A DNA stretch of 64,000 nt from Cupriavidus oxalaticus (GTDB lineage Bacteria > Pseudomonadota > Gammaproteobacteria > Burkholderiales > Burkholderiaceae), in assembly GCF_016894385.1 (NCBI RefSeq), contig NZ_CP069812.1:2790001-2854000 (forward strand), read 5' to 3'. Numbering within the stretch: the first letter of the stretch is position 1; each line of letters starts with the position of its first letter. Both the position numbers and the translations under genes were made by a program. Below the pieces are notes generated by a model that did not search any database, had not been told where the DNA came from, and was given only the letters and a program-made list of their open reading frames with translations. This document shows, in pieces, positions 1 through 64,000 of this stretch.

Positions 1-461
<461 letters not shown>

Positions 462-1682
462 ATGGGAGCCTTAAGCCATCTCCGCGTCCTCGACCTGACC
501 CGTGTCCTTGCCGGGCCCTGGTGCGCCCAGAACCTTGCCGACTTCGGCGCCGATGTGATCAAGATCGAGCGCCCCGGCGCCGGCGACGACACCCGCACCT
601 GGGGCCCGCCCTGGCTCAAAGACGAAGACGGCCGCGACACCGCCGAGGCCGCCTACTACCTGGCCGCCAACCGCAACAAGCGCTCGGTCACCTGCGACAT
701 CAGCACGCCCGAAGGCCAGCAGATCGTGCGCGACCTCGCCGCGCAGAGCGACGTGGTGCTGGAGAACTACAAGGTCGGCCAACTCAAGAAATACGGGCTG
801 GACTACGAGTCGCTCAGGCAGGTCAAGCCCGACCTGATCTACTGCTCGGTCACCGGCTTCGGCCAGACCGGCCCGTACGCCGCGCGCCCCGGCTATGACT
901 TCATCATCCAGGGCATGGGCGGCTTCATGAGCCTGACCGGCGAGCGCGACGACCTGCCCGGCGGCGGCCCGCAGAAGGCCGGCGTGGCGATTTCCGACCT
1001 GATGACGGGCCAGTACGCCACCATCGCCGTGCTGGCGGCGCTGGCGCATCGCGAGCGCACCGGCGAAGGCCAGTACATCGACATGGCGCTGCTGGACGTG
1101 CAGGTGGCCATGCTGGCCAACATGAACACCAACTACCTGGCCAGCGGCGAGGCGCCGCGCCGCTGGGGCAATGCGCACCCCAACATCGTGCCCTACCAGA
1201 CCTTCCAGGCCGCCGACGGCTGGATCATCGTCGCGGTGGGCAACGACGGGCAGTTCCGCAAGTTCGTCACCGACGGCGGCATGCCCGAACTGGCCGACGA
1301 TCCGCGCTTTGCCAAAAACCCGCAGCGCGTGGCCAACCGCGACGTGCTGGTGCCGATCCTGGCCGAGATGGTGCGCCCGCGCACCCGCGCGCAGTGGATC
1401 CGCGACCTGGAAGCCGCGGGCGTGCCGTGCGGCCCGATCAACACGCTCGACGATGTGTTCGAGGACGACCAGGTCAAGGCGCGCGGCCTGCGCGTGGACC
1501 TGCCGCACCCCAGCGCCGGCGAGGTCAAGCTGGTCGCCAGCCCGATCAAGATGAGCGCGACGCCGCCGCAGGCGCTGCGCCACCCGCCGCTGCTGGGCGA
1601 GCACACCGACACGGTGCTGGCCGAGACCCTGGGCTACAGCGCCGGGCAGATCGCGGCACTTCGCGCAAAAGGTGTGCTGTAA
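462..1682 (+). CDS. CaiB/BaiF family CoA-transferase
   Basis: This 406-residue protein is a full-length class III CoA-transferase, which moves CoA between carboxylic acids in the cytoplasm through an aspartyl-CoA intermediate. The start of the fold is seen in LRVLDLTRVLAGPWCAQNLA (residues 7-26) and ADVIKIERP. Asp212 in the segment YIDMALLDVQV aligns by eye with the catalytic Asp of formyl-CoA transferase. The C-terminal part AADGWIIVAVGNDGQF is typical. The ATG at 462 is preferred to upstream in-frame starts because it begins immediately before the conserved domain. It is followed by a membrane protein and a Bug receptor, suggesting organic acid use; the substrate cannot be told. Confidence 0.88.
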   Translation: MGALSHLRVLDLTRVLAGPWCAQNLADFGADVIKIERPGAGDDTRTWGPPWLKDEDGRDTAEAAYYLAANRNKRSVTCDISTPEGQQIVRDLAAQSDVVLENYKVGQLKKYGLDYESLRQVKPDLIYCSVTGFGQTGPYAARPGYDFIIQGMGGFMSLTGERDDLPGGGPQKAGVAISDLMTGQYATIAVLAALAHRERTGEGQYIDMALLDVQVAMLANMNTNYLASGEAPRRWGNAHPNIVPYQTFQAADGWIIVAVGNDGQFRKFVTDGGMPELADDPRFAKNPQRVANRDVLVPILAEMVRPRTRAQWIRDLEAAGVPCGPINTLDDVFEDDQVKARGLRVDLPHPSAGEVKLVASPIKMSATPPQALRHPPLLGEHTDTVLAETLGYSAGQIAALRAKGVL

Positions 1683-1807
1683 GATTCTCCTGCTGCGTGT
1701 GGCAGGCCAGTCCTGCCGCAGGTGCTTTCCGGAAGTTCAGTCCCCACTGAAGTACTTTCCCCGGGCCCGCGCTCCCGCGCGGGCCTGCGCAAAGCAAAGG
1801 AGAACCC

Positions 1808-2263
1808 ATGCTGACCGACGCCATCCTGGCCTTCCTGCATTTCCTTGCGATCTTTGTCCTGATCACGCTGATGGCCGCCGAGGCTGTGGCGCTGCGCCCG
1901 GACCTCACCCCGGCCACCGTGCGGCGCCTGTCGCTGTACGACCTGTTCTATTTCCTGTCGGCGGTCCTGGCGCTGGCGACCGGCCTGCTGCGCCTGTTCT
2001 ACGGCGCCAAGGGCGTCGACTTCTACCTGCACAACCCGTGGTTCCACGCCAAGATGGGCGTGTTCGTGCTGATCGCGCTGTGCTCGCTGCCGCCGACCCT
2101 TGCCATCGCGCGCTGGCGCAAGCAGGCGCGCAGGCTGCCCGATTACGTGCCGCCGCCGTCCGAGATCAAGGCGGCGCGGCGCTGGGTCATGATCGAATCG
2201 CACCTGGTGATCCTGCTGCCGCTGTGCGCCGTGATGATGGCGCGCGGCATCGGGGCCCGCTAA
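1808..2263 (+). CDS. DUF2214 family membrane protein
   Basis: This is a 151-residue integral membrane protein with about four hydrophobic segments (near residues 5-25, 45-65, 80-100 and 125-147). The motif YDLFYFLSAVLALATGLLRL and the segment NPWFHAKMGVFVLIAL fit the DUF2214 family as I know it, whose function is undefined. An AAAGGAG ribosome binding site lies just before the ATG. It follows the CoA-transferase by 125 bases and precedes the Bug receptor by 40, so it may be co-transcribed with both. Nothing in it indicates a substrate. Confidence 0.75.
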   Translation: MLTDAILAFLHFLAIFVLITLMAAEAVALRPDLTPATVRRLSLYDLFYFLSAVLALATGLLRLFYGAKGVDFYLHNPWFHAKMGVFVLIALCSLPPTLAIARWRKQARRLPDYVPPPSEIKAARRWVMIESHLVILLPLCAVMMARGIGAR

Positions 2264-2303
2264 GCATCCCGCCAGGAATTTCAATCCCTCTGTCCTCCGC
2301 AAC

Positions 2304-3335
2304 ATGCTGAAGAAACTGCTTGCCGCCGCGCTGAGCGCGGCGCTGATGCCCGCCGCCGCCATCGCGGCCACCAACACGGCCACCAACGCGACCACCAACG
2401 CGGCCACCAACGCCTACCCCACCAAGCCCGTCCGCTTCGTGGTGCCCTATCCCGCCGGCGGCCCGCTCGACACCGTGGCGCGCGCCATCGGCGACAGGCT
2501 GCGCGACAGCCTCGGCCAGCCCGTGGTGGTGGAAAACAAGCCGGGCGCCGGCGGCAACCTGGGCGCGGACTACGTCGCCAGGCAGCCGGCCGATGGCTAC
2601 ACCATCGTCATGGGCGCGGTGGCCACGCATGCCATCAACCCGACGCTGTTCAGCAAGATGCCGTATGACCCCGTGAAAGACTTCGCGCCGGTCACGCTGG
2701 TCGCCGACGTGCCCAACGTGCTGGTGATGCACCCCGGCAAGGCCGCCGAACTGCACATCAACAACGTGCGCGACCTGGTCGCCTATGCGCGCAAGAACCC
2801 GGGCAAGCTGGACTACGCCTCGGGCGGCAACGGCAGCGCCGGGCACCTGTCGGGCGAGCTGTTCAAGAGCATGGCGAAGATCAGCATGGTCCATATCCCC
2901 TACAACGGCGCGTCGCCCGCACAGCTGTCGGTGCTGTCGGGCCAGACCGACCTGATCTTCGACAACCTGGCTTCGGCGTCGGCCAATATCAGGGCGGGCA
3001 AGCTCAAGGCCTTCGCCGTGACCACCGCCGGCCGCGCGGCCGCGTTCCCCGAGCTGCCGACCATTGCCGAGGCCGGCAAGGGACTGGGGCTGGAAGGCTT
3101 CGATATCTCGACCTGGTTCGGCGTGTTCGCGCCGGCCAATACGCCGCGCGAAATCGTGGAGAAGCTGAACCACGAGATCGTTGCGATCCTGAAGACGGAC
3201 GACATGAAGGCGCGCCTGGCCCGCATCGGCGCCCAGCCGGCGCCGACCACGCCGGAGCAGTTCGGGGCGTTGGTGCAGAAGGAGCTGAAGAAGTATGCGC
3301 AGATCGTGAAGGTGTCGGGGGCCAAGGTCGATTAA
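2304..3335 (+). CDS. tctC: Bug/TctC-type periplasmic receptor of a tripartite tricarboxylate transporter
   Basis: A 343-residue extracytoplasmic solute receptor. A Sec signal (MLKKLLAAALSAALMPAAAIA) is followed by an unusual Thr/Asn/Ala-rich linker built from a 12-base tandem repeat, and then by the family opening YPTKPVRFVVPYPAGGPLDT. Further family marks are VVVENKPGAGGNLGADYVA and the segment VHIPYNGASPAQLSVLSGQT. Bug proteins bind carboxylates such as citrate, terephthalate or nicotinate and deliver them to TctA/TctB. TctB and TctA genes follow after 482 bases, so this is probably their receptor, although the gap suggests separate regulation. The ligand is not evident. Confidence 0.9.
   Translation: MLKKLLAAALSAALMPAAAIAATNTATNATTNAATNAYPTKPVRFVVPYPAGGPLDTVARAIGDRLRDSLGQPVVVENKPGAGGNLGADYVARQPADGYTIVMGAVATHAINPTLFSKMPYDPVKDFAPVTLVADVPNVLVMHPGKAAELHINNVRDLVAYARKNPGKLDYASGGNGSAGHLSGELFKSMAKISMVHIPYNGASPAQLSVLSGQTDLIFDNLASASANIRAGKLKAFAVTTAGRAAAFPELPTIAEAGKGLGLEGFDISTWFGVFAPANTPREIVEKLNHEIVAILKTDDMKARLARIGAQPAPTTPEQFGALVQKELKKYAQIVKVSGAKVD
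2367..2414 (+). repeat. four tandem 12-base repeats inside the receptor gene
   Basis: The unit is GCCACCAACGCG with one or two changes per copy (units start at 2367, 2379, 2391 and 2403). It encodes ATNT-ATNA-TTNA-ATNA directly after the signal peptide. Copy number changes would keep frame, so this may vary between strains. Confidence 0.9.
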
Positions 3336-3817
3336 AGACAAGTCCTCGCAGCACCAACGGTTCCGGGTGCGCCCAAGCCGCCCGAAGTGGCCTGAGCAGG
3401 GTGTTCTCCCTTTTCCCTCAGGCCCCTCGGCGCTGCCTCTCCAGGCTGCGCCTTGCATCACATAGGGTTCCTTGCCGGAACCTTTCAAACCTTACAGGGC
3501 TTTCAGGCCGGCACCCCCGCGGAAGCTGCCGTACGGATGCGCGTGCTGCCCGGGTGATAGCGCAGCGCTATCTGCCGCCTCGCCCGCCAGCCCGCCTCCA
3601 GACTGGCTTTGCAGACCGGCCAGGCGCCTTTTAAGCGCCATCCCACTAGGGGATACCCGAACCATGACCCTGTTTGCAGACATCTGAAAGGTAGCTGAAA
3701 GGTCGCCCCCTTAACTTCCACCCTGCCCGCTGGAGGGCCCTTCGTTGCAGACCGCATTGACGCGGCGCAACAAAGGGTCAACCGTAGATTTCAAGCGTCT
3801 TATCGAGGAGATTCACT
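3336..3817. promoter_or_regulatory. 482-base gap between TctC- and TctB-type genes with short repeats
   Basis: No supported gene is seen. The region holds TTTGCAGAC at 3608-3616 and 3673-3681 and a near copy GTTGCAGAC at 3744-3752. It also holds a direct repeat CTGAAAGGT at 3684-3692 and 3695-3703, 11 bases apart, and a short dyad at 3623-3639. A regulated promoter for the TctB-TctA pair is the likeliest content. Small ORFs here lack ribosome binding sites and recognisable sequence. Confidence 0.45.
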
Positions 3818-4279
3818 TTGCGCATACGTAGCCAAAAGGACTTCGCCTCCGGCCTGATGTTCATCCTGGTCGGATTCGGCTTTTCCTGGGTCGCACGCGG
3901 CTATTCCATGGGAACCGCCGCAAAAATGGGACCGGGATACTTCCCGTTCTGGCTCGGCATCGTGCTCGCCCTGCTGGGCGCGCTGGTGCTGTGGGGCTCG
4001 CTGTCTTCCAAGGCGGAAACAGACCAGCTGGCCCGCTGGGATATCAAGACGCTGCTGTGGATTCTCGGCTCGGTGGTGCTGTTCGGCCTGCTGCTCAAGC
4101 CGCTCGGCATGGTGCTGTCGGTGCTGGTGCTGGTGCTGGTGTCGTCGATGGCCAGCCACGAGTTCAGCTGGAAGGGTGCGATCCTGAACGCCATCATCCT
4201 TGTGCTGATCAGCCTGGGGGCGTTCGTATACGGCATCAACCTGCAGATGCCGGTGTGGCCGGCTTTCCTGGCAAGCTAA
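3818..4279 (+). CDS. tctB: TctB-type small membrane subunit of a tripartite tricarboxylate transporter
   Basis: A 153-residue inner membrane protein with four predicted helices (about residues 9-27, 42-60, 80-110 and 125-143). The segment MGTAAKMGPGYFPFWLGIVLALLG is the typical TctB opening. It pairs with the large TctA subunit encoded 13 bases downstream to import the ligand of a Bug receptor using an ion gradient. The start is a TTG codon with GAGGAG seven bases upstream; no ATG or GTG fits the family N-terminus, so the TTG call is fairly firm. Confidence 0.88.
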   Translation: MRIRSQKDFASGLMFILVGFGFSWVARGYSMGTAAKMGPGYFPFWLGIVLALLGALVLWGSLSSKAETDQLARWDIKTLLWILGSVVLFGLLLKPLGMVLSVLVLVLVSSMASHEFSWKGAILNAIILVLISLGAFVYGINLQMPVWPAFLAS

Positions 4280-4292
4280 GGAGGCCGCCAAC

Positions 4293-5795
4293 ATGGAACT
4301 ACTCACTAACCTGGGCCTGGGCTTCTCCACCGCCCTGACCTTCCAGAACCTGGCGTACGCCTTCCTCGGCTGCGTGCTGGGGACGCTGATCGGCGTGCTG
4401 CCGGGCCTGGGGCCGCTGGCCACCATCGCCATGCTGCTGCCGGTGACCTACACGCTGCCACCGGTGGCCGCGCTGATCATGCTGGCCGGCATCTACTACG
4501 GCGCCCAGTACGGCGGCTCGACCACCGCCATCCTGGTCAACCTGCCGGGTGAATCGTCGTCGGTGGTGACAACCATCGATGGCTACCAGATGGCAAGACG
4601 AGGACGAGCGGGGGTGGCGCTTGCCACCGCCGGCCTGGGCTCGTTCTTTGCCGGCTGCGTGGCCACCATGATCCTGGCCGCGTTTGCCGCACCGCTGTCT
4701 GAACTGGCCTTCAAGTTCGGCCCCGCCGAGTACTTCTCGCTGATGGTGCTGGGCCTGATCGGCGCCGTGGTGCTGGCCTCGGGCTCGCTGGTCAAGGCCA
4801 TCGCCATGATCGTGCTGGGCCTGCTGCTGGGCCTGGTGGGTACCGACGTGAACTCGGGCGCCGCGCGCTTCTCGTTCGACGTGCCGGAACTGACCGACGG
4901 CCTCAACTTCGTTTCGGTGGCAATGGGTATCTTCGGCTTCGCTGAAATCATCGCCAACCTGGAACAGAAAGAGCAGCGCGAGACCTTCACCGACCATATC
5001 ACCAACCTGTTCCCGACCAAGGAAGACTTCAAGCGCATGTTCCCGGCCGTGCTGCGCGGCACCGCACTGGGCTCGGCGCTGGGCATCTTGCCGGGCGGCG
5101 GCGCCTCGCTGGCTTCGTTCGCGGCGTATTCGCTGGAGAAGAAGACCTCCAAGTACCCGCAGGAATTCGGCAAGGGCGCGATCGAAGGCGTGGCCGGTCC
5201 GGAATCCGCCAACAACGCGGCTTCGCAGACCTCGTTCATTCCGCTGCTGACGCTGGGCATTCCGCCCAACGCGGTGATGGCGCTGATGGTGGGTGCGATG
5301 ACCATCCACAACATCCAGCCCGGCCCGCAGGTGATGACCAGCAACCCGGCGCTGTTCTGGGGCCTGATCGCCTCGATGTGGATCGGCAACCTGATGCTGA
5401 TCGTGCTGAACCTGCCGCTGATCGGTATCTGGGTGAAGCTGCTGAAGGTGCCTTACCGCTACCTGTACCCGGCCATCCTGACGTTCTGCTGCATCGGCGT
5501 GTACTCGGTCCAGAACACCACCTTCGACGTGTTCCAGACCGCGGCCTTCGGCGTGGTGGGCTACCTGTTCATCAAGCTGCGCTGCGAACCCGCTCCGCTG
5601 CTGCTCGGCTTCGTGCTGGGGCCGATGATGGAAGAGAACTTCCGCCGCTCGCTGCTGCTGTCGCGTGGTGATTTCACCGTATTCGTGACGCGTCCGCTGT
5701 CGCTGGGCCTGCTGATCGCCGCTGCCGTGCTGGTGATGGTCGTGGCAATGCCGTCGATCAAGGCCAAGCGCGAAGAAGCGTTCCAGGAAGAATAA
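4293..5795 (+). CDS. tctA: TctA-type large permease subunit of a tripartite tricarboxylate transporter
   Basis: A 500-residue permease with about twelve helices. It shows the two family signatures: GVLPGLGPLATIAMLLPVTY and GILPGGGASLASFAAYSLEK, the inverted-repeat halves that contribute to the transport site, together with GPESANNAASQTSFIPLLTL and GIPPNAVMALMVGAM. An AAGGAGG site precedes the ATG. The gene follows tctB by 13 bases and ends before a strong terminator, so tctBA form the end of a transcript. The receptor is probably encoded at 2304. Confidence 0.95.
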   Translation: MELLTNLGLGFSTALTFQNLAYAFLGCVLGTLIGVLPGLGPLATIAMLLPVTYTLPPVAALIMLAGIYYGAQYGGSTTAILVNLPGESSSVVTTIDGYQMARRGRAGVALATAGLGSFFAGCVATMILAAFAAPLSELAFKFGPAEYFSLMVLGLIGAVVLASGSLVKAIAMIVLGLLLGLVGTDVNSGAARFSFDVPELTDGLNFVSVAMGIFGFAEIIANLEQKEQRETFTDHITNLFPTKEDFKRMFPAVLRGTALGSALGILPGGGASLASFAAYSLEKKTSKYPQEFGKGAIEGVAGPESANNAASQTSFIPLLTLGIPPNAVMALMVGAMTIHNIQPGPQVMTSNPALFWGLIASMWIGNLMLIVLNLPLIGIWVKLLKVPYRYLYPAILTFCCIGVYSVQNTTFDVFQTAAFGVVGYLFIKLRCEPAPLLLGFVLGPMMEENFRRSLLLSRGDFTVFVTRPLSLGLLIAAAVLVMVVAMPSIKAKREEAFQEE

Positions 5796-5843
5796 GCAGG
5801 ACTTGCCGCCGGCCTGCGGGCCGGCTCGCAATGCAACACTGGG

Positions 5844-5868
5844 GGGCACCGCGAGGTGCCCTTTTTTT
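5844..5868 (+). terminator. intrinsic terminator after tctA
   Basis: A perfect 7-base-pair stem GGGCACC/GGTGCCC with a GCGA loop is followed by seven T residues. It ends the tctBA transcript and separates it from the YbaK gene. Confidence 0.9.
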
Positions 5869-5973
5869 GTTGCCGGGAATTGACACGGTGGCACGCCTCC
5901 ACCGGGCCCGCAGCGACCTATAGTATTAGCACCCGGACAACTGTCGCGATGAGCGCGTCGGAGGTTTGAGATC

Positions 5974-6447
5974 ATGACCATGGCTAATACGCTGGCGAAA
6001 TGCCTGAGCACGAGGCACAGCCAGTTCGACACCGTTCGGCACCCCTACAGCCTGAGCAGCATGGCCACTGCACACGCTGCACACATTCCCGGAGACCGCC
6101 TGGCCAAGACCGTCCTGCTGGAAGACGACAGCGGCTATGTCGCCGCGGTGATTCCCTCCACGCACCACCTGAAACTGGCGGAGATCCGCGAGCAGACCGG
6201 CCGCAACCTGTCGCTGGCGCACGAGGATGGCGTGCGCGAAGTGTTCAGGGACTGCGACCACGGCGCGATCCCGCCGGTCGCCATGGCGTATGGCACGCAG
6301 ACCTGGCTGGACGACAGCCTGCTGGCGCATGCCGACGTCTATTTCGAAGCGGGCGACCACCAGGAGCTGGTGCACATGAGCACCGACCAGTTCATGGAAC
6401 TGATGGCCGATGCCAAGCGCGGACACTTCGCGCACAGGATGATGTAG
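5974..6447 (+). CDS. YbaK/EbsC-type aminoacyl-tRNA deacylase-like protein
   Basis: A 157-residue protein of the YbaK/ProXp fold, whose members hydrolyse mischarged aminoacyl-tRNAs in trans. The core is LAKTVLLEDDSGYVAAVIPS (about residues 42-61), where the Lys aligns with the conserved catalytic-site Lys of the family, followed by LAEIREQTGRNLSLAHED and GAIPPVAMAYGTQTWLD. The ATG at 5974 is chosen for its GGAGG nine bases upstream; a second ATG lies at 5980. The gene is a single unit between two terminators. The tRNA specificity cannot be read from the sequence. Confidence 0.82.
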   Translation: MTMANTLAKCLSTRHSQFDTVRHPYSLSSMATAHAAHIPGDRLAKTVLLEDDSGYVAAVIPSTHHLKLAEIREQTGRNLSLAHEDGVREVFRDCDHGAIPPVAMAYGTQTWLDDSLLAHADVYFEAGDHQELVHMSTDQFMELMADAKRGHFAHRMM

Positions 6448-6467
6448 GACGCAAGGCCATATCATCG

Positions 6468-6495
6468 CGGCCGGCGCATGCCGGCCGTTTTTTTT
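6468..6495 (+). terminator. intrinsic terminator after the YbaK-like gene
   Basis: A perfect 8-base-pair stem CGGCCGGC/GCCGGCCG with a GCAT loop is followed by eight T residues. It lies between two convergent genes and ends the rightward one. Confidence 0.92.
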
Positions 6496-6586
6496 GCGCC
6501 GCCGGTCGGTGACGGCGCACGAACGCGGACCCCGGCACGGCATGGCACCGTGACGGAATCCGCGCTGGCAGCTCAGGCAACAGGCA

Positions 6587-9184
<2,598 letters not shown>

Positions 9185-10069
9185 TCAGGCGCCAAACAGT
9201 TCGCCGCACGCCGCCCGCACTGCCGCCGTCACCTGCCCGCGCCCGTGGTCGCGCCGCTCCAGCATGCCGATGTGGCGCATGACTGGCTCGCCGTTGACCA
9301 GCAGCGGCAAGATGCGCAGCGCCTCGTCGTCGTGCCAGCGCGCGCGCCGCAGCAGCGGCACCACCGTCACGCCCACCTCCTGGCGCACCAGCTCGACCAG
9401 CGCCTCGATGGCGTTCAGTTCCAGGAACTCATTGACCTTCAGGTGCGCGCGGCGCAGCGCGCGCTCGACCAGCACGCCGGTGCGCTGGCTGCGGTCGAAG
9501 CGCAGGTAGGGGTTCTGCGCAAGCGCCTCGCGCGCATCCCGGCCGGGACTGCCGCGTGCCGCGATCGCCACCAGCGGCTCCTGGTATAGCGGCGTCCAGC
9601 GCAGCGTGCCGGGGATCCGCGTGGCGCCTTCCACTAGGATCGCCGCGTCGAGCTCGCCGGCCTCGACCTGTGCCGCCAGCTCGATCGACTTGGCGCCGAC
9701 CAGGCGCACGTCGAGCGCCGGGTAGGTGCGCTTCATGCGGGCCACCGCGTGCGACAGGCCGCCCATCACCGACACCACCGCGCCCACGGCCACGGCACCG
9801 GCCATGGCCTGGTCCGATGCCAGCGGCAGCCGCATCTCGTCATACAGCGCGAGCAGGCGCCGCGCCTGCGGCAGCAGCGCGCGGCCATCGGCATTGAGCA
9901 CCGCGACGCGGCCGTTGCGGTCGAACAGCTCACGCCGCAGCTCGCTTTCCAGCGCGCGCATCTGCAGGCTGACAGCAGCCTGGGTCAGGGCCACCTGCCC
10001 GGCCGCTGCGGCGAAGGAGCCCTGTTCGGCTACGGCGACGAAAGTACGGAGGAATCGGATAGTGCTCAT
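9185..10069 (-). CDS. LysR-type transcriptional regulator
   Basis: A 294-residue regulator with an N-terminal winged helix-turn-helix (residues 1-60: FLRTFVAVAEQGSFAAAAGQ and TQAAVSLQMRALESEL) and a C-terminal effector-binding domain with two alpha/beta lobes. It is divergent from a Bug receptor and a gamma-glutamyltransferase-like gene, so it probably activates these in response to their substrate, the usual LysR arrangement. A 7-base inverted repeat in the shared region is a likely operator. katG lies downstream on the same strand but appears to have its own promoter. Confidence 0.9.
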   Translation of the reverse strand: MSTIRFLRTFVAVAEQGSFAAAAGQVALTQAAVSLQMRALESELRRELFDRNGRVAVLNADGRALLPQARRLLALYDEMRLPLASDQAMAGAVAVGAVVSVMGGLSHAVARMKRTYPALDVRLVGAKSIELAAQVEAGELDAAILVEGATRIPGTLRWTPLYQEPLVAIAARGSPGRDAREALAQNPYLRFDRSQRTGVLVERALRRAHLKVNEFLELNAIEALVELVRQEVGVTVVPLLRRARWHDDEALRILPLLVNGEPVMRHIGMLERRDHGRGQVTAAVRAACGELFGA

Positions 10070-10131
10070 CGGTGCCCGTGCGCAAGGCTGGCGAAGCCGC
10101 GCGGATACTTAAGTTTTTCTTGTGACATCGG

Positions 10132-10152
10132 AAAGAAATATTAGCTTTCTTT
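10132..10152. promoter_or_regulatory. candidate LysR operator between divergent genes
   Basis: A perfect inverted repeat AAAGAAA-N7-TTTCTTT, of the length and AT-rich type LysR proteins bind. It lies about 65 bases upstream of the LysR start and 85 upstream of the Bug receptor start. Flanking TTGTGAC copies add a direct repeat. Confidence 0.5.
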
Positions 10153-10237
10153 GTGACCGGCGGCGCGGAATAATTAAGCGGGCTCTTCAATCCCTGCCCG
10201 CTTTATACAGGTCCCAAGCCTGACTCCGGAGACACGC

Positions 10238-11215
10238 ATGAAATCCTGGCTGCGCCTCGCCGGCATCGCCGCCGCCTGCGGCATGTGCCTGGCCGCCACG
10301 CCCGCACTGGCCGACAACTATCCCGGCAAGCCGATCCGCCTGATCGTGCCCTTCCCGGCCAGCGGCGCGACCGACCTGCTGGCGCGCGCCATTGCCCAGA
10401 AGGTGGGCGCCAACATCGGCCAGCAGATCGTGGTGGACAACCGCCCCGGCGCCGGCGGCGCGATCGGTTCCGACATGGCGGCCAAGGCCGCGCCGGACGG
10501 CTACACGCTGCTGATCGCGACCACCAGCACGCACTCGATCGGCCCGTACATCAACACCCGCCTGCCGTACAACACCGAGACCGACTTCACCCCGGTCGGC
10601 CAGGTGGCGATCGCCACCAACGTGCTGGTGGTGCCGAACACCCTGCCGGTGAAGAATGTGCACGAACTGGTCGACTACGCCAGGAAGCATCCCGGCGAGC
10701 TCAACTACGCCTCCAGCGGCAATGGCACCGTGGTGCACCTGACCGCCGAGGCCTTCAAGGCGCAGGCCGGCGTGTTCATCACCCACATCCCCTACCGCGG
10801 CACCGCGCTGGCCGTGCCCGACCTGATCTCGGGCAAGGTGCAGGTGCTGTTCGACAGCATCGTCTCGGGCCTGCCGCACGTGAAGGACGGCAAGCTCAAG
10901 GCACTGGCGGTGACCAGCGCGAAGCGCTCGCCGCTGGCACCGGAGATCCCCACGGCCAGCGAGTCGGGACTGCCCGGCTTTGAGTCGGATACATGGTTCG
11001 GCATCTATGGGCCCAAGGGGATGCCGGCGGACATCGTCAATCGCCTGAATGCCGAGTTCAACAAGGCCATCCAGTCGCCCGAGGTCAAGGAGCGCCTGGG
11101 CAAGCTGGGCGCCGAGCCGGTCGGTGGCACGCCGGCGCAGTTTGCCGCCATGGTGAAGAAGGACAGCGCCCGCTGGGGCAAGCTGATCAAGGATCGCAAG
11201 ATCACGGCAGAATAA
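10238..11215 (+). CDS. Bug family periplasmic receptor
   Basis: A 325-residue receptor with a Sec signal (MKSWLRLAGIAAACGMCLAA, cleavage near ALA-DN) and the Bug signatures YPGKPIRLIVPFPASGATDL, VVDNRPGAGGAIGSDMAAK and THIPYRGTALAVPDLISGKV. It should bind a small carboxylate or amino-acid derivative in the periplasm. No TctA/TctB pair is adjacent, so it would share a permease elsewhere, possibly that at 3818-5795, or act as a sensor. It is followed by a gamma-glutamyltransferase-like gene after 86 bases and is divergent from a LysR gene, which suggests that the ligand may be a gamma-glutamyl or related compound. Confidence 0.9.
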   Translation: MKSWLRLAGIAAACGMCLAATPALADNYPGKPIRLIVPFPASGATDLLARAIAQKVGANIGQQIVVDNRPGAGGAIGSDMAAKAAPDGYTLLIATTSTHSIGPYINTRLPYNTETDFTPVGQVAIATNVLVVPNTLPVKNVHELVDYARKHPGELNYASSGNGTVVHLTAEAFKAQAGVFITHIPYRGTALAVPDLISGKVQVLFDSIVSGLPHVKDGKLKALAVTSAKRSPLAPEIPTASESGLPGFESDTWFGIYGPKGMPADIVNRLNAEFNKAIQSPEVKERLGKLGAEPVGGTPAQFAAMVKKDSARWGKLIKDRKITAE

Positions 11216-11301
11216 GGGCGCAAAGAGCGCCAATGAGGCCGGCGCCGCTCGCCGATCACCGATAAGAGGCCCGGCCGCTTCCTGAAACGACAGACAACGC
11301 C

Positions 11302-12927
11302 ATGCAGAACTTCAACTGGACCAACCCCTATCCCTCCGTGCGCATCCCGCTGTTTGCGCGCAACGTGGTGTCGACCTCGCACCCGCTGGCCGCGCAGGCC
11401 GGCCTGCGCATGCTGCTCAAGGGCGGCAATGCCGTCGATGCCGCCATCGCCGCGGCGGCCGCGATCACCATCGTCGAGCCGGTCTCGTGCGGCCTGGGCA
11501 GCGATGCCTTCGCCATCCTGTGGGACGGCAAGGAACTGCATGGGCTGAACTCGTCGGGCGTGGCCCCGGCCGCCTGGAACCCGGAGTACTTCAGGAACAA
11601 GTACGGCACCGACGCCAACGGCCTGGCCAACCGCCCGATCCGCGGCTGGGACTCGGTCACCGTGCCCGGCGTGATCGCCGGCTGGGCGGCGATGCACGAG
11701 CGCTTCGGCAAGCTGCCCTTCGCCGACCTGATGGAGCCGGCGATCGAGATCGCCGAGCGCGGCTACGCCGTGCCGCCGGTGGTGGCGCACAAGTGGGCCG
11801 CCGCGGTGCCCGAGCTGAAGGACCAGCCGGGCTACGCCGAGACCTTCATGCCCAACGGCCGCGCGCCGCTGGTCGGCGAGAAGTTCACCATGAAGGCCGC
11901 CGCCGAGACGCTGCGCAAGATCGGCGAGACGCGCGGGCGCGCCTACTACGAAGGCGAGATCGCCGAGAAGATCGCCGCCTTCAGCCAGCAGTGCGGCGGC
12001 GCGATGACGCTGGACGACCTGCGCAACTATCGCCCCGACTGGGTCAAGCCGATCAGCCAGGCCTACCGCGGCTACGAGCTGCACGAGATCCCGCCCAACG
12101 GCCAGGGCATCGCCGCGCTGGTGGCGCTGGGCATCCTCGGCCAGTTCGACATGGCCTCGATCCCGGTCGACTCGGTCGATTCACAGCACCTGCAGATCGA
12201 AGCGATGAAGCTGGCCTTCGCCGACCTGTACCGCTACGTGGCCGATCCGCGCAGCATGGAGGTCACGCCCGAGCAGATGCTGGACGACGCCTACCTGAAG
12301 TCGCGCGCGAAGCTGATCGACATGCAGCGCGCCACGCATTTCAACTTCGGCATGCCCAAGGTGGGCGGCACCATCTACCTGACCGCCGCGGACGAAAACG
12401 GCATGATGGTCTCGTTCATCCAGTCAAACTACATGGGCTTCGGCTCGGGCGTGGTGGTGCCGGGCACCGGCATCAGCCTGCAGAACCGCGGCGTGGGCTT
12501 CTCGATGGATCCCAAGTCGGCCAACGCCGTGGCCGGCGGCAAGCGCCCGTTCCACACCATCATCCCGGCCTTCCTGACCAGGGACGGCCACCCGGTGATG
12601 AGCTTCGGCGTGATGGGCGGCGACATGCAGCCGCAGGGCCATCTGCAGACGGTGGTGCGCATGCTGGACTACAACCAGCAGCCGCAGGCCGCATGCTGCG
12701 CACCGCGCTGGAAGGTCAACCGCGATTTCACGCTGGACGTGGAAGGCACCATGGACCCGGCCACGGTCGAAGGCCTGAAGGCGCGCGGGCACCAGTTGAA
12801 GTCGGTGGACGATCCGTACATGGACTTCGGCTCCGGCCAATTCATCTGGCGCCTGTCGGACGATCCGGAGCAAGGTTACGTGGCGGCCAGCGACAGCCGG
12901 CGCGACGGGCAGGCGGTGGGTTTCTGA
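11302..12927 (+). CDS. gamma-glutamyltransferase family protein (Ntn hydrolase)
   Basis: A 541-residue protein of the GGT family, whose precursors cleave themselves before a Thr that becomes the nucleophile. The N-terminal part has STSHPLAAQAGLRMLLKGGN and GCGLGSD-like features; the likely cleavage site is before Thr357 in KVGGTIYLTAADENGMMVSF, followed by FGSGVVVPGTGISLQNRG. No signal peptide is visible, so unlike E. coli Ggt it should act in the cytoplasm, as in the YwrD-type subgroup. Its place downstream of a Bug receptor suggests hydrolysis of an imported gamma-glutamyl or related amide. The exact substrate is unknown. Confidence 0.9.
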   Translation: MQNFNWTNPYPSVRIPLFARNVVSTSHPLAAQAGLRMLLKGGNAVDAAIAAAAAITIVEPVSCGLGSDAFAILWDGKELHGLNSSGVAPAAWNPEYFRNKYGTDANGLANRPIRGWDSVTVPGVIAGWAAMHERFGKLPFADLMEPAIEIAERGYAVPPVVAHKWAAAVPELKDQPGYAETFMPNGRAPLVGEKFTMKAAAETLRKIGETRGRAYYEGEIAEKIAAFSQQCGGAMTLDDLRNYRPDWVKPISQAYRGYELHEIPPNGQGIAALVALGILGQFDMASIPVDSVDSQHLQIEAMKLAFADLYRYVADPRSMEVTPEQMLDDAYLKSRAKLIDMQRATHFNFGMPKVGGTIYLTAADENGMMVSFIQSNYMGFGSGVVVPGTGISLQNRGVGFSMDPKSANAVAGGKRPFHTIIPAFLTRDGHPVMSFGVMGGDMQPQGHLQTVVRMLDYNQQPQAACCAPRWKVNRDFTLDVEGTMDPATVEGLKARGHQLKSVDDPYMDFGSGQFIWRLSDDPEQGYVAASDSRRDGQAVGF

Positions 12928-12961
12928 GCCCGCCGGCCTGGACTGCCAACGACATGCAAGA

Positions 12962-12983
12962 CGCCCCGAAAGGGGCGTTCTTG
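12962..12983 (+). terminator. weak intrinsic terminator after the GGT-like gene
   Basis: A 6-base-pair stem CGCCCC/GGGGCG with a GAAA tetraloop is followed by a broken T tract (TTCTTG then CTTT). It probably ends the receptor-GGT transcript. Confidence 0.6.
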
Positions 12984-13095
12984 CTTTCCGCCCCCCATCC
13001 CGCAACTGGCCCGCTCGCGATCGCGGCAACTGTTCATGGCGCGCGCGCCACGGCTCCGTACACTGTTTCCCCGACAAGCCTCCGGAGCCTGCATC

Positions 13096-13956
13096 ATGCC
13101 CACCTACGCCTTCCGCCTGCTCAACGTCTTCGCCGAGTCCACCTTCGGCGGCAATCCCCTGTGCGTGTTCGAAGACGCGCGCGGCATGGACGAGGCCACC
13201 ATGCAGGCGCTGGCGCTGCAGTTCAACCTGTCGGAAACCACCTTCATCCTGCCATCGGACAACGCCAGCGCGCGCGTGCGCATCTTCACGCCCGGCTATG
13301 AGATGCGTTTTGCCGGCCACCCCACGCTGGGCACCGCGCACGTGGTGCGCGAACTGGCCGGCACCGGCGACACGCTGACGCTCGAATTCCTCGCCGGCGT
13401 GGTCCCGGTGACGGCGCAGGACGATGTCTGGACCTTCACCGCGCCGCACAGCGGCATGCCGAAGACCGCCCCGGCGGGCCTGCCCGATGCCGAACTGGCA
13501 AGCCTGCTCGGCCTGCAGGAAAGCGACCTGCTGGTGTCGCCGCTGTGGGTGGACACCGGCGCCGACCAGCTGCTGGTGGCCGTGAACAGCACCGATGCCG
13601 TGCGGCGCGCCAATCCCGACAGCGCACGGCTCGACATCTGGCCGCAGAGCAGCCTGGGCCGCAAGACCGCTTACGTGTTCGCCTTCGATCCCGGGCAGCC
13701 GGGCCGCGTGCTGTCGCGCTATTTCTTCACCAAGCAGGGCGGCGGCGTGGCCGAGGACCCGGGCACGGGCTCGGCCTGCGCCAACCTGGGTGGCTGGCTG
13801 CTCGCCACCGGCCGGGCGCTGCCGGCCGAATACCTCATCGACCAGGGCGAGGCCGTCGGCCGTCCCTGCCGGTTGCGCCTGTCGGTCGGCGCGGGCGGCG
13901 CGATCCGCGTGGGCGGCCGCGTGCTGGAGATCGGCCGCGGCACCGTGACGCTCTGA
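13096..13956 (+). CDS. PhzF family isomerase-like protein
   Basis: A 286-residue protein of the PhzF/DapF-like fold. It opens with MPTYAFRLLNVFAESTFGGN and has the PhzF landmarks FNLSETTFIL (the conserved Glu is the catalytic residue in PhzF), FTPGYEMRFAGHPTLGTAHV and EDPGTGSACANLGGWL. Most such proteins outside phenazine clusters have unknown substrates, and no phenazine genes are nearby. The ATG at 13096 is used because it begins the conserved fold; a longer frame from 13036 is not supported by a ribosome binding site. Confidence 0.85.
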   Translation: MPTYAFRLLNVFAESTFGGNPLCVFEDARGMDEATMQALALQFNLSETTFILPSDNASARVRIFTPGYEMRFAGHPTLGTAHVVRELAGTGDTLTLEFLAGVVPVTAQDDVWTFTAPHSGMPKTAPAGLPDAELASLLGLQESDLLVSPLWVDTGADQLLVAVNSTDAVRRANPDSARLDIWPQSSLGRKTAYVFAFDPGQPGRVLSRYFFTKQGGGVAEDPGTGSACANLGGWLLATGRALPAEYLIDQGEAVGRPCRLRLSVGAGGAIRVGGRVLEIGRGTVTL

Positions 13957-14044
13957 GCGCACGGCGCGTCACGATGCCGCCCCGCCGGCTGCGCTACATT
14001 GTCGGCTTGCCCCGCCAATCTTCCCGCCCTCGCCCCGATCCGCC

Positions 14045-14662
14045 ATGACCTCGCACGCCATCACCTCCCTGGCCGAACTGGAAGCGCTCTACGCCCAGCC
14101 CGCGGCGCCGTCGCTGTCAAAGGAAGTCGACTACCTGCATCCGCACTACCGCGCCTTTATCGAGGCCGCCCCGTTCTGCCTGCTGTCGACGGTCGCCGAC
14201 GACTGGGCCGAATGCTCGCCGCGCGGCGACATGCCCGGTTTCGTGCAGGTGCTGGACGAACACACGCTGCTGCTGCCCGACCGGCGCGGCAACAACCGCA
14301 TCGACAGCCTGCGCAATATCGTGGCCGATCCGCGCGTGGGCCTGCTGTTCGTGATCCCCGGCGTGAACGAGACCATCCGCGTCAACGGCCGCGCGCAGAT
14401 CAGCGTCGACCCGGCGCTGATCGCGCGCTGCGTGGTCGACGGCAAGGCGCCGACCACGGTGCTGGTGATCACGGTGCAGTCGGTGTTCTTCCAGTGCGCC
14501 CGCGCGCTGATCCGCTCGCGCCTGTGGGCCGCGGATGCGCAGGTCGCGCGGCAGTCGCTGCCGAGCAACGGCGAGATCCTGGCCACGCTGAGCGAGAACG
14601 CCATCGACGGCGCCGCCTATGACCGCGACCTGCCCGAACGGCAGCGTAATTCTCTGTACTAG
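14045..14662 (+). CDS. pyridoxamine-phosphate-oxidase-like FMN-binding protein
   Basis: A 205-residue split-barrel flavin protein. The segment FCLLSTVADDWAECSPRGDM followed by LLLPDRRGNNRIDSLRNI and VGLLFVIPGVNETIRVNGRA matches the MSMEG_1061-type subgroup of the PNPOx-like superfamily. Such proteins reduce or bind small molecules using FMN or F420; no function can be assigned here. Its TAG stop codon shares the bases CTAG with the stop of the convergent CaiB-like gene. Confidence 0.8.
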   Translation: MTSHAITSLAELEALYAQPAAPSLSKEVDYLHPHYRAFIEAAPFCLLSTVADDWAECSPRGDMPGFVQVLDEHTLLLPDRRGNNRIDSLRNIVADPRVGLLFVIPGVNETIRVNGRAQISVDPALIARCVVDGKAPTTVLVITVQSVFFQCARALIRSRLWAADAQVARQSLPSNGEILATLSENAIDGAAYDRDLPERQRNSLY

Positions 14663-16095
14663 CGTGGCAGCCACTCCGGCGCATGCGTGCCGAGCGGCTC
14701 GGACGGCAGCGCCCAGCGCGCCGGCGTCCCGGACAGCTGCGCCGCGTGGCGCACCACGGTCAGCATGCCGAAGCCGGACGGCACCGCTTCGAGCAGGTCG
14801 GCGACATCGTCGATCTTCTGCTCGGGCGCCTTCAGCCCCTGCGGCACCCGCCCCAGCCCGCGCAGCCACTGCCCCACCTGCGCCAGCGACACGCGCACGT
14901 GCCAGCTGCCGCCTTCCAGCGCGCGCCGGTGCAGCGCGGCCATCGCGCCGAATGCCAGCAGGTAGCCCGCGGCATGGTCCAGCACCTGCGCCGGCAATGG
15001 CCGCGGGGTGTCGCTGCCGGCCGCTTCGGCCTCGGCGTGGTTGAAACCGGTGGCGGTCTGCACCAGCGAATCGAAACCGCGCTTGTGCGCCCACGGCCCG
15101 ACGTGGCCGTACGCGCTCAGCGACACATAGACGATGCCCGGCCGCGCCCGCGCCGCGGCTTCCGGGCCCACGCCCAGTTCGGCCAGGCCGCCGGGCCGGT
15201 AGCCCTGCACCATCACGTCGGCGCCGTGCAGCAGCTTGTGCAGCGTGCGCTTGTCGTCGGGATCGCGCAGATCGAGCTGGCAGCTGCGCTTGCCGCGGCC
15301 GGTGTCGATCACCAGCGGCGCGATCGACGGCAGGTGCGCGGCGGTCACCAGCAGCACGTCCGCGCCATGCGCGGCCAGCGTGCGACCCGCCACCGGGCCG
15401 GCGATGATGCGGGTGAAATCGAGCACGCGCACCCCTGACAGCGGCTGCGCATCGGGGGATGCGGGCGCCGCCAGCGGCTGCGGCGGCGCGTCGCCGATGC
15501 GCTCCAGCGTCACCGGCGGCAGGCCGCGCAGCGCCGCGGCCTGCGGATGGCGGTCCCATTCGTCGAAGCTGCGCAGCGCAGCGACCACCAGCCCGGCATC
15601 GGAGGCGGCGGTTTCGAACGTCTCGGCTTCCCGCTTTTCCAGCGCCGCCTGCACCGCCGCCTTGTCATAGGCGCAGCCCAGCAAGCGCAGCACGCCGTCG
15701 CGGTGGTGCGGGAAATTGGTGTGCAGCCGGACCCAGCGGCCGTCGCCGCAGCGGTAGATCCCGGCGATCTTGTCCCACAGCTCGGGCGCGGGGCCACCGT
15801 CGACGCGCAGGTAGCGCTCGCTGCGGAACTCGGCGATGGCATGGCGCATGTCGACGCTGACGTCCTGCCAGCGGCCGCTGCGTCCTTGCCACAGCGTGGC
15901 GGCGGCCAGCGCCGATGCGGCCAGGCTGGCCTGCGCCGCGGTCCCCACGGCAAAGCTCGAAGGCAGCACCGGCTCGGCGCCGTCCAGGCGCAGGTGGGCC
16001 AGCGCCTCGGCGGGCAGGCCGGCATCGCGCCACAGCGCGGCAACGACATCGTGGGGCATGGGCGGCACTTGTGCCGCATCGGGATGGGCGTTCAT
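14659..16095 (-). CDS. CaiB/BaiF-like protein with apparently swapped halves
   Basis: A 478-residue protein related to class III CoA-transferases, but the order of parts is unusual. Residues 55-200 resemble the C-terminal half of a standard CaiB protein (RWQDVSVDMRHAIAEF, then CGDGRWVRLHTNFPHHRDGV), while residues 220-360 resemble its N-terminal half (GVRVLDFTRIIAGPVAGRTL, ADVMVQGYRPGGLAELGVG, YVSLSAYGHVGPW). A second copy of the core helix and strand follows (residues 375-412, WHVRVSLAQVGQW). The position of the catalytic Asp is Met83 (Asp82 is one residue off) in the first copy and Gln406 in the second. It may be a permuted transferase or a non-catalytic relative. The ATG at 16095 suits the domain start; upstream codons are not supported. 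Confidence 0.8.
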   Translation of the reverse strand: MNAHPDAAQVPPMPHDVVAALWRDAGLPAEALAHLRLDGAEPVLPSSFAVGTAAQASLAASALAAATLWQGRSGRWQDVSVDMRHAIAEFRSERYLRVDGGPAPELWDKIAGIYRCGDGRWVRLHTNFPHHRDGVLRLLGCAYDKAAVQAALEKREAETFETAASDAGLVVAALRSFDEWDRHPQAAALRGLPPVTLERIGDAPPQPLAAPASPDAQPLSGVRVLDFTRIIAGPVAGRTLAAHGADVLLVTAAHLPSIAPLVIDTGRGKRSCQLDLRDPDDKRTLHKLLHGADVMVQGYRPGGLAELGVGPEAAARARPGIVYVSLSAYGHVGPWAHKRGFDSLVQTATGFNHAEAEAAGSDTPRPLPAQVLDHAAGYLLAFGAMAALHRRALEGGSWHVRVSLAQVGQWLRGLGRVPQGLKAPEQKIDDVADLLEAVPSGFGMLTVVRHAAQLSGTPARWALPSEPLGTHAPEWLPR

Positions 16096-16351
16096 GGACG
16101 TTCCTGCTGCGATGGACGACAGCCGGCCATGGCCGGCACGGGTCTCCATGCTACTCCGGCGCGTCACTTTCGGTGCGGCCAACCCGCGCCGGCAACGGAC
16201 AAGACCACAAATGAGCCGATGCTCACGGCGTGCGGCGCCGCCGGCACGGTAAAATCCCGGTATTGGCATTCCGCCACGCAATCTGACGACCCGACCGGCC
16301 ACCGAATCGATCCAACCCATCGATCCATCCGGCCGGCCAACCGGCGCCACC

Positions 16352-18109
16352 ATGAGCCACGACAACAAGCCTACCGACAGCACCCCAGCCGCCTCCAACT
16401 TCCTGCGGAGCATCATCGACCAGGACCTCGCCGCCGGCACCTACGCCGGCCGCCAGGACAAGCAAGGCGAGCCGCTGCCGACCGTCATCACCCGCTTCCC
16501 GCCGGAGCCCAACGGCTACCTGCATATCGGCCATGCCAAGAGCATCTGCCTGAACTTCGGGCTGGCGCGCGACTACGGCGGCCGCTGCCACCTGCGCTTC
16601 GACGACACCAACCCGGTCAAGGAAGACACCGAATACGTCGATTCGATCATCGACGCCGTGCACTGGCTCGGCTTCTCCTGGGACAGCGAAGGCAAGGACG
16701 GCCAGAAGCAGCCGCACCTGTACTACGCCAGCGACTACTTCGACCAGCTCTACGCCTTTGCCGAAACCCTGATCGAGCGCGGCGCCGCTTATATCGACAG
16801 CCAGTCGGCCGAGCAGATCGCCGCCAGCCGCGGCAACTTCTCGGAGCCGGGCAAGCCCTCGCCCTACCGCGACCGCACCGTCGAGGAAAACCTGCAGCTG
16901 TTCCGCGACATGCGCGCCGGCAAGTACGCCGACGGCGAGCACGTGCTGCGCGCGAAGATCGACATGACCGCGCCCAACATCGTGATGCGCGACCCGGTGC
17001 TCTACCGCATCCGCCACGCGCATCACCACCGCACGGGCGACAAGTGGTGCATCTACCCGATGTACGACTTCACCCACTGCATCTCGGACGCGCTGGAAAA
17101 TATCTCGCACTCGCTGTGCACGCTGGAGTTCGAGAACAACCGGCCGCTGTACGACTGGGTGCTGGAGCACCTGCGTGACGCCGGCGTGTTCCGCGACCCG
17201 CTGCCGCACCAGTATGAGTTCGCGCGCCTGAACCTGACCTACGCCATCACCAGCAAGCGCAGGCTCAAGCAGCTGGTGGACGAGAACCGTGTCGACGGCT
17301 GGGACGACCCGCGCATGCCCACGCTGGTCGGCGTGCGCCGCCGCGGCTATACGCCCGAATCGATCCAGCTGTTCTGCGACCGCGTCGGCGTGGCCAAGGC
17401 CGACAGCTGGATCGACATGAGCACGCTCGAAGGCGCGGTGCGCGACGACCTGGACGGCCGGGCCGCGCGCGGCGTGGCCGTGCTGGACCCGCTCAAGCTG
17501 GTCATCGACAACTACCCCGAGGGCCAGAGCGAGGAATGCTCGGCCCCGGTCCATCCGAAGAAGCCGGAACTGGGCAAGCGTGTGTTCCCGCTGTCGCGCG
17601 AGTTGTGGATCGAGCGCGAGGACTTCAACGAGACCCCGCCCAAGGGCTATTTCCGCCTGTTCCCGGGCAACAAGGTGCGGCTGAAGTACGGCTACGTGAT
17701 CGAGTGCACCGGCGTGGACAAGGACGCTGACGGCAACGTCGTCGCCGTGCATGCCAGCTACCTGCCCGACACCAAGAGCGGCACGCCGGGCGCCGACAGC
17801 GTCAAGGTCAAGGGCGTGATCCACTGGGTCAGCGCGGCGCACGGCTACGAGGCCGAAGTGCGCCTGTACGACCGCCTGTTCAGCGACCCCAACCCGGACG
17901 CCGGCGGCAAGAACTTCCTGGACGCGCTCAACCCCGATTCCAAGAAGGTGGTCACCGCCTACCTGGAGCCGGGCCTGCGCGAGGCGCAGCCGGAAGACCG
18001 CTTCCAGTTCGAGCGCCACGGCTACTTCGTTGCCGACCGCACTGATTCGCAGCCGGGCAAGCCGGTCTTCAACCGCATCGTCGGGTTGAAGGACAGCTGG
18101 GGCAAGTGA
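16352..18109 (+). CDS. glnS: glutaminyl-tRNA synthetase
   Basis: A 585-residue class I synthetase that charges tRNA-Gln. The HIGH motif is at residues 58-61 ([19 protein letters not shown]), the second signature is [20 protein letters not shown] (Thr replaces the Met of the E. coli MSKRK motif), and the GlnRS-specific [15 protein letters not shown] and C-terminal anticodon-binding beta barrels ([20 protein letters not shown]) follow. Length is close to the family norm. The stop codon overlaps the start of the S4 protein gene by one base (TGATG), so the two are translationally coupled. Confidence 0.97.
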
Positions 18110-18345
18110 TGGGCAAGGCAACTCCGGTACAGAGCATCACCTTCCCGCTCGAGGGCGAGTTCATCGCCCTCAACGACCTGCTCAAGCTGGCCGGCGTGTG
18201 CGACAGCGGCGGCGCCGGCAAGGCGCTGGTCGCCGCCGGCGAAGTCTCGGTGGACGGCGCGCCCGAATCGCGCAAGACTGCGAAGATTCGCGCCGGCCAG
18301 GTGGTTGGCCTGGCGGGCATCGAGATCCGCGTGGTCGCCGCCTGA
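18109..18345 (+). CDS. small S4-domain RNA-binding protein (YbcJ-like)
   Basis: A 78-residue protein consisting of one S4 fold: EFIALNDLLKLAGVCDSGGA, KALVAAGEVSVDGAPESRKT and KIRAGQVVGLAGIEIRV. S4 domains bind structured RNA; YbcJ-like proteins are stand-alone copies of unknown target. The ATG overlaps the last base of the glnS stop codon, making the pair an operon. Confidence 0.85.
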   Translation: MGKATPVQSITFPLEGEFIALNDLLKLAGVCDSGGAGKALVAAGEVSVDGAPESRKTAKIRAGQVVGLAGIEIRVVAA

Positions 18346-18405
18346 CCGCGCTACCGGCCGCAGCGGCCGCCGGGCCGCTGCGGCGCTGTAACAAGGACCG
18401 AAACC

Positions 18406-18789
18406 ATGCCGATCGCGTTCTGGTGCGTCTTGCTGGCCGGCGTGCTGCCGCTTGCCACGGTAGCCATCGCCAAGGCCAGCGGGCCCGGTTTCGACAACCA
18501 TGACCCGCGCGGCTGGCTCGACAAGCAGTCCGGGCGCGCGCGGCGCGCGGACATGGCGCACCGCAACCATTTCGAGGCTTTTCCCTTCTTTGCCGCGGCG
18601 GTGCTCACCGCAAGCTTTCTGCAAGCGCCGCAGGCGCGCATCGACGAGCTGTCGATGGTCTTCATCCTCGCCCGCATCCTCTACACCGTGTGCTACCTGA
18701 CCGACCGGGCCACGCTGCGCACACTGTGCTGGACCATCGGGTACCTGTCGGTGGTGGGGATTTTCCTGCTGCCGGTGTTCGTGCACTGA
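18406..18789 (+). CDS. MAPEG family membrane protein
   Basis: A 127-residue membrane protein with four hydrophobic segments. The motif ARRADMAHRNHFEAFPFFAAAVLTA (around residues 43-67) with Arg-x-x-x-x-Asn-x-x-Glu is the signature of bacterial MAPEG proteins, relatives of eukaryotic membrane glutathione transferases and eicosanoid enzymes. The bacterial role is unknown. The YceI gene starts three bases after the stop codon, so they are probably co-expressed. Confidence 0.85.
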   Translation: MPIAFWCVLLAGVLPLATVAIAKASGPGFDNHDPRGWLDKQSGRARRADMAHRNHFEAFPFFAAAVLTASFLQAPQARIDELSMVFILARILYTVCYLTDRATLRTLCWTIGYLSVVGIFLLPVFVH

Positions 18790-18792
18790 GCC

Positions 18793-19392
18793 ATGGCAGC
18801 ACCCGTTCGTCGGCTGGCCGCCGTGGCGATCGCCATGCTGGGCAACGCCGGCGCCAGCGCCGCGCCGGTGGAATACACGCTCGACCCGGTCCACACCTCC
18901 GTCTATTTCGGCGCCAGCCATTTCGAGCGCAGCTCGGTGCGCGGGCGCTTCGGCAAGATCGACGGGCGCATCGTCTACGACGCCGACAGCGGCGCCGGCG
19001 CGATCGACGTGACCGTCGACCTGGCCTCGGTCGACACCGGCAACCGCACGCTCGACGGCGTGCTGCGTTCCGCACAATTCTTCGATATCGCGCAGTTTCC
19101 CCTGGCGCGGCTGCGCGCCGATCGTTTTATCAGCGACGGCGGCCGGCTTGTGGCGGTGGAAGGCGAGCTGAGCCTGCACGGCGTCACCCGTCCGGTCCGG
19201 CTGCAGGCCGAGCGCTTCCGCTGCGGCGAGATCACGCTGTTCGGCGTGTCTCGGCAAGTGTGCGGCGGCGACTTCCGCGCCGAAGTGCCGCGCAGTGCCT
19301 TCGGCATGACCCGCTTCCTGCCCGATGCGGGTGACATCGTGACGCTCCATGTGGCGGTCGAGGCATCGCCGGCGAGCAGCCCCGCGCGCTAG
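18793..19392 (+). CDS. YceI family periplasmic lipid-binding protein
   Basis: A 199-residue secreted protein with a signal peptide ending near GASA-AP. The YceI fold, a lipocalin-like barrel that holds isoprenoid or amphipathic lipids, is marked by VEYTLDPVHTSVYFGASHFE, GRFGKIDGRIVYD, DVTVDLASVDTGNRTLDG and FFDIAQFPLARLRADRF. It follows the MAPEG gene almost directly; YceI genes are often paired with membrane proteins. Its ligand is not known. Confidence 0.88.
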   Translation: MAAPVRRLAAVAIAMLGNAGASAAPVEYTLDPVHTSVYFGASHFERSSVRGRFGKIDGRIVYDADSGAGAIDVTVDLASVDTGNRTLDGVLRSAQFFDIAQFPLARLRADRFISDGGRLVAVEGELSLHGVTRPVRLQAERFRCGEITLFGVSRQVCGGDFRAEVPRSAFGMTRFLPDAGDIVTLHVAVEASPASSPAR

Positions 19393-19492
19393 CCCAACGC
19401 GTCACCTGCCGGAAAGGTTTCTCTTGTAGAATCAGCGCTTTGCCCAATCCCTGCCACGCCCGCCGCGTGTGCGGCAACGCGAGACAGAGACC

Positions 19493-19801
19493 ATGTTCGA
19501 GATCCATTCCGGCGACATCGTCGCGGCCGCCCTGGCCGCCGCTGGAGCCTGCCTGCTGTGCAGCATTCCAGGCGATTTCCTGCGCCGCTTCCCGCTGTGG
19601 GCGGTGCAGACCTATGGCCGCGGCGCCCTGCTGATGCCGTTCCTGGCCATGATGGTCGGCACGTGGCTGTTCCGCCTCGGCGTGGCCGGCCAGCTCGATA
19701 CCGACGCCGGCCAGGCGCTGGTGGTGGCTGCCGGCTTCCTGACCACGCTGCTGCTGTCGGCCCTGCTGCGCTTCTACCTGAAGGAATACCGCAAGCGCTG
19801 A
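19493..19801 (+). CDS. small membrane protein of unknown function
   Basis: A 102-residue protein with three hydrophobic segments (about residues 8-24, 42-62 and 74-94) and a basic C-terminus (LKEYRKR). I do not recognise a family. The ATG at 19493 is chosen over an upstream in-frame one at 19469 because the latter adds a charged tail without a ribosome binding site. It stands alone between yceI and yaeQ. Confidence 0.6.
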   Translation: MFEIHSGDIVAAALAAAGACLLCSIPGDFLRRFPLWAVQTYGRGALLMPFLAMMVGTWLFRLGVAGQLDTDAGQALVVAAGFLTTLLLSALLRFYLKEYRKR

Positions 19802-19952
19802 GGCGCCTCCGGCCTGCATCCCGGCCGGCCATTTGTGCCGGCTGGCCCACCTTGCCCTGCCCGCGCGCGTACGGCTGCGCCGCCGAATCGCGTATGATGC
19901 GGCCTTTCGCGCTCCGCGCCGCCGTGCCGGACGCAGCCGCACATCTTTCTCC

Positions 19953-20501
19953 ATGGCGCTCAAGTCCACCATCTTCAAAGCCGAACTGGCCGTCTCCGAC
20001 ATGGACCGGCCCTACTACGGCAGCCACAGCCTCACCATTGCCCAGCATCCGTCCGAGAACGACGCGCGCATGATGGTGCGCGTGCTCGCCTTCGCCTGCG
20101 AGGCCACCGAAACGCTGGCATTCACCCGCGGCCTGGACGAGCCGGACGAGCCCGACCTGTGGGACAAGCGCCTGACCGGCGACATCGCCCACTGGGTCGA
20201 GCTGGGCCAGCCCGACGAAGCGCGCCTGAAGCGCGCCGCCGCCCGCGCCGAGCGCGTGACCGTCTACACCTACAGCGGCGCCAGCGCGCGCGAGTGGTGG
20301 AAGGGCATGGCGGGCAAGGCCGGCAAGCTGCGCAATGTCACCGTCTACAATGTCCCGACGGAAGCGGTCGACGCGCTCGCCGCGCTGGCGCAGCGCGCGA
20401 TGCGCCTGTCGGTGACGATCCAGGACGGCGATATCTGGGTCGCCGACGACGACCGCAACGTGCAACTGCAACTGGACGTGCTGCAGCGCGCCCAGGATTG
20501 A
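19953..20501 (+). CDS. yaeQ: YaeQ family protein
   Basis: A 182-residue protein that matches YaeQ over its full length: [60 protein letters not shown] and the C-terminal [20 protein letters not shown]. The family has a PD-(D/E)XK nuclease-like fold (the ENDARMM and [11 protein letters not shown] segments line the predicted site), but its biological role is not settled. The ATG at 19953 gives the conserved N-terminus. Confidence 0.9.
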
Positions 20502-20574
20502 ACGAGGCGGCCACCGCCGCGCTCCCGATTCACCTCGACTGGTCCCTGCCAGTTTCTATCGGAAGGAAATCACC

Positions 20575-20922
20575 ATGCAAACCACGCCCTCTGGCCTGCA
20601 ATACGAAGACACCACCGTCGGCTCCGGCGCCGAAGCCACCGCCGGCAAGCACGTCACCGTGCACTACACCGGCTGGCTGTACGAAAACGGCCAGGCCGGC
20701 CGCAAGTTCGATTCGAGCAAGGACCGCAACGATCCGTTCGTGTTCCCGCTGGGCGCCGGCCACGTGATCCGCGGCTGGGACGAAGGCGTGCAGGGGATGA
20801 AGGTCGGCGGCGTGCGCCGCCTGGTGATCCCGGCCGACCTCGGCTACGGTGCGCGCGGCGCCGGCGGCGTGATCCCGCCGAACGCGACGCTGCTGTTTGA
20901 AGTGGAACTGCTGGCGGTTTAA
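20575..20922 (+). CDS. FKBP-type peptidyl-prolyl isomerase
   Basis: A 115-residue single-domain FKBP that speeds cis-trans isomerisation of prolyl bonds. It shows [58 protein letters not shown] and [16 protein letters not shown], with the binding-pocket Tyr, Phe, Asp and Trp residues in place. No signal peptide is present, so it is cytoplasmic. A GGAAA site precedes the ATG. A REP-like inverted repeat follows directly after the stop codon. Confidence 0.95.
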
Positions 20923-20927
20923 CGGCC

Positions 20928-21016
20928 GTCGCTCCCGCGCAGGCGGGAGCCCCGTGTCTTTATTCAGCGCATGCGCTGGCTGAAAGACGCTGGGTTCCCG
21001 CCTGCGCGGGAACGAC
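20928..21016. repeat. REP-like composite inverted repeat
   Basis: Two copies of a GTCG-CTCCCGCGCAGGCGGGAG type element (20928-20950 and 20993-21016) face each other around a perfect palindrome CAGCGCATGCGCTG at 20965-20978, giving dyad symmetry over 89 bases. Each arm also contains its own hairpin. Such extragenic units are usually present in many copies and may act as transcript end structures between the convergent genes here. Confidence 0.75.
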
Positions 21017-21060
21017 AACCGAGCGTTGTATCAGATATCGGGCGCCGTTCCCAAGGCGCC

Positions 21061-21381
21061 TCAGAACCCGATGGCGGCGTTGCCGACATCGACCCGGACC
21101 TTGTCGCGGTCCAGCAGCCGCGCCGCATGGCGCGCATAGTCCTGCGCCCAGGCAGGATCGCCGGAGAAGCGCGACTCCCCGGAAAACTTGGCGACATTCA
21201 GGATCTTGTCGATCACCAGCACCTTGCCGACCGGGCTCGACGCCTGGCAATCCAGCTCGGTGTACTCCCGGTCGAACCAGCGCCACGCCGCATCCTCGCC
21301 CACCGCGGCCAGCTCGTCCGCGCCGATCGTGAAGTCATACTCCTTGCCGCTACCGAACACCACCGTAAGCGTACGCGCCAT
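21061..21381 (-). CDS. conserved-looking protein of unknown function
   Basis: A 106-residue soluble protein that I cannot place in a family. It starts MARTLTVVFGSGKEYDFTIG and ends in an amphipathic segment with DPAWAQDYARHAARLLDRDK. A strong AGGAGG lies eight bases before the ATG at 21381, and codon use matches the neighbours, so it is a real gene. Longer in-frame starts to 21552 lack such a site. It is convergent with the FKBP gene. Confidence 0.7.
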   Translation of the reverse strand: MARTLTVVFGSGKEYDFTIGADELAAVGEDAAWRWFDREYTELDCQASSPVGKVLVIDKILNVAKFSGESRFSGDPAWAQDYARHAARLLDRDKVRVDVGNAAIGF

Positions 21382-21647
21382 CGCAGGTTCCTCCTGGTCG
21401 GATTGAGGCTCCCATTGTAAAGACTGCCCGCCACTGCGGGCCAGCAAAACGCCCCCGGCTGACCGCGGACAAGCGTGCGCGGTCACGGCTCGATCCCGAT
21501 CACGCCGGGTGGCAAGGCCGCCACGCGGCGGCGACCGTTGCCTAACGCCCACACCAATGCCTCCGCCTCAGGCATTTCCGGGAAAAACTGGCACTTATGT
21601 CATTTCCCCCACCTGCCCGGGACGTTGCTTTGATTTATGCTTGCAGC

Positions 21648-22439
21648 ATGGCCATTACGCGACAGGACCTCGAATCCGACCGGCTGCGCACCTCGCTGTG
21701 CAGTACCCCGGTCGCGTCCTCGCTGTTGCCCGAGCACGTGCTGGAGCAGTCCCTCTGCGACGCGCTGGCATGCAAGCCCGATGATCCCGCGCTCGGCGGC
21801 GATGTCTGGGTGTTCGGCTATGGCTCCCTGATCTGGAACCCGATGGTGGTGCACACCGAGCGCCGGCGTGCGACCGTGCATGGCTACCACCGCGGCTTCT
21901 ACCTCTACTCCCGCATCAACCGCGGCACCTGGGACAACCCGGGGCTGGTGCTGGGCCTGGATCGCGGCGGCTGCTGCCACGGGATGGTGTTCCGGATCCC
22001 CAGCCACGTGGTCGAGCAGGAATTCCGCGTGCTGTGGCGGCGCGAGATGCTGACGGGCGCCTACCACCCGCGCTGGCTGCGCATCCGCACCGGCGGCAAT
22101 GGCCATGGCGATGGCGATTGGGGGCCGGAGCAGCGCGCCCTGGCCTTCGTCATGAACCGCGCGCACGAGTCCTACGCCGGCCGGCTGCCGGACACCAGCG
22201 TGGTCGAGCGGCTGCGCCACGCCGCCGGGCTGTACGGCCCGGCGCGCGAATACCTGCAGCAAACCCTGCTGGGGCTGGCCACCAACGGCGTCGACGATCC
22301 CTACCTGGGCCGGCTGTGGCGCCAGGTCCAGGCGGACGATGCCGCCGACGCCGAAAGTGCCGCCGCCAGGGCCGGCACCGCCGGCACCGGCATGGACGAT
22401 ACCCCACCCTCGCCGGCCCGGCCTCGCGAAACCGTCTGA
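21648..22439 (+). CDS. ChaC-type gamma-glutamylcyclotransferase
   Basis: A protein of about 263 residues of the ChaC family, which releases 5-oxoproline from glutathione or related gamma-glutamyl peptides. The signature is VWVFGYGSLIWNPMVVHTER (substrate-binding loop), followed by YSRINRGTWDNPGLVLGLDR and WRREMLTGAYHPRWL, where the Glu fits the catalytic position. The ATG at 21648 gives a length near the family norm; an alternative at 21597 adds 17 residues and neither has a strong ribosome binding site. The ankyrin protein gene begins 17 bases downstream. Confidence 0.82.
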   Translation: MAITRQDLESDRLRTSLCSTPVASSLLPEHVLEQSLCDALACKPDDPALGGDVWVFGYGSLIWNPMVVHTERRRATVHGYHRGFYLYSRINRGTWDNPGLVLGLDRGGCCHGMVFRIPSHVVEQEFRVLWRREMLTGAYHPRWLRIRTGGNGHGDGDWGPEQRALAFVMNRAHESYAGRLPDTSVVERLRHAAGLYGPAREYLQQTLLGLATNGVDDPYLGRLWRQVQADDAADAESAAARAGTAGTGMDDTPPSPARPRETV

Positions 22440-22456
22440 GCCCAGGAGCTCCCGCC

Positions 22457-23254
22457 ATGACGCGCCCCGCCGTCCGCAGCCGCAGACAAGCACTCCATGA
22501 GATGCTGGGGCTGATGGGCTTGCTGGTTGGGGGCAGCCTGCTGGCGGCGCAGGGCGGCCAGACTTTGCCCGCACGGCCCAGGGCGGGCGCGGCCACCGAG
22601 AGCGGCGCCGCGCGGCCGCGCGCCACGGCGCGCGTACCGCTGCGCAGTGAAGGCCTGAGCGCGCTCGACCGCAACCTGATCACCGCCGCCGGCATCGGCG
22701 ACCAGGACATGGTGGCGCGCCTGCTGGCCGCGGGAGCCACCGCGCGCGCGGCCGACGAACGCGGGCGCAGCGCGCTGCAGGCCGCCGTGCAGAGCCACCA
22801 CGTCGAAGTCGCGCGGATGCTGATGCTGGCCGGTGCGGACGTGAACCACAAGGACGCCGACGCCAACAGCCCCTTCCTGCTGGCCGCCGCCAGTGGCCAG
22901 GCCGAGATCGTCCGGCTGGCGCTGGCGCATGGCGCGGACCTGGGCAGCACCGACCGCTACGACGGCACCGCGCTGATCGTCGCGAGCCAGCAGGGCCATG
23001 TGGAAGTGGTGAAGCTGCTGCTGAAAGCCGGCATTGCCGTCGACCACGTCAACAACCTAGGCTGGACGGCGCTGCTTGAGGCGGTGGTGCTGGGCGATGG
23101 CAGCACGCGCTACGAGGAAACGGTGCAGCTGCTGCTGGATGCCGGCGCCGACGCCAACCTGGCAGACCGCGAAGGCGTGACGCCGACCCGCCACGCCCGC
23201 GAGCGGGGATACAAGACGATGGTGAAGATGCTGATGCGGGTGCGGGGGCATTGA
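22457..23254 (+). CDS. exported ankyrin-repeat protein
   Basis: A 265-residue protein with about five ankyrin repeats over residues 70-260, for example GRSALQAAVQSHHVEVARML and YDGTALIVASQQGHVEVVKL, each giving the usual G-x-T-x-L-x-x-A helix turn. The N-terminus RSRRQALHEMLGLMGLLVGG has a twin arginine followed by a hydrophobic stretch, so Tat export is plausible, although the Phe after the arginines is replaced by Gln-Ala. Ankyrin repeats bind proteins; bacterial periplasmic ones often accompany catalases, but the partner here is unknown. AGGAG precedes the ATG at 22457. Confidence 0.8.
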   Translation: MTRPAVRSRRQALHEMLGLMGLLVGGSLLAAQGGQTLPARPRAGAATESGAARPRATARVPLRSEGLSALDRNLITAAGIGDQDMVARLLAAGATARAADERGRSALQAAVQSHHVEVARMLMLAGADVNHKDADANSPFLLAAASGQAEIVRLALAHGADLGSTDRYDGTALIVASQQGHVEVVKLLLKAGIAVDHVNNLGWTALLEAVVLGDGSTRYEETVQLLLDAGADANLADREGVTPTRHARERGYKTMVKMLMRVRGH

Positions 23255-23290
23255 GCCTCGCCCTGGGGCGGTTCGGACGCCAATTGGGTG

Positions 23291-23435
23291 CTCCCTCTCC
23301 CGCGCGCGGGAGAGGGTTGGGGTGAGGGCCGGGCGCTGGCCGGAGCCACCATGCTGGACAAAACCGTTGGCCTTGCTTGTTGTGGTTCCTCGCTAATCCA
23401 CCCCTCACCCCGGCCCTCTCCCCGTGAGGGGGGAG
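23291..23435. repeat. inverted pair of REP-like elements
   Basis: A copy of the type CTCTCCC...GGGAGAGGG...GGGGTGAGGG at 23291-23329 faces a copy in reverse orientation at 23401-23435, about 70 bases apart. A related direct repeat, AAACCGTTGGC, is at 23362 and 23478. The unit lies between convergent genes and resembles dispersed extragenic repeats of beta-proteobacteria. Confidence 0.65.
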
Positions 23436-23501
23436 AACACCTTGCTGAGGCTAGTTCGGGCGGCTTTGGCGCATCCGAAACCGTTGGCTTCGCTATTTGC
23501 C

Positions 23502-25196
23502 CTAGACTGCCGCCCGCGCGTTCTCGCTCTCCTGCAGTTGCCGCCACATCACCTTGCCGGTCCCAGACTTGGGCAGCGCGTCCACGAACTCCACCACCCG
23601 CGGGTACTTGTACGCGGCCATGTTCTCCTTGGCCCAGTCGATGATCTCGTCCGGCGTAGTCTTGCCCCTGGCATGGGCGCGCAGCACCACCACCGCCTTG
23701 ACGGTCTCGCCGCGGTACGGGTCGCGCGTGCCGATGATGCAGGCCTCCTGCACGTCCGGATGCTTGTACAGCAGGTTCTCCACCTCGGCCGGCCAAACCT
23801 TGAAGCCCGACGCGTTGATCATGCGCTTGAGGCGGTCGGTGATGAAGTAGTAGCCCTCCTCGTCCATGCGCCCCAGGTCGCCGGTGCGGAAGAAGGTCTT
23901 GCTCTCGAACTCGAGGAAGGACTCGCGCGTGGCGTCTTCCTTGCCCCAGTAGCCCTTGAACACCTGCGGGCCGCTGACGATGATCTCGCCGATCTCGTTG
24001 GGCGGCAGTTCCTTGAGCGTGACCGGGTCGATCACGCGCGCGTCGGTGTTGAAGGTCGGCACGCCCAGGCACTGCAGCTTGGGCCGGTCCGACGGGTTGC
24101 TGTGCGTCGGCGCCATGGTCTCGGACAGCCCGTAGCCTTCCAGGTAGTTCAGCCCGAACTGCTCGCGCAGCCGTTCGGCCACGGCCTGCGGCATGGCCGC
24201 GCCGCCACCGCCGATATAGCGCAGGCTCGACAGGTCGAACTGTGCCAGGTTGGGGCTGGCCAGGAAGTCGATCACCATGGTCGGGATATTGGTCCAGTGC
24301 GTGACCTGGTAGCGCGAGATCAAACGGCCGGCCACCTCGCGGTCCCAGCGCGGCAGCATCACCACGGTGGCGCCGCTGTAGATCGGGCCGTTCATGCCGT
24401 ACTGCATGCCGGTGACGTGGAACAGCGGCAGCACCGACAGGATCACCGATTCGGCGCCCGAGCCCGACCAGGTCGCGCCGCCGACGATGTTGTGCATGAC
24501 CGAGCGGTGCGTATGGATGCAGCCCTTGGGAAAGCCGGTGGTGCCGGACGTGTACGGCATCACGGCCATGTCGTCCGGCCCGGCCGTATGCGGCCCCGGC
24601 TGCAGGCCGGCGCCCAGCGCCTCGGCCCATGCGGTCGCGCCGGCGGGCAGCGCGTGCGGCGTTGTCAGCCACGCGGGCGGTGCGTCTTCGGGGTGCTCGT
24701 GCGCGGGCGGCAGCGCGTCGGCGTACTGCGTCACCAGCAGGTGCTGCAGGCGCTCGGCCGGCGCCAGTTCCGCCACGGCCTGGTCCACGCCGGCGGCCAG
24801 GTCGGCCGTGCAGATCGCCACGCGCGCCTGCGCATCGGTGACGTAGTGCTTGAATTCCTCGGCGCGGTTCATCGGGTTGACCGGCACCACCACAGCATCG
24901 GCGCGCAGGATCGCGTAGTAGCTGACGATGAACTGCGGGCAGTTCTGCATGTACAGCAGCACCCGCTCGCCCTTCTTCACGCCCGCCTTCTGCTGCAGCC
25001 AGCCGGCCAGCGCGGTGGCCTGCGCTTCCAGTTCGCGGAAGGTGATGGCGTTGCCGAAATAGCGGATCGCCGCCTTGTCCGCATAGCGGAGCGCCGACAC
25101 TTCCAGGTTGTACCAGAGCGACGTCTCGGGCAGCACGATGGCGGTCGGCAGGCGCTTTGGCCAGAACTGGAAATGCGGACGGACTGGGTTCTGCAT
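23502..25196 (-). CDS. long-chain fatty acid-CoA ligase (AMP-forming)
   Basis: A 564-residue adenylate-forming enzyme that activates a fatty or related acid to its CoA ester using ATP. The phosphate-binding motif is YTSGTTGFPKGCIHTH, followed by GYGLSETMAPTH, the hinge TGDLGRMDEEGYYFITDR and the C-terminal catalytic Lys in PKSGTGKVMWRQLQE. The segment ALRYADKAAIRYFG and the YNLEVSALRY start resemble medium- and long-chain FadD-type ligases. The ATG at 25196 has AGGAGA upstream. A perfect TetR-type palindrome lies 63 bases above the start, suggesting acyl-CoA-responsive repression. Exact chain length is not readable. Confidence 0.88.
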   Translation of the reverse strand: MQNPVRPHFQFWPKRLPTAIVLPETSLWYNLEVSALRYADKAAIRYFGNAITFRELEAQATALAGWLQQKAGVKKGERVLLYMQNCPQFIVSYYAILRADAVVVPVNPMNRAEEFKHYVTDAQARVAICTADLAAGVDQAVAELAPAERLQHLLVTQYADALPPAHEHPEDAPPAWLTTPHALPAGATAWAEALGAGLQPGPHTAGPDDMAVMPYTSGTTGFPKGCIHTHRSVMHNIVGGATWSGSGAESVILSVLPLFHVTGMQYGMNGPIYSGATVVMLPRWDREVAGRLISRYQVTHWTNIPTMVIDFLASPNLAQFDLSSLRYIGGGGAAMPQAVAERLREQFGLNYLEGYGLSETMAPTHSNPSDRPKLQCLGVPTFNTDARVIDPVTLKELPPNEIGEIIVSGPQVFKGYWGKEDATRESFLEFESKTFFRTGDLGRMDEEGYYFITDRLKRMINASGFKVWPAEVENLLYKHPDVQEACIIGTRDPYRGETVKAVVVLRAHARGKTTPDEIIDWAKENMAAYKYPRVVEFVDALPKSGTGKVMWRQLQESENARAAV

Positions 25197-25258
25197 GAAA
25201 CGTCTCCTGTGCGTCGGTCTTCGGACCGGGTCTGTCGGTATGGTCAAGGACTATAACT

Positions 25259-25270
25259 GAACGATCGTTC
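25259..25270. promoter_or_regulatory. candidate TetR-type operator upstream of the acyl-CoA ligase
   Basis: A perfect 12-base palindrome GAACGATCGTTC in the ligase/CnoX divergent region. Fatty-acid genes in beta-proteobacteria are often controlled by TetR-family repressors that bind such sites. No TetR gene is in the window, so the regulator would be encoded elsewhere. Confidence 0.5.
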
Positions 25271-25394
25271 TATTTTCAACCGGTGACTTTCCCCAACGCC
25301 GGTGTGCGGCTACGGCGGGCGACTACGGGCAGCCGTTGTATTTGGCGCCTTCGCCCTCACAATAGATAGATCTCCGCCTCTTTCAGGACTGTTC

Positions 25395-26240
25395 ATGAGC
25401 GACGTCAACCTGCAGAATTTCGAAACCGAAGTGATCGACGCCTCGCACCAGGCGCCGGTGCTGGTCGATTTCTGGGCGCCCTGGTGCGGCCCCTGCCGCA
25501 CGCTGGGCCCGATGCTGGAACGGCTGGAGGCGGAAGCGGCAGGCAGCTGGAAACTGGTCAAGGTCAATGTCGACGAGAACCAGGAACTGGCCGCGCATTT
25601 CGGCGTGCGCAGCATCCCCCATGTGGTGGCGATCGCCGACGGACAGGCCGTGGACCAGTTCACCGGCGTGCTGCCGGAGTCGGGGCTGCGCGAGTTCCTG
25701 GGCCGGCTGGCGCCGGGCCAGGCCAGGTCGCCGCTGGCCGAGGCGCAGGAACTGGCCGCCGCCGGCAACCGCGACGGCGCCGAGACCCTGTTCGCCGACG
25801 CGATTGCCGCGGACCCGGAATCCGACGCCCCGCGGCTGGCCTATATCGGCTTCCTGCTGGACGGCAATGACGTCGGCCGGGCCAGGGCGGAATTCGCGGC
25901 GCTGTCGCCGCGCGCCGGGCAGGAAGATGGCTATGGCGCCCTGCGCACGCGCATCGAAGCCATGGAAAACGCCGCCGGCCTGCCCGATGAGGCCACCCTC
26001 ACCGGCCGCATCGCCGCCGATCCGCGCGACCTCGCGGCCCGGCTGGACCTGGCGCGGCTGATGATCGCGCACCAGCAGTACGAGCCGGCGCTGGAACAGC
26101 TGCTGGCGATCGTGCGCACCGACCGCGGCTTCGAGGACGATATCGGCCGCAGGACCATGCTGTCGGTATTCGAGATGCTGGCCGACCGGCCCGAGGTGGT
26201 GTCGCGCTGGCGCCGCCAGTTGAGCACATCGCTGAACTGA
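25395..26240 (+). CDS. cnoX: thioredoxin-like TPR chaperone (CnoX/YbbN type)
   Basis: A 281-residue protein with an N-terminal thioredoxin domain (residues 1-110, LVDFWAPWCGPCRTLGPMLE, and the cis-Pro loop VRSIPHVVAI) and a C-terminal TPR-like helical part (residues 120-281). In E. coli the relative CnoX is a chaperedoxin that guards proteins from hypochlorous acid and hands them to GroEL. Here the WCGPC active site is intact, so thiol-disulfide exchange is likely, unlike the E. coli protein. The ATG at 25395 starts the conserved MSDVNLQNFETEVI. Confidence 0.88.
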   Translation: MSDVNLQNFETEVIDASHQAPVLVDFWAPWCGPCRTLGPMLERLEAEAAGSWKLVKVNVDENQELAAHFGVRSIPHVVAIADGQAVDQFTGVLPESGLREFLGRLAPGQARSPLAEAQELAAAGNRDGAETLFADAIAADPESDAPRLAYIGFLLDGNDVGRARAEFAALSPRAGQEDGYGALRTRIEAMENAAGLPDEATLTGRIAADPRDLAARLDLARLMIAHQQYEPALEQLLAIVRTDRGFEDDIGRRTMLSVFEMLADRPEVVSRWRRQLSTSLN

Positions 26241-26257
26241 GCGGGGAGCCAAGCGCC

Positions 26258-26635
26258 ATGTCCACGCCCCGCCTGGTCGATTTCAGGACCGAACCCGCCC
26301 CGACCCACGACCGCCCGCGGCCCGACCGGCTGGTGTCGGGCAACCCCGACCGCACCACCTGGACGCACTACAGCGCCGGACACGGCGATTTCGATTGCGG
26401 CATCTGGGCCTGCGAGCCCGGCGCGTGGCGCATCGCCTTCCCGGCGGGCAAGGAAGAGTTCTTCCATGTGATCAGCGGCCGCATCCGCATCAGCGACGAG
26501 GCTGGCGAGGCCCGCGAATTCGGCCCGGGCGATTCCTGCGTGATCCCGGCGGGCTTCACCGGCCTGTTCCAGGTGCTGGAGCCGGTGCGCAAGTATTTCG
26601 TCGTGATCGACCGCGACGCGGCGCGGCCTGCCTGA
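26258..26635 (+). CDS. single-domain cupin protein
   Basis: A 125-residue beta-barrel protein of the EutQ/ureidoglycine-type cupin group (often listed as DUF861). The two cupin motifs are seen as WRIAFPAGKEEFFHVISGRI and GDSCVIPAGFTGLFQVLEPV; the first has Glu-Glu-Phe-Phe-His rather than the metal-binding His-x-His, so metal binding is uncertain. It begins 17 bases after cnoX and is probably co-transcribed. Substrate unknown. Confidence 0.8.
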   Translation: MSTPRLVDFRTEPAPTHDRPRPDRLVSGNPDRTTWTHYSAGHGDFDCGIWACEPGAWRIAFPAGKEEFFHVISGRIRISDEAGEAREFGPGDSCVIPAGFTGLFQVLEPVRKYFVVIDRDAARPA

Positions 26636-26666
26636 GCCCGGCCGGCTTCGGCCGGCTTCAAGCGCC

Positions 26667-27107
26667 TCAGGCCGCCTCAGCCGGCCCTTCCACCAGCGTG
26701 AAGCCGTTCTCGCGCATATGCTCGACCATCATCGCGTCCATCGACTTGACGTGATGGTCGAACCAGCCTGACAGCTCGGACACCAGCCGGCGGCCCAGCC
26801 CGAATTCGCCGTCGGACTGGACCTTGTCGCGCACGGCGACGGCCACGGCCAGCACCTGCTTGTGCTCGCCCGCGTGGCAATGGCGCGGACCGAAGCCCAT
26901 CGCCTCCATCCACTGTTCTTCCTGCGCGAAATGGTGGCGCGTATGGTCGATCCACTCGTCCATCGCGGCCAGGAAGCCGGCATCGTCGGCACTGGCCACC
27001 GCGGCCAGCAATTGCACGAACTCGGCGTGGGTGGCATCCGTGACCGGTTCGCCAAGGTGAAGATCTTCGGGCAGGCCGGCGGAGGAGAGCTGGTCTTTGG
27101 CGTCCAT
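26667..27107 (-). CDS. bacteriohemerythrin-like protein
   Basis: A 146-residue four-helix protein with the hemerythrin di-iron ligands: His in ATHAEFVQLL, His and Glu in HTRHHFAQEEQWME, His in CHAGEHKQVL, and His and Asp in WFDHHVKSMDAMM. Such proteins bind oxygen or nitric oxide reversibly and may supply or sense them. The ATG at 27107 is chosen to match the usual N-terminus; upstream codons are unlike the family. It is convergent with the cupin gene. Confidence 0.9.
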   Translation of the reverse strand: MDAKDQLSSAGLPEDLHLGEPVTDATHAEFVQLLAAVASADDAGFLAAMDEWIDHTRHHFAQEEQWMEAMGFGPRHCHAGEHKQVLAVAVAVRDKVQSDGEFGLGRRLVSELSGWFDHHVKSMDAMMVEHMRENGFTLVEGPAEAA

Positions 27108-27243
27108 GGGGAGCGGCGGCAATCGCGGGGAAATCGTGTGGAAAACGGCAAGGATACCGAATCGACGCGGCCCGGACCTGATCTTGCGCAAGCCGGGCGG
27201 GTATGCTGTGGGGTATGCGCCCCGCCCGCCACCCCTATCGCCC

Positions 27244-27822
27244 ATGCCACGACTGATCTTTTTCTGCGGCCATGCCGGCACCGGCAAGACCACCCTCGCT
27301 CACCGCCTGATCGGCCCGCTGATGCAGGCCACCGGCGAGCCCTTCTGCCTGCTCGACAAGGACACGCTGTACGGCCGCTACAGCGCCGCGGCCATGGCCG
27401 CCATTACCGGCGACCCCAACGACCGCGACAGCCCGGCCTACCTGGACCACCTGCGCGACCCCGAATACCAGGGCCTGCTCGATACCGCGCGCGAAAACCT
27501 GGCACTGGGCATCAGCGTGCTGGTGATCGGCCCGCTGTCGCGCGAGATTCGCGCCCACCTGCTGAACGATCCGGAATGGCTGCAGGTGCCGCAAGGCACC
27601 ACCGTCCGCATCGTCTGGGTGCACCTGCCGGAAGACGAGGCGCACGCGCGCATCATCCGGCGCGGCAACCCTAACGACGCCTACAAGCTGCAGCACTGGG
27701 ACGCGTACCGCACGCGGCGCTTCATGCCGAGCGCGGACGAATATCCCGAACTGATCTTCTTCGACAACCTGGCGCCGGGCGAGGCCGAGGTCGACGGCCT
27801 GCTGCGCGCGTTGAGCGCCTGA
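27244..27822 (+). CDS. P-loop kinase-like ATPase
   Basis: A 192-residue protein with a Walker A motif near the start (FFCGHAGTGKTTLAHRLIG, residues 6-24) and an LLDKDTLYGRY segment placed like the base-binding or Asp site of small-molecule kinases. The RRGNPNDAYKLQHWDAYR motif may form the lid. It resembles gluconate-kinase or chloramphenicol-phosphotransferase-type proteins, but the phosphate acceptor is unknown. It is convergent with tcdA. Confidence 0.75.
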   Translation: MPRLIFFCGHAGTGKTTLAHRLIGPLMQATGEPFCLLDKDTLYGRYSAAAMAAITGDPNDRDSPAYLDHLRDPEYQGLLDTARENLALGISVLVIGPLSREIRAHLLNDPEWLQVPQGTTVRIVWVHLPEDEAHARIIRRGNPNDAYKLQHWDAYRTRRFMPSADEYPELIFFDNLAPGEAEVDGLLRALSA

Positions 27823-27835
27823 GCGACGGGCGGCT

Positions 27836-28750
27836 TCAGCCGCGCGCGATCGCGCCGATCGCCGCCGATGCCGCGACGAAGCCGAACACGGCCGTCACCG
27901 CCACCGACGAGCCGAAGCCCGCACAGGCCAGCCCCTGCGGCCCGCTCGCAGCCGCATGGCCGCCGTGCCCGCCGTGCCCATCGTGCGGCGGCGCCTCGTC
28001 GATCTCGCAGGCCTGCTGCTCGGGCTCCGGATACTGCAACGGCTCGTCGGAATAGACCGCGGCAATGCCGAACTTCTTCTTGGGATCGCGCGTGAAGCCC
28101 CACTGCTTGCGCAGCCCGGCGCGCACCTTGGACAGCAGCGGGTCCTGGATCGTGCGCGCCAGGTCGTCGATGCGCACGCGCGTGGGATCGACCTGGCCGC
28201 CGGCGCCGCCGCAGGTGATCACCGGCACGCCCTGGCGCCGCGCCCAGCCGAGCATTTCGGTCTTGACCCGCACGGCGTCGATGGCGTCGATCACGTAGTC
28301 AAAGCCGGCGCCGAGCAGCGCGGGCACGTTGTCGGTGGTGACGAAATCGTCGACCTGCGTCACCCGGCAGCGCGGGTTGATGGCAACGATGCGCTCGGCC
28401 ATGGCCTCGACCTTGGCGCGCCCGTAGGCATCGCCCAGCGCGTGGATCTGCCGGTTGGTGTTGGACAGCGCGATATGGTCGAGGTCGATCAGCGTGATGC
28501 GGCCGACCGCGTTGCGCGCCAGCGCCTCGGCGGCCCAGCTGCCCACGCCGCCGATGCCGACCACGCACACATGGGCCGCCTCCAGCCGCGCCAGCCCGGC
28601 GGCGCCATACAGCCGCGCGACGCCGCCGAAGCGGCGGTGGTAGTCATCGTCGGCCGGACTTTCGTGGGTCAGCGGCTCGGGCAGGCCAGGCAGATGGCCG
28701 GGGAGGTCACCGGGAAGGTCGCCGGGCAAGGGGTGTGCGGCATCGTTCAT
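27836..28750 (-). CDS. tcdA: tRNA threonylcarbamoyladenosine dehydratase
   Basis: A 304-residue E1-like enzyme that cyclises the t6A37 of tRNA to ct6A using ATP. The Rossmann motif VCVVGIGGVGSWAAEALARN, LIDLDHIALSNTNRQIHALG and the C-terminal KVRAGLRKQWGFTRDPKKKF are TcdA hallmarks. A Leu-Pro-Gly repeat of variable length precedes the fold (GDLPGDLPGHLPGLPEPL) and a short His/Gly-rich insert (HDGHGGHGGHAA) sits near the C-terminus; both are low-complexity extras. The ATG at 28750 is preferred, with 28819 possible. A C-terminal hydrophobic helix may associate it with the membrane. Confidence 0.9.
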   Translation of the reverse strand: MNDAAHPLPGDLPGDLPGHLPGLPEPLTHESPADDDYHRRFGGVARLYGAAGLARLEAAHVCVVGIGGVGSWAAEALARNAVGRITLIDLDHIALSNTNRQIHALGDAYGRAKVEAMAERIVAINPRCRVTQVDDFVTTDNVPALLGAGFDYVIDAIDAVRVKTEMLGWARRQGVPVITCGGAGGQVDPTRVRIDDLARTIQDPLLSKVRAGLRKQWGFTRDPKKKFGIAAVYSDEPLQYPEPEQQACEIDEAPPHDGHGGHGGHAAASGPQGLACAGFGSSVAVTAVFGFVAASAAIGAIARG

Positions 28751-28987
28751 GCTGAGGGCTCTGGAGCGTGGGGACGAGGCGGCGGCGGCCGGGGCCGCGC
28801 CGGCAGAAAAATCCGGCATTCTCCGGCGGCGATGTCAGCCAACCCCCGACAAAGACGGGAAGCGCGCAACTATACAATAGACCTGCAGTGGTCCGTTCGC
28901 CGCCCCACGCAAGCCCAGGCAGGCCCAGGCAAGCATCGGGGCCAGCCGGTCCCAGCGGACCCGCCCCGCCATAGAGGAGCCCGCCTC

Positions 28988-31339
28988 ATGCCCGTGCGCC
29001 GCAAGGTCGTCCTGTGGAGTGTGCTGACACCGATCGCGCTGATCGCGCTGCTGGTGGTCCTGTTCCTGACCTTCGACTGGAACCGCGTCAAGCCCTGGCT
29101 CAACGACAAGGTTTCCGAGGCCATCGGCCGTCCCTTTGCCATCAACGGCGACCTGACCGTGACCTGGCGCCGCGGCGAAGGCGAGACCGGCTGGCATACG
29201 CTGGTGCCGTGGCCGCGGTTGTCGGCACGCGACATCACCATCGGCAATACCGACTGGGCGAAACAACCCAACCTCGCCACCGTACGAGAACTGATCTTCG
29301 TGCTGCGGCCGATCCCGCTGCTGGCGCACCAGATCGCGGTGCCCACCATTGTGGTCGACAGCCCGGCGGTATGGCTGGAGCGGCTGGCCGATTCCCGCAA
29401 CAACTGGACGCTCGAGTTCGGCCCCAAGAAAGGTCCGTCGAAATGGGAGCTGGATATCGGCGAGGTGGTGCTGGCGCGCGGCAACCTGGCGCTGTCCGAC
29501 CAGTTCAAGAAGATCGAGCTGCAGGCACAGCTCGACACCATCGGCGACAACCCGCTCTATGACAAGGCGCGCGACGGCGCGCTGGTCGGCCCGCAGGCGT
29601 CCGCCGTGCCGCCCGGACCGCCGGCCAGCGCGGCCGCGGCATCTGCACCATCCGCACCTTCTGCGTCGGCCCCGCCTGCGTCCGGGCCGCCCGCCTCGGC
29701 CACCGCCGGCACCGACCGCTACGGCTTGCGCTGGAAAGCCACCGGCCGCTACAACGATGCCACCATCAATGCCAGCGGCAAGGCAGGCACCGTGCTGAGC
29801 CTGCGCAATACCGATGTGCCCTTCCCGTTCCTGGCCGATGTGCGCGTGGGCACCACCCGCGCGGTCGTCGAAGGCACCGTGACCAACCCCGCCCACCTGG
29901 CCGCGCTCGACGTCCACCTGACGCTGGCCGGCGACAGCATGGCCAGGCTGTACGCGCTCACCGGCGTGGTGCTGCCGTCGACCCCGCCTTATGAAACCCG
30001 CGGCCGGCTGATGGCCACGCTGCGCAAGGAAGGCTCGGTCTACGAGTACCAGAAATTCACCGGCCGGGTCGGCGGCAGCGACCTGTCCGGCACGCTGACC
30101 TTCACCAAGCGCGAGCCGCGCCCGCTGCTGGCCGGCACCCTGCTGTCGAACCAGCTGCGCTTCGTCGACCTGGCGCCGCTGATCGGCGCCGACGCCAAGC
30201 CCGGGCGCCCGGCCAAGGACAGCGCGGTGCGGCAGCCGCCCGACAAGGCATTGCCGGTGGCGCCGTTCCATACCGAACGCTGGGACAAGATCGATGCCGA
30301 CGTGCACTTTACCGGCAAGCGCATCATCCGCGACGCGGACTTGCCCATCACCAACCTGGTCACGCACCTGAAGATGCAGGATGGCGTGCTGTTGCTCGAC
30401 CCGCTCAACTTCGGCGTAGCCGGCGGCAACCTGGTGTCGACCGTGCGCCTGGACGGCAAGCGCGAGCCGATGGGCGCGGTGGTCGACATGACCGCCCGCC
30501 ACATGAAGCTCAAGCAGCTGTTTCCCACCGTCGACCTGATGCGCGCCAGCATCGGTGAACTGAACGGCAGCGCCAGGCTGTCGGCCACCGGCAATTCGGT
30601 GGGGGCGCTGCTGGGATCGTCCAATGGCGAGGCCAAGCTGCTGGTAGAGAACGGCACGGTCAGCAAGTTCATCCTGGAAGCGATCGGCCTGAACGTGGGC
30701 AGCCTGGTGATCAACAAGCTGTTCGGCGACAAGCCGGTGCAGATCAACTGCGGCGTCAGCGACTTTGCCTTTACCAACGGCATCGCGCGCGCACGCACCT
30801 TCGTGCTCGATACCGACGATGCCGTCATCGAGACCACCGGCGGCATCGACCTGCGCAACGAGCGGCTGGCACTGACCATCCACCCGGACTCCAAGGGCCT
30901 GCGCATCTTTTCCCTGCGCTCGCCGCTGTACGTGGGCGGAACCATGAAGAAGCCGACCGTCAGCCCCGACATCGGCGTGCTGGCGCTGCGCGCCGGCGGC
31001 GCGCTGTCGCTGGCGCTGCTGGCGCCGGTCGCCACCGCGGTGCTGCCGCTGGTGGACCTGTCGCCCGGCGGCGACAGCAACAAATGCGCCGCACTGCTGG
31101 CCGACCTGCGCAAGCGCCCGGTCGCGCCGCCTCCCGGCAAGACCTACAAGGATCCAAGGACGGGCGGCACCGCGGGCATGACCGCCGGCAAGCCGATCCC
31201 GCCGGAAACGCCCGGCACCGCGGCACAGGCCGAGGCGCAGGCCGGCCGGCCCGCACGCGCTGAGCGCCCCCCGGCCGAGCGCGAAGCACGCAAGCCATTG
31301 CGCCCGGACAACGACGCGGCGCTGTACAAGGGCGGTTGA
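28988..31339 (+). CDS. AsmA family membrane-anchored protein
   Basis: A 783-residue protein with one N-terminal membrane helix (about residues 10-30) and a long periplasmic region of the AsmA type, which forms a lipid-transfer groove in the YhdP/TamB/AsmA superfamily. Signs are NRVKPWLNDKVSEAIGRPFA at the start and the C-terminal AsmA segment NGTVSKFILEAIGLNVGSLV with LRIFSLRSPLYVGGTMKKPT. An Ala/Pro/Ser-rich insert with short repeats is at about residues 203-240, and a Pro/Arg-rich tail ends the protein. It is likely involved in phospholipid or outer membrane homeostasis. Start by position before the helix. Confidence 0.88.
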   Translation: MPVRRKVVLWSVLTPIALIALLVVLFLTFDWNRVKPWLNDKVSEAIGRPFAINGDLTVTWRRGEGETGWHTLVPWPRLSARDITIGNTDWAKQPNLATVRELIFVLRPIPLLAHQIAVPTIVVDSPAVWLERLADSRNNWTLEFGPKKGPSKWELDIGEVVLARGNLALSDQFKKIELQAQLDTIGDNPLYDKARDGALVGPQASAVPPGPPASAAAASAPSAPSASAPPASGPPASATAGTDRYGLRWKATGRYNDATINASGKAGTVLSLRNTDVPFPFLADVRVGTTRAVVEGTVTNPAHLAALDVHLTLAGDSMARLYALTGVVLPSTPPYETRGRLMATLRKEGSVYEYQKFTGRVGGSDLSGTLTFTKREPRPLLAGTLLSNQLRFVDLAPLIGADAKPGRPAKDSAVRQPPDKALPVAPFHTERWDKIDADVHFTGKRIIRDADLPITNLVTHLKMQDGVLLLDPLNFGVAGGNLVSTVRLDGKREPMGAVVDMTARHMKLKQLFPTVDLMRASIGELNGSARLSATGNSVGALLGSSNGEAKLLVENGTVSKFILEAIGLNVGSLVINKLFGDKPVQINCGVSDFAFTNGIARARTFVLDTDDAVIETTGGIDLRNERLALTIHPDSKGLRIFSLRSPLYVGGTMKKPTVSPDIGVLALRAGGALSLALLAPVATAVLPLVDLSPGGDSNKCAALLADLRKRPVAPPPGKTYKDPRTGGTAGMTAGKPIPPETPGTAAQAEAQAGRPARAERPPAEREARKPLRPDNDAALYKGG

Positions 31340-31458
31340 GCCGACGGGCACCACCGTCACTTTGCCGGGGAGTGTCGCCGTGTCGCGACATGTCTGCAGT
31401 TGTCTGAAGCGAAACTGCAACACTTCCGCCTGCTGCGGCATCCCGTCGCAGATTGCCG

Positions 31459-31487
31459 TTGTAACCCGCCCACATGCGGCGCATAAT
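31459..31487 (+). promoter_or_regulatory. candidate sigma-70 promoter of the MFS gene
   Basis: TTGTAA (31459-31464) and CATAAT (31482-31487) are separated by 17 bases, matching 4 and 5 of 6 consensus positions. It predicts a leader of about 185 bases before the MFS ATG. Confidence 0.55.
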
Positions 31488-31527
31488 TAAACGGCCATTT
31501 ACAAGAAGTTTAAGCATGGCAAGCATC

Positions 31528-31558
31528 GGATGCGAGGCGGGCTCGCCCGTTCGCATCC
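31528..31558 (+). other. leader hairpin upstream of the MFS gene
   Basis: An 8-base-pair stem GGATGCGA/TCGCATCC encloses a second short dyad GGGC-TC-GCCC. There is no T tract, so it is not an ordinary terminator; it could affect RNA stability or start access. Confidence 0.45.
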
Positions 31559-31677
31559 TTCGGAAGGCGCGGCTACGGCCGCCCTTTGTTTCCGCTTGTT
31601 TCCGTTCTTGTTGTCCGCCTCGGCACGGCCGCCGGCCGCCTGCGAGCGCGGAACCTCAACGCCACTCGCCCGCCCCC

Positions 31678-32868
31678 ATGTCGCTGCCGCACGCCGCCGT
31701 CCCGCCGATCACCTGGCTGATCGCGCTGACGGTGTGCAACCACGTGGCCTTCAACGCCAGCCGCGTGGTGGTGTCGCTGTTCGCGATTTCCCTGAAGGCT
31801 TCCACCGTCACGCTCGGCGTGCTGATGTCGCTGTATGCGCTGCTGCCGATGCTGCTGGCCATCCGCGCCGGCAAGCGCATCGACGAGATCGGCCCGCGCA
31901 AGCCCATGACCGCCGGCTCGCTGATGGTGGTTGCCGGCACGCTGCTGCCCGCGGTGTGGCATGAACTGGATGCGCTGTACCTGTCGTGCGCGCTGATCGG
32001 CGTGGGCTTCATGCTGGTCCAGGTGGCCATGCAGCTGCTGATCGGCCAGGTCTCGACCAACGACACGCGGCTGCGCAACTACACCTGGCACGCGCTCGGG
32101 CTGTCGGTGTCGGGCACGCTGGGGCCGGTGGCGATGGGCTATGTCATCGAGCATGCCGGCTTCCGGCCCGCTTTTGCCTTGCTGGTCGCGGTGGCGCTGG
32201 TCGGCCAGGCCGGCCTGCAGTGGGTGCGGCCGCGGCTGCCCGCGCAAGGCGGCAATGCGGGCCGCATCGCCATCGAGGACGGCAGCCGCCGCTCCACGCT
32301 CGACCTGCTGCAGTATCCCGAGCTGCGCGCCGTCTTTGTCGCCAGCGCGGTGCTGTCGGCGGCCTGGGACCTGCACGCCTTCCTGATCCCGATCCAGGGC
32401 TCGCGCATCGGGCTGTCGCCGTCGTCGATCGGCTGGGTGCTGGGCGCCTTTGCCATGGCGACGCTGCTCATCCGCGTAGCGATGCCGGTGGTGTCGCGCC
32501 GCCTGTCGGAGTGGAAGATCATCCGCACCGCGCTGCTGGTAGGCGCGCTGGCCTACCTGGCCTACCCCTTCGTCACGCACTTCTGGCTGATGTGCGGGCT
32601 GGCCTTCGTGCTCGGGCTGGCGCTGGGCAGTGCGCAGCCCAATGTCATGAACATCCTGCACACGGTGTCGCCGCACGGACGCGCCGGCGAGGCGCTGGGC
32701 CTGCGCTCGGCGGTGCTCAATACCAGCCAGGTGGTGTGGCCGCTGACCTTCGGCGTGGTCGGCACGGCACTCGGCATGCTGCCGATCTTCCTGTCGATGG
32801 CCGGCGCAATGGGCGCGGCCGGATACTACTCGCGGCGCCAGGGACGCCGGGCACTGCCACCGGCATGA
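31678..32868 (+). CDS. MFS family transporter
   Basis: A 396-residue membrane protein with about twelve helices in two halves. The loop between helices 2 and 3 reads IRAGKRIDEIGPRKPMTAGS, a form of the MFS motif A, and the second half has a related VVSRRLSEWKIIRTALLVGA. It probably moves a small organic solute or drug; no substrate marker is seen. The ATG at 31678 places the first helix (ITWLIALTVCNHVAFNASRV) correctly. The gene has its own promoter and a long leader. Confidence 0.85.
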   Translation: MSLPHAAVPPITWLIALTVCNHVAFNASRVVVSLFAISLKASTVTLGVLMSLYALLPMLLAIRAGKRIDEIGPRKPMTAGSLMVVAGTLLPAVWHELDALYLSCALIGVGFMLVQVAMQLLIGQVSTNDTRLRNYTWHALGLSVSGTLGPVAMGYVIEHAGFRPAFALLVAVALVGQAGLQWVRPRLPAQGGNAGRIAIEDGSRRSTLDLLQYPELRAVFVASAVLSAAWDLHAFLIPIQGSRIGLSPSSIGWVLGAFAMATLLIRVAMPVVSRRLSEWKIIRTALLVGALAYLAYPFVTHFWLMCGLAFVLGLALGSAQPNVMNILHTVSPHGRAGEALGLRSAVLNTSQVVWPLTFGVVGTALGMLPIFLSMAGAMGAAGYYSRRQGRRALPPA

Positions 32869-33026
32869 ACGCCGGCGCGCGCCGCCACCCGTGGTGACGC
32901 CGCCGGCACGCCTTGCCGGCGCGCAAATGCGGCCCCCGGCGCATTCGCTATACTCGAATCAGCCGGACCTGCGCCCTCGCCCCCGGGCTCGCCGCGTATC
33001 CCGACCGATTCTCCGATGATTGCGAC

Positions 33027-33665
33027 ATGACTCAACTCGCCGACCTCCGCCGTACCTATGTCCTGGGCTCGCTGTCCGAAACCGACGTAGCCCCCGACCC
33101 GATGAGCCAGTTCAAGCGCTGGTTCGACGAGGCGGTCACGGCCAAGCTGCCCGAACCCAACGCCATGACGCTGGCCACCGTCGGCGCCGATGGCCAGCCT
33201 TCCGCGCGCATCGTGCTGCTCAAGGGCATCGACGACCGCGGCTTCACCTTCTTCACCAACTACGAGAGCCGCAAGGGCCTGGACCTGGCGGCAAACCCCC
33301 GCGCCGCGCTGCTGTTCCACTGGGTGCAGCTGGAGCGCCAGGTGCGCGTGGAAGGCATCGTCGAAAAAGTTGCCGACGACGAGAGCGACGCCTATTTCGC
33401 CTCGCGCCCCCTCGGCTCGCGCGTAGGCGCGTGGGCTTCCGAACAAAGCCGCGAAGTACCCGGCCGCGACGTGCTGGAACAGCGCGAACTGGAATACCGC
33501 AGCAAGTTCGGCGACAACCCGCCGCGCCCGCCGCACTGGGGCGGCTACCGGCTGGTGCCGACCGCAATGGAATTCTGGCAGGGGCGCCCTTCGCGCCTGC
33601 ATGACCGCATCGTCTTTCGTGTCCAGCCGGGCGGCGCCTGGCAGATCGTGCGCCTGTCGCCCTGA
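33027..33665 (+). CDS. pdxH: pyridoxamine/pyridoxine 5'-phosphate oxidase
   Basis: A 212-residue FMN enzyme that makes pyridoxal 5'-phosphate. It shows the family start [34 protein letters not shown], the FMN site [40 protein letters not shown] and the C-terminal signature [20 protein letters not shown] plus LHDRIVF. The length is standard. A TATACT box lies about 75 bases upstream, a possible -10. PLP from this enzyme serves KynU and GlyA in the same window. Confidence 0.97.
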
Positions 33666-33877
33666 CGCGCTGGCCACGGAGGTCCGAACGGGTCTGTCCC
33701 GGGGGCTTCCCGAGGGTGCGCTGCACTGCCTGCGGAATTCGACTAAAGTGAGACTGGCGTCGCTTGGTGCTTCTTGCCCAAGCGCTCGCGACGGACTCGG
33801 GTCAAGGCTCGGGGCAGTACCTGCCTTGTCCGGAGGATCGGTCGAGCGTGTGCCGCAACCATCGGGAGGTAATGCGC

Positions 33878-35119
33878 ATGTTTTTCAAGCAAGCCCTGGA
33901 AAAGCAACTCGACAACTGGATCGCCGACCTGCGTGACAATGCCAACCTGCCGGTCTGCTTGCGCCTGTGGAATGGCGCCGAGTATGCACTTGGTCATTTC
34001 GACAAGCCGCAGGTCACGCTGACCGTGCGCGAGGCCGCAGCACTGCCGCTGCTGCTGACGCCAAGCCTGGACAACCTGGGCGAGGCCTACGTACAGGGCA
34101 AGATCGACTTTGACGGCAGGCTGGCCGACATCATCAAGGTCGGCTACGGCCTGTCGTCGGCCGCCACGCGGCGGGCCGGCGGCGCGCTGGCCAAGGTGGC
34201 GCAGCATTTCTCGCACACCAGGCAGGCAGACAAGAAGTCGATCCAGTACCACTACGACGTCTCCAACGACTTCTACAAGCTCTGGCTCGATCCCAACATG
34301 GTGTATTCGTGCGCCTATTTCGAAAACGGCGACGAGGACCTGGCGACCGCGCAGCTGAAGAAGATCGACCATATCCTGACCAAGATCCGGCTGCAGCCCG
34401 GCCAGACGCTGCTGGACATCGGCTGCGGCTGGGGCGCGCTGGTGCTGCGCGCCGCGCAGAAATACGGGGCGCGCTGCGTGGGCATCACGCTATCGCAGAA
34501 CCAGTTCGACCTGGCCACCGAGCGCGTCAGGGCGGCAGGGCTGTCCGACCGCGTCGAGATCCGGCTGCAGGACTACCGCGACACCACCGGCACCTTCGAC
34601 CGCATCACCAGCGTCGGCATGTTCGAGCACGTGGGCAAGGACAACCTGCCCGGGTACTTCCGCCGCATGCGCGAACTGCTGGCCGATGACGGCTACGCGA
34701 TGAACCACGGCATCACCTCGCCCGATCCCGACAACGGCCAGACGCCGATGGACGGCGCCGAGTTCATGGACCGCTACGTGTTCCCGCAAGGAGAGCTGCC
34801 GCACATCGGGCTGGTGCTGAAGACGCTGGAGCAAGGCGGCCTGGAAGCGCTCGACGTGGAACTGCTGCGCCGCCACTACGCGCAGACGCTGCGCCACTGG
34901 GCCGATAATTTCGAGGCCAAGGGCGAGACCATCCGTGATATGGTCGGCGAGAAGAAATACCGCATCTGGCGCGTGTACCTGGCCGGCTGCTCGCATGCCT
35001 TCGAGACCGACAAGATGTCGATCTACCAGGTGGTCTGCCACAAGGCGGGGATGTCGTCGGCCACTGTGCCCTGGTCGCGCCGCTATATCTATGAGCAGCC
35101 CATCGGCCGCAACGACTGA
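33878..35119 (+). CDS. cfa: cyclopropane-fatty-acyl-phospholipid synthase
   Basis: A 413-residue SAM-dependent enzyme that adds a methylene bridge to unsaturated acyl chains of membrane lipids. The SAM-binding motif is LLDIGCGWGALVLRAAQKYG, preceded by the CFA signature QYHYDVSNDFYKLWLDPNMV with YSCAYF, and followed by ITSVGMFEHVGKDN. The ATG at 33878 is eight bases from GGGAGG; another at 33872 would be only two bases away. It matches CFA synthase in its N-terminal lipid-binding part as well. The stop is 20 bases before the DUF72 start. Confidence 0.93.
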   Translation: MFFKQALEKQLDNWIADLRDNANLPVCLRLWNGAEYALGHFDKPQVTLTVREAAALPLLLTPSLDNLGEAYVQGKIDFDGRLADIIKVGYGLSSAATRRAGGALAKVAQHFSHTRQADKKSIQYHYDVSNDFYKLWLDPNMVYSCAYFENGDEDLATAQLKKIDHILTKIRLQPGQTLLDIGCGWGALVLRAAQKYGARCVGITLSQNQFDLATERVRAAGLSDRVEIRLQDYRDTTGTFDRITSVGMFEHVGKDNLPGYFRRMRELLADDGYAMNHGITSPDPDNGQTPMDGAEFMDRYVFPQGELPHIGLVLKTLEQGGLEALDVELLRRHYAQTLRHWADNFEAKGETIRDMVGEKKYRIWRVYLAGCSHAFETDKMSIYQVVCHKAGMSSATVPWSRRYIYEQPIGRND

Positions 35120-35139
35120 ACGAACCCGATACCGACCGA

Positions 35140-36174
35140 TTGACCGAAGACCTGTTTGGCGGGCTGCCCGTGCCCGCCCCGCAACAAGCCCCCGCCTCTC
35201 CCGCAAAGTCCGTCCGTGCCCAGGGCGTGCAACCCGCGCCGGTGGACGAGGCATTGCGCGCGCTGTCGACGCGCCTGCCCGCCAACCTCTGCTTCGGCAC
35301 CTCATCTTGGGCGTACCCGGGCTGGAACCAGCTGGTCTACGACGGCGAATACGGCGACAGCATGCTGTCGCGCAAGGGACTGGCCGCGTACTCGCGCCAT
35401 CCGCTGCTGCGCGCGGCGGGGATCGATCGCGGCTTCTACGGGCCGATCCCGCTGGCGGACTACCTTTCCTACGCGGCGCAAGTGCCGGACGGCTTCCGCT
35501 TCGTGGTCAAGGCGCCAGCCAGCGTCTGCGACGCCTGGCTGCGCGGCTCGGACGGCGCCGGCCGGCTCGCCAATGCGGCGTTCCTGGACGTGGAGATCGC
35601 CGCGCGCGACTTCATCGCCCCGGCCACCGCCGGCCTCGGCAGCAAATGCGGGCCACTGCTGTTCCAGCTGTCGCCGATGGGCAGCCTGGCGGACAGCGGC
35701 GTGTTCCTGGAGCGGCTCGACGCGTTCCTGGGCGCGCTGCCGCCGCTGGACCCGTCCATCACGCCGCATGCCTGCTATGCCGTCGAGCTGCGCGACCCGG
35801 CGCTGCTGACGCCGCGCTATATCAAGCTGCTGCGCCGCCATGGCGCGCGCTTCTGCCTGTCCGCGCGCGACCGGCTGCCGGCGGTGCCGCGCCAGGCCGC
35901 GGCGCAGGCCGTGATGGATGAAGCCGGCCCAGGGCCGCTGCTGCTGCGCTGGATGCTGCATGCCGGCCGGCCGTACGCGTATGCCGAGAAGCTGTACCAG
36001 CCGTTCGACCGCATCGTCGACGACGATCCCGGCACGCGCGACGCCATCGCCGAGGTGGTGGCGCGCACCGTACGCGCCGGCCAGCCCGCCATCGTCATCG
36101 TCAGCAACAATGCCGAAGGCTGCGCGCCGCTGAGCATCGTGCGGCTGGCCGAGGCCATCGCCGCACGGCTGTAG
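35140..36174 (+). CDS. DUF72 (YecE-like) protein
   Basis: A 344-residue protein of the DUF72 family, a TIM-barrel-like group of unknown function. Family marks are CFGTSSWAYPGWNQLVYDGE, RHPLLRAAGIDRGFYGPIPL, FRFVVKAPASVCDAWLRG and CGPLLFQLSPMG. The start is given as TTG at 35140; there is no ATG or GTG before the conserved region, and the sequence before it lacks a clear ribosome binding site, so the exact start is uncertain. It follows cfa closely and may be co-transcribed. Confidence 0.8.
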   Translation: MTEDLFGGLPVPAPQQAPASPAKSVRAQGVQPAPVDEALRALSTRLPANLCFGTSSWAYPGWNQLVYDGEYGDSMLSRKGLAAYSRHPLLRAAGIDRGFYGPIPLADYLSYAAQVPDGFRFVVKAPASVCDAWLRGSDGAGRLANAAFLDVEIAARDFIAPATAGLGSKCGPLLFQLSPMGSLADSGVFLERLDAFLGALPPLDPSITPHACYAVELRDPALLTPRYIKLLRRHGARFCLSARDRLPAVPRQAAAQAVMDEAGPGPLLLRWMLHAGRPYAYAEKLYQPFDRIVDDDPGTRDAIAEVVARTVRAGQPAIVIVSNNAEGCAPLSIVRLAEAIAARL

Positions 36175-36181
36175 GCGTCCG

Positions 36182-36724
36182 CTACACCCGCAGCTTCGCG
36201 GCGAACTGCTTGCGGAACTTGGCCAGCTTGGGCGAGATCACGAAGGCACAGTAGCCCTGGCTCGGGTGGTCCTGGAAGTAGTTCTGGTGGGCCTCTTCCG
36301 CGCGCCAGTACGGCTGCTCGGGCTCGACCTGGGTCACGATCGGGGCATCGTAGACCTTGGCCGCGGCCAGCTCGCGCATCACGTACTCGGCCACGGCGCG
36401 CTGCGCTTCCGAATGCGTGAAGATCACCGAGCGGTACTGCGGCCCGATGTCGTTGCCCTGCCGGTCCGGCGTGGTCGGATCGTGGATGGCAAAGAAGATC
36501 TCGACGATCTCGCGGAAAGTGATCACGGACGGGTCGAAGGTGACGCGCACCACTTCGGCGTGGCCGGTTTGGCCCTCGCACACCTGCTGGTAGGTCGGGT
36601 GATCCACATGGCCGCCGGTATAGCCCGACTCCACCGCGACCACCCCCTTGACCTGCTGGTAGACCGCCTCCAGGCACCAGAAGCACCCGCCGCCCAGCGT
36701 GGCCGTATCCAATCGTTGTTCCAT
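36182..36724 (-). CDS. msrA: peptide methionine sulfoxide reductase A
   Basis: A 180-residue enzyme that reduces methionine-S-sulfoxide in proteins. The catalytic motif is GGGCFWCLEAVYQQVKGV with Cys14 as nucleophile; GYTGGHVDHPTYQQVCEGQT, HAEVVRVTFDP and the QYRSVIF-T segment are all conserved. The recycling cysteines are probably Cys50 and the C-terminal Cys in SQGYCAFVISP. The ATG at 36724 gives the usual N-terminus. It lies 127 bases after the AMP ligase gene on the same strand and may have its own promoter. Confidence 0.96.
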   Translation of the reverse strand: MEQRLDTATLGGGCFWCLEAVYQQVKGVVAVESGYTGGHVDHPTYQQVCEGQTGHAEVVRVTFDPSVITFREIVEIFFAIHDPTTPDRQGNDIGPQYRSVIFTHSEAQRAVAEYVMRELAAAKVYDAPIVTQVEPEQPYWRAEEAHQNYFQDHPSQGYCAFVISPKLAKFRKQFAAKLRV

Positions 36725-36851
36725 GTGCGCCGCTCCCTTGGCTGGTCTATGTCTATGGTTGTCCGGTGTTACGGACCTCAAGCATAAGCGCAGACGGGCG
36801 CGCGCGCATCGGCCATGCGGCTGGACTGCCGGGTCAGCCGTGTCAGCCATG

Positions 36852-38393
36852 TCAGTCGCCTTGGCGTTGCGATTCCAGCAGCGCCCGCAGCTGGGGCTTC
36901 ATCACCTTGCCCAGCGCGCTGCGCGGCAGGTCGTCGAGCAGCACCACGTCCCGCGGCAGCTTGAAGCGGGCGATACGGGCCGCCAGCGCCTCGCGCACCG
37001 GCGCCGGGGCCAGCGGCGCGCGGTCGGCGCCCGGCGCCGGCACGATCACCGCCACCGGCACCTCGCCCCAGCGCGCGTCGGCCACCCCCACCACCGCGCA
37101 CTCCTGCACGCCGGGCAGGCCGAGCAGCACATTCTCGATCTCGGCCGGATAGATGTTCTCGCCGCCGGAAATGATCATGTCCTTGCTGCGGCCGACCACC
37201 TCGATGCAGCCGTCGGCATCGCGGTGGGCCAGGTCGCCGGAGCGGAACCAGCCGCCGGGCAGGCCGTCGTCGGGCTGGTTCCAGTATCCGGCCATGACAT
37301 TGGGGCCCTGCACCCATAATTCGCCGACTTCGCCCTGCGCCACCTCGGCGCCGTCGGGCCCGGCCAGCCGCACGGCCACCTCCGGCACCGGCCAGCCGGC
37401 ATAGCCGGGCCGCGCCATGGCGTCTTCCAGCTTCAGCGCGACCGACACCGGTCCGGTCTCGGTCGCGCCATAGACCTGGCCGAGTGGCACACCGCGCGCG
37501 TGGAACGCGTCGATATACGACCGGGGGATCGTCGCGGAGCCGGCCATCACGCCGCGCAGCGGCGACAGGTCGGCGCCGTCCCAGCCGGGATGCTCCAGCA
37601 CCGCGCGCAGCGTGGCCGGCACCATCAGCGCCAGGCTCGGGCACGCTTGCGCGACCGACGCCAGCCACGCGCCGGGCGCGAAACGGTCATGCAGCGTCAC
37701 CTGCGCACCGGCCAGCAGCGCCGGCAGCGTCTGGATGCACAGGCCGCCGACATGGAAGGTCGGCAGCACCGACAGCACGTGGTCGTCCCGCGTCATGCCG
37801 TGCGCCCACCAGCTGGCGCGCGCATTGGCCAGCAGCCCGGCCTGCGTATGCACCGCGCCCTTGGGCTTGCCGGTGGTGCCCGAGGTGTAGGCCAGCAGCA
37901 GCGGCGCGTTGCCGGCAACGTGCGGATAGCTGGCAACGCGCGGCGCCGGGTGATCGACGATGCGATCCAGATGCGCCAGCCGGCACTGGCCATCGCCGGC
38001 TTCCTGCGCCAGCGCGGCATGCGCGTCGTCGTGGCACAGCAGCGCCAGCCGCGCATGGCCGGCGATGGCGTGCAGCTCGGCCGCGGCGAGCCGGTAGTTC
38101 AACGGCACGAACATCGCCCCGACCCGCGCGCAGGCGAACAGCAGCACCAGCTGCAATGCATGGTTCAGGCACAGCGTGCCGACCCGGTCGCCGGGGCGGA
38201 TGCCCCAGGTGGCCACCAGGTGCGCGCTGGCCAGCTCCACACGGCGCCACAGCTCGCCGTAGCTGAACGTGCGACCGAGATAGTGCAGCGCGGGCCGCTG
38301 CGGCGCCGCATCGGCGTGCGCCCACAGCAGGGCCGGCAGCGTGCCGGGCCCGGCGTCGCCGCAAAGGGACGGGCCACTGCGGGCGCCGCTCAT
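36852..38393 (-). CDS. AMP-dependent acyl/aryl-CoA ligase in the NicX-like operon
   Basis: A 513-residue adenylate-forming enzyme. The phosphate loop is YTSGTTGKPKGAVHTQ, followed by GQVYGATETGPVSV, FRSGDLAHRDADGCIEVVGR and the C-terminal LPRSALGKVMKPQLRALLE with the catalytic Lys. It makes a CoA thioester from an unknown carboxylic acid. The ATG at 38393 overlaps the stop of the upstream ACAD-fold gene (ATGA), so it is translationally coupled and must belong to that pathway. The size and central motifs are those of short/medium-chain or aromatic acid ligases rather than long-chain FadD. Confidence 0.88.
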   Translation of the reverse strand: MSGARSGPSLCGDAGPGTLPALLWAHADAAPQRPALHYLGRTFSYGELWRRVELASAHLVATWGIRPGDRVGTLCLNHALQLVLLFACARVGAMFVPLNYRLAAAELHAIAGHARLALLCHDDAHAALAQEAGDGQCRLAHLDRIVDHPAPRVASYPHVAGNAPLLLAYTSGTTGKPKGAVHTQAGLLANARASWWAHGMTRDDHVLSVLPTFHVGGLCIQTLPALLAGAQVTLHDRFAPGAWLASVAQACPSLALMVPATLRAVLEHPGWDGADLSPLRGVMAGSATIPRSYIDAFHARGVPLGQVYGATETGPVSVALKLEDAMARPGYAGWPVPEVAVRLAGPDGAEVAQGEVGELWVQGPNVMAGYWNQPDDGLPGGWFRSGDLAHRDADGCIEVVGRSKDMIISGGENIYPAEIENVLLGLPGVQECAVVGVADARWGEVPVAVIVPAPGADRAPLAPAPVREALAARIARFKLPRDVVLLDDLPRSALGKVMKPQLRALLESQRQGD

Positions 38394-39643
38394 TCGTCGC
38401 GCTCGCCGGATTCGTACAGCGTTTCGCGGCCCATGCGGTCCAGGATCAGTTCGGCGGTCCACGGCAGCATCAGCGCGCCGCAGCGCGAGTCGCGGTACAG
38501 GCGCTCCAGCGGCAGGTCCTTGAGCATCGACTGCCCGCCGCAGGTGCGGATCGCCAGCCGCGCGATATCGTTGGCGCCTTCCATCACGGTGTAGTGCGCG
38601 GCGTACAGGCGCAGGCGCTCGTCCTTGGAAGGGTTCGGCTTCGCTTCATGGATCACGCGCCAGAAGATCGAGCGCATGTTCTCCAGCTGGATGCGCATCT
38701 GCGCCACCGCGATCTGCTTGGTCGGGTACATGCGGCGCTTGACCGGCGGCTGGCCCGGCACCTCGCCGCGCAGGTACTGCACGGTGAAGTCGTAGGCGGC
38801 CTGCGCCACGCCGAGGTAGGTCGGCGACAGCGTGAAGAACATGGCCGGCCACGTCTGCGCGGCGCGGTAGTAGACCCCGCGCGGCATCAGCTGCTCCTGG
38901 TCGGGCACGAACACGTCCTTGAGCAGCAGCGTGCGCGAGACCGTGCCGCGCATGCCCATCGGGTCCCATGCGCCGGTGACGGTGAGGCCGTCGGCCTTGC
39001 CCGGCACGGCGATATAGAGGGTATCGCGCATGTCGGGATGGTGGTCGCCGCGGTCCTCGGTGCAGAGGATGCCGTAGTAATCGGCCGCGCCCGACAGCGA
39101 CGCGAAGATCTTGCGGCCGTTCAGCACCCAGCCGCCTTCGACCTTGCGCGCGGTGGTGCCGAACGGCGCCTTGCCGGCGGCCGCGGCCGAGCCTTCCGAG
39201 AACGGCTGCGCGTAGACCGCGCCGTCGCGCACCACGCGCGCGAAATGCAGCGCGCGGCGGGCCTCGTGCTCGGCGCGCTGTCCGGGCGTCATCTCGATGC
39301 CATCGGACAGCGTGCCGGTCCACATGGTCGAGCAGATATGCATGTTGTACGTCAGCGCCGTGGCGCCGCAGAAGCGGCCGATCTCGGCGCCCACCATGCA
39401 GTAGGTGGCAAAGTCCGCGCCCTCGCCACCGAAGGCTTCCGGCACGCACAGCGCCAGCAGCCCGGCTTCGCGCAGGTCATCGTAGTTGGCGAAGGGAAAA
39501 CTGGCCTCGCGGTCCCAGGTGGCGGCGCGCGCGGCGAAGCGTTCGCGGCCCAGGCGGTTGGCCAGCGCCAGCAGGCGCGCCTGGCGCGGGGTGAAATCCG
39601 CCGTACCGACGGCGGGAATGAAGTCGAGCTGGCCGGAAGGCAT
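38390..39643 (-). CDS. acyl-CoA-dehydrogenase-fold flavoprotein, possibly a monooxygenase
   Basis: A 417-residue protein with the three-part ACAD fold: N-terminal helices (LREAGLLALCVPEAFGGEGA), a middle beta domain (WVLNGRKIFASLSGAADYYG) and C-terminal helices. The usual catalytic Glu region, Tyr-Glu-Gly-Thr, is replaced by LYRDSRCGALMLPWTAELIL (residues 382-401). That form occurs in ACAD-fold proteins including flavin-dependent hydroxylases, so it may be a reduced-flavin monooxygenase rather than a dehydrogenase. A flavin reductase gene is divergent at 41740. It is coupled by ATGA to the ligase and lies 78 bases after the hydrolase gene. Confidence 0.82.
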   Translation of the reverse strand: MPSGQLDFIPAVGTADFTPRQARLLALANRLGRERFAARAATWDREASFPFANYDDLREAGLLALCVPEAFGGEGADFATYCMVGAEIGRFCGATALTYNMHICSTMWTGTLSDGIEMTPGQRAEHEARRALHFARVVRDGAVYAQPFSEGSAAAAGKAPFGTTARKVEGGWVLNGRKIFASLSGAADYYGILCTEDRGDHHPDMRDTLYIAVPGKADGLTVTGAWDPMGMRGTVSRTLLLKDVFVPDQEQLMPRGVYYRAAQTWPAMFFTLSPTYLGVAQAAYDFTVQYLRGEVPGQPPVKRRMYPTKQIAVAQMRIQLENMRSIFWRVIHEAKPNPSKDERLRLYAAHYTVMEGANDIARLAIRTCGGQSMLKDLPLERLYRDSRCGALMLPWTAELILDRMGRETLYESGERDE

Positions 39644-39721
39644 GTCGCGGTCTCCTTGGCGCCGGCCGCTAGGAAGCGGCGCCGTTGTTCTGGTTTTCTG
39701 GTGCTGCGGGACCGGCGCGCG

Positions 39722-40540
39722 TCAGCGCACCGGGAAATGCCGTTGCAGGAAAGCGAGCACGGGCGCGTTGAAGGCCGCGGGCCGCTCCATGCAGGCCAGG
39801 TGGCCGACATCGGGCAGGCAGTGGTATTCGGCGCCGGGGATGCGCTGCGCCATGCGCTGCATCACCTCGGGCGAGGCGTTGGTGTCGTGCTGGCCGGCCA
39901 GCGCCAGCACCGGCACGGCGATGTGCGGCAGCGCGTCGCGCTGGTTGAAGCGCACCAGCGCGCCCAGCGCGGCGCGGTAGGCGGGCGCGGGCACGGCAGC
40001 CATCACGCTCGTGGCGAAGGCCACCGCGGGCGCCTCGGCGTCCGGCGCCACCATCGTGCGCACCAGCCCCGCCGCCATCTCGGCCATGCTCTTGCCGGCG
40101 TCCAGCGGCGCGGTGCGCGCGGCGACGAACTCGCGCTGCCACGGCCCGTCGCCCTTGCCGAACGCGGGCGAGGTGCCGGACAGCACCATGCCGTCGACCA
40201 GCGCCGGCGTGGCGGCATACGCCTGCTGCGCCACCATGCCGCCCATGCTGTGGCCGAGCAGCACCACGCGCCGGCCGGCCTCGCGCTCGGCCTGCAGCAG
40301 CGGCGCCAGCGCGCGGGCCAGGCCGTCGAAGTCATAGGGATCGATCATGGCGCTGTCGCCATAGCCGGGCATGTCCCACGCCAGCGCGCGGTAGCCGGCC
40401 TGCGCCAGCGCTTCGCCCTGCGCCGGCCACGCGGCCTTGCCGCCGCCGATGCCGTGCAGCATCACGACCGCGACCGGGCCCTCGCCCCATTCCAGCGTGG
40501 CGATACCGTTGCCGTGCTTGCGGAGGACCGGGGCGCTCAT
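39722..40540 (-). CDS. alpha/beta hydrolase of the NicX-like operon
   Basis: A 272-residue alpha/beta hydrolase. The nucleophile elbow is LLGHSMGGMVAQ with Ser98; Asp219 (LALAGQHDTNAS) and His247 (LPDVGHLACMERP) complete the triad, and VMLHGIGGGKAAW forms the oxyanion region. Its start codon overlaps the stop of the NicX-like gene by four bases. In nicotinate catabolism NicD, a hydrolase of this fold and size, removes formate from N-formylmaleamate, the product of NicX, so an analogous role on a ring-cleavage product is likely. The actual substrate is not known. Confidence 0.88.
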   Translation of the reverse strand: MSAPVLRKHGNGIATLEWGEGPVAVVMLHGIGGGKAAWPAQGEALAQAGYRALAWDMPGYGDSAMIDPYDFDGLARALAPLLQAEREAGRRVVLLGHSMGGMVAQQAYAATPALVDGMVLSGTSPAFGKGDGPWQREFVAARTAPLDAGKSMAEMAAGLVRTMVAPDAEAPAVAFATSVMAAVPAPAYRAALGALVRFNQRDALPHIAVPVLALAGQHDTNASPEVMQRMAQRIPGAEYHCLPDVGHLACMERPAAFNAPVLAFLQRHFPVR

Positions 40541-41607
40541 GCCGACACCTCCACCAGCTGGCCTGCCTCGACTTCATTGCGGCCATCGAGCGAGACCGTG
40601 CAGTTGCGCAGCGGCAGGTCGAAATGGCCCAGCGTATGGCGGCCCGCCACCTCGTTGGCGCCGGTGGAGAACAGGAAGTTGCCGCCGAACGCGCGCAGCT
40701 CGGTGCCGTTGCAGTCGCGCTTGTCGTAGAACGTCAGCGCATCCCAGCGCGCCGTCCGGTTCAGGCCCCAGCCGACGTGCGAGACCGCATACGCGTCGCG
40801 CGTGCCCTCGCGGTCGGCCCAGGCCTGGTAGTAGCCGCGCATCATGTCGGCGTCGACGCCCTGCCCTTCGACGCCGACGATGTAGTCGTCCTCGATATGG
40901 CAGACCACGGTGTCGCGCAGGTAGGTCTTGAAGGTCAGGTTGACGTCGCCCGGCGCCAGCACCAGCGTGCCGTTGACCTGGCGGCTGGCCGGGAACGCCA
41001 GGCACAGGCCGCCCGGCCAGTGCGAGACCTGCCCCGGCTTGCTGCAGAAGCCCCAGACGCCGCCCACGCGGGCGTCGGCCAGGCCGATGCGCAGCTCGGT
41101 GCCGGCGGCGGAATGCACGCGCATTGCCTGCGCGCCGCGCAGGCGCTTCATCGCGGCGCGCACGGTGCCTTCCAGCGCCGGGTCGGGCTGGCAGCGCTCC
41201 AGGATCTCCGGGTGTTCGTTGCTGACCATCAGCATGCGCGGCACCACGCCGTCGGCGCCGCGCAGGATCAGCGGCAGCTCGGGCGCATGCAGCAGGCCTT
41301 CGACGGTGCAGTCGAGCACCAGGTGGCAGCGGGACAGCGCGGCCACGACCGGGGCGAGGTGTTGCAGGGCATCGCTGGCGCCGGTCGAGCGTACCGGCGC
41401 CGGCGCGCTGAGTGCCGGCGTCGGCACCTGGATCCGCACCGGCGTGGCGCCCAGCGACTGCACCGCCAGTTCGGCCAAGGCCACGTTGACAGGGCGGGAT
41501 TGCGACTCCGTTACAATTCCAACGACTTCCGCGCCCTGCAGGGCACAGAGTTCCAGGGTGCGCCGGAACGCCGCCAGCCAGCGGTGTTCGATCTGCTCGA
41601 TGAGCAT
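40537..41607 (-). CDS. NicX-like (2,5-dihydroxypyridine dioxygenase family) extradiol dioxygenase
   Basis: A 356-residue protein resembling NicX, the non-haem iron enzyme that opens 2,5-dihydroxypyridine, and more distantly M29 aminopeptidases. The conserved C-terminal half reads VSHWPGGLCLAFP, GTLVLAPGDVNLTFK, AVSHVGWGLNRTARWDAL, RAFGGNFLFSTGANEVAGR and GHFDLPLRNCTV. His277, His328 and Asp330 align by eye with the iron ligands reported for P. putida NicX. The ATG at 41607 follows AGGAGA. It is the first gene of a leftward operon and is divergent from a flavin reductase; the N-terminal half differs enough that the substrate may not be dihydroxypyridine itself. Confidence 0.82.
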   Translation of the reverse strand: MLIEQIEHRWLAAFRRTLELCALQGAEVVGIVTESQSRPVNVALAELAVQSLGATPVRIQVPTPALSAPAPVRSTGASDALQHLAPVVAALSRCHLVLDCTVEGLLHAPELPLILRGADGVVPRMLMVSNEHPEILERCQPDPALEGTVRAAMKRLRGAQAMRVHSAAGTELRIGLADARVGGVWGFCSKPGQVSHWPGGLCLAFPASRQVNGTLVLAPGDVNLTFKTYLRDTVVCHIEDDYIVGVEGQGVDADMMRGYYQAWADREGTRDAYAVSHVGWGLNRTARWDALTFYDKRDCNGTELRAFGGNFLFSTGANEVAGRHTLGHFDLPLRNCTVSLDGRNEVEAGQLVEVSA

Positions 41608-41729
41608 GTCTTGTCTCCTGCCTGTTATCGTGGCGGCATGCGCCGCACTGTTTTTGCGCCTCGACCGACACCCGCTGCAGGGCGGCGTGTCAGCGGACTT
41701 GGTTGAAGTCCCTGGCGCGAATAATATAT

Positions 41730-41741
41730 ATGAAATTTCAT
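41730..41741. promoter_or_regulatory. candidate MarR operator at the start of the flavin reductase gene
   Basis: A perfect palindrome ATGAAATTTCAT whose right end overlaps the ATG of the flavin reductase gene and which lies in the 132-base divergent region. An AT-rich stretch just to its left (41719-41730) may be a -10 region. Binding here would repress the rightward genes, and possibly the leftward operon. Confidence 0.5.
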
Positions 41742-42321
41742 GAACTCCAGTGGAGCCCCCATGGGCATGCCTGAGGCCCAGCCACGGATCGCCAACGCCG
41801 CCGCCGCACCGGACTTCGATGCGCAGCATTTCCGCCGCACGCTGTCGCAGTTCGCGACTGGCGTGACGGTGATCACCACGCGCGCCAGCGCCGAATCGGT
41901 CGCGGCCGGCGCGCCGCCGTTCATCGGCATCACCGCCAGCTCGTTCAACTCGGTGTCGCTGGACCCGCCGCTGGTGCTGTGGAGCATGGCCACGCGCGCC
42001 AACAGCCTGCCGATGTTCCGCGACGGCACCCACTACATCATCAATGTGCTGTCGTCGTCGCAACTGGACCTGTGCCAGCGCTTCGCCACACTGAAGGGCG
42101 ACCGTTTCGCAGGCGTCGACTACCGGCTGTCGGCCACCGGCCTGCCGATCCTGGCCAATGCGCTGGCCTGGTTCGAATGCCATAACCGCAGCCGCTACGA
42201 CGAGGGCGACCATGTGATCTTCGTCGGCGAGGTGGAGCGCTGCGGCGTGCTCGAAGGCCCGGACGGCCCGCTGGTGTTCCAGGGCGGGCAGTTTTCCACC
42301 ACCAGTCCGCTCGAGCCCTGA
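41740..42321 (+). CDS. flavin reductase of a probable two-component monooxygenase
   Basis: A 193-residue FMN-binding split-barrel protein. The family pattern is FRRTLSQFATGVTVITTRAS, GITASSFNSVSLDPPLVLWS, FRDGTHYIINVLSSSQLDLC and ECHNRSRYDEGDHVIFVGEV. Such reductases (HpaC, NtaB type) supply reduced flavin to a partner hydroxylase, here possibly the ACAD-fold protein of the divergent operon. The start is given as 41740; ATGs at 41761 and 41767 are possible and would leave the palindrome wholly outside the gene. A MarR gene follows after 16 bases. Confidence 0.88.
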   Translation: MNSSGAPMGMPEAQPRIANAAAAPDFDAQHFRRTLSQFATGVTVITTRASAESVAAGAPPFIGITASSFNSVSLDPPLVLWSMATRANSLPMFRDGTHYIINVLSSSQLDLCQRFATLKGDRFAGVDYRLSATGLPILANALAWFECHNRSRYDEGDHVIFVGEVERCGVLEGPDGPLVFQGGQFSTTSPLEP

Positions 42322-42337
42322 GCGCGCGCGGCCCATC

Positions 42338-42775
42338 ATGGCGGACCAGCCTTTCGTCGACGGCTACCTGGCCTACCTGCTGGCCCGGGCCAGCCACCTG
42401 ATTTCCGGCGAATTCCACCGCGAGGTCGAGGCCCGCGGCCTGTCCGTGCCGGAATGGCGCGTGCTGGCAACGCTGGCCGACCGCGATGACTGCACCATCG
42501 GCGCGCTGGCCGAAATCACGCTGACCAAGCAGCCCACGCTGACCAAGCTGGTCGACCGCATGGCCGCCGAGGGGCTGGTCAGGCGCACCGCCGGCACCAC
42601 CGACCGCCGCCATGCGCTGATCTCGATCACGCCGCACGGGCTGGCGCTGGCCCGGCCGCTGCTGGAACGCGCCGCGCAGCATGAGCGCGCGGTGCTGAAC
42701 GATTTCGGGCCCGAGCAGGGGGCGCAGCTCAAGGAAACGCTGCGGCAGCTGATCGCGCTGCACACGCAGCGCTAG
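42338..42775 (+). CDS. MarR family regulator
   Basis: A 145-residue winged helix-turn-helix protein. The recognition region is [30 protein letters not shown] (residues 54-83) and the wing is [20 protein letters not shown]. MarR repressors leave DNA when they bind a phenolic or similar ligand; NicR of nicotinate catabolism is of this family. It is co-transcribed with the flavin reductase and probably controls both sides of the divergent region. Its stop codon shares CTAG with the stop of the convergent kynR. Confidence 0.92.
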
Positions 42776-43257
42776 GCGCCTTCCCCGCCCGCCTTCAGGA
42801 TCGCCAGCGGCGAGCTGTCGGTCTTGATCCGCTGCAGCACGATGTTCGAGCGGATATCCATCACGCCCTTGGTGCGGTACAGCCGGTTCACGATGAAGTC
42901 CGAGTAGTGCTTCAGGTTGCGCGCCTGCACGCGCAAAATGTAGTTGCTGTCGCCGGTGATGATGTATGCCGACAGCACCTCGGGCCACGACTGCACCGCG
43001 GCGATAAAGGTGTCGTGCCAGCCCTCCACGTCATGGCGCATCGACACCTGCACAATGGCCTCCAACTCAAGCCCGAGTTGCTCGGCATCGAACCAGGCGC
43101 GGTAGCCGCCGATCACCCCCGACTCTTCCAGCAGCCGCACGCGGCGCAGGCATGCCGAAGGCGACAGCGCCACCCGATCGGCCAGGTCCTGGTTGCTGAT
43201 GCGGCCGTTCTCCTGCAGGCAGGTAAGGATGCGCAAATCGATAGGATCGAGGGTCAT
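42772..43257 (-). CDS. kynR: Lrp/AsnC family regulator of the kyn operon
   Basis: A 161-residue protein with an N-terminal helix-turn-helix (residues 3-55, [40 protein letters not shown]) and a C-terminal RAM ligand-binding domain ([33 protein letters not shown]). In Pseudomonas KynR, an Lrp-type activator that responds to L-kynurenine, is divergent from kynBU, the same arrangement as here. The ATG at 43257 gives the standard length. Two similar 16-base boxes in the intergenic region, one touching its own start codon, suggest autoregulation. Confidence 0.9.
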
Positions 43258-43302
43258 TCGAATTTCCTGCGATGTTTTTTTAGATCTTCGAATTTTATGC
43301 GA
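43257..43302. promoter_or_regulatory. candidate tandem KynR boxes
   Basis: TTCGAATTTCCTGCGA (43257-43272) and TTCGAATTTTATGCGA (43287-43302) match at 14 of 16 positions and are offset by exactly 30 bases, about three helical turns. The first abuts the kynR start codon. A -10-like TCTAAT at 43354-43359 could serve kynB. Confidence 0.6.
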
Positions 43303-43404
43303 AAGATGGCGTGCATGACCGCTCATTTCGCAAGCCTCTTCCCGGCAAATTTGTCTAATATGCCGACATCGAGGCAGACAACGACGGCACCGCCGCCCCA
43401 TGAC

Positions 43405-44055
43405 ATGACCGCCCCCAGACAAGACCCGCGCCGGCTGTGGGACATCAGCCCGCCGCTATCCCCGGCCACCCCGGTGTGGCCCGGCGACACCCCCTTCCAG
43501 CAGGCCCCCGCCTGGCAGATGGACGAACACTGCCCGGTCAATGTCGGCCGCATCACGCTGTCGCCGCACACCGGCGCCCACGCCGACGCGCCGCTGCACT
43601 ATGCCGCCGATGGCGCGCCGATCGGCGACGTGCCGCTGGCGCCGTACCTCGGCATCTGCCGGGTGATCCACTGCATCGGCGCAGCGCCGGTGGTGGAGCC
43701 GCGCCATGTCGAACATGCCCTGCAGGACCTGCCGCCGCGCGTGCTGCTGCGCACCTACCGTCAGGCGCCGCTGGCGCAGTGGGACCCTGCTTTCTGTGCC
43801 GTCGCCGCCGACACCATCGCGCTGCTCGCTTCGCATGGCGTGCAACTGGTCGGCATCGACACGCCTTCGCTCGATCCGCAGGCATCCAAGACCATGGACG
43901 CGCACAACGCCGTGCGCCGGCATGGGCTGGCGATCCTGGAAGGCATCGTGCTGGATGACGTCGCCGAAGGCGACTATGAGCTGATCGCGCTGCCGCTGCG
44001 CTTTGCCGGGCTCGATGCCAGCCCGGTGCGCGCCGTGCTGCGCAGCCTGGACTGA
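43405..44055 (+). CDS. kynB: kynurenine formamidase
   Basis: A 216-residue metal-dependent hydrolase that converts N-formyl-L-kynurenine to L-kynurenine and formate. The metal motif [15 protein letters not shown] has His55, His59 and Asp61; the opening [20 protein letters not shown] and the [19 protein letters not shown] segment are typical of bacterial KynB. The ATG at 43405 is used; an ATG at 43400 is out of frame. It is the first gene of kynB-kynU-kynA, divergent from kynR. Confidence 0.95.
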
Positions 44056-44091
44056 ACGCTTCAAAACTTCACACATACCCACCATCAAGAC

Positions 44092-45348
44092 ATGACGACC
44101 ATTGACCGCGAGCACTGTCTGCAGCTCGACCAGCAAGACCCGCTGCGCCCCCTGCGCGAGCAATTCGCCCTGCCCGAGGGCGTGATCTACCTCGATGGCA
44201 ACTCGCTCGGCGCCCGCCCGCGCGCCGCCGCCGCGCGTGCCGCCCAGGTGGTGGCCGAGGAATGGGGCGATGGCCTGATCCGCAGCTGGAACACCGCCGG
44301 CTGGTTCGAACTGCCGCAGCGGCTGGGTAACAAGCTCGCGCCGCTGGTCGGCGCCGGCGAGAATGAAGTGGTGGTGACCGACACCACCTCGATCAACCTG
44401 TTCAAGGTGCTGGCCGCCGCGCTGCGCGTGCAGCAGACGCGCGATCCGGCGCGCAAGGTGATCGTGTCCGAGGCCAGCAACTTCCCGACCGACCTCTATA
44501 TCGCCCAGGGCCTGGCCGACCTGCTGCAGCAGGGCTACTCGCTGCGTCTCGTCAACTCGCCGGCCGAGATCGACGCCGCCGTCGGCGCCGATACCGCGGT
44601 GCTGATGCTGACGCACGTCAACTACCAGAGCGGCGAGATGCTCGACATGGCCGCGCTGACCGAACTGGCCCATGCGCGCGGCGCGCTGACCGTGTGGGAC
44701 CTGTGCCACTCCGCGGGCGCCGTGCCGGTCAACCTGAAGGCGTCCGGCGCCGACTACGCCATCGGCTGCACCTACAAGTACCTGAACGGCGGCCCGGGCT
44801 CGCCCGCGTTCGTGTGGGTCGCGCCGGCGCTGCGCGATGCGTTCTGGCAGCCGCTGTCGGGCTGGTGGGGCCACGCCGCACCGTTCGCGATGGAACCGCA
44901 GTACCGACCGGTCGAAGGCGTGCGCCGCTTCCTGTGCGGCACGCAGCCGGTCACGTCGCTGGCGATGGTCGAGTGCGGGCTGGACATCTATGCCCAGACC
45001 AGCATGCAAGTGCTACGCGCCAAGTCGCTGCTCCTGACCGACCTCTTTATTGAACTGGTGGAAGCGCGCTGCGGCCACCATCCGCTGACGCTGGTCACGC
45101 CGCGCGAGCACGCGCGCCGCGGCAGCCAGGTGAGCTGGGAACATCCGGAAGGCTATGCCGTGGTGCAGGCGCTGATCGAGCGCGGCGTCATCGGCGACTA
45201 CCGCGAGCCGCGCATCGCGCGCTTCGGCTTCACGCCGCTGTACACCAGCTTCACCGAAGTCTGGGATGCGGTGGAAATCCTGCGCGATGTGCTGGACAGC
45301 GGCGCGTATCGCGATGCGCGCTTCCAGGTGCGCGGCCAGGTGACCTGA
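44092..45348 (+). CDS. kynU: kynureninase
   Basis: A 418-residue PLP enzyme that cleaves L-kynurenine to anthranilate and alanine. The cofactor Lys is Lys229 in [59 protein letters not shown] and [13 protein letters not shown] are all conserved. The length fits the family. It lies 36 bases after kynB and 14 before kynA in the same operon. Anthranilate made here could feed further catabolism or quinolone-type signals elsewhere in the genome. Confidence 0.97.
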
Positions 45349-45362
45349 TCGGGAGTTGCATC

Positions 45363-46247
45363 ATGAGTGAAATCAAGGGATGCCCCTTCTCGGGCGCGGC
45401 GAGCGTATCGCAAACGGCAGCGCAGGGCGATGACTGGCATGGCGCGCAGATGGATTTTGCCAGGGACATGAGCTATGGCGACTATCTCGGCCTGGACCAG
45501 ATCCTGAGCGCGCAGCACCCGCTGTCGCCGGATCACAACGAAATGCTGTTTATCGTGCAGCACCAGACCACCGAGCTGTGGATGAAGCTGATGCTGCACG
45601 AGCTGCGCGCCGCGCGCGAATCGGTCAAGGCCGACAGCCTGCCGCCGGCATTCAAGATGCTGACACGCGTGTCGCGCATCATGGACCAGCTGGTGCAGGC
45701 GTGGAACGTGCTGGCGACGATGACGCCGCCGGAGTATTCGGCGATGCGGCCTTACCTGGGGATGTCGTCCGGCTTCCAGTCGTACCAGTATCGGGAAATC
45801 GAATTCATCCTCGGCAACAAGAATGCGGCCATGCTGAAGCCGCATGCGCATCGGGCCGAGCATCTGGCGCTGGTGGAGATGGCGTTGAAGACGCCCTCTC
45901 TTTATGACGAAGCCATCCGCCTGATGGCGCGGCGCGGGTTTGCGATCGATGCGGAATGCGTCGAGCGCGACTGGACGCAGCCTGCCGGCTACAACGCTTC
46001 GGTTGAGGCGGCCTGGCTGGAGGTCTATCGCAATCCTTCCGCCCACTGGGAACTGTATGAACTTGGCGAAAAGTTCGTCGACCTGGAGGATTCGTTCCGG
46101 CAATGGCGGTTCCGGCATGTGACGACGGTTGAACGCGTGATCGGGTTCAAGCGTGGCACGGGCGGCACCGAGGGCGTCAGCTATTTGCGGAAGATGCTGG
46201 ATGTGGTGTTGTTTCCGGAGCTGTGGAGGTTGAGGACGGATCTTTGA
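45363..46247 (+). CDS. kynA: tryptophan 2,3-dioxygenase
   Basis: A 294-residue haem enzyme that opens the indole ring of L-tryptophan with oxygen, the first step of the pathway. The haem ligand is probably His252 in [20 protein letters not shown], and the substrate-contact His67 is in [38 protein letters not shown] is also characteristic. A GGGAG site precedes the ATG. It is the last gene of the kyn operon, although it catalyses the first reaction. Confidence 0.97.
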
Positions 46248-46326
46248 TCCCTGGTCCTCGCGTTCCGGGGATTGCGGGCCTGTCATCTACCCGATGACAG
46301 GCCCTGAGACGCCCGGCAGAAGCCAA

Positions 46327-47136
46327 CTAAACCCCGTCCGACAACCTGCCAGCCAGCGCCACCAGCGCCGGCGCCAGCGTCCGGTGGAACACCTCTTCCT
46401 CCACGGCCCCATATGAAGCGCTGCAACTCAGCATATGCAGATCCTTCTCCCCGACGGGCCGAAACGCCACCGCGCAGGCATGAATCGCCGGATGCCAATC
46501 CCGGAATGACGACGCATACCCGCGCTGCTGCGCATCGGCCAACGCCACCCGCGTCGGTCCTTCCTGCTGCTTCCACTGCTCGGGAAACGCCTGGCTGAAC
46601 TCGGCCAGCACCCGATCCCGCCGCGCCGGCGGCAGCGCCGCCAGATATGCCCGTCCCATCGAACTGGACACCAGCGACAGCCGCGAGCCCACCCCCAGCC
46701 CCAGCATCACGCCGGCGTCGTTGCGGATCGATTCGAGGTAGATCACCTCCATCCGCTCACGCTTGCCAAGCGACACCGACACGCCGTACGACTGCGCAAA
46801 CGCCAGCATATGCGGCCGCGCCAGCGCCACCACGTCGGACGCCGACAGATACGCATACCCCAGCGCCAGCACCCCGGCATCGAGCGCGTACTTGCCCAGG
46901 CTGTCGTCGTAGCGCAGGTAACCCAACTGCACCAGCGTGCCGGCCAGCCGGCTGACCGTGGCTTTGGGAAACCCGGTGCGGCGCACGAAATCCTGGTTGC
47001 CAAGCATCGCCTCGCCGGTACGGAAACAGCGCAGCAGCTCCAGCCCGCGCGCCAGCGCGGTGACGAAATTGGGATCGCTCTCCCGCACCGGCGTGTCTGG
47101 CGTCGGTGCGTCGTTCGAAAGTGACGGACTGTTCAA
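46327..47136 (-). CDS. IclR family regulator, probably of gcdH
   Basis: A regulator of about 269 residues with an N-terminal winged helix (VTALARGLELLRCFRTGEAM, RTGFPKATVSRLAGTLVQLG) and a C-terminal effector domain (ALARPHMLAFAQSYGVSVSL, GVGSRLSLVSSSMGRAYLAA). It is divergent from gcdH, whose glutarate/lysine or tryptophan-end products may be its ligand. The start is given as TTG at 47136 because AGAGGAG lies six bases upstream; an ATG at 47172 is in frame and would add 12 residues. Three operator-like half-sites lie in the shared region. Confidence 0.85.
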   Translation of the reverse strand: MNSPSLSNDAPTPDTPVRESDPNFVTALARGLELLRCFRTGEAMLGNQDFVRRTGFPKATVSRLAGTLVQLGYLRYDDSLGKYALDAGVLALGYAYLSASDVVALARPHMLAFAQSYGVSVSLGKRERMEVIYLESIRNDAGVMLGLGVGSRLSLVSSSMGRAYLAALPPARRDRVLAEFSQAFPEQWKQQEGPTRVALADAQQRGYASSFRDWHPAIHACAVAFRPVGEKDLHMLSCSASYGAVEEEVFHRTLAPALVALAGRLSDGV

Positions 47137-47206
47137 GATGTGCTCCTCTCTGATCGGCGGTTGTCCGCTCATCGCACAAGGCATCGGTGGCTTGGGGTTT
47201 TGCCTG

Positions 47207-47234
47207 TTGCACGGCAAACCCATTGCGATATACT
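47207..47234 (+). promoter_or_regulatory. candidate gcdH promoter
   Basis: TATACT at 47229-47234 matches 5 of 6 -10 positions; TTGCAC at 47207-47212 is a weak -35 at 16 bases. The predicted start would be near 47241, directly at the IclR-type half-sites. Confidence 0.45.
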
Positions 47235-47241
47235 AATTCAA

Positions 47242-47267
47242 CGGAACACAGTTCCGCAATGCGGAAC
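47242..47267. promoter_or_regulatory. candidate IclR operator with three half-sites
   Basis: CGGAAC-ACA-GTTCCG-CAATG-CGGAAC contains two overlapping perfect palindromes (47242-47256 and 47251-47267). IclR proteins bind similar GGAAC/GTTCC dyads. The position at and just after the predicted transcription start fits repression of gcdH. Confidence 0.65.
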
Positions 47268-47360
47268 CGAAAAATCCTCCGCAAGATCCACCGAACCCGA
47301 TACTCCGGAAGCATCCGCGCCAGTCGCCCCGCTTCCACCGCGCCACCGAAGGAGACCTGC

Positions 47361-48554
47361 ATGGCTGCCAACGCCGAATTCCACTGGGCCGATCCCCTGC
47401 TGCTCGACCAGCAACTGACCGCCGACGAACGCGCCGTGCGTGATGCCTCCGCGGCGTACTGCCAGGACAAGCTGATGCCGCGCGTGCTGCAGTCGTTCCG
47501 CAACGAGAAGACCGACGTCGAGATCTTCCGCGAGATGGGCGAACTGGGCCTGCTCGGCCCGACCATCCCCGAGCAATACGGCGGCCCCGGCCTAAACTAC
47601 GTCAGCTATGGCCTGATCGCCCGTGAAGTCGAGCGCGTCGATTCGGGCTACCGCTCGATGATGAGCGTGCAGTCGTCGCTGGTGATGGTGCCGATCTATG
47701 AATTCGGCACCGAAGCGCAGAAGCAGAAGTACCTGCCCAAGCTGGCCACCGGCGAGTGGATCGGCTGCTTTGGCCTGACCGAGCCGAACCACGGCTCCGA
47801 CCCGGGCTCGATGGTCACCCGCGCCAAGAAGGTCGACGGCGGCTATGAGCTGACCGGCGCCAAGATGTGGATCACCAACTCGCCGATCGCCGACGTGTTC
47901 GTGGTCTGGGCCAAGCTGCAAGGCGAAGACGGCAAGGAAGACATCCGCGGCTTTATCCTGGAAAAGGGCTGGAAGGGCCTGTCGGCACCGGCCATCCACG
48001 GCAAGGTCGGCCTGCGCACCTCGATCACCGGCGAGATCGTGCTGGACCAGGTGTTCGTGCCGGAAGAGAACATCATGCCGGGCGTGAAGGGCCTGAAGGG
48101 TCCGTTCACCTGCCTGAACTCGGCCCGCTACGGCATCGCCTGGGGCGCGCTGGGCGCCGCCGAATTCTGCTGGCATACCGCACGCCAGTACACGCTGGAC
48201 CGCAAGCAGTTCGGCCGCCCGCTGGCCCAGACGCAACTGGTGCAGAAGAAGCTGGCCGACATGCAGACCGAGATCACGCTGGGCCTGCAGGGCTGCCTGC
48301 GCCTGGGCCGCATGAAGGACGAGGGCACCGCCGCGGTGGAAATCACCTCGATCATGAAGCGCAACTCGTGCGGCAAGTCGCTGGACATCGCCCGCGTGGC
48401 GCGCGACATGCTGGGCGGCAATGGCATCTCGGACGAGTTCGGCGTGATCCGCCACGTGGTGAACCTGGAAGTGGTCAACACCTACGAAGGCACGCACGAC
48501 ATCCACGCGCTGATCCTGGGCCGCGCCCAGACCGGCCTCCAGGCATTCTTCTGA
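47361..48554 (+). CDS. gcdH: glutaryl-CoA dehydrogenase
   Basis: A 397-residue FAD enzyme that oxidises and decarboxylates glutaryl-CoA to crotonyl-CoA, the outlet of lysine and related degradation. It has the GcdH start [60 protein letters not shown] and the catalytic Glu in [26 protein letters not shown] precedes the ATG. It is a single transcript divergent from an IclR gene and followed by hairpins. It is clearly of the canonical type, unlike the ACAD-fold protein at 38390. Confidence 0.95.
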
Positions 48555-48588
48555 AGCCTCCGTAACCAGCGCTTTACGAACAGGACGG

Positions 48589-48615
48589 AAAAAGGCCCGG
48601 CTGCAAAGCCGGGCC
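48589..48615 (-). terminator. terminator of the peroxiredoxin gene, possibly bidirectional
   Basis: A perfect 9-base-pair stem GGCCCGGCT/AGCCGGGCC with a GCAA loop. On the minus strand it is followed by five T residues, so it ends the leftward peroxiredoxin transcript. It may also stop gcdH readthrough. Confidence 0.8.
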
Positions 48616-48670
48616 AAGCACACTACCAAGGAGACGACGAGGCTGCCCCCGTCGATAAAACACCTGTTCT

Positions 48671-48706
48671 GGACGCCGGCCCCGCAACATGCGGGGCCGC
48701 GTCCGT
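48671..48706 (+). terminator. hairpin between convergent gcdH and peroxiredoxin genes
   Basis: GGACGC-C-GGCCCCGC pairs with GCGGGGCC-GCGTCC around an AACAT loop, with one bulged base. Only a weak T run (GTTTG) follows on the plus strand. It could end gcdH transcripts. Confidence 0.5.
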
Positions 48707-48713
48707 TTGATCG

Positions 48714-49355
<642 letters not shown>

Positions 49356-49606
49356 GTTCAGATCTCCTGATTTCGAAGTGGAACCAGAGTATCCCGATTG
49401 ATATCCAACCCAAACGAATATAAAGTCACTACAAAATCACTCGTCGTCATATAGACATTTTCTGACAGTCTTTTCGCGCGCTTTCGGGCATGCTGGCAAT
49501 GGCCTCGCCGATACCGGCGCTGAGGCGCGTGGCCTTGAAACCACCGTCGCCCGCCACATATGCTAAGTATCAGACAGACAATGCCGTTAGCCTCGGAGCG
49601 TAGAAA

Positions 49607-49933
49607 ATGTCAGAATCCGCACAAACCGAACCAACCGCCCGCAACCAGGAGAAACTGATGAGCGATGTCAAGACCGTACTGTCCGACGCCGAGGAGCTGC
49701 TGAAGCAAGCCGCTTCGACCACCGGCGAAAAAGCCGCCGAACTGCGCGAGCGCGGCATGGGTCTGCTCAAGCAAGCCAAAGAAAAAGCCCAGGACCTGCA
49801 GGATGCCGTCGTGACCAAGAGCAAGGCAGCCGCTCGCGCCACCGACGACTACGTGCACGACCACCCGTGGCGCGCCGTGGGCGTGGCGGCCGGCGTGGGT
49901 CTGCTGGTCGGTCTGCTGCTGAACCGCAAGTAA
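49607..49933 (+). CDS. DUF883 (ElaB/YqjD-type) membrane-associated protein
   Basis: A 108-residue protein with a long charged coiled-coil segment (residues 15-75, VKTVLSDAEELLKQAASTTG and QAKEKAQDLQDAVVTKSKAA) and a C-terminal glycine-rich membrane helix (HPWRAVGVAAGVGLLVGLLL). ElaB/YqjD proteins bind ribosomes at the inner membrane in stationary phase in E. coli. It is followed by a YqjE-like gene and a third membrane-linked gene, the usual trio. The start is given as 49607; ATG 49658 with AGGAG is a possible alternative. Confidence 0.88.
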   Translation: MSESAQTEPTARNQEKLMSDVKTVLSDAEELLKQAASTTGEKAAELRERGMGLLKQAKEKAQDLQDAVVTKSKAAARATDDYVHDHPWRAVGVAAGVGLLVGLLLNRK

Positions 49934-50105
49934 GCGGCTGAAGTCCCGGTGCGGCGCCAGTTGCCGCACCCGAGCGGCAACCCGGGCGAGGCGCGGGTTG
50001 CCAGAGGCCCGGGGGCCCGCACAGCGGCGCCCGGCCCCGTCCGCAGAAAGGCACGCCCGGCCAGGCCGGCGTGCCGCTTTCACGCCGGAGCCGCCGAGCG
50101 AATCC

Positions 50106-50486
50106 ATGAGCGAACCCACCCCCTCTCCCAAATTGCTGGAATCCGTGCGCAACCTCCTCAACTCGGTGGTTGCCATGGTCCAGACCCGACTGGAACTTGC
50201 CAGCGTCGAATTCGCCGAGGAACGCACGCGCCTGATGAAGGTCGCGCTGCTGGCCTGCTTCGGGCTGGTGTTCTTCGGCATCGCGCTGGTCACCTTTACC
50301 GCGCTCGTCGCCATCCTGTTCTGGAACAGCTACGGCTGGCAGGCGCTGGGCGTGCTGGTGCTCATCTACCTGCTGCTGTGCGCCGGCTGCCTGGCGTACG
50401 CGCGCAACCTGGTGCGCAACGCCCCGCCGATGTTCGAGGCCACGCTCGCCGAAATCGACAAAGACCGGGAGATCCTGCGCCGATGA
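50106..50486 (+). CDS. YqjE-like (phage-holin-fold) membrane protein
   Basis: A 126-residue protein with an N-terminal amphipathic helix and two membrane helices (about residues 48-70 and 77-100). The pattern LLNSVVAMVQTRLELASVEF and AEERTRLMKVALLACFGLVF marks the YqjE/holin III-like family. It follows the DUF883 gene and its stop overlaps the next start (ATGA), so the three form one operon related to membrane or stationary-phase stress. Confidence 0.85.
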   Translation: MSEPTPSPKLLESVRNLLNSVVAMVQTRLELASVEFAEERTRLMKVALLACFGLVFFGIALVTFTALVAILFWNSYGWQALGVLVLIYLLLCAGCLAYARNLVRNAPPMFEATLAEIDKDREILRR

Positions 50487-50995
50487 CCACCCTGGAACCC
50501 GACGAAGGCGCCAAGGAGCGCAACCGCCGCGAGCATGCCCGGCCTGTCCGCTTCACGCAGGAAGTCCGTTTGCCACTCGAGGTGCGCAAGGAGCTGCTGC
50601 TCACGCGCGCGGCGCTGGAACGCCACGACTGCGTGCAGGCGCTGCACCAGGTACGCGGCGGCGCGCGCCGGCTGGGCAACATCGCCAGCTGGCTGCCGCG
50701 CATCGCGCGGCCCGGCTCGTGGATGAAGGTGGCGGGCGTGACCAAGGACTACCCGCTGCTGAGCACCGCGGTGACGCTGGCGCTGCCGCTGCTCCGGCGC
50801 ACGCCGGTGCTGCGCTGGACCTGGAAGCTGTCCAAGGTCGGCCTGGCGGCTGGCGCGGCATACTGGGTCTACAACACCTGGCGCGATGCCAGACGGCAGG
50901 CAATTCCGCCTGCCACCGCGCCGGACACCACGGCTTCCCCGGCACCGGGCGCGGCTCCGGCCGACACCGGCTTCCGCGACCCGCTCGTCCCCTGA
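50483..50995 (+). CDS. third gene of the DUF883 operon, DUF3318-like
   Basis: A 170-residue protein overlapping yqjE-like by four bases. An N-terminal charged part (RLPLEVRKELLLTRAALERH) is followed by two weakly hydrophobic stretches (about residues 86-105 and 117-137) and a Pro/Ala-rich tail. The position corresponds to YqjK in E. coli, and the RKELLLTRA segment resembles DUF3318 proteins of the Burkholderiales, but I am not sure of that match. Role unknown. Confidence 0.65.
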   Translation: MTTLEPDEGAKERNRREHARPVRFTQEVRLPLEVRKELLLTRAALERHDCVQALHQVRGGARRLGNIASWLPRIARPGSWMKVAGVTKDYPLLSTAVTLALPLLRRTPVLRWTWKLSKVGLAAGAAYWVYNTWRDARRQAIPPATAPDTTASPAPGAAPADTGFRDPLVP

Positions 50996-51035
50996 GCCTC
51001 GGGATAGAGGCTGTTTTCCGAACGGGAGGTAAACG

Positions 51036-51066
51036 ACAAAGGCCTGCGCAATGCGCAGGCCTTTGT
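51036..51066. terminator. bidirectional hairpin between the DUF883 operon and tRNA-Lys
   Basis: ACAAAGGCCTGCGCA and TGCGCAGGCCTTTGT form a perfect inverted repeat of 15 bases each side of a single base, giving a stem of about 13 pairs with a short loop. Stretches of A and T flank it weakly, so it can end transcripts from either side. Confidence 0.75.
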
Positions 51067-51079
51067 GTACTTCGAATGC

Positions 51080-51155
51080 TGGTGGGTCGTGCGTGACTCG
51101 AACACGCGACCAACGGATTAAAAGTCCGCTGCTCTACCGACTGAGCTAACGACCC
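51080..51155 (-). tRNA. tRNA-Lys (anticodon UUU)
   Basis: The minus strand folds into a complete 76-base cloverleaf. The acceptor stem is GGGTCGT/ACGACCC, the D arm contains AGTCGGTAGAGC, the anticodon loop is CTTTTAA with TTT as anticodon, and the T arm is GCGTG-TTCGAGT-CACGC. The discriminator A and the terminal CCA are encoded. Confidence 0.98.
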
Positions 51156-51222
51156 GAAAAAACAGAACCGCGATTATAGTGACACACTTCTCGGCGTGTC
51201 AAGGGTTCGCCGCGTGCGGTGT

Positions 51223-52338
51223 TCACACCATACGTTCCAGCCGCCACATCTGGTAGCGGAACGCCAGCACCGCGCCCAGCAGGATGCCGGCCAGCGCGAT
51301 AAACGACCCGATCGCCAGCGTCGAGACGCCCGACAGCCCCTGCCCCACCGTGCAGCCCAGCGCGGTCACGCCGCCCGCGCCCATCAGGATGCCGCCGACC
51401 ATATGGTTGGCCACGTCCTCGGCATTGCCGAAACCTTCCCAGCGGAACGTGCGCGTGGCCAGCGCATAGACCGCCGCGCCGGCGATCACGCCGAACACGC
51501 TGACGATGCCGATGGTCAGCACCTTGCTCTTGTCGCTGAACAGCATCAGCCAGTCGAGCGTATAGGCGTAAGGCGCGACGAAGCTCAGGCTTTCCATGCG
51601 GCCGGAGTTGGTCGACACAAACAATTCTTCGAGCGTATTCGGATCCTCGGCAACGTAGCCCAGGTGGCCCGACACGTACCACATCGCCACGATGATCAGC
51701 CCGACGCCGATGCCGCCGAGCAGGTTGTCGAACGAGCGGAAGCCGCGGCCCGCCAGTGCCCACACCACCAGCACCCCGCCCAGCAGCAGCCCGAGGCCAA
51801 GCTGCAGCGCGCCGCGCGCCACGCCCGAGCCCTGCGCCAGCAGCGACGGCAGGTCCTGCGTGGTCGGCAGCGTGAGCGCCACCGCGTCGACGGTATTGAC
51901 GCGCACCACGCCGAACAGGCCACGCAGCGTCATGTACGCCGACAGCCCCAGGAACACGAACACCACCAGCGACTTCAGGTTGCCTGCGCCGATGCGCACC
52001 AGCGTCTTGCTGCCGCAGCCCGATGCCAGCACCATGCCGAAGCCGAACATCAGCCCGCCCGCCAGCGCCGACAGCCAGCCCAGCTTGCTGGCGGTGTAGA
52101 TGGTCTTGGTCGGGTCGACCGCGCCGGTCCAGGCCAGCACGCCGGTGCCGATCATGGCCACCCCGATCGCCAGGCCCCACATGCGCGCGCGGGTCCAGTC
52201 GCCCATGTTGACCACGTCGGAGACCGCGCCCATGGTGCAGAAGTGCGTGCGCTGCAGGACCGCGCCGAACAGGAAGGTCAGGACGAACGTGCTCAGCAGC
52301 ACGGTGCGCGAGAGCGCGGCAAGGTCGATTTCAGGCAT
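51223..52338 (-). CDS. YeeE/YedE (TsuA-type) sulfur-compound transporter
   Basis: A 371-residue membrane protein with about nine to ten helices. Three conserved Cys segments are seen: QRTHFCTMGAVSDVV, MVLASGCGSKTLVRIGAGNL and GVTALGCTVGQGLSGVSTLA. In TsuA these cysteines pass thiosulfate through the membrane. A TusA-like partner gene is not visible beside it. It lies 46 bases downstream of queC on the same strand. The exact sulfur compound is not certain. Confidence 0.88.
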   Translation of the reverse strand: MPEIDLAALSRTVLLSTFVLTFLFGAVLQRTHFCTMGAVSDVVNMGDWTRARMWGLAIGVAMIGTGVLAWTGAVDPTKTIYTASKLGWLSALAGGLMFGFGMVLASGCGSKTLVRIGAGNLKSLVVFVFLGLSAYMTLRGLFGVVRVNTVDAVALTLPTTQDLPSLLAQGSGVARGALQLGLGLLLGGVLVVWALAGRGFRSFDNLLGGIGVGLIIVAMWYVSGHLGYVAEDPNTLEELFVSTNSGRMESLSFVAPYAYTLDWLMLFSDKSKVLTIGIVSVFGVIAGAAVYALATRTFRWEGFGNAEDVANHMVGGILMGAGGVTALGCTVGQGLSGVSTLAIGSFIALAGILLGAVLAFRYQMWRLERMV

Positions 52339-52384
52339 GTCGTTGGGAGGGGGACGGCTTCTGGCGGCGTTCGGTTCGGTATGT

Positions 52385-53068
52385 TCAGGCAGCGCCCTGG
52401 TAGCGGGTCGGGTCGGGCACGCCGGCGGCCTCGAAGCCGGCGCGGCGGATGCGGCACGAGTCGCACACCCCGCAGGCGCGGCCGTCGTCGTCGGCCTGGT
52501 AGCACGACACCGTCAGGCCGTAATCGACGCCCAGGCCGATGCCGGCGCGGATGATCTCGGCCTTGGTCATGTCGATGATGGGCGCGTGCACGCGGAAGCG
52601 GTCGCCCTCGACGCCCGCCTTGGTGGCGAGGTTGGCCAGGGTTTCGTAGGCGGCGACGTACTCGGGCCGGCAATCGGGGTAGCCGGAGTAGTCCACCGCA
52701 TTGGCACCGAAGAACAGGTCGCGCCCGCCCACGGCCTCGGCCCAGCCGAGCGCCAGCGACAGCATGATGGTGTTGCGCGCCGGCACGTAGGTGACGGGGA
52801 TGCCGCCGGTGGCGCCGTCGGTGGGCACTTCCAGCGCGTCGTCGGTCAGCGCCGAACCGCCGAAGCGGCGCAGGTCGAGGCCGACGATTTCGTGGCGGGT
52901 AGCGCCCAGCGCCGCGGCCACGCGCTTGGCGGCCTCCAGTTCGGACGAGTGGCGCTGGCCATAGCGCATCGACAGCGCGTAGGTCTCGAAACCCTGGGCG
53001 CGGGCCATGGCAAGTACGGTGGCGGAGTCGAGTCCGCCGGAAAGCAGGACGATGGCGCGTTTGGTCAT
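52385..53068 (-). CDS. queC: 7-cyano-7-deazaguanine synthase
   Basis: A 227-residue ATP-dependent enzyme that makes preQ0, a precursor of queuosine in tRNA. The PP-loop is [20 protein letters not shown], and the zinc site is [39 protein letters not shown] and [20 protein letters not shown] are family hallmarks. Its position after cpoB of the tol-pal operon is common in Burkholderiales, although a terminator separates the two. Confidence 0.97.
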
Positions 53069-53139
53069 GGTGCGGGGGGCGCACCGGGGGCGGCGCGCAA
53101 GAACATTCAGGCGAATCGCATATTCTAGCGCGACAAACG

Positions 53140-53172
53140 AAAAAGGCCCGCCGAAGCGAACCTTGGCGGGCC
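53140..53172 (-). terminator. terminator of the tol-pal operon
   Basis: On the minus strand an 8-base-pair stem GGCCCGCC/GGCGGGCC with a 12-base loop is followed by five T residues. It lies 33 bases after the cpoB stop codon and before queC. Confidence 0.82.
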
Positions 53173-53205
53173 TTGCAGCAGCGGGCGGCGCGCTGGCGCC
53201 GACGC

Positions 53206-53964
53206 TTACTTCAGCGTCTTCAGCCGGTTGCTCGCCGCCTGCGCGCCTTCGGTGCCGGGATACTTGGCCACCACCTGCTCCAGCGTCTTGCGCGCGGCCG
53301 CCTTCTGGCCGGACTCGAGCTGGTTGTTGGCAATGGCGATCATCGCGTCCGGCACCTTGGGGTGTGTCGGGTTGGCGTTGACCATGTTCTGCAGCACGAA
53401 GGTGGACCCCTTGTAGTCGCGCTGCGCATACAGCGAGTTGCCGAGCCAGTACTGTGCCAGCGGCAGGTACGGGCTCTGCGGGTACTTCTTGACGAACGCC
53501 GAGAACGAATTCCCGGCGCTCTTGAAGTCGCCCGCCTGGAACTGCTTGAGCGCGGCATCGTACTCGGGCTTTTCGCCCGGCTGCGCCACGCCTTCGCGGC
53601 CTTCGACCGTGACCTGTTGCGGCTCGAATTTCTTCAGGCGCCCATCGAGGTCGGCGTAGTAGTCCTTCTGCTGCTTCTGCAGCGTGTCCACCGTGTTCTG
53701 CAGCACTTCGTTCTGGCCGCGCAGCCGCGCCACTTCCTGGCGCAGGCCCTCGAGCTGGTTCTGCATGTCGAGCGTGGTGCGGCTGTTCTGCTCGATGCGC
53801 TGCGTGGCGGTCGCCTGGAACGCATTGAACTGGTCGCGCAGGTTGATGACCGCCTTGCGTGCCTCGTCATCGTCGAACACACCGGCCTGCGCCTGCGCGA
53901 GCGGGAGCATGCCGCCGCCGGCGACGGCGGCAAGCAACAACAGGGTGGAAACGCGTGCTTTCAT
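53206..53964 (-). CDS. cpoB: Tol-Pal system protein CpoB (YbgF)
   Basis: A 252-residue periplasmic protein. A signal peptide ends near AQA-GVF, a coiled coil follows (residues 30-105, [20 protein letters not shown]), and the C-terminal half has three TPR repeats ([60 protein letters not shown]). CpoB links the Tol system with PBP1b during cell division. It is the last gene of ybgC-tolQ-tolR-tolA-tolB-pal-cpoB. Confidence 0.95.
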
Positions 53965-53982
53965 GGAGGGTCAGTCCGCAGA

Positions 53983-54489
53983 TCAGTAGTTGATGTCCGC
54001 GCGGCGGTTTTCCGCCCACGAGGCTTCATCGTGGCCGGTGGCCTTGGGCTTTTCCTTGCCCAGGCTCACGGCTTCCATCTGGCCGTCGGACACGCCCATC
54101 GAGGCCAGCGAACGGCGCACGGCTTCGGCGCGCTTCTGGCCCAGCGCGAGGTTGTACTCGCTGGTGCCGCGCTCGTCGGTATTGCCCTGGATCAGGATCT
54201 TGCGGCCCTTGTTGCTGCCCAGGTACTTGGCGTGCTCGGTCAGCATGCCCTGGTAGTCGGACTTGACGGTGTAGCTGTCGAAGTCGAAGTACACGCTGCG
54301 CTTGGCCAGCGGGCTGTTCGGGTCGTTCAGCGGATCGGCGGCGGTCACCGGCGTGACGGCGCGCGGGTCCGCACCCGTGCCGGCCTTGCCGGCGCCAGTG
54401 GCGGTGTCGTCCAGCTTGACGCCGGAGCTGCAGGCGCCCAGGGCCAGCAGTGCGGCGACGGCAAGGGTTTTGCTCATCAGTTGGGGCAT
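53983..54489 (-). CDS. pal: peptidoglycan-associated lipoprotein
   Basis: A 168-residue outer membrane lipoprotein. The lipobox LALGAC puts the lipidated Cys at residue 20. The OmpA-like domain is seen in SVYFDFDSYTVKSDYQGMLT, ILIQGNTDERGTSEYNLALG and RAEAVRRSLASMGVSDGQME, with the Asp and Arg that hold meso-diaminopimelate. It anchors the outer membrane to the wall and pairs with TolB. The ATG at 54489 has AGGAGT upstream; ATG 54477 is also possible. Confidence 0.96.
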   Translation of the reverse strand: MPQLMSKTLAVAALLALGACSSGVKLDDTATGAGKAGTGADPRAVTPVTAADPLNDPNSPLAKRSVYFDFDSYTVKSDYQGMLTEHAKYLGSNKGRKILIQGNTDERGTSEYNLALGQKRAEAVRRSLASMGVSDGQMEAVSLGKEKPKATGHDEASWAENRRADINY

Positions 54490-54504
54490 GGTGAATGACT
54501 CCTG

Positions 54505-55857
54505 TTATTGCATGAAAGGACCCCAGGACGGCTCGCGAACATCGCCGGACTGGAGGGACAGAACCTGCCGGGTACGCCCGTCAGTGGACACCGCCGCCAG
54601 CACCGCGCGACCGCCCACGCGGGTGGCATAGAGAATGTACTTGCCGTTGGCGGCGAAGCTCGGGGCCTCGTCGTTGGCCGTATCCGTCAGCGACGTCACG
54701 TCGCCGTTGCTCAGGTCCTGCAGTTGCAGCTTGAAGCCGCCCGCGCGCGAGATGTACGCCAGGTACTTGCCGTCCGGCGAGACGCGCGGGCTTACGTTGT
54801 AGCTGCCCTTGAAGGTGACACGCTGCGCGCCGCCGGCCTCTTCGCCGCCGGCGGGCATGCGATAGACCTGCGGCGCACCGCCGCGGTCGCTGGTGAAGTA
54901 GATGCTGCGGCCATCGGGCGAGTACTGCGGCTCGGTGTCGATGGCGCTGCTGCGCGACAGGCGGCGGATGCCCGAACCGTCGGCGTTCACCTGGTAGATC
55001 TGGGTATTGCCGTCGCGCGACAGCGCCAGCGCCAGGCGCTGGCCGTCAGGCGACCACGACGGCGCGCTGTTGTTGCCCTTCTGGTTCGACACCAGCGTGC
55101 GCTTGCCGCTGGCGAGGTCGTGCACGTACACCACCGGCTTCTTGGCTTCGAACGAGACATAGGCCACGCGGCGGCCATCCGGCGACCACGACGGCGAGAT
55201 GATCGGCTCGTTGCTGCTCAGCGCCACCTGCGAGTTCTGGCCGTCCGAGTCAGAGATCAGCAGCTGGTACTTGCCGCCCACCTTCGACACGTACGACAGG
55301 CGCGTGGCAAACACGCCGCGCTCGCCCAGCAGCTTTTCATAGATGTAGTCGGCGATCTTGTGCGCGGTCACGCGCAGCTGGCCCTGGTTGACGGTGAAGG
55401 CCAGTCCGCCCAGGCTCTGGCCCTTGACCGTGTCGTACAGGCGGAAACGCACCTCGTACTGGCCACCGCCGGCCGGGGTCACGCTGCCGGCGACGAAGGC
55501 GTCGGCGCCGCGCGACTTCCAGCTGCCCAGGTCGACATTGGCGGATTCCGCCACCGTGGCGCCGCCCGGGTCGACATTGCGCAGGCGGCCGCTGCGCGCC
55601 AGGTCGGCGCGAATGATCGCGGTCAGGTTCTGCGGGGCCTGGGCCTCGCCCTGGAAATTGGCGGTAGCAACCGGGATCTGGCTGGAGCCGACCCCGGAGA
55701 TCTCAACGTTGAGCTGCGCGTGCGCGGCGCCGGCGGCCACGGTCAGTGCCGCGGCCAGCCAAGCCATCAGCGCGCGGCGTCCCGCCCGGTGGGCGGCTCG
55801 TTGGTTTGCATGGTGCCGCCTCTCGGACAGCCAGTTGGGGGCCCAAAGCTTTCGCAT
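54505..55857 (-). CDS. tolB: Tol-Pal translocation protein TolB
   Basis: A 450-residue periplasmic protein with an N-terminal domain ([20 protein letters not shown]) and a six-bladed beta-propeller, shown by repeated [28 protein letters not shown] and [15 protein letters not shown]. The ATG at 55857 is chosen for its AGGAG, which gives a long charged stretch before the signal helix ([17 protein letters not shown], residues 31-47). A start at 55767 would give a normal signal peptide but has no ribosome binding site. TolB binds Pal and TolA. Confidence 0.95.
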
Positions 55858-56063
55858 GCTGCTCCTCAGTCGATTTCAAGATTCGTCGGGCACGGCAGGA
55901 ATCAGGCAGTCGGCAACACGGGCAGGACCGCGCATGGCGCATCCCCGTTGTGCGTGCGGTCTGCACACTGCCGGCTGCGTCAGGCAACCTGCCATGGTAG
56001 CGATGGGACTGGAAGCCGGCGATGAAGGTTGCATTATGTTGCAAATCATGGCGTGCCGGTCAC

Positions 56064-57122
56064 TCAGTCCTTTGGCCGGAAGGTAATGGTAAAGCTGGCT
56101 GGCGCCTTGCCGTCCTCGTCGCGCGGCAGCGGGTCGGAACGCTCGACCGCGCGCAGCACGGCGTTGTCCCACGACGAATTGCCGCTGGACTTGGACAGCC
56201 GCGCCGACATCAGCGAGCCGTCCGGTGCCAGCCGCACCGATACCACCGCGCTCGGGTTGGCTGCCAGGTCTTCCGTGAACACGATATTCGGCTTCACGCG
56301 GCGGCGCACGCGGTCGGCATAGCCCGGCGACGCCTTGCCGCCGCCACCGGCGCCCGCGCCGGTCGTGCTGCCCACGCCACCGCCACCGGCACCGCCGCCG
56401 GCCAGCGCCTGCAGGCGCGCCAGCTCGCTCTTGCGCTGTGCATTGGCAGCCGCCTCCGCCTGCGCCCTGGCCTTGGCATCGGCCTGTGCCTTGGCCTTGG
56501 CATCGGCCTGTGCCTTGGCCTTGGCATCCGCCTGCGCCCTGGCCTTGGCGTCCGCGGCTTCCTTGCGCTCGCGCTCGGCCTGTTCCTTGCGATCCTGCTC
56601 CTGCTGCGCGGCCTTTTTCTTCGCGTCTTCCTTGCGCTGCGCTTCCTTGCGCTCGGCCTCCTTGCGTTCGGCTTCCTTGCGCGCCGCGTCCTTGCGAGCT
56701 TCTTCCTTCCGCGCCTCTTCCTTGCGCGATGCCTCCTTGCGCTCGGCCTCCTTGCGGGCCGCTTCCTTGCGCTCGGCTTCCTCGCGCGCGGCGGCCTCGG
56801 CCTGGCGCTTCTTCTTCTCGAGCGCGATGTCGGCGTCTTCCTCGACCTTGCTCTTCACCTGCGGCGCCGGCGGGGCGGGCACCGGGCGCGGCTGCACCAC
56901 CGGCTGGGGCTCGGGCTCGCGTGGCGGCGGCGGCGGTGCGGTGGCAGCGGGAATCTCCTCCCACAGCTCGGCCTCGGCGCCGACCGGCGTGCTGCTCTGC
57001 CAGTGCACGCCGTAATACAGCACGATGCCCAGCAGCAGGTGCATGACGAGCGCGAGCAGGAAGGAACGCATGGTTCCCCGCTCTTTCACCGGCTGGTAGG
57101 GAGAGGCGGCGACGGTATTCAT
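56064..57122 (-). CDS. tolA: TolA, membrane-spanning energy-transducing protein
   Basis: A 352-residue protein with a cytoplasmic start (SPYQPVKERGT), one membrane helix (MRSFLLALVMHLLLGIVLYY), a long helical Lys/Glu/Ala/Arg-rich domain II (about residues 75-250) and a C-terminal domain III (GYADRVRRRVKPNIVFTEDL, VSVRLAPDGSLMSARLSKSS) that contacts TolB. Domain II holds tandem repeats in DNA and protein. The ATG at 57122 gives the conserved N-terminal segment; a TTG 21 bases upstream is less likely. It carries proton-motive-force energy from TolQR to the outer membrane. Confidence 0.95.
   Translation of the reverse strand: MNTVAASPYQPVKERGTMRSFLLALVMHLLLGIVLYYGVHWQSSTPVGAEAELWEEIPAATAPPPPPREPEPQPVVQPRPVPAPPAPQVKSKVEEDADIALEKKKRQAEAAAREEAERKEAARKEAERKEASRKEEARKEEARKDAARKEAERKEAERKEAQRKEDAKKKAAQQEQDRKEQAERERKEAADAKARAQADAKAKAQADAKAKAQADAKARAQAEAAANAQRKSELARLQALAGGGAGGGGVGSTTGAGAGGGGKASPGYADRVRRRVKPNIVFTEDLAANPSAVVSVRLAPDGSLMSARLSKSSGNSSWDNAVLRAVERSDPLPRDEDGKAPASFTITFRPKD
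56461..56550 (-). repeat. 24-base tandem repeats in tolA domain II
   Basis: A unit that reads GGCATCGGCCTGTGCCTTGG on the plus strand occurs twice without change and twice with a few changes at 24-base steps. It encodes the eight-residue helix unit ADAKAKAQ. It resembles TolA repeats generally, with lengths that vary between strains. Confidence 0.8.
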
Positions 57123-57215
57123 CAGGCGCAACGGCAATCGCAATGGCTGTCAGTCGGGCGCATCAATGCGGCATTCGATACGGGTTCAACGCGGGTTCAA
57201 CGCAAGTTCAACGCG

Positions 57216-57659
57216 TCAGGAAGTCTTGGACTTGACCATCAGGCCCACGCGCTTGACGCCGTCGGCCTTCAGGACCGACATGACATCGAGCACGGCTTCA
57301 TACTTCACCGAACGGTCGGCGGCGATCACCACCGGCTGGTCCGGGTTCTCGTTCTGGCGCTGGTGCACGAAATCGAGCAGGCCCTGCTTGTCGAGCTTGC
57401 GCTCGAAGGCATTGCCGGCGCTGTCCTGGCCACGCGCGGTCAGGTCGCCGTTCTCGTGCACGGTGACGACGATCGGCGGCGCCTTCTGCTGCGGCGTGGC
57501 GTTGGCCACGGTGGGCAGGTCCACGGTGGCGGGGCTCACGATCGGCGCTGCCACCATGAAGATGACCAGCAGCACGAGCATGACGTCGATATAGGGCACG
57601 ACATTGATGTCGGCGCTTGCCCGGCGGCGCGAACCGCCGCGGCGCTGAATGGCTGCCAT
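57216..57659 (-). CDS. tolR: TolR, proton-channel subunit of the Tol system
   Basis: A 147-residue inner membrane protein of the ExbD/TolR family. The membrane helix SADINVVPYIDVMLVLLVIF contains the key Asp. The periplasmic part includes VKYEAVLDVMSVLKADGVKR. AGGAGT is upstream of the ATG. It lies between tolQ and tolA. Confidence 0.97.
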   Translation of the reverse strand: MAAIQRRGGSRRRASADINVVPYIDVMLVLLVIFMVAAPIVSPATVDLPTVANATPQQKAPPIVVTVHENGDLTARGQDSAGNAFERKLDKQGLLDFVHQRQNENPDQPVVIAADRSVKYEAVLDVMSVLKADGVKRVGLMVKSKTS

Positions 57660-57717
57660 TGCAGGACTCCTGGAAACGACGGGGGCCGGTTAGCCGTGCC
57701 GCCCGTGCTGGATTCGG

Positions 57718-58401
57718 TTAGCGGGTCTGCCGCTGCAGGATGTTCAGGAATTCTTCCATGAAGCTCTCGAACCGGATCGCGATGCGGTCGATCTCGGTGG
57801 CATAGCGGTTGTAGGCAATCACGGCCGGGATGGCCGCGAACAGGCCGATTGCCGTCGCCACCAGCGCCTCGGCAATGCCGGGCGCCACCGCCGCGAGAGT
57901 TGCCTGCTGCACATTTGACAGCCCGCGGAACGCGTTCATGATCCCCCACACCGTGCCGAACAGGCCGATATACGGGCTCACCGAGCCGACCGACGCCAGG
58001 AACGGCAGGTGCGATTCGAGCACGTCCATCTCGCGCTGGTAGGCGGCGCGCATGGCGCGGCGGGCCGCGTCGAGCAGCGCGCCCGAATCGTTGCTGCGCT
58101 CGCGCGCCTTCAGGAACTCGCCCATGCCGGATTCGAAGATCCGCTCCAGCGCGCCGGTGTTGTGGCGGTTGTTGACGGCGCTGTTATATAGCGCCTGCAG
58201 GTCGCCGCCGGCCCAGAAGTCGCGCTCGAACCCCTCGGTCTGGGTACGCGCCGAGCGCAGCGCCAGGTGCTTGCGGAAGATATAGGTCCACGAAAACAGG
58301 GACATGACGAGCAACAGCGCCATCACGGCCTGTACCAGCAGGCTGGCGTGGAGCACCAGCGTAACGATCGACATGTCTTGCGTGACGGTCACGGGATTCA
58401 T
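57718..58401 (-). CDS. tolQ: TolQ, proton-channel subunit of the Tol system
   Basis: A 227-residue protein of the ExbB/TolQ/MotA family with three helices. Characteristic segments are SVSPYIGLFGTVWGIMNAFR, VAPGIAEALVATAIGLFAAI and PAVIAYNRYATEID. The ATG at 58401 overlaps the ybgC stop codon by four bases (ATGA). It forms the stator with TolR that powers TolA. Confidence 0.97.
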   Translation of the reverse strand: MNPVTVTQDMSIVTLVLHASLLVQAVMALLLVMSLFSWTYIFRKHLALRSARTQTEGFERDFWAGGDLQALYNSAVNNRHNTGALERIFESGMGEFLKARERSNDSGALLDAARRAMRAAYQREMDVLESHLPFLASVGSVSPYIGLFGTVWGIMNAFRGLSNVQQATLAAVAPGIAEALVATAIGLFAAIPAVIAYNRYATEIDRIAIRFESFMEEFLNILQRQTR

Positions 58402-58802
58402 CGTGCGGTCTTGATAATGGCTAGGACGGGGGCGGGAATCGGGGCGGGACGGAAAGTGCTTCGATCGACACACCCGACGCGGATGGCGCCGGATGCAAGC
58501 ATCACCTCGCCACGCCAGGCTTCCTGCGCGAACTGGACCGAGGCCGGGCCAACCCGGTCGATGCGCGTGCGGATCTCGAGCTGGTCGTCGAGGCGGGCGG
58601 GTGCATTGTAGTCCACCGCCGTACTACGGACGATGAAGACCACGCCGGCTTCGTCGGCCAGCGCCTGCTGCTCGATACCGAGCGAACGCAGCCACTCGGT
58701 GCGGGCCCGTTCGAAGAACTTGAGGTAGTTGGCGTAGAACACTACGCCGCCCGCGTCGGTGTCTTCCCAGTACACCCGCAGGGTCCAGACAAAGTTTGTC
58801 AT
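58398..58802 (-). CDS. ybgC: YbgC-type acyl-CoA thioesterase
   Basis: A 134-residue hot-dog fold thioesterase. The active-site segment is RVYWEDTDAGGVVFYANYLK, followed by ARTEWLRSLG. YbgC acts on short acyl-CoA or acyl-ACP and interacts with phospholipid enzymes in E. coli. It is the first gene of the tol-pal operon, as in many proteobacteria. Confidence 0.95.
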   Translation of the reverse strand: MTNFVWTLRVYWEDTDAGGVVFYANYLKFFERARTEWLRSLGIEQQALADEAGVVFIVRSTAVDYNAPARLDDQLEIRTRIDRVGPASVQFAQEAWRGEVMLASGAIRVGCVDRSTFRPAPIPAPVLAIIKTAR

Positions 58803-58914
58803 GGCCGCGATTGTAACGGAGAGCGAACGCGGTTTCGTGTAAACCCGCAGTACGAGTTTGCAACAGCAAGTTGCTGGCCAGCCCTTGACCAGCCTTGGCT
58901 GGCGGGTTGACGGC

Positions 58915-58944
58915 TTGCAGCGGGCGCACTCTACGCGCTACACT
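58915..58944 (+). promoter_or_regulatory. candidate glyA promoter
   Basis: TTGCAG (58915-58920) and TACACT (58939-58944) are 18 bases apart, with a start predicted about 11 bases before the riboswitch. A better -35 match, TTGACG at 58907, lacks a good -10 at the right distance. The call is tentative. Confidence 0.4.
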
Positions 58945-58961
58945 GCGCGCAACCATTCCAC

Positions 58962-59055
58962 CTTGCGCGACTGGCGAAGTCAGTGGGTACTACCACGAGG
59001 AAGCGCAAGTTCTCTGGCGTGTTGTTGCACACGCCTGCCGCTCGCCTGGGCAGCG
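58962..59055 (+). ncRNA. ZTP (pfl) riboswitch upstream of glyA
   Basis: The stem P1 is CTTGCGC (58962-58968) with GCGCAAG (59003-59009), all seven pairs perfect. Between them are the conserved GACTGGCG (58969-58976), a GTGG/CCAC hairpin, and CCACGAGG (58993-59000). After a linker the second domain has CGCCTGGGC (59043-59051), the core of the pfl motif. ZTP riboswitches sense ZMP/ZTP, which build up when 10-formyl-tetrahydrofolate is scarce, and turn on one-carbon genes such as glyA. Sequence, order and gene context all agree. Confidence 0.88.
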
Positions 59056-59148
59056 AATGGGAAGCAGGGTGCGCCCTGCGCCGACGGCTGCAAAGTGCCG
59101 CCAGCGCCGGTCGCCGCTAGCCTTCCCCGCGCGCCCTGACCGATGCTC

Positions 59149-59176
59149 CCGATGCTTGAATCGGATTCCCTTTTTT
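59149..59176 (+). terminator. candidate expression-platform terminator of the ZTP riboswitch
   Basis: A 5-base-pair stem CCGAT/ATCGG with a 6-base loop is followed by a run ending in six T residues, 15 bases before the glyA ATG. Weak on its own; together with an upstream GCAGGG/CCCTGC hairpin (59064-59079) it could be the switch element. Confidence 0.4.
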
Positions 59177-59191
59177 CAGACGAGTCTCGCC

Positions 59192-60439
59192 ATGTTCGAA
59201 CGCAGCCGTTTCACGATCGACCAGATCGACCCTGAGGTCTTTGCCGCCATCCAGAAGGAAAACCAGCGCCAGGAAGACCACATCGAGCTGATCGCCTCCG
59301 AAAACTACACCTCGCCGGCCGTGATGGCCGCGCAGGGTTCGCAACTGACCAACAAGTATGCCGAGGGCTATCCCGGCAAGCGCTACTACGGTGGCTGCGA
59401 GTTCGTCGACATGGTCGAGCAGCTCGCCATCGACCGCGTCAAGCAGCTGTTCGGCGCCGAAGCCGCCAACGTGCAGCCCAACTCGGGCTCGCAGGCCAAC
59501 CAGGGCGTGTACTTCGCCGTGCTCAAGCCGGGCGACACCATCATGGGCATGAGCCTGGCCGAAGGCGGCCACCTGACCCACGGCATGGCGCTGAACATGA
59601 GCGGCAAGTGGTTCAACGTGGTCAGCTACGGCCTGAACGCGCAGGAAGACATCGACTACGACGCGCTGGAAAAGCTGGCGCAAGATAAGAAGCCCAAGCT
59701 GATCATCGCCGGCGCCTCGGCCTTCGCGCTGCGCATCGACTTCGAGCGCATCGGCAAGGTGGCCAAGTCGATCGGCGCCTACTTCATGGTGGACATGGCC
59801 CACTACGCCGGCCTGATCGCCGCGGGCGTCTACCCGAACCCGGTGCCGCACGCCGACTTCGTCACCACCACCACGCACAAGAGCCTGCGCGGCCCGCGCG
59901 GCGGCGTGATCCTGATGAAGGCCGAGCATGAGAAGGCCATCAACTCGGCGATCTTCCCCGGCATCCAGGGTGGCCCGCTGATGCACGTGATCGCCGGCAA
60001 GGCGGTGGCGTTCAAGGAAGCGCTGACGCCCGAGTTCAAGGAATACCAGCAGCAGGTGGTGAAGAACGCCGCCGTGCTGGCCGAGACCCTGATCGCGCGC
60101 GGCCTGCGCATCGTCTCGGGCCGCACCGAAAGCCACGTGATGCTGGTCGACCTGCGCGCCAAGAACATCACCGGCAAGGACGCCGAGCGCATCCTGGGCG
60201 AGGCGCACCTGACGGTGAACAAGAACGCGATTCCGAACGACCCGGAAAAGCCCTTCGTCACCTCGGGCATCCGCGTTGGCTCGCCGGCCATGACCACGCG
60301 CGGCTTCAAGGAAGAAGAGGCGCGCATCGTCGGCAACCTGATCGCCGACGTGCTGGACAACCCGCACGACGCCGCCAACATCGCCAGCGTGCGCGAGCAG
60401 GCCGCTGCCCTGACCAAGCGTTTCCCGGTCTACGGCTGA
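59192..60439 (+). CDS. glyA: serine hydroxymethyltransferase
   Basis: A 415-residue PLP enzyme that converts serine and tetrahydrofolate to glycine and 5,10-methylene-tetrahydrofolate. The cofactor Lys is Lys230 in [40 protein letters not shown] and [20 protein letters not shown] are conserved. The ATG at 59192 gives the usual N-terminus; the upstream open frame is the riboswitch leader. No strong ribosome binding site is seen just before the ATG, which may be part of the control. nrdR follows after 157 bases. Confidence 0.98.
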
Positions 60440-60596
60440 TGCTTCCAGGCCACCCGCGAGGGTGGCCGGCAGCCCCGCATGCCGCGCCCTGCCCCATGAC
60501 GCGGGCGGTCCGGCTTGCGGGCCTAGCCAACCCGCCTCGCCTGCGCAGGACACCCACGCGGTACAGGCGACGGCATTCAACTGAAGGTGGTCCGGC

Positions 60597-61061
60597 ATGA
60601 AATGCCCCTTTTGCGGTCATTCCAATACCCAGGTGCTCGACACGCGCATGTCGGAAGACGGCGATGCCGTGCGCCGGCGCCGCCGCTGCGAGTCCTGCGA
60701 CCGCCGCTTCACCACCTATGAGCGGATCGAGCTGTTCTTTCCCGCCATCGTCAAGAAAAACGGTTCGCGCGTCGACTACGCGCGTGCCAAGCTGAAGGAT
60801 TCGATGCGCCTGGCGCTGCGCAAGCGCCCGGTCTCGGCCGAGGCCATCGATGAAGCCATCACCCGCATCGAGGAAAGGCTGCTGTCGCTGGGCGAGAAGG
60901 AAATCGCCAGCAGCCAGGTCGGCGAGCTGGTGATGCGCGAGCTGCGCAAGCTCGACAAGATCGCCTATATCCGGTTTGCGTCGGTGTACCGGAGTTTCGA
61001 GGACGTTTCCGAATTCTCCGATGTGCTCGCCGAAGTGACCGCGGGCAACAGCAAGCGCTGA
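60597..61061 (+). CDS. nrdR: transcriptional repressor NrdR
   Basis: A 154-residue repressor of ribonucleotide reductase genes. The N-terminal zinc ribbon has Cys3, Cys6, Cys31 and Cys34 ([10 protein letters not shown] and [12 protein letters not shown]), followed by the ATP-cone ([20 protein letters not shown] to the [17 protein letters not shown] end), which binds ATP and dATP. The glyA-nrdR order is usual in beta-proteobacteria. It converges with pilE. Confidence 0.98.
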
Positions 61062-61077
61062 GCGCCCTGCCCCACCG

Positions 61078-61542
61078 TCAACGTTCCCAGCAGTTCTGCA
61101 GATAAGCGGCGGGATTCGCCCCGACCGCGTTCAGCCGCGTGCCCGCCTGGTCCAGCAGGTAGGTGCCGCAGGCATCCGCCGCATCGGCCGGCACGGCCTG
61201 CAGCACATAGCCGTTCGCCGTCAGCGAATTGGCCACCAGCGAGATGTTGTAGCGCACCCGGTTGCTGTCGCGCGGCGAGGTGCGGAACGCCGCCGGCAAG
61301 GCAAACGCCGCCCCGGCGCTGTCCTGGTCATAGCGCCCGTTGACCGAGCGGAAGCGCTCCAGCTGCTGCGCCGCCTCGGTCATCATGCCGCGCGCATCGG
61401 TGCGGTAGCCGCGCCGCACATGCTCGGTGTAGTTGGGGATGGCGATGGCGGCGAGGATGCCGAGGATCGATACCGCGACCATCAGCTCGATCAGCGTCAT
61501 GCCGCCCATGGTCCGCACGCGGCGGCTACGGTACCCGTTCAT
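61078..61542 (-). CDS. pilE: type IV pilin-like protein PilE
   Basis: A 154-residue prepilin. The leader ends in MGG and cleavage before MTLIELMVAVSILGILAAIA puts Met at +1 and Glu at +5, followed by the hydrophobic helix of type IV pilins. The C-terminal part has two cysteines (ADACGTYLL and LQNCWER) that probably form the D-loop. The ATG at 61542 overlaps the stop of pilY1 by four bases. It is likely a minor pilin of the pilus assembly cluster. Confidence 0.92.
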   Translation of the reverse strand: MNGYRSRRVRTMGGMTLIELMVAVSILGILAAIAIPNYTEHVRRGYRTDARGMMTEAAQQLERFRSVNGRYDQDSAGAAFALPAAFRTSPRDSNRVRYNISLVANSLTANGYVLQAVPADAADACGTYLLDQAGTRLNAVGANPAAYLQNCWER

Positions 61543-64000
61543 TGCGAGATCTGCCTCCACGACAGCCGGTTGCGGGCGATATTGCCTTTCTCCACCACGC
61601 TGATGACATCGCCCGTGGTGGCGCTGGCGACCTTGAGGTGGTCGCTGCCGCCGCTGCCCCCGGTAAAGATGGTCGAGCCGAAGTTGCCCTGCTGCGCGAT
61701 GCCCGATACCACCAGCACCTTGTCGTTGACCTTGATGTTGTCGTCGCCGTCGACCTTGCCGTCGCCGTTGACGTCGAGCACCGCGTACGGCAGCGCGGCG
61801 CCGGTCAGCGCGGCAAAGTCGAGCAGGTTGGAACTGATGCCGCCGACGCACTCGTCGGTCGACGGCGTCAGCGTGGTGACGACCAGCCGCTCCGCGTCTG
61901 TCTTCGGCTTGACCACCACGCGCTCGCCCTGCGTCAGCAGATCGATGTACCAGCCGCGCCGGGTGGTGTAGTCGACCGCATTGCTGCTGAGCGTCAGGAC
62001 GGGACGCGACACCCCATCCACGATCGTCGAACCCAGCGCCAGCGTCTGCGCGCGCAGGTCGCTGCGCGTCGCCGCGGCAGCATTGTTGTCCCACACGCCG
62101 TAGACCGAGTTGTAGCCGGTGGCCGCGGTATCGGCGGCATCATGGAAGCGGCCGGTGCCGAAGGTCAGCAGGAAGCCTTTCTTCGGATCCTTGGGATTGA
62201 CCAGCGCGGTCGGCGCGGCGGTGATCGGCTGAGCCGTGCCCGCGGCGCTTTGCGCGGTGAACAGCGGCGCGCCCCGCGTGGTGCCCATGCGCGCGCTCCA
62301 CGCCGCCGGGTTGTCGCCCGAGAGGTCGAATTTCCACAGCCGGCCTTTCAGGTCGCCGGCGTAGACCGCCTGGATGGTCAGGTTGTCGTCGTAGACCACT
62401 TCCGGACTGCCCAGTCCGTTGTTGTTGCCGGTGACGGCGGTCTCCTTCGCATCGGCATAGATCTTCTGGATGCCATTGCCGGCAAACGGGTTGGCCAGGT
62501 CGACGATATACAGCACCGCCTTGCCCGTGCCGCTCTCGTAGCCGTTGCCGAATATCGCCACCCACTTGCCACTGTTGACGCGGCCGATCACCGGCGTGCC
62601 GAAGGTATAGCCCAGGTCATTGTCGTTATCGGCGGCGATCTCCCACATGACCTTCTTCTCGTCGAAGGCCGACGGGTCGGTCACGTCGAGCGCAAACATG
62701 CCCTTGCCGCCGGCGCCCATGCCGCCGACCAGCACCGTGCGCCAGCTCGCCGTGCTTTCGCTGCCGCGGCGGATGTAGGCGTCGCCGGCGCTGGGTGTGG
62801 CATCGACGAGGAAGCGGTGGATATAGTCCGGCGAGGCCAGCGCCTTGACCGAATTGGCGCCGACGATGGCCTGATTGGGCACGTAGGCAAACTTCTCCTC
62901 CCCGGTCAATGCATCAAAGCCATGCAGCATGCCGTCATTGGCGCCGACGTAGATCATCGCGCGCCGGTTGTTGCGGTTGTTGGCGAGGAAGCCGAAGTAG
63001 CTGTTGCCGCCGTCGGCATTCAGGTAGTCATAGCCGGCGTCGGCCGCCTTCACGTAGATCGGCGACGAGTTGACGATGTCGCCCAGCACATTGGAGACCG
63101 ACGTGCCGGCACCGTTGTCGGTGACGCGGTCGCGGTACTTGCCGCCATTGCGCTTTTCCAGCGAGGTGTCGCCGCGCAGGTAAGCCACGATGGTCTTGTC
63201 GCCGCCGAGCGCGGCCTTCTGCGCGCTGGAAAGCGAGGTGTCGGAGTCGCTGGACCACCTGAACGGCTTGCCCGCCGGCGCCGTACCCGGCGACCACGTA
63301 TAGATCTTGCGCGACGCCGCGGCCGGCATCTGCTGGTAGGCGTTCCAGTTCTGGATCGAGAAGGTACGGTCGGCGGCGTTGAAGCTTCGCGACTGCAATT
63401 CCCCGGTCCACGCGCCAGAGCGGAAGCGCGTCAGGAACAGCGCGGTATCGGTGTTCAGCGTGGTCGCGTTGGTCGCCGCCGAAGAAGACGAACCGCTGCG
63501 CGAGGAGATCTGGGTGAGCGCGTTGTTCAGCGCCGCGGCCAGCCCGGAGGCGTCGCCCGCGCTGTAGTTGTCGGCGCGCGTATTGACCGCCGCGTGCCAG
63601 AGATCATCGATCTTGCTCTGATCGCTCGATGGCCTGGGCCACGAGATGGTGCCGGCTTTCAGCTTGGCCAGGATGGCATCGAGCACATCGTCGCGCGACG
63701 CATTGGGGTTGCCCGGCTGGTTGTTGGGATCGGACTCCAGAGATCCCTTCACGCCCAGGCCCAGGGTGAACGTGACCAGATGCTGCCAGAACGCTTCGTC
63801 GCGGGCGTTGGTCGGCACGCGGTTCTCGGTCGTGCGCAGGTCGTTGACCCAGTACTTCATCGCCACGTCGGCGAGCGTATTGGAGTAGGAATCCTTGTAC
63901 GGCGTCACCGGTTGGTACTGGTATGCGGTGCCTGACACCGGCGAGATCCTCGGGCCCTTGCTGCTGTCGACATCCCCGACCGAGCTGCTGTCCGTGTAGT
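61539..64000 (-). CDS. pilY1: type IV pilus tip protein PilY1, C-terminal part (window cuts the gene)
   Basis: The frame is open to the right edge, so only the C-terminal 820 residues or so are seen. The beta-propeller domain of PilY1 is evident in VNSSPIYVKAADAGYDYLNA, YVGANDGMLHGFDALTGEEK, FAYVPNQAIVGANSVKALAS and WKFDLSGDNPAAW. A calcium-binding loop is present in VLDVNGDGKVDGDDNIKV, as in P. aeruginosa PilY1, where calcium controls pilus extension. It is coupled to pilE by ATGA, and together they support adhesion and twitching. Confidence 0.93.
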   Translation of the reverse strand, partial: YTDSSSVGDVDSSKGPRISPVSGTAYQYQPVTPYKDSYSNTLADVAMKYWVNDLRTTENRVPTNARDEAFWQHLVTFTLGLGVKGSLESDPNNQPGNPNASRDDVLDAILAKLKAGTISWPRPSSDQSKIDDLWHAAVNTRADNYSAGDASGLAAALNNALTQISSRSGSSSSAATNATTLNTDTALFLTRFRSGAWTGELQSRSFNAADRTFSIQNWNAYQQMPAAASRKIYTWSPGTAPAGKPFRWSSDSDTSLSSAQKAALGGDKTIVAYLRGDTSLEKRNGGKYRDRVTDNGAGTSVSNVLGDIVNSSPIYVKAADAGYDYLNADGGNSYFGFLANNRNNRRAMIYVGANDGMLHGFDALTGEEKFAYVPNQAIVGANSVKALASPDYIHRFLVDATPSAGDAYIRRGSESTASWRTVLVGGMGAGGKGMFALDVTDPSAFDEKKVMWEIAADNDNDLGYTFGTPVIGRVNSGKWVAIFGNGYESGTGKAVLYIVDLANPFAGNGIQKIYADAKETAVTGNNNGLGSPEVVYDDNLTIQAVYAGDLKGRLWKFDLSGDNPAAWSARMGTTRGAPLFTAQSAAGTAQPITAAPTALVNPKDPKKGFLLTFGTGRFHDAADTAATGYNSVYGVWDNNAAAATRSDLRAQTLALGSTIVDGVSRPVLTLSSNAVDYTTRRGWYIDLLTQGERVVVKPKTDAERLVVTTLTPSTDECVGGISSNLLDFAALTGAALPYAVLDVNGDGKVDGDDNIKVNDKVLVVSGIAQQGNFGSTIFTGGSGGSDHLKVASATTGDVISVVEKGNIARNRLSWRQISQ

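Follow-up and report, generated by a model that had tools for sequence, protein, structure and literature searches.

The closest described relative of the ring-cleavage enzyme considered here is NicX, the 2,5-dihydroxypyridine 5,6-dioxygenase of Pseudomonas putida, which is represented by structures 7cn3, 7cnt and 7cup (PMC7910607, in the part available to us). Aerobic, CoA-linked metabolism of 2-aminobenzoate is represented by the abm pathway of Azoarcus evansii, which, in the available part of PMC4539516, employs a monooxygenase fused to a reductase and lacks a ring-cleavage dioxygenase. The 2-aminobenzoyl-CoA monooxygenase/reductase (ACMR) can reportedly yield 5-hydroxyanthraniloyl-CoA when NADH is short, and anthranilate-grown Arthrobacter is described as containing a CoA ester whose formula matches (PMC3534580, available part). 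An older anthranilate route, in Nocardia opaca (Cain 1968, cited in PMC4539516), is given there as passing through 5-hydroxyanthranilate and gentisate, and the same part of that paper names no genes for it. The review PMC6221969, in the portion available, assigns an 'unreported enzyme' to the gentisate-type anthranilate route, and the fitness study PMC9007349, in the portion available, states that it omitted tryptophan degradation via anthraniloyl-CoA monooxygenase/reductase.

The locus described here lies in a window of 64,000 nucleotides from Cupriavidus oxalaticus (the whole stretch of DNA that was analysed). Four genes form a leftward operon on the minus strand: a NicX-like Fe(II) ring-cleavage dioxygenase (40537..41607, 356 aa, assigned by its NicX match), an alpha/beta hydrolase (39722..40540, 272 aa, Pfam Abhydrolase), an ACAD-fold flavoprotein (38390..39643, 417 aa, Pfam Acyl-CoA_dh domains) and, as the last gene, an AMP-forming acyl/aryl-CoA ligase (36852..38393, 513 aa from the ATG at 38393). 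On the plus strand follow a flavin reductase (41740..42321, 193 aa, Pfam Flavin_Reduct, 133 bits) and a MarR-family regulator (42338..42775, 145 aa, Pfam MarR_2/MarR). Open reading frames and profile matches bear out the six-gene divergent unit, its coordinates and the ATGA overlaps at two of the three leftward junctions that the initial annotation had reported; the four-base overlaps join dioxygenase to hydrolase (40537-40540) and ACAD-fold gene to ligase (38390-38393), and a gap separates hydrolase and ACAD-fold gene. The abm pathway, as given in the available part of PMC4539516, includes none of these six proteins. A perfect palindrome, ATGAAATTTCAT (41730..41741), present as a single copy in the window, overlaps the reductase start and is a candidate MarR operator on sequence grounds. 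Perfect A+T-rich palindromes were found between the divergent genes in 42 of 61 tested loci of the series L001-L080 and in 0 of 14 alpha-type loci. The unit is probably under MarR control; a promoter scan returned no promoter-like site and three terminator-like sites, no more than in shuffled sequences.

A failure of the six genes to recur together in other genomes had been put forward as one of two refuting outcomes for the unit, and this refutation failed. Eighty loci were fetched, 21 of which were too short to judge, and among the 59 with enough flank (many of them close relatives, about 18 from Cupriavidus, and thus not 59 independent cases) the dioxygenase was followed by hydrolase, ACAD-fold protein and ligase in all 59, with the complete six-gene order kept in 48. 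The other 11 all lacked the reductase, and four of these also the MarR gene. The same gene arrangement was found again in Alphaproteobacteria. In three draws of genomes (even, not random) the dioxygenase clade, defined as matches of at least 46% identity, was present in 8 of 200, 10 of 299 and 28 of 249 and is thus not rare. A literature search combining NicX, acyl-CoA dehydrogenase, flavin reductase and MarR gave no match. The unit is widely conserved and apparently so far unstudied, with a presumed role in the breakdown of an aromatic acid.

The window dioxygenase matches NicX (E = 2.5e-49), its only convincing relative of solved structure, and local Pfam and NCBIfam models gave no match at 1e-3. 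The M29 aminopeptidase model PF02073 matched nothing anywhere in the genome at 1e-3, the control being positive in 4 of 14 genomes. The absent match and the NicX match together rule out an aminopeptidase, a place among which had been named as the other refuting outcome, and uphold the proposed NicX family membership, although the tree contained no M29 sequences. Several homologues bear the database name peptidase M29. His277, His328 and Asp330, previously noted as conserved, do align with NicX iron ligands (His265, His318 and Asp320); the fourth ligand, Ser314 (NicX Ser302), had been overlooked. All four are invariant in 137 aligned rows that include the window protein, probably twice (also as L085). 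The positions of Leu104, His105 and His189 are also shared with NicX, that of His189 being kept in 132 of the 137 rows. Among the substrate contacts, His105 and His189 are thus retained, and Glu177, which in NicX holds the pyridine nitrogen and oxygen, is replaced in 120 of 137 rows, by Val184 in the window protein; Glu183 and Glu308 of NicX correspond to Lys190 and Val320. The Glu177 replacement combined with the kept His189 fits a carboxyl-bearing carbon in place of the pyridine nitrogen, and because of it we do not file the enzyme as a 2,5-dihydroxypyridine dioxygenase. In the tree it falls in a clade separate from NicX, the sequences with Glu or Gln at position 177 forming a clade of their own, and its gene neighbours differ from those of NicX. 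Two further NicX-like genes of the genome lie in nicE-nicD-nicX-nicF-like clusters, and no nicD-, nicE- or nicF-like gene was seen among the window's open reading frames around the unit. The residue replacement, the separate clade and the clusters elsewhere speak against a nicotinate/2,5-dihydroxypyridine enzyme, as the initial annotation had anticipated in proposing another substrate.

Close kinship of the hydrolase to NicD did not hold up: it scored 33 bits against the genome's NicD-like protein and 114-268 bits against eight hydrolases of related clusters, which rules out a NicD orthologue. In loci L108 and L109 related hydrolases stand with the dioxygenase although no ligase was seen there, which argues against a thioesterase role alone, a double role being possible. 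The hydrolase probably acts on the ring-opened product. Across 99 aligned rows of the ACAD-fold protein, Pro, a gap or Arg, and never Glu, stands where SCAD has its catalytic Glu. The two-component ACAD-fold monooxygenases HsaA and DszC share with it the fold, a reductase partner and this missing Glu, but it scores far below their NCBIfam cut-offs (63 of 450 for HsaA, 61.6 of 850 for DszC); IacA is a further monooxygenase of this type. With a flavin reductase gene beside it, it is probably the oxygenase component of a two-component monooxygenase, which agrees with the hydroxylase/reductase pair suggested before, oxygenation itself being predicted. The ligase (Pfam AMP-binding, 262 bits) has as nearest solved relatives proteins named fatty-acyl-CoA synthase and feruloyl-CoA synthetase. 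Overall the earlier interpretation is partly supported: NicX family, non-nicotinate substrate, monooxygenase pair and recurrence stand, and the close NicD kinship falls.

Downstream of the MarR gene lie an open reading frame for an Lrp-type regulator (about 42772-43302, minus strand; Lrp model below cut-off), kynB (about 43366-44055, plus; arylformamidase model TIGR03035, 335.7 bits, above cut-off) and two plus-strand open reading frames that we take to be kynU (44092-45348) and kynA (45363-46247), the latter with a 59% relative in alpha locus L157 that matches Pfam Trp_dioxygenase. Anthranilate is a product of tryptophan breakdown. This adjoining kyn operon, like the tie to 2-aminobenzoyl-CoA metabolism, had escaped the initial annotation. 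Of 80 loci, 19 have kyn genes adjoining the unit and 35 have at least three abm (2-aminobenzoyl-CoA) genes there; ACMR also adjoins it in L102-L106, L132, L133 and L172, and a tryptophan 2,3-dioxygenase in L157. ACMR-type genes, detected by model NF006101 in whole-genome searches whose scoring was limited to the best candidates from an initial pass, were present in 7/8, 10/10 and 27/28 clade genomes of the three draws and in 19/192, 32/289 and 54/221 genomes without the clade (10-24%; Fisher p = 2e-6, 1e-9 and 5e-14, values inflated by related genomes). Together, 37 of 39 clade genomes hold such a gene, or 36 of 38 without the window's own genome, which the order and phylum draws contain. NicX-type rows of at most 40% identity were excluded from these counts; ACMR occurred in 2 of 3 of them in the order draw (G098, G119, G133) and in 5 of 10 in the phylum draw (G119, G133, G414, G236, G248, G386, G302, G459, G465, G472), so that NicX-type genomes are likewise richer in ACMR than average. 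In a search of 49 genomes (33 of the 80 loci and 16 others) ACMR was present in 43 and absent from G109, G494, G501, G502, G511 and G514; G420 and G503 have identical positions and are apparently one genome, giving 42 of 48. KynU-like matches were found in 39 of the same 49.

We hypothesize, tentatively and at less than even chances, that the unit is a branch of 2-aminobenzoate metabolism; aminobenzoates, which stood in the initial annotation's list of growth tests, now look like a better guess than pyridines. We infer the substrate, each reaction and the step order as follows. The ligase would turn a 2-aminobenzoate into its CoA thioester, the ACAD-fold flavoprotein, supplied with reduced flavin by the reductase, would hydroxylate the position para to the amino group, the dioxygenase would cleave 5-hydroxyanthranilate or its CoA ester next to the new hydroxyl, and the hydrolase would cleave the ring-opened product. 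The unit may also catch 5-hydroxyanthraniloyl-CoA leaking from ACMR. The Nocardia opaca route shares the proposed intermediate 5-hydroxyanthranilate but proceeds via gentisate (PMC4539516, available part), whereas NicX-like cleavage is proposed here. The kyn, abm and ACMR associations, the changed pocket with its kept His189 and the capacity of ACMR to form 5-hydroxyanthraniloyl-CoA count for this reading, as does the finding that anthranilate 1,2-dioxygenase gave nothing above cut-off in the genome. Several observations count against it: neither kyn nor abm neighbours are seen in 26 of 80 loci (many of them short), the reductase is missing from the 11 loci noted above, a P450 stands beside the dioxygenase in place of the reductase in three alpha loci, and the ligase, at 126 bits to the anthranilate-CoA ligase 4wv3 against 338 for its best match, is not close to that enzyme. 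Moreover, a further ligase and hydroxylase look superfluous beside abm, which already includes a ligase, and ACMR, which acts at the same position of the ring.

The unit is almost never found apart from ACMR, but ACMR is often found apart from the unit, a one-sided dependence (37 of 39 clade genomes with ACMR, most ACMR genomes without the clade) that a feeder to abm fits at least as well. In this main rival, which we regard as rather unlikely though serious, another aromatic acid, for example indolic or quinolinic, would be converted to anthranilate or anthraniloyl-CoA; like NicX, the dioxygenase would open an N-heterocycle next to a CH-N carbon, with the hydrolase freeing an N-formyl-type group. 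Such a role would accord with the second ligase, with the nearness to NicX chemistry, with a place beside another anthranilate supplier (kyn) or its consumer (abm), and with the listing of ACAD-like proteins as indole oxidisers in the available part of PMC6221969. It sits poorly with the loss of the ring-nitrogen contact Glu177, the distance of the hydrolase from NicD and the lack of any indole- or quinoline-specific gene recognised by eye beside the loci inspected; TRAP or other acid-type transporters near several alpha units (with Pfam support for DctP in L136 only) suggest an acid.

Another ortho-substituted benzoate such as salicylate, passing through CoA activation, 5-hydroxylation and gentisate-like cleavage, is improbable. 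It shares its logic with the salicylyl-CoA/gentisate route, which counts for it, as do the name of model NF006101 (salicylyl-CoA 5-hydroxylase/oxidoreductase) and gentisate-dioxygenase-like genes near the units of L104, L137 and L138, but the kyn neighbours and the abm clusters linked to RidA and kyn indicate an amino compound. The genome also encodes, at another place, an ordinary gentisate 1,2-dioxygenase (586.6 bits, cut-off 442.1), which counts against this reading and against gentisate as main substrate, though the latter argument is weak. Opening of 2,5-dihydroxypyridine or a carboxylated relative is very improbable: no solved relative other than NicX is convincing and the iron site and Leu104/His105 positions are kept, but Glu177 is replaced, the E/Q177 sequences form their own clade, and the window unit, without nicE- or nicF-like neighbours, shares its genome with two nic-like clusters.

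Returning to the aminobenzoate reading, it is possible, if doubtful, that the unit represents an additional aerobic opening of anthranilate by 5-hydroxylation, perhaps as the CoA ester, followed by cleavage by an iron enzyme of the NicX family. It counts against this reading that no member of the NicX family is known to us to cleave a benzene ring. If the reading is true, this would be the first member shown to do so, with a NicX-type iron site retuned by a swap of the residue in contact with the pyridine nitrogen. The 5-hydroxyanthranilate route described in 1968 would gain genes, and the gap in the gentisate-type anthranilate route as presented in the available part of PMC6221969 would be filled. 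For bacteria that use abm, the unit would then provide a second exit, or a catcher of the ACMR by-product.

The initial annotation's coordinates and overlaps for the six genes were both borne out by the ORFs of the window. The ligase, ACAD-fold protein, alpha/beta hydrolase, flavin reductase and MarR regulator were all matched by Pfam or NCBIfam models. No local Pfam or NCBIfam model matched the dioxygenase; its sole convincing solved-structure match was NicX (E = 2.5e-49 vs. 0.15 for the next). Listed homologues are assigned to PF26233, and some (P0001, P0003 and P0008 among them) carry the database name peptidase M29. This name is probably a misnomer; a search of the window's genome with PF02073 gave no match. 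Directly to the right of the unit lie an Lrp-type regulator and then kynB, identified by NCBIfam model TIGR03035, with two genes beside it that we take to be kynU and kynA. Together kynB-kynU-kynA produce anthranilate from tryptophan.

A search for related loci in one genome per species confirmed 125; the best 80 of them were retained. These 80 belong to Cupriavidus, Limnohabitans, other Burkholderiales (many metagenome bins) and Pandoraea. The closest locus was that of Cupriavidus sp. amp6 (97%), and the closest database protein match a Cupriavidus taiwanensis entry (93%), which marks the window's genome as Cupriavidus-like. Gene order was counted in 59 of the best 80 loci, the other 21 being too short for judgement. 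The dioxygenase followed by hydrolase, ACAD and ligase was found in all 59, and the complete six-gene order in 48; the reductase was absent from 11, four of which also lacked MarR. A Limnohabitans-like locus with 2-aminobenzoyl-CoA pathway (abm) genes and the six-gene unit occurred in a bin titled Akkermansia muciniphila (L036, CALQKH020000018.1), a contig that was probably wrongly binned.

Among relatives at 50-66%, loci L102-L107 from other Burkholderiales retain much of the unit, and six alpha loci (L136, L157, L161, L163, L164, L176) carry the same divergent six-gene set. Two reduced units (L108, L109) combine the dioxygenase (about 50%) and hydrolase with a single-component FAD monooxygenase, replacing ACAD and reductase. 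Of the other five genes, MarR alone was found beside the dioxygenase in L158 and L162, and none in L166, L167, L168 and L175. A cytochrome P450 adjoins the dioxygenase unit at L160 (11221-12492), L165 (8044-9327) and L173 (84-1376), where no flavin reductase was found at the unit; a swap of the hydroxylase or of its partner is possible. Genes resembling the homogentisate pathway lie near the unit in L159 and L165, homogentisate dioxygenase being Pfam-confirmed in L165 only. In L137 (G387) and L138 (G389), dioxygenase and ACAD relatives (51-53%) stand alongside a glutamine-synthetase-like protein and a gentisate-dioxygenase-like cupin, and L138 has an FAA hydrolase and a carbon-nitrogen hydrolase in addition. 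These genes may serve a related pathway acting on a different aromatic amine. In the gamma genome of L139, a 270-aa protein (10775-11587) adjoining dioxygenase and hydrolase resembles 2-keto-4-pentenoate hydratase by eye and had no Pfam or NCBIfam match.

A perfect palindrome, ATGAAATTTCAT, overlaps the reductase start (41730-41741) and is the sole copy in the window. Among the loci L001-L080, 61 were tested, and 42 of these have a perfect A+T-rich palindrome of 10-14 bases between the divergent genes, mostly ATGAAATTTCAT or ATGAATATTCAT; none was found in 14 alpha-type loci. The palindrome is a candidate operator that MarR may bind.

Published work on NicX gives His265, Ser302, His318 and Asp320 as iron ligands and His105, Glu177 and His189 as substrate contacts, Glu177 touching N1 and O1 (PMC7910607). 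In our 137 aligned rows the iron ligands did not vary, and His189 was retained in 132. Of these rows, 17 had E/Q at position 177 (Val184 in the window); the other 120 had V (104), I (6), G (6), T (3) or N (1) there, and 115 of the 120 had Lys/Arg at position 183 (Lys190 in the window). Judged from sequence, the exchange at 177 would free the place of the pyridine nitrogen for a carbon that bears a carboxyl, and retention of His189 suggests that the group para to the reactive hydroxyl is polar, as it is in 5-hydroxyanthranilate. With Val at 177, the pocket could equally take a fused hydrophobic ring.

The 17 E/Q177 rows form a single clade (FastTree support 1.0) including NicX and both paralogues of the window's genome (L098/L111, L100/L112); both Q177 rows are from L099 and L104. 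The paralogues lie in nicE-nicD-nicX-nicF-like clusters (L111, G000:C1:737000-756900; L112, G000:C2:860000-879900), the surrounding genes being presumably nicE, nicD and nicF; no NCBIfam model matched the L112 set at 1e-30. A large molybdopterin-type dehydrogenase adjoins one of the two clusters. Relatives of nicD, nicE or nicF lie near six further E/Q177 rows (L122, L123, L124, L127, L128, L129) and were not found within the 4 kb of L125, L126 and L130.

In 99 ACAD rows (the window's protein and members sharing 45% identity or more), the SCAD catalytic Glu column holds Pro (96), a gap (2) or Arg (1), which makes dehydrogenation unlikely; with a reductase adjoining, monooxygenation is the natural guess. 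The window hydrolase scored 114-268 bits against eight related-cluster hydrolases, among them those of L108 and L109, neither of which showed a ligase, vs. 33 bits against the NicD-like protein of its own genome. Its substrate is thus most likely the dioxygenase product. The ligase is closest to fatty-acyl/feruloyl-CoA synthetases (338 bits; 126 bits for anthranilate-CoA ligase 4wv3).

At least two kyn genes neighbour 19 of the best 80 of 125 loci, at least three abm-type genes neighbour 35, and no locus has both; 26, many of them short, have neither. The large flavoprotein of L037 scored 1344.9 bits (cut-off 1078) to NF006101, named salicylyl-CoA 5-hydroxylase/oxidoreductase. We take it as 2-aminobenzoyl-CoA monooxygenase/reductase (ACMR) type because RidA and a benzoate-type ligase lie alongside and kynA or kynU relatives adjoin such clusters in L180 and L183. 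ACMR-type genes also stand next to the dioxygenase in L102-L106, L132, L133 and L172, and tryptophan 2,3-dioxygenase next to the unit in L157. In three even draws, ACMR was present in 7/8, 10/10 and 27/28 genomes with window-type dioxygenases (matches at 46% identity or more, NicX-type matches at 40% or less being left out) vs. 19/192, 32/289 and 54/221 without. Pooled, 37 of 39 distinct genomes had it, the misses being G109, whose L108 is of the monooxygenase type, and G537, a 93% complete genome in which L169 carries dioxygenase, hydrolase, ACAD, ligase and MarR. Large catabolic genomes generally account for part of this effect, since ACMR was present in 5/10 genomes with NicX-type genes alone (phylum draw). 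In the window's own genome, an abm-type set (RidA, ligase, ACAD, ECH, SDR, ACMR) lies about 350 kb from the unit (L110) and a gentisate dioxygenase elsewhere; no anthranilate 1,2-dioxygenase scored above cut-off (478.7 vs. 671.9 bits needed).

Two readings hold up. We tentatively favor, at somewhat below even chances, a branch in which a 2-aminobenzoate would be hydroxylated at C5 and its ring then opened by the unit. The dioxygenase pocket, the kyn/abm company and the reported ACMR product point this way. One study describes 5-hydroxyanthraniloyl-CoA formation by ACMR under NADH limitation, a CoA ester with the corresponding formula in Arthrobacter grown on anthranilate, and conversion of 5-hydroxyanthranilate by the same strain, with no growth on it (PMC3534580). 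If the dioxygenase handled 5-hydroxyanthraniloyl-CoA, this would explain the unit's association with ACMR. On paper, and speculatively, 5-hydroxyanthranilate would be cleaved beside its hydroxyl, formate lost and the enamine hydrolysed to maleylacetate. That the unit instead converts another acid to anthranilate or its CoA ester seems less likely; the second ligase, the closeness to NicX chemistry and a one-sided dependence on ACMR (the majority of ACMR genomes lack the window-type dioxygenase) argue for it. C. metallidurans CH34 has annotated abm genes, yet failed to grow on anthranilate (PMC8879955), which sits awkwardly with a simple link between ACMR and anthranilate growth. A literature search, with subscription papers mostly outside it, returned no description of the six-gene unit, nor was it mentioned in the texts consulted, which is weak evidence. 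We conclude that the unit is an uncharacterised module built from known kinds of enzymes, with a substrate that can be tested.
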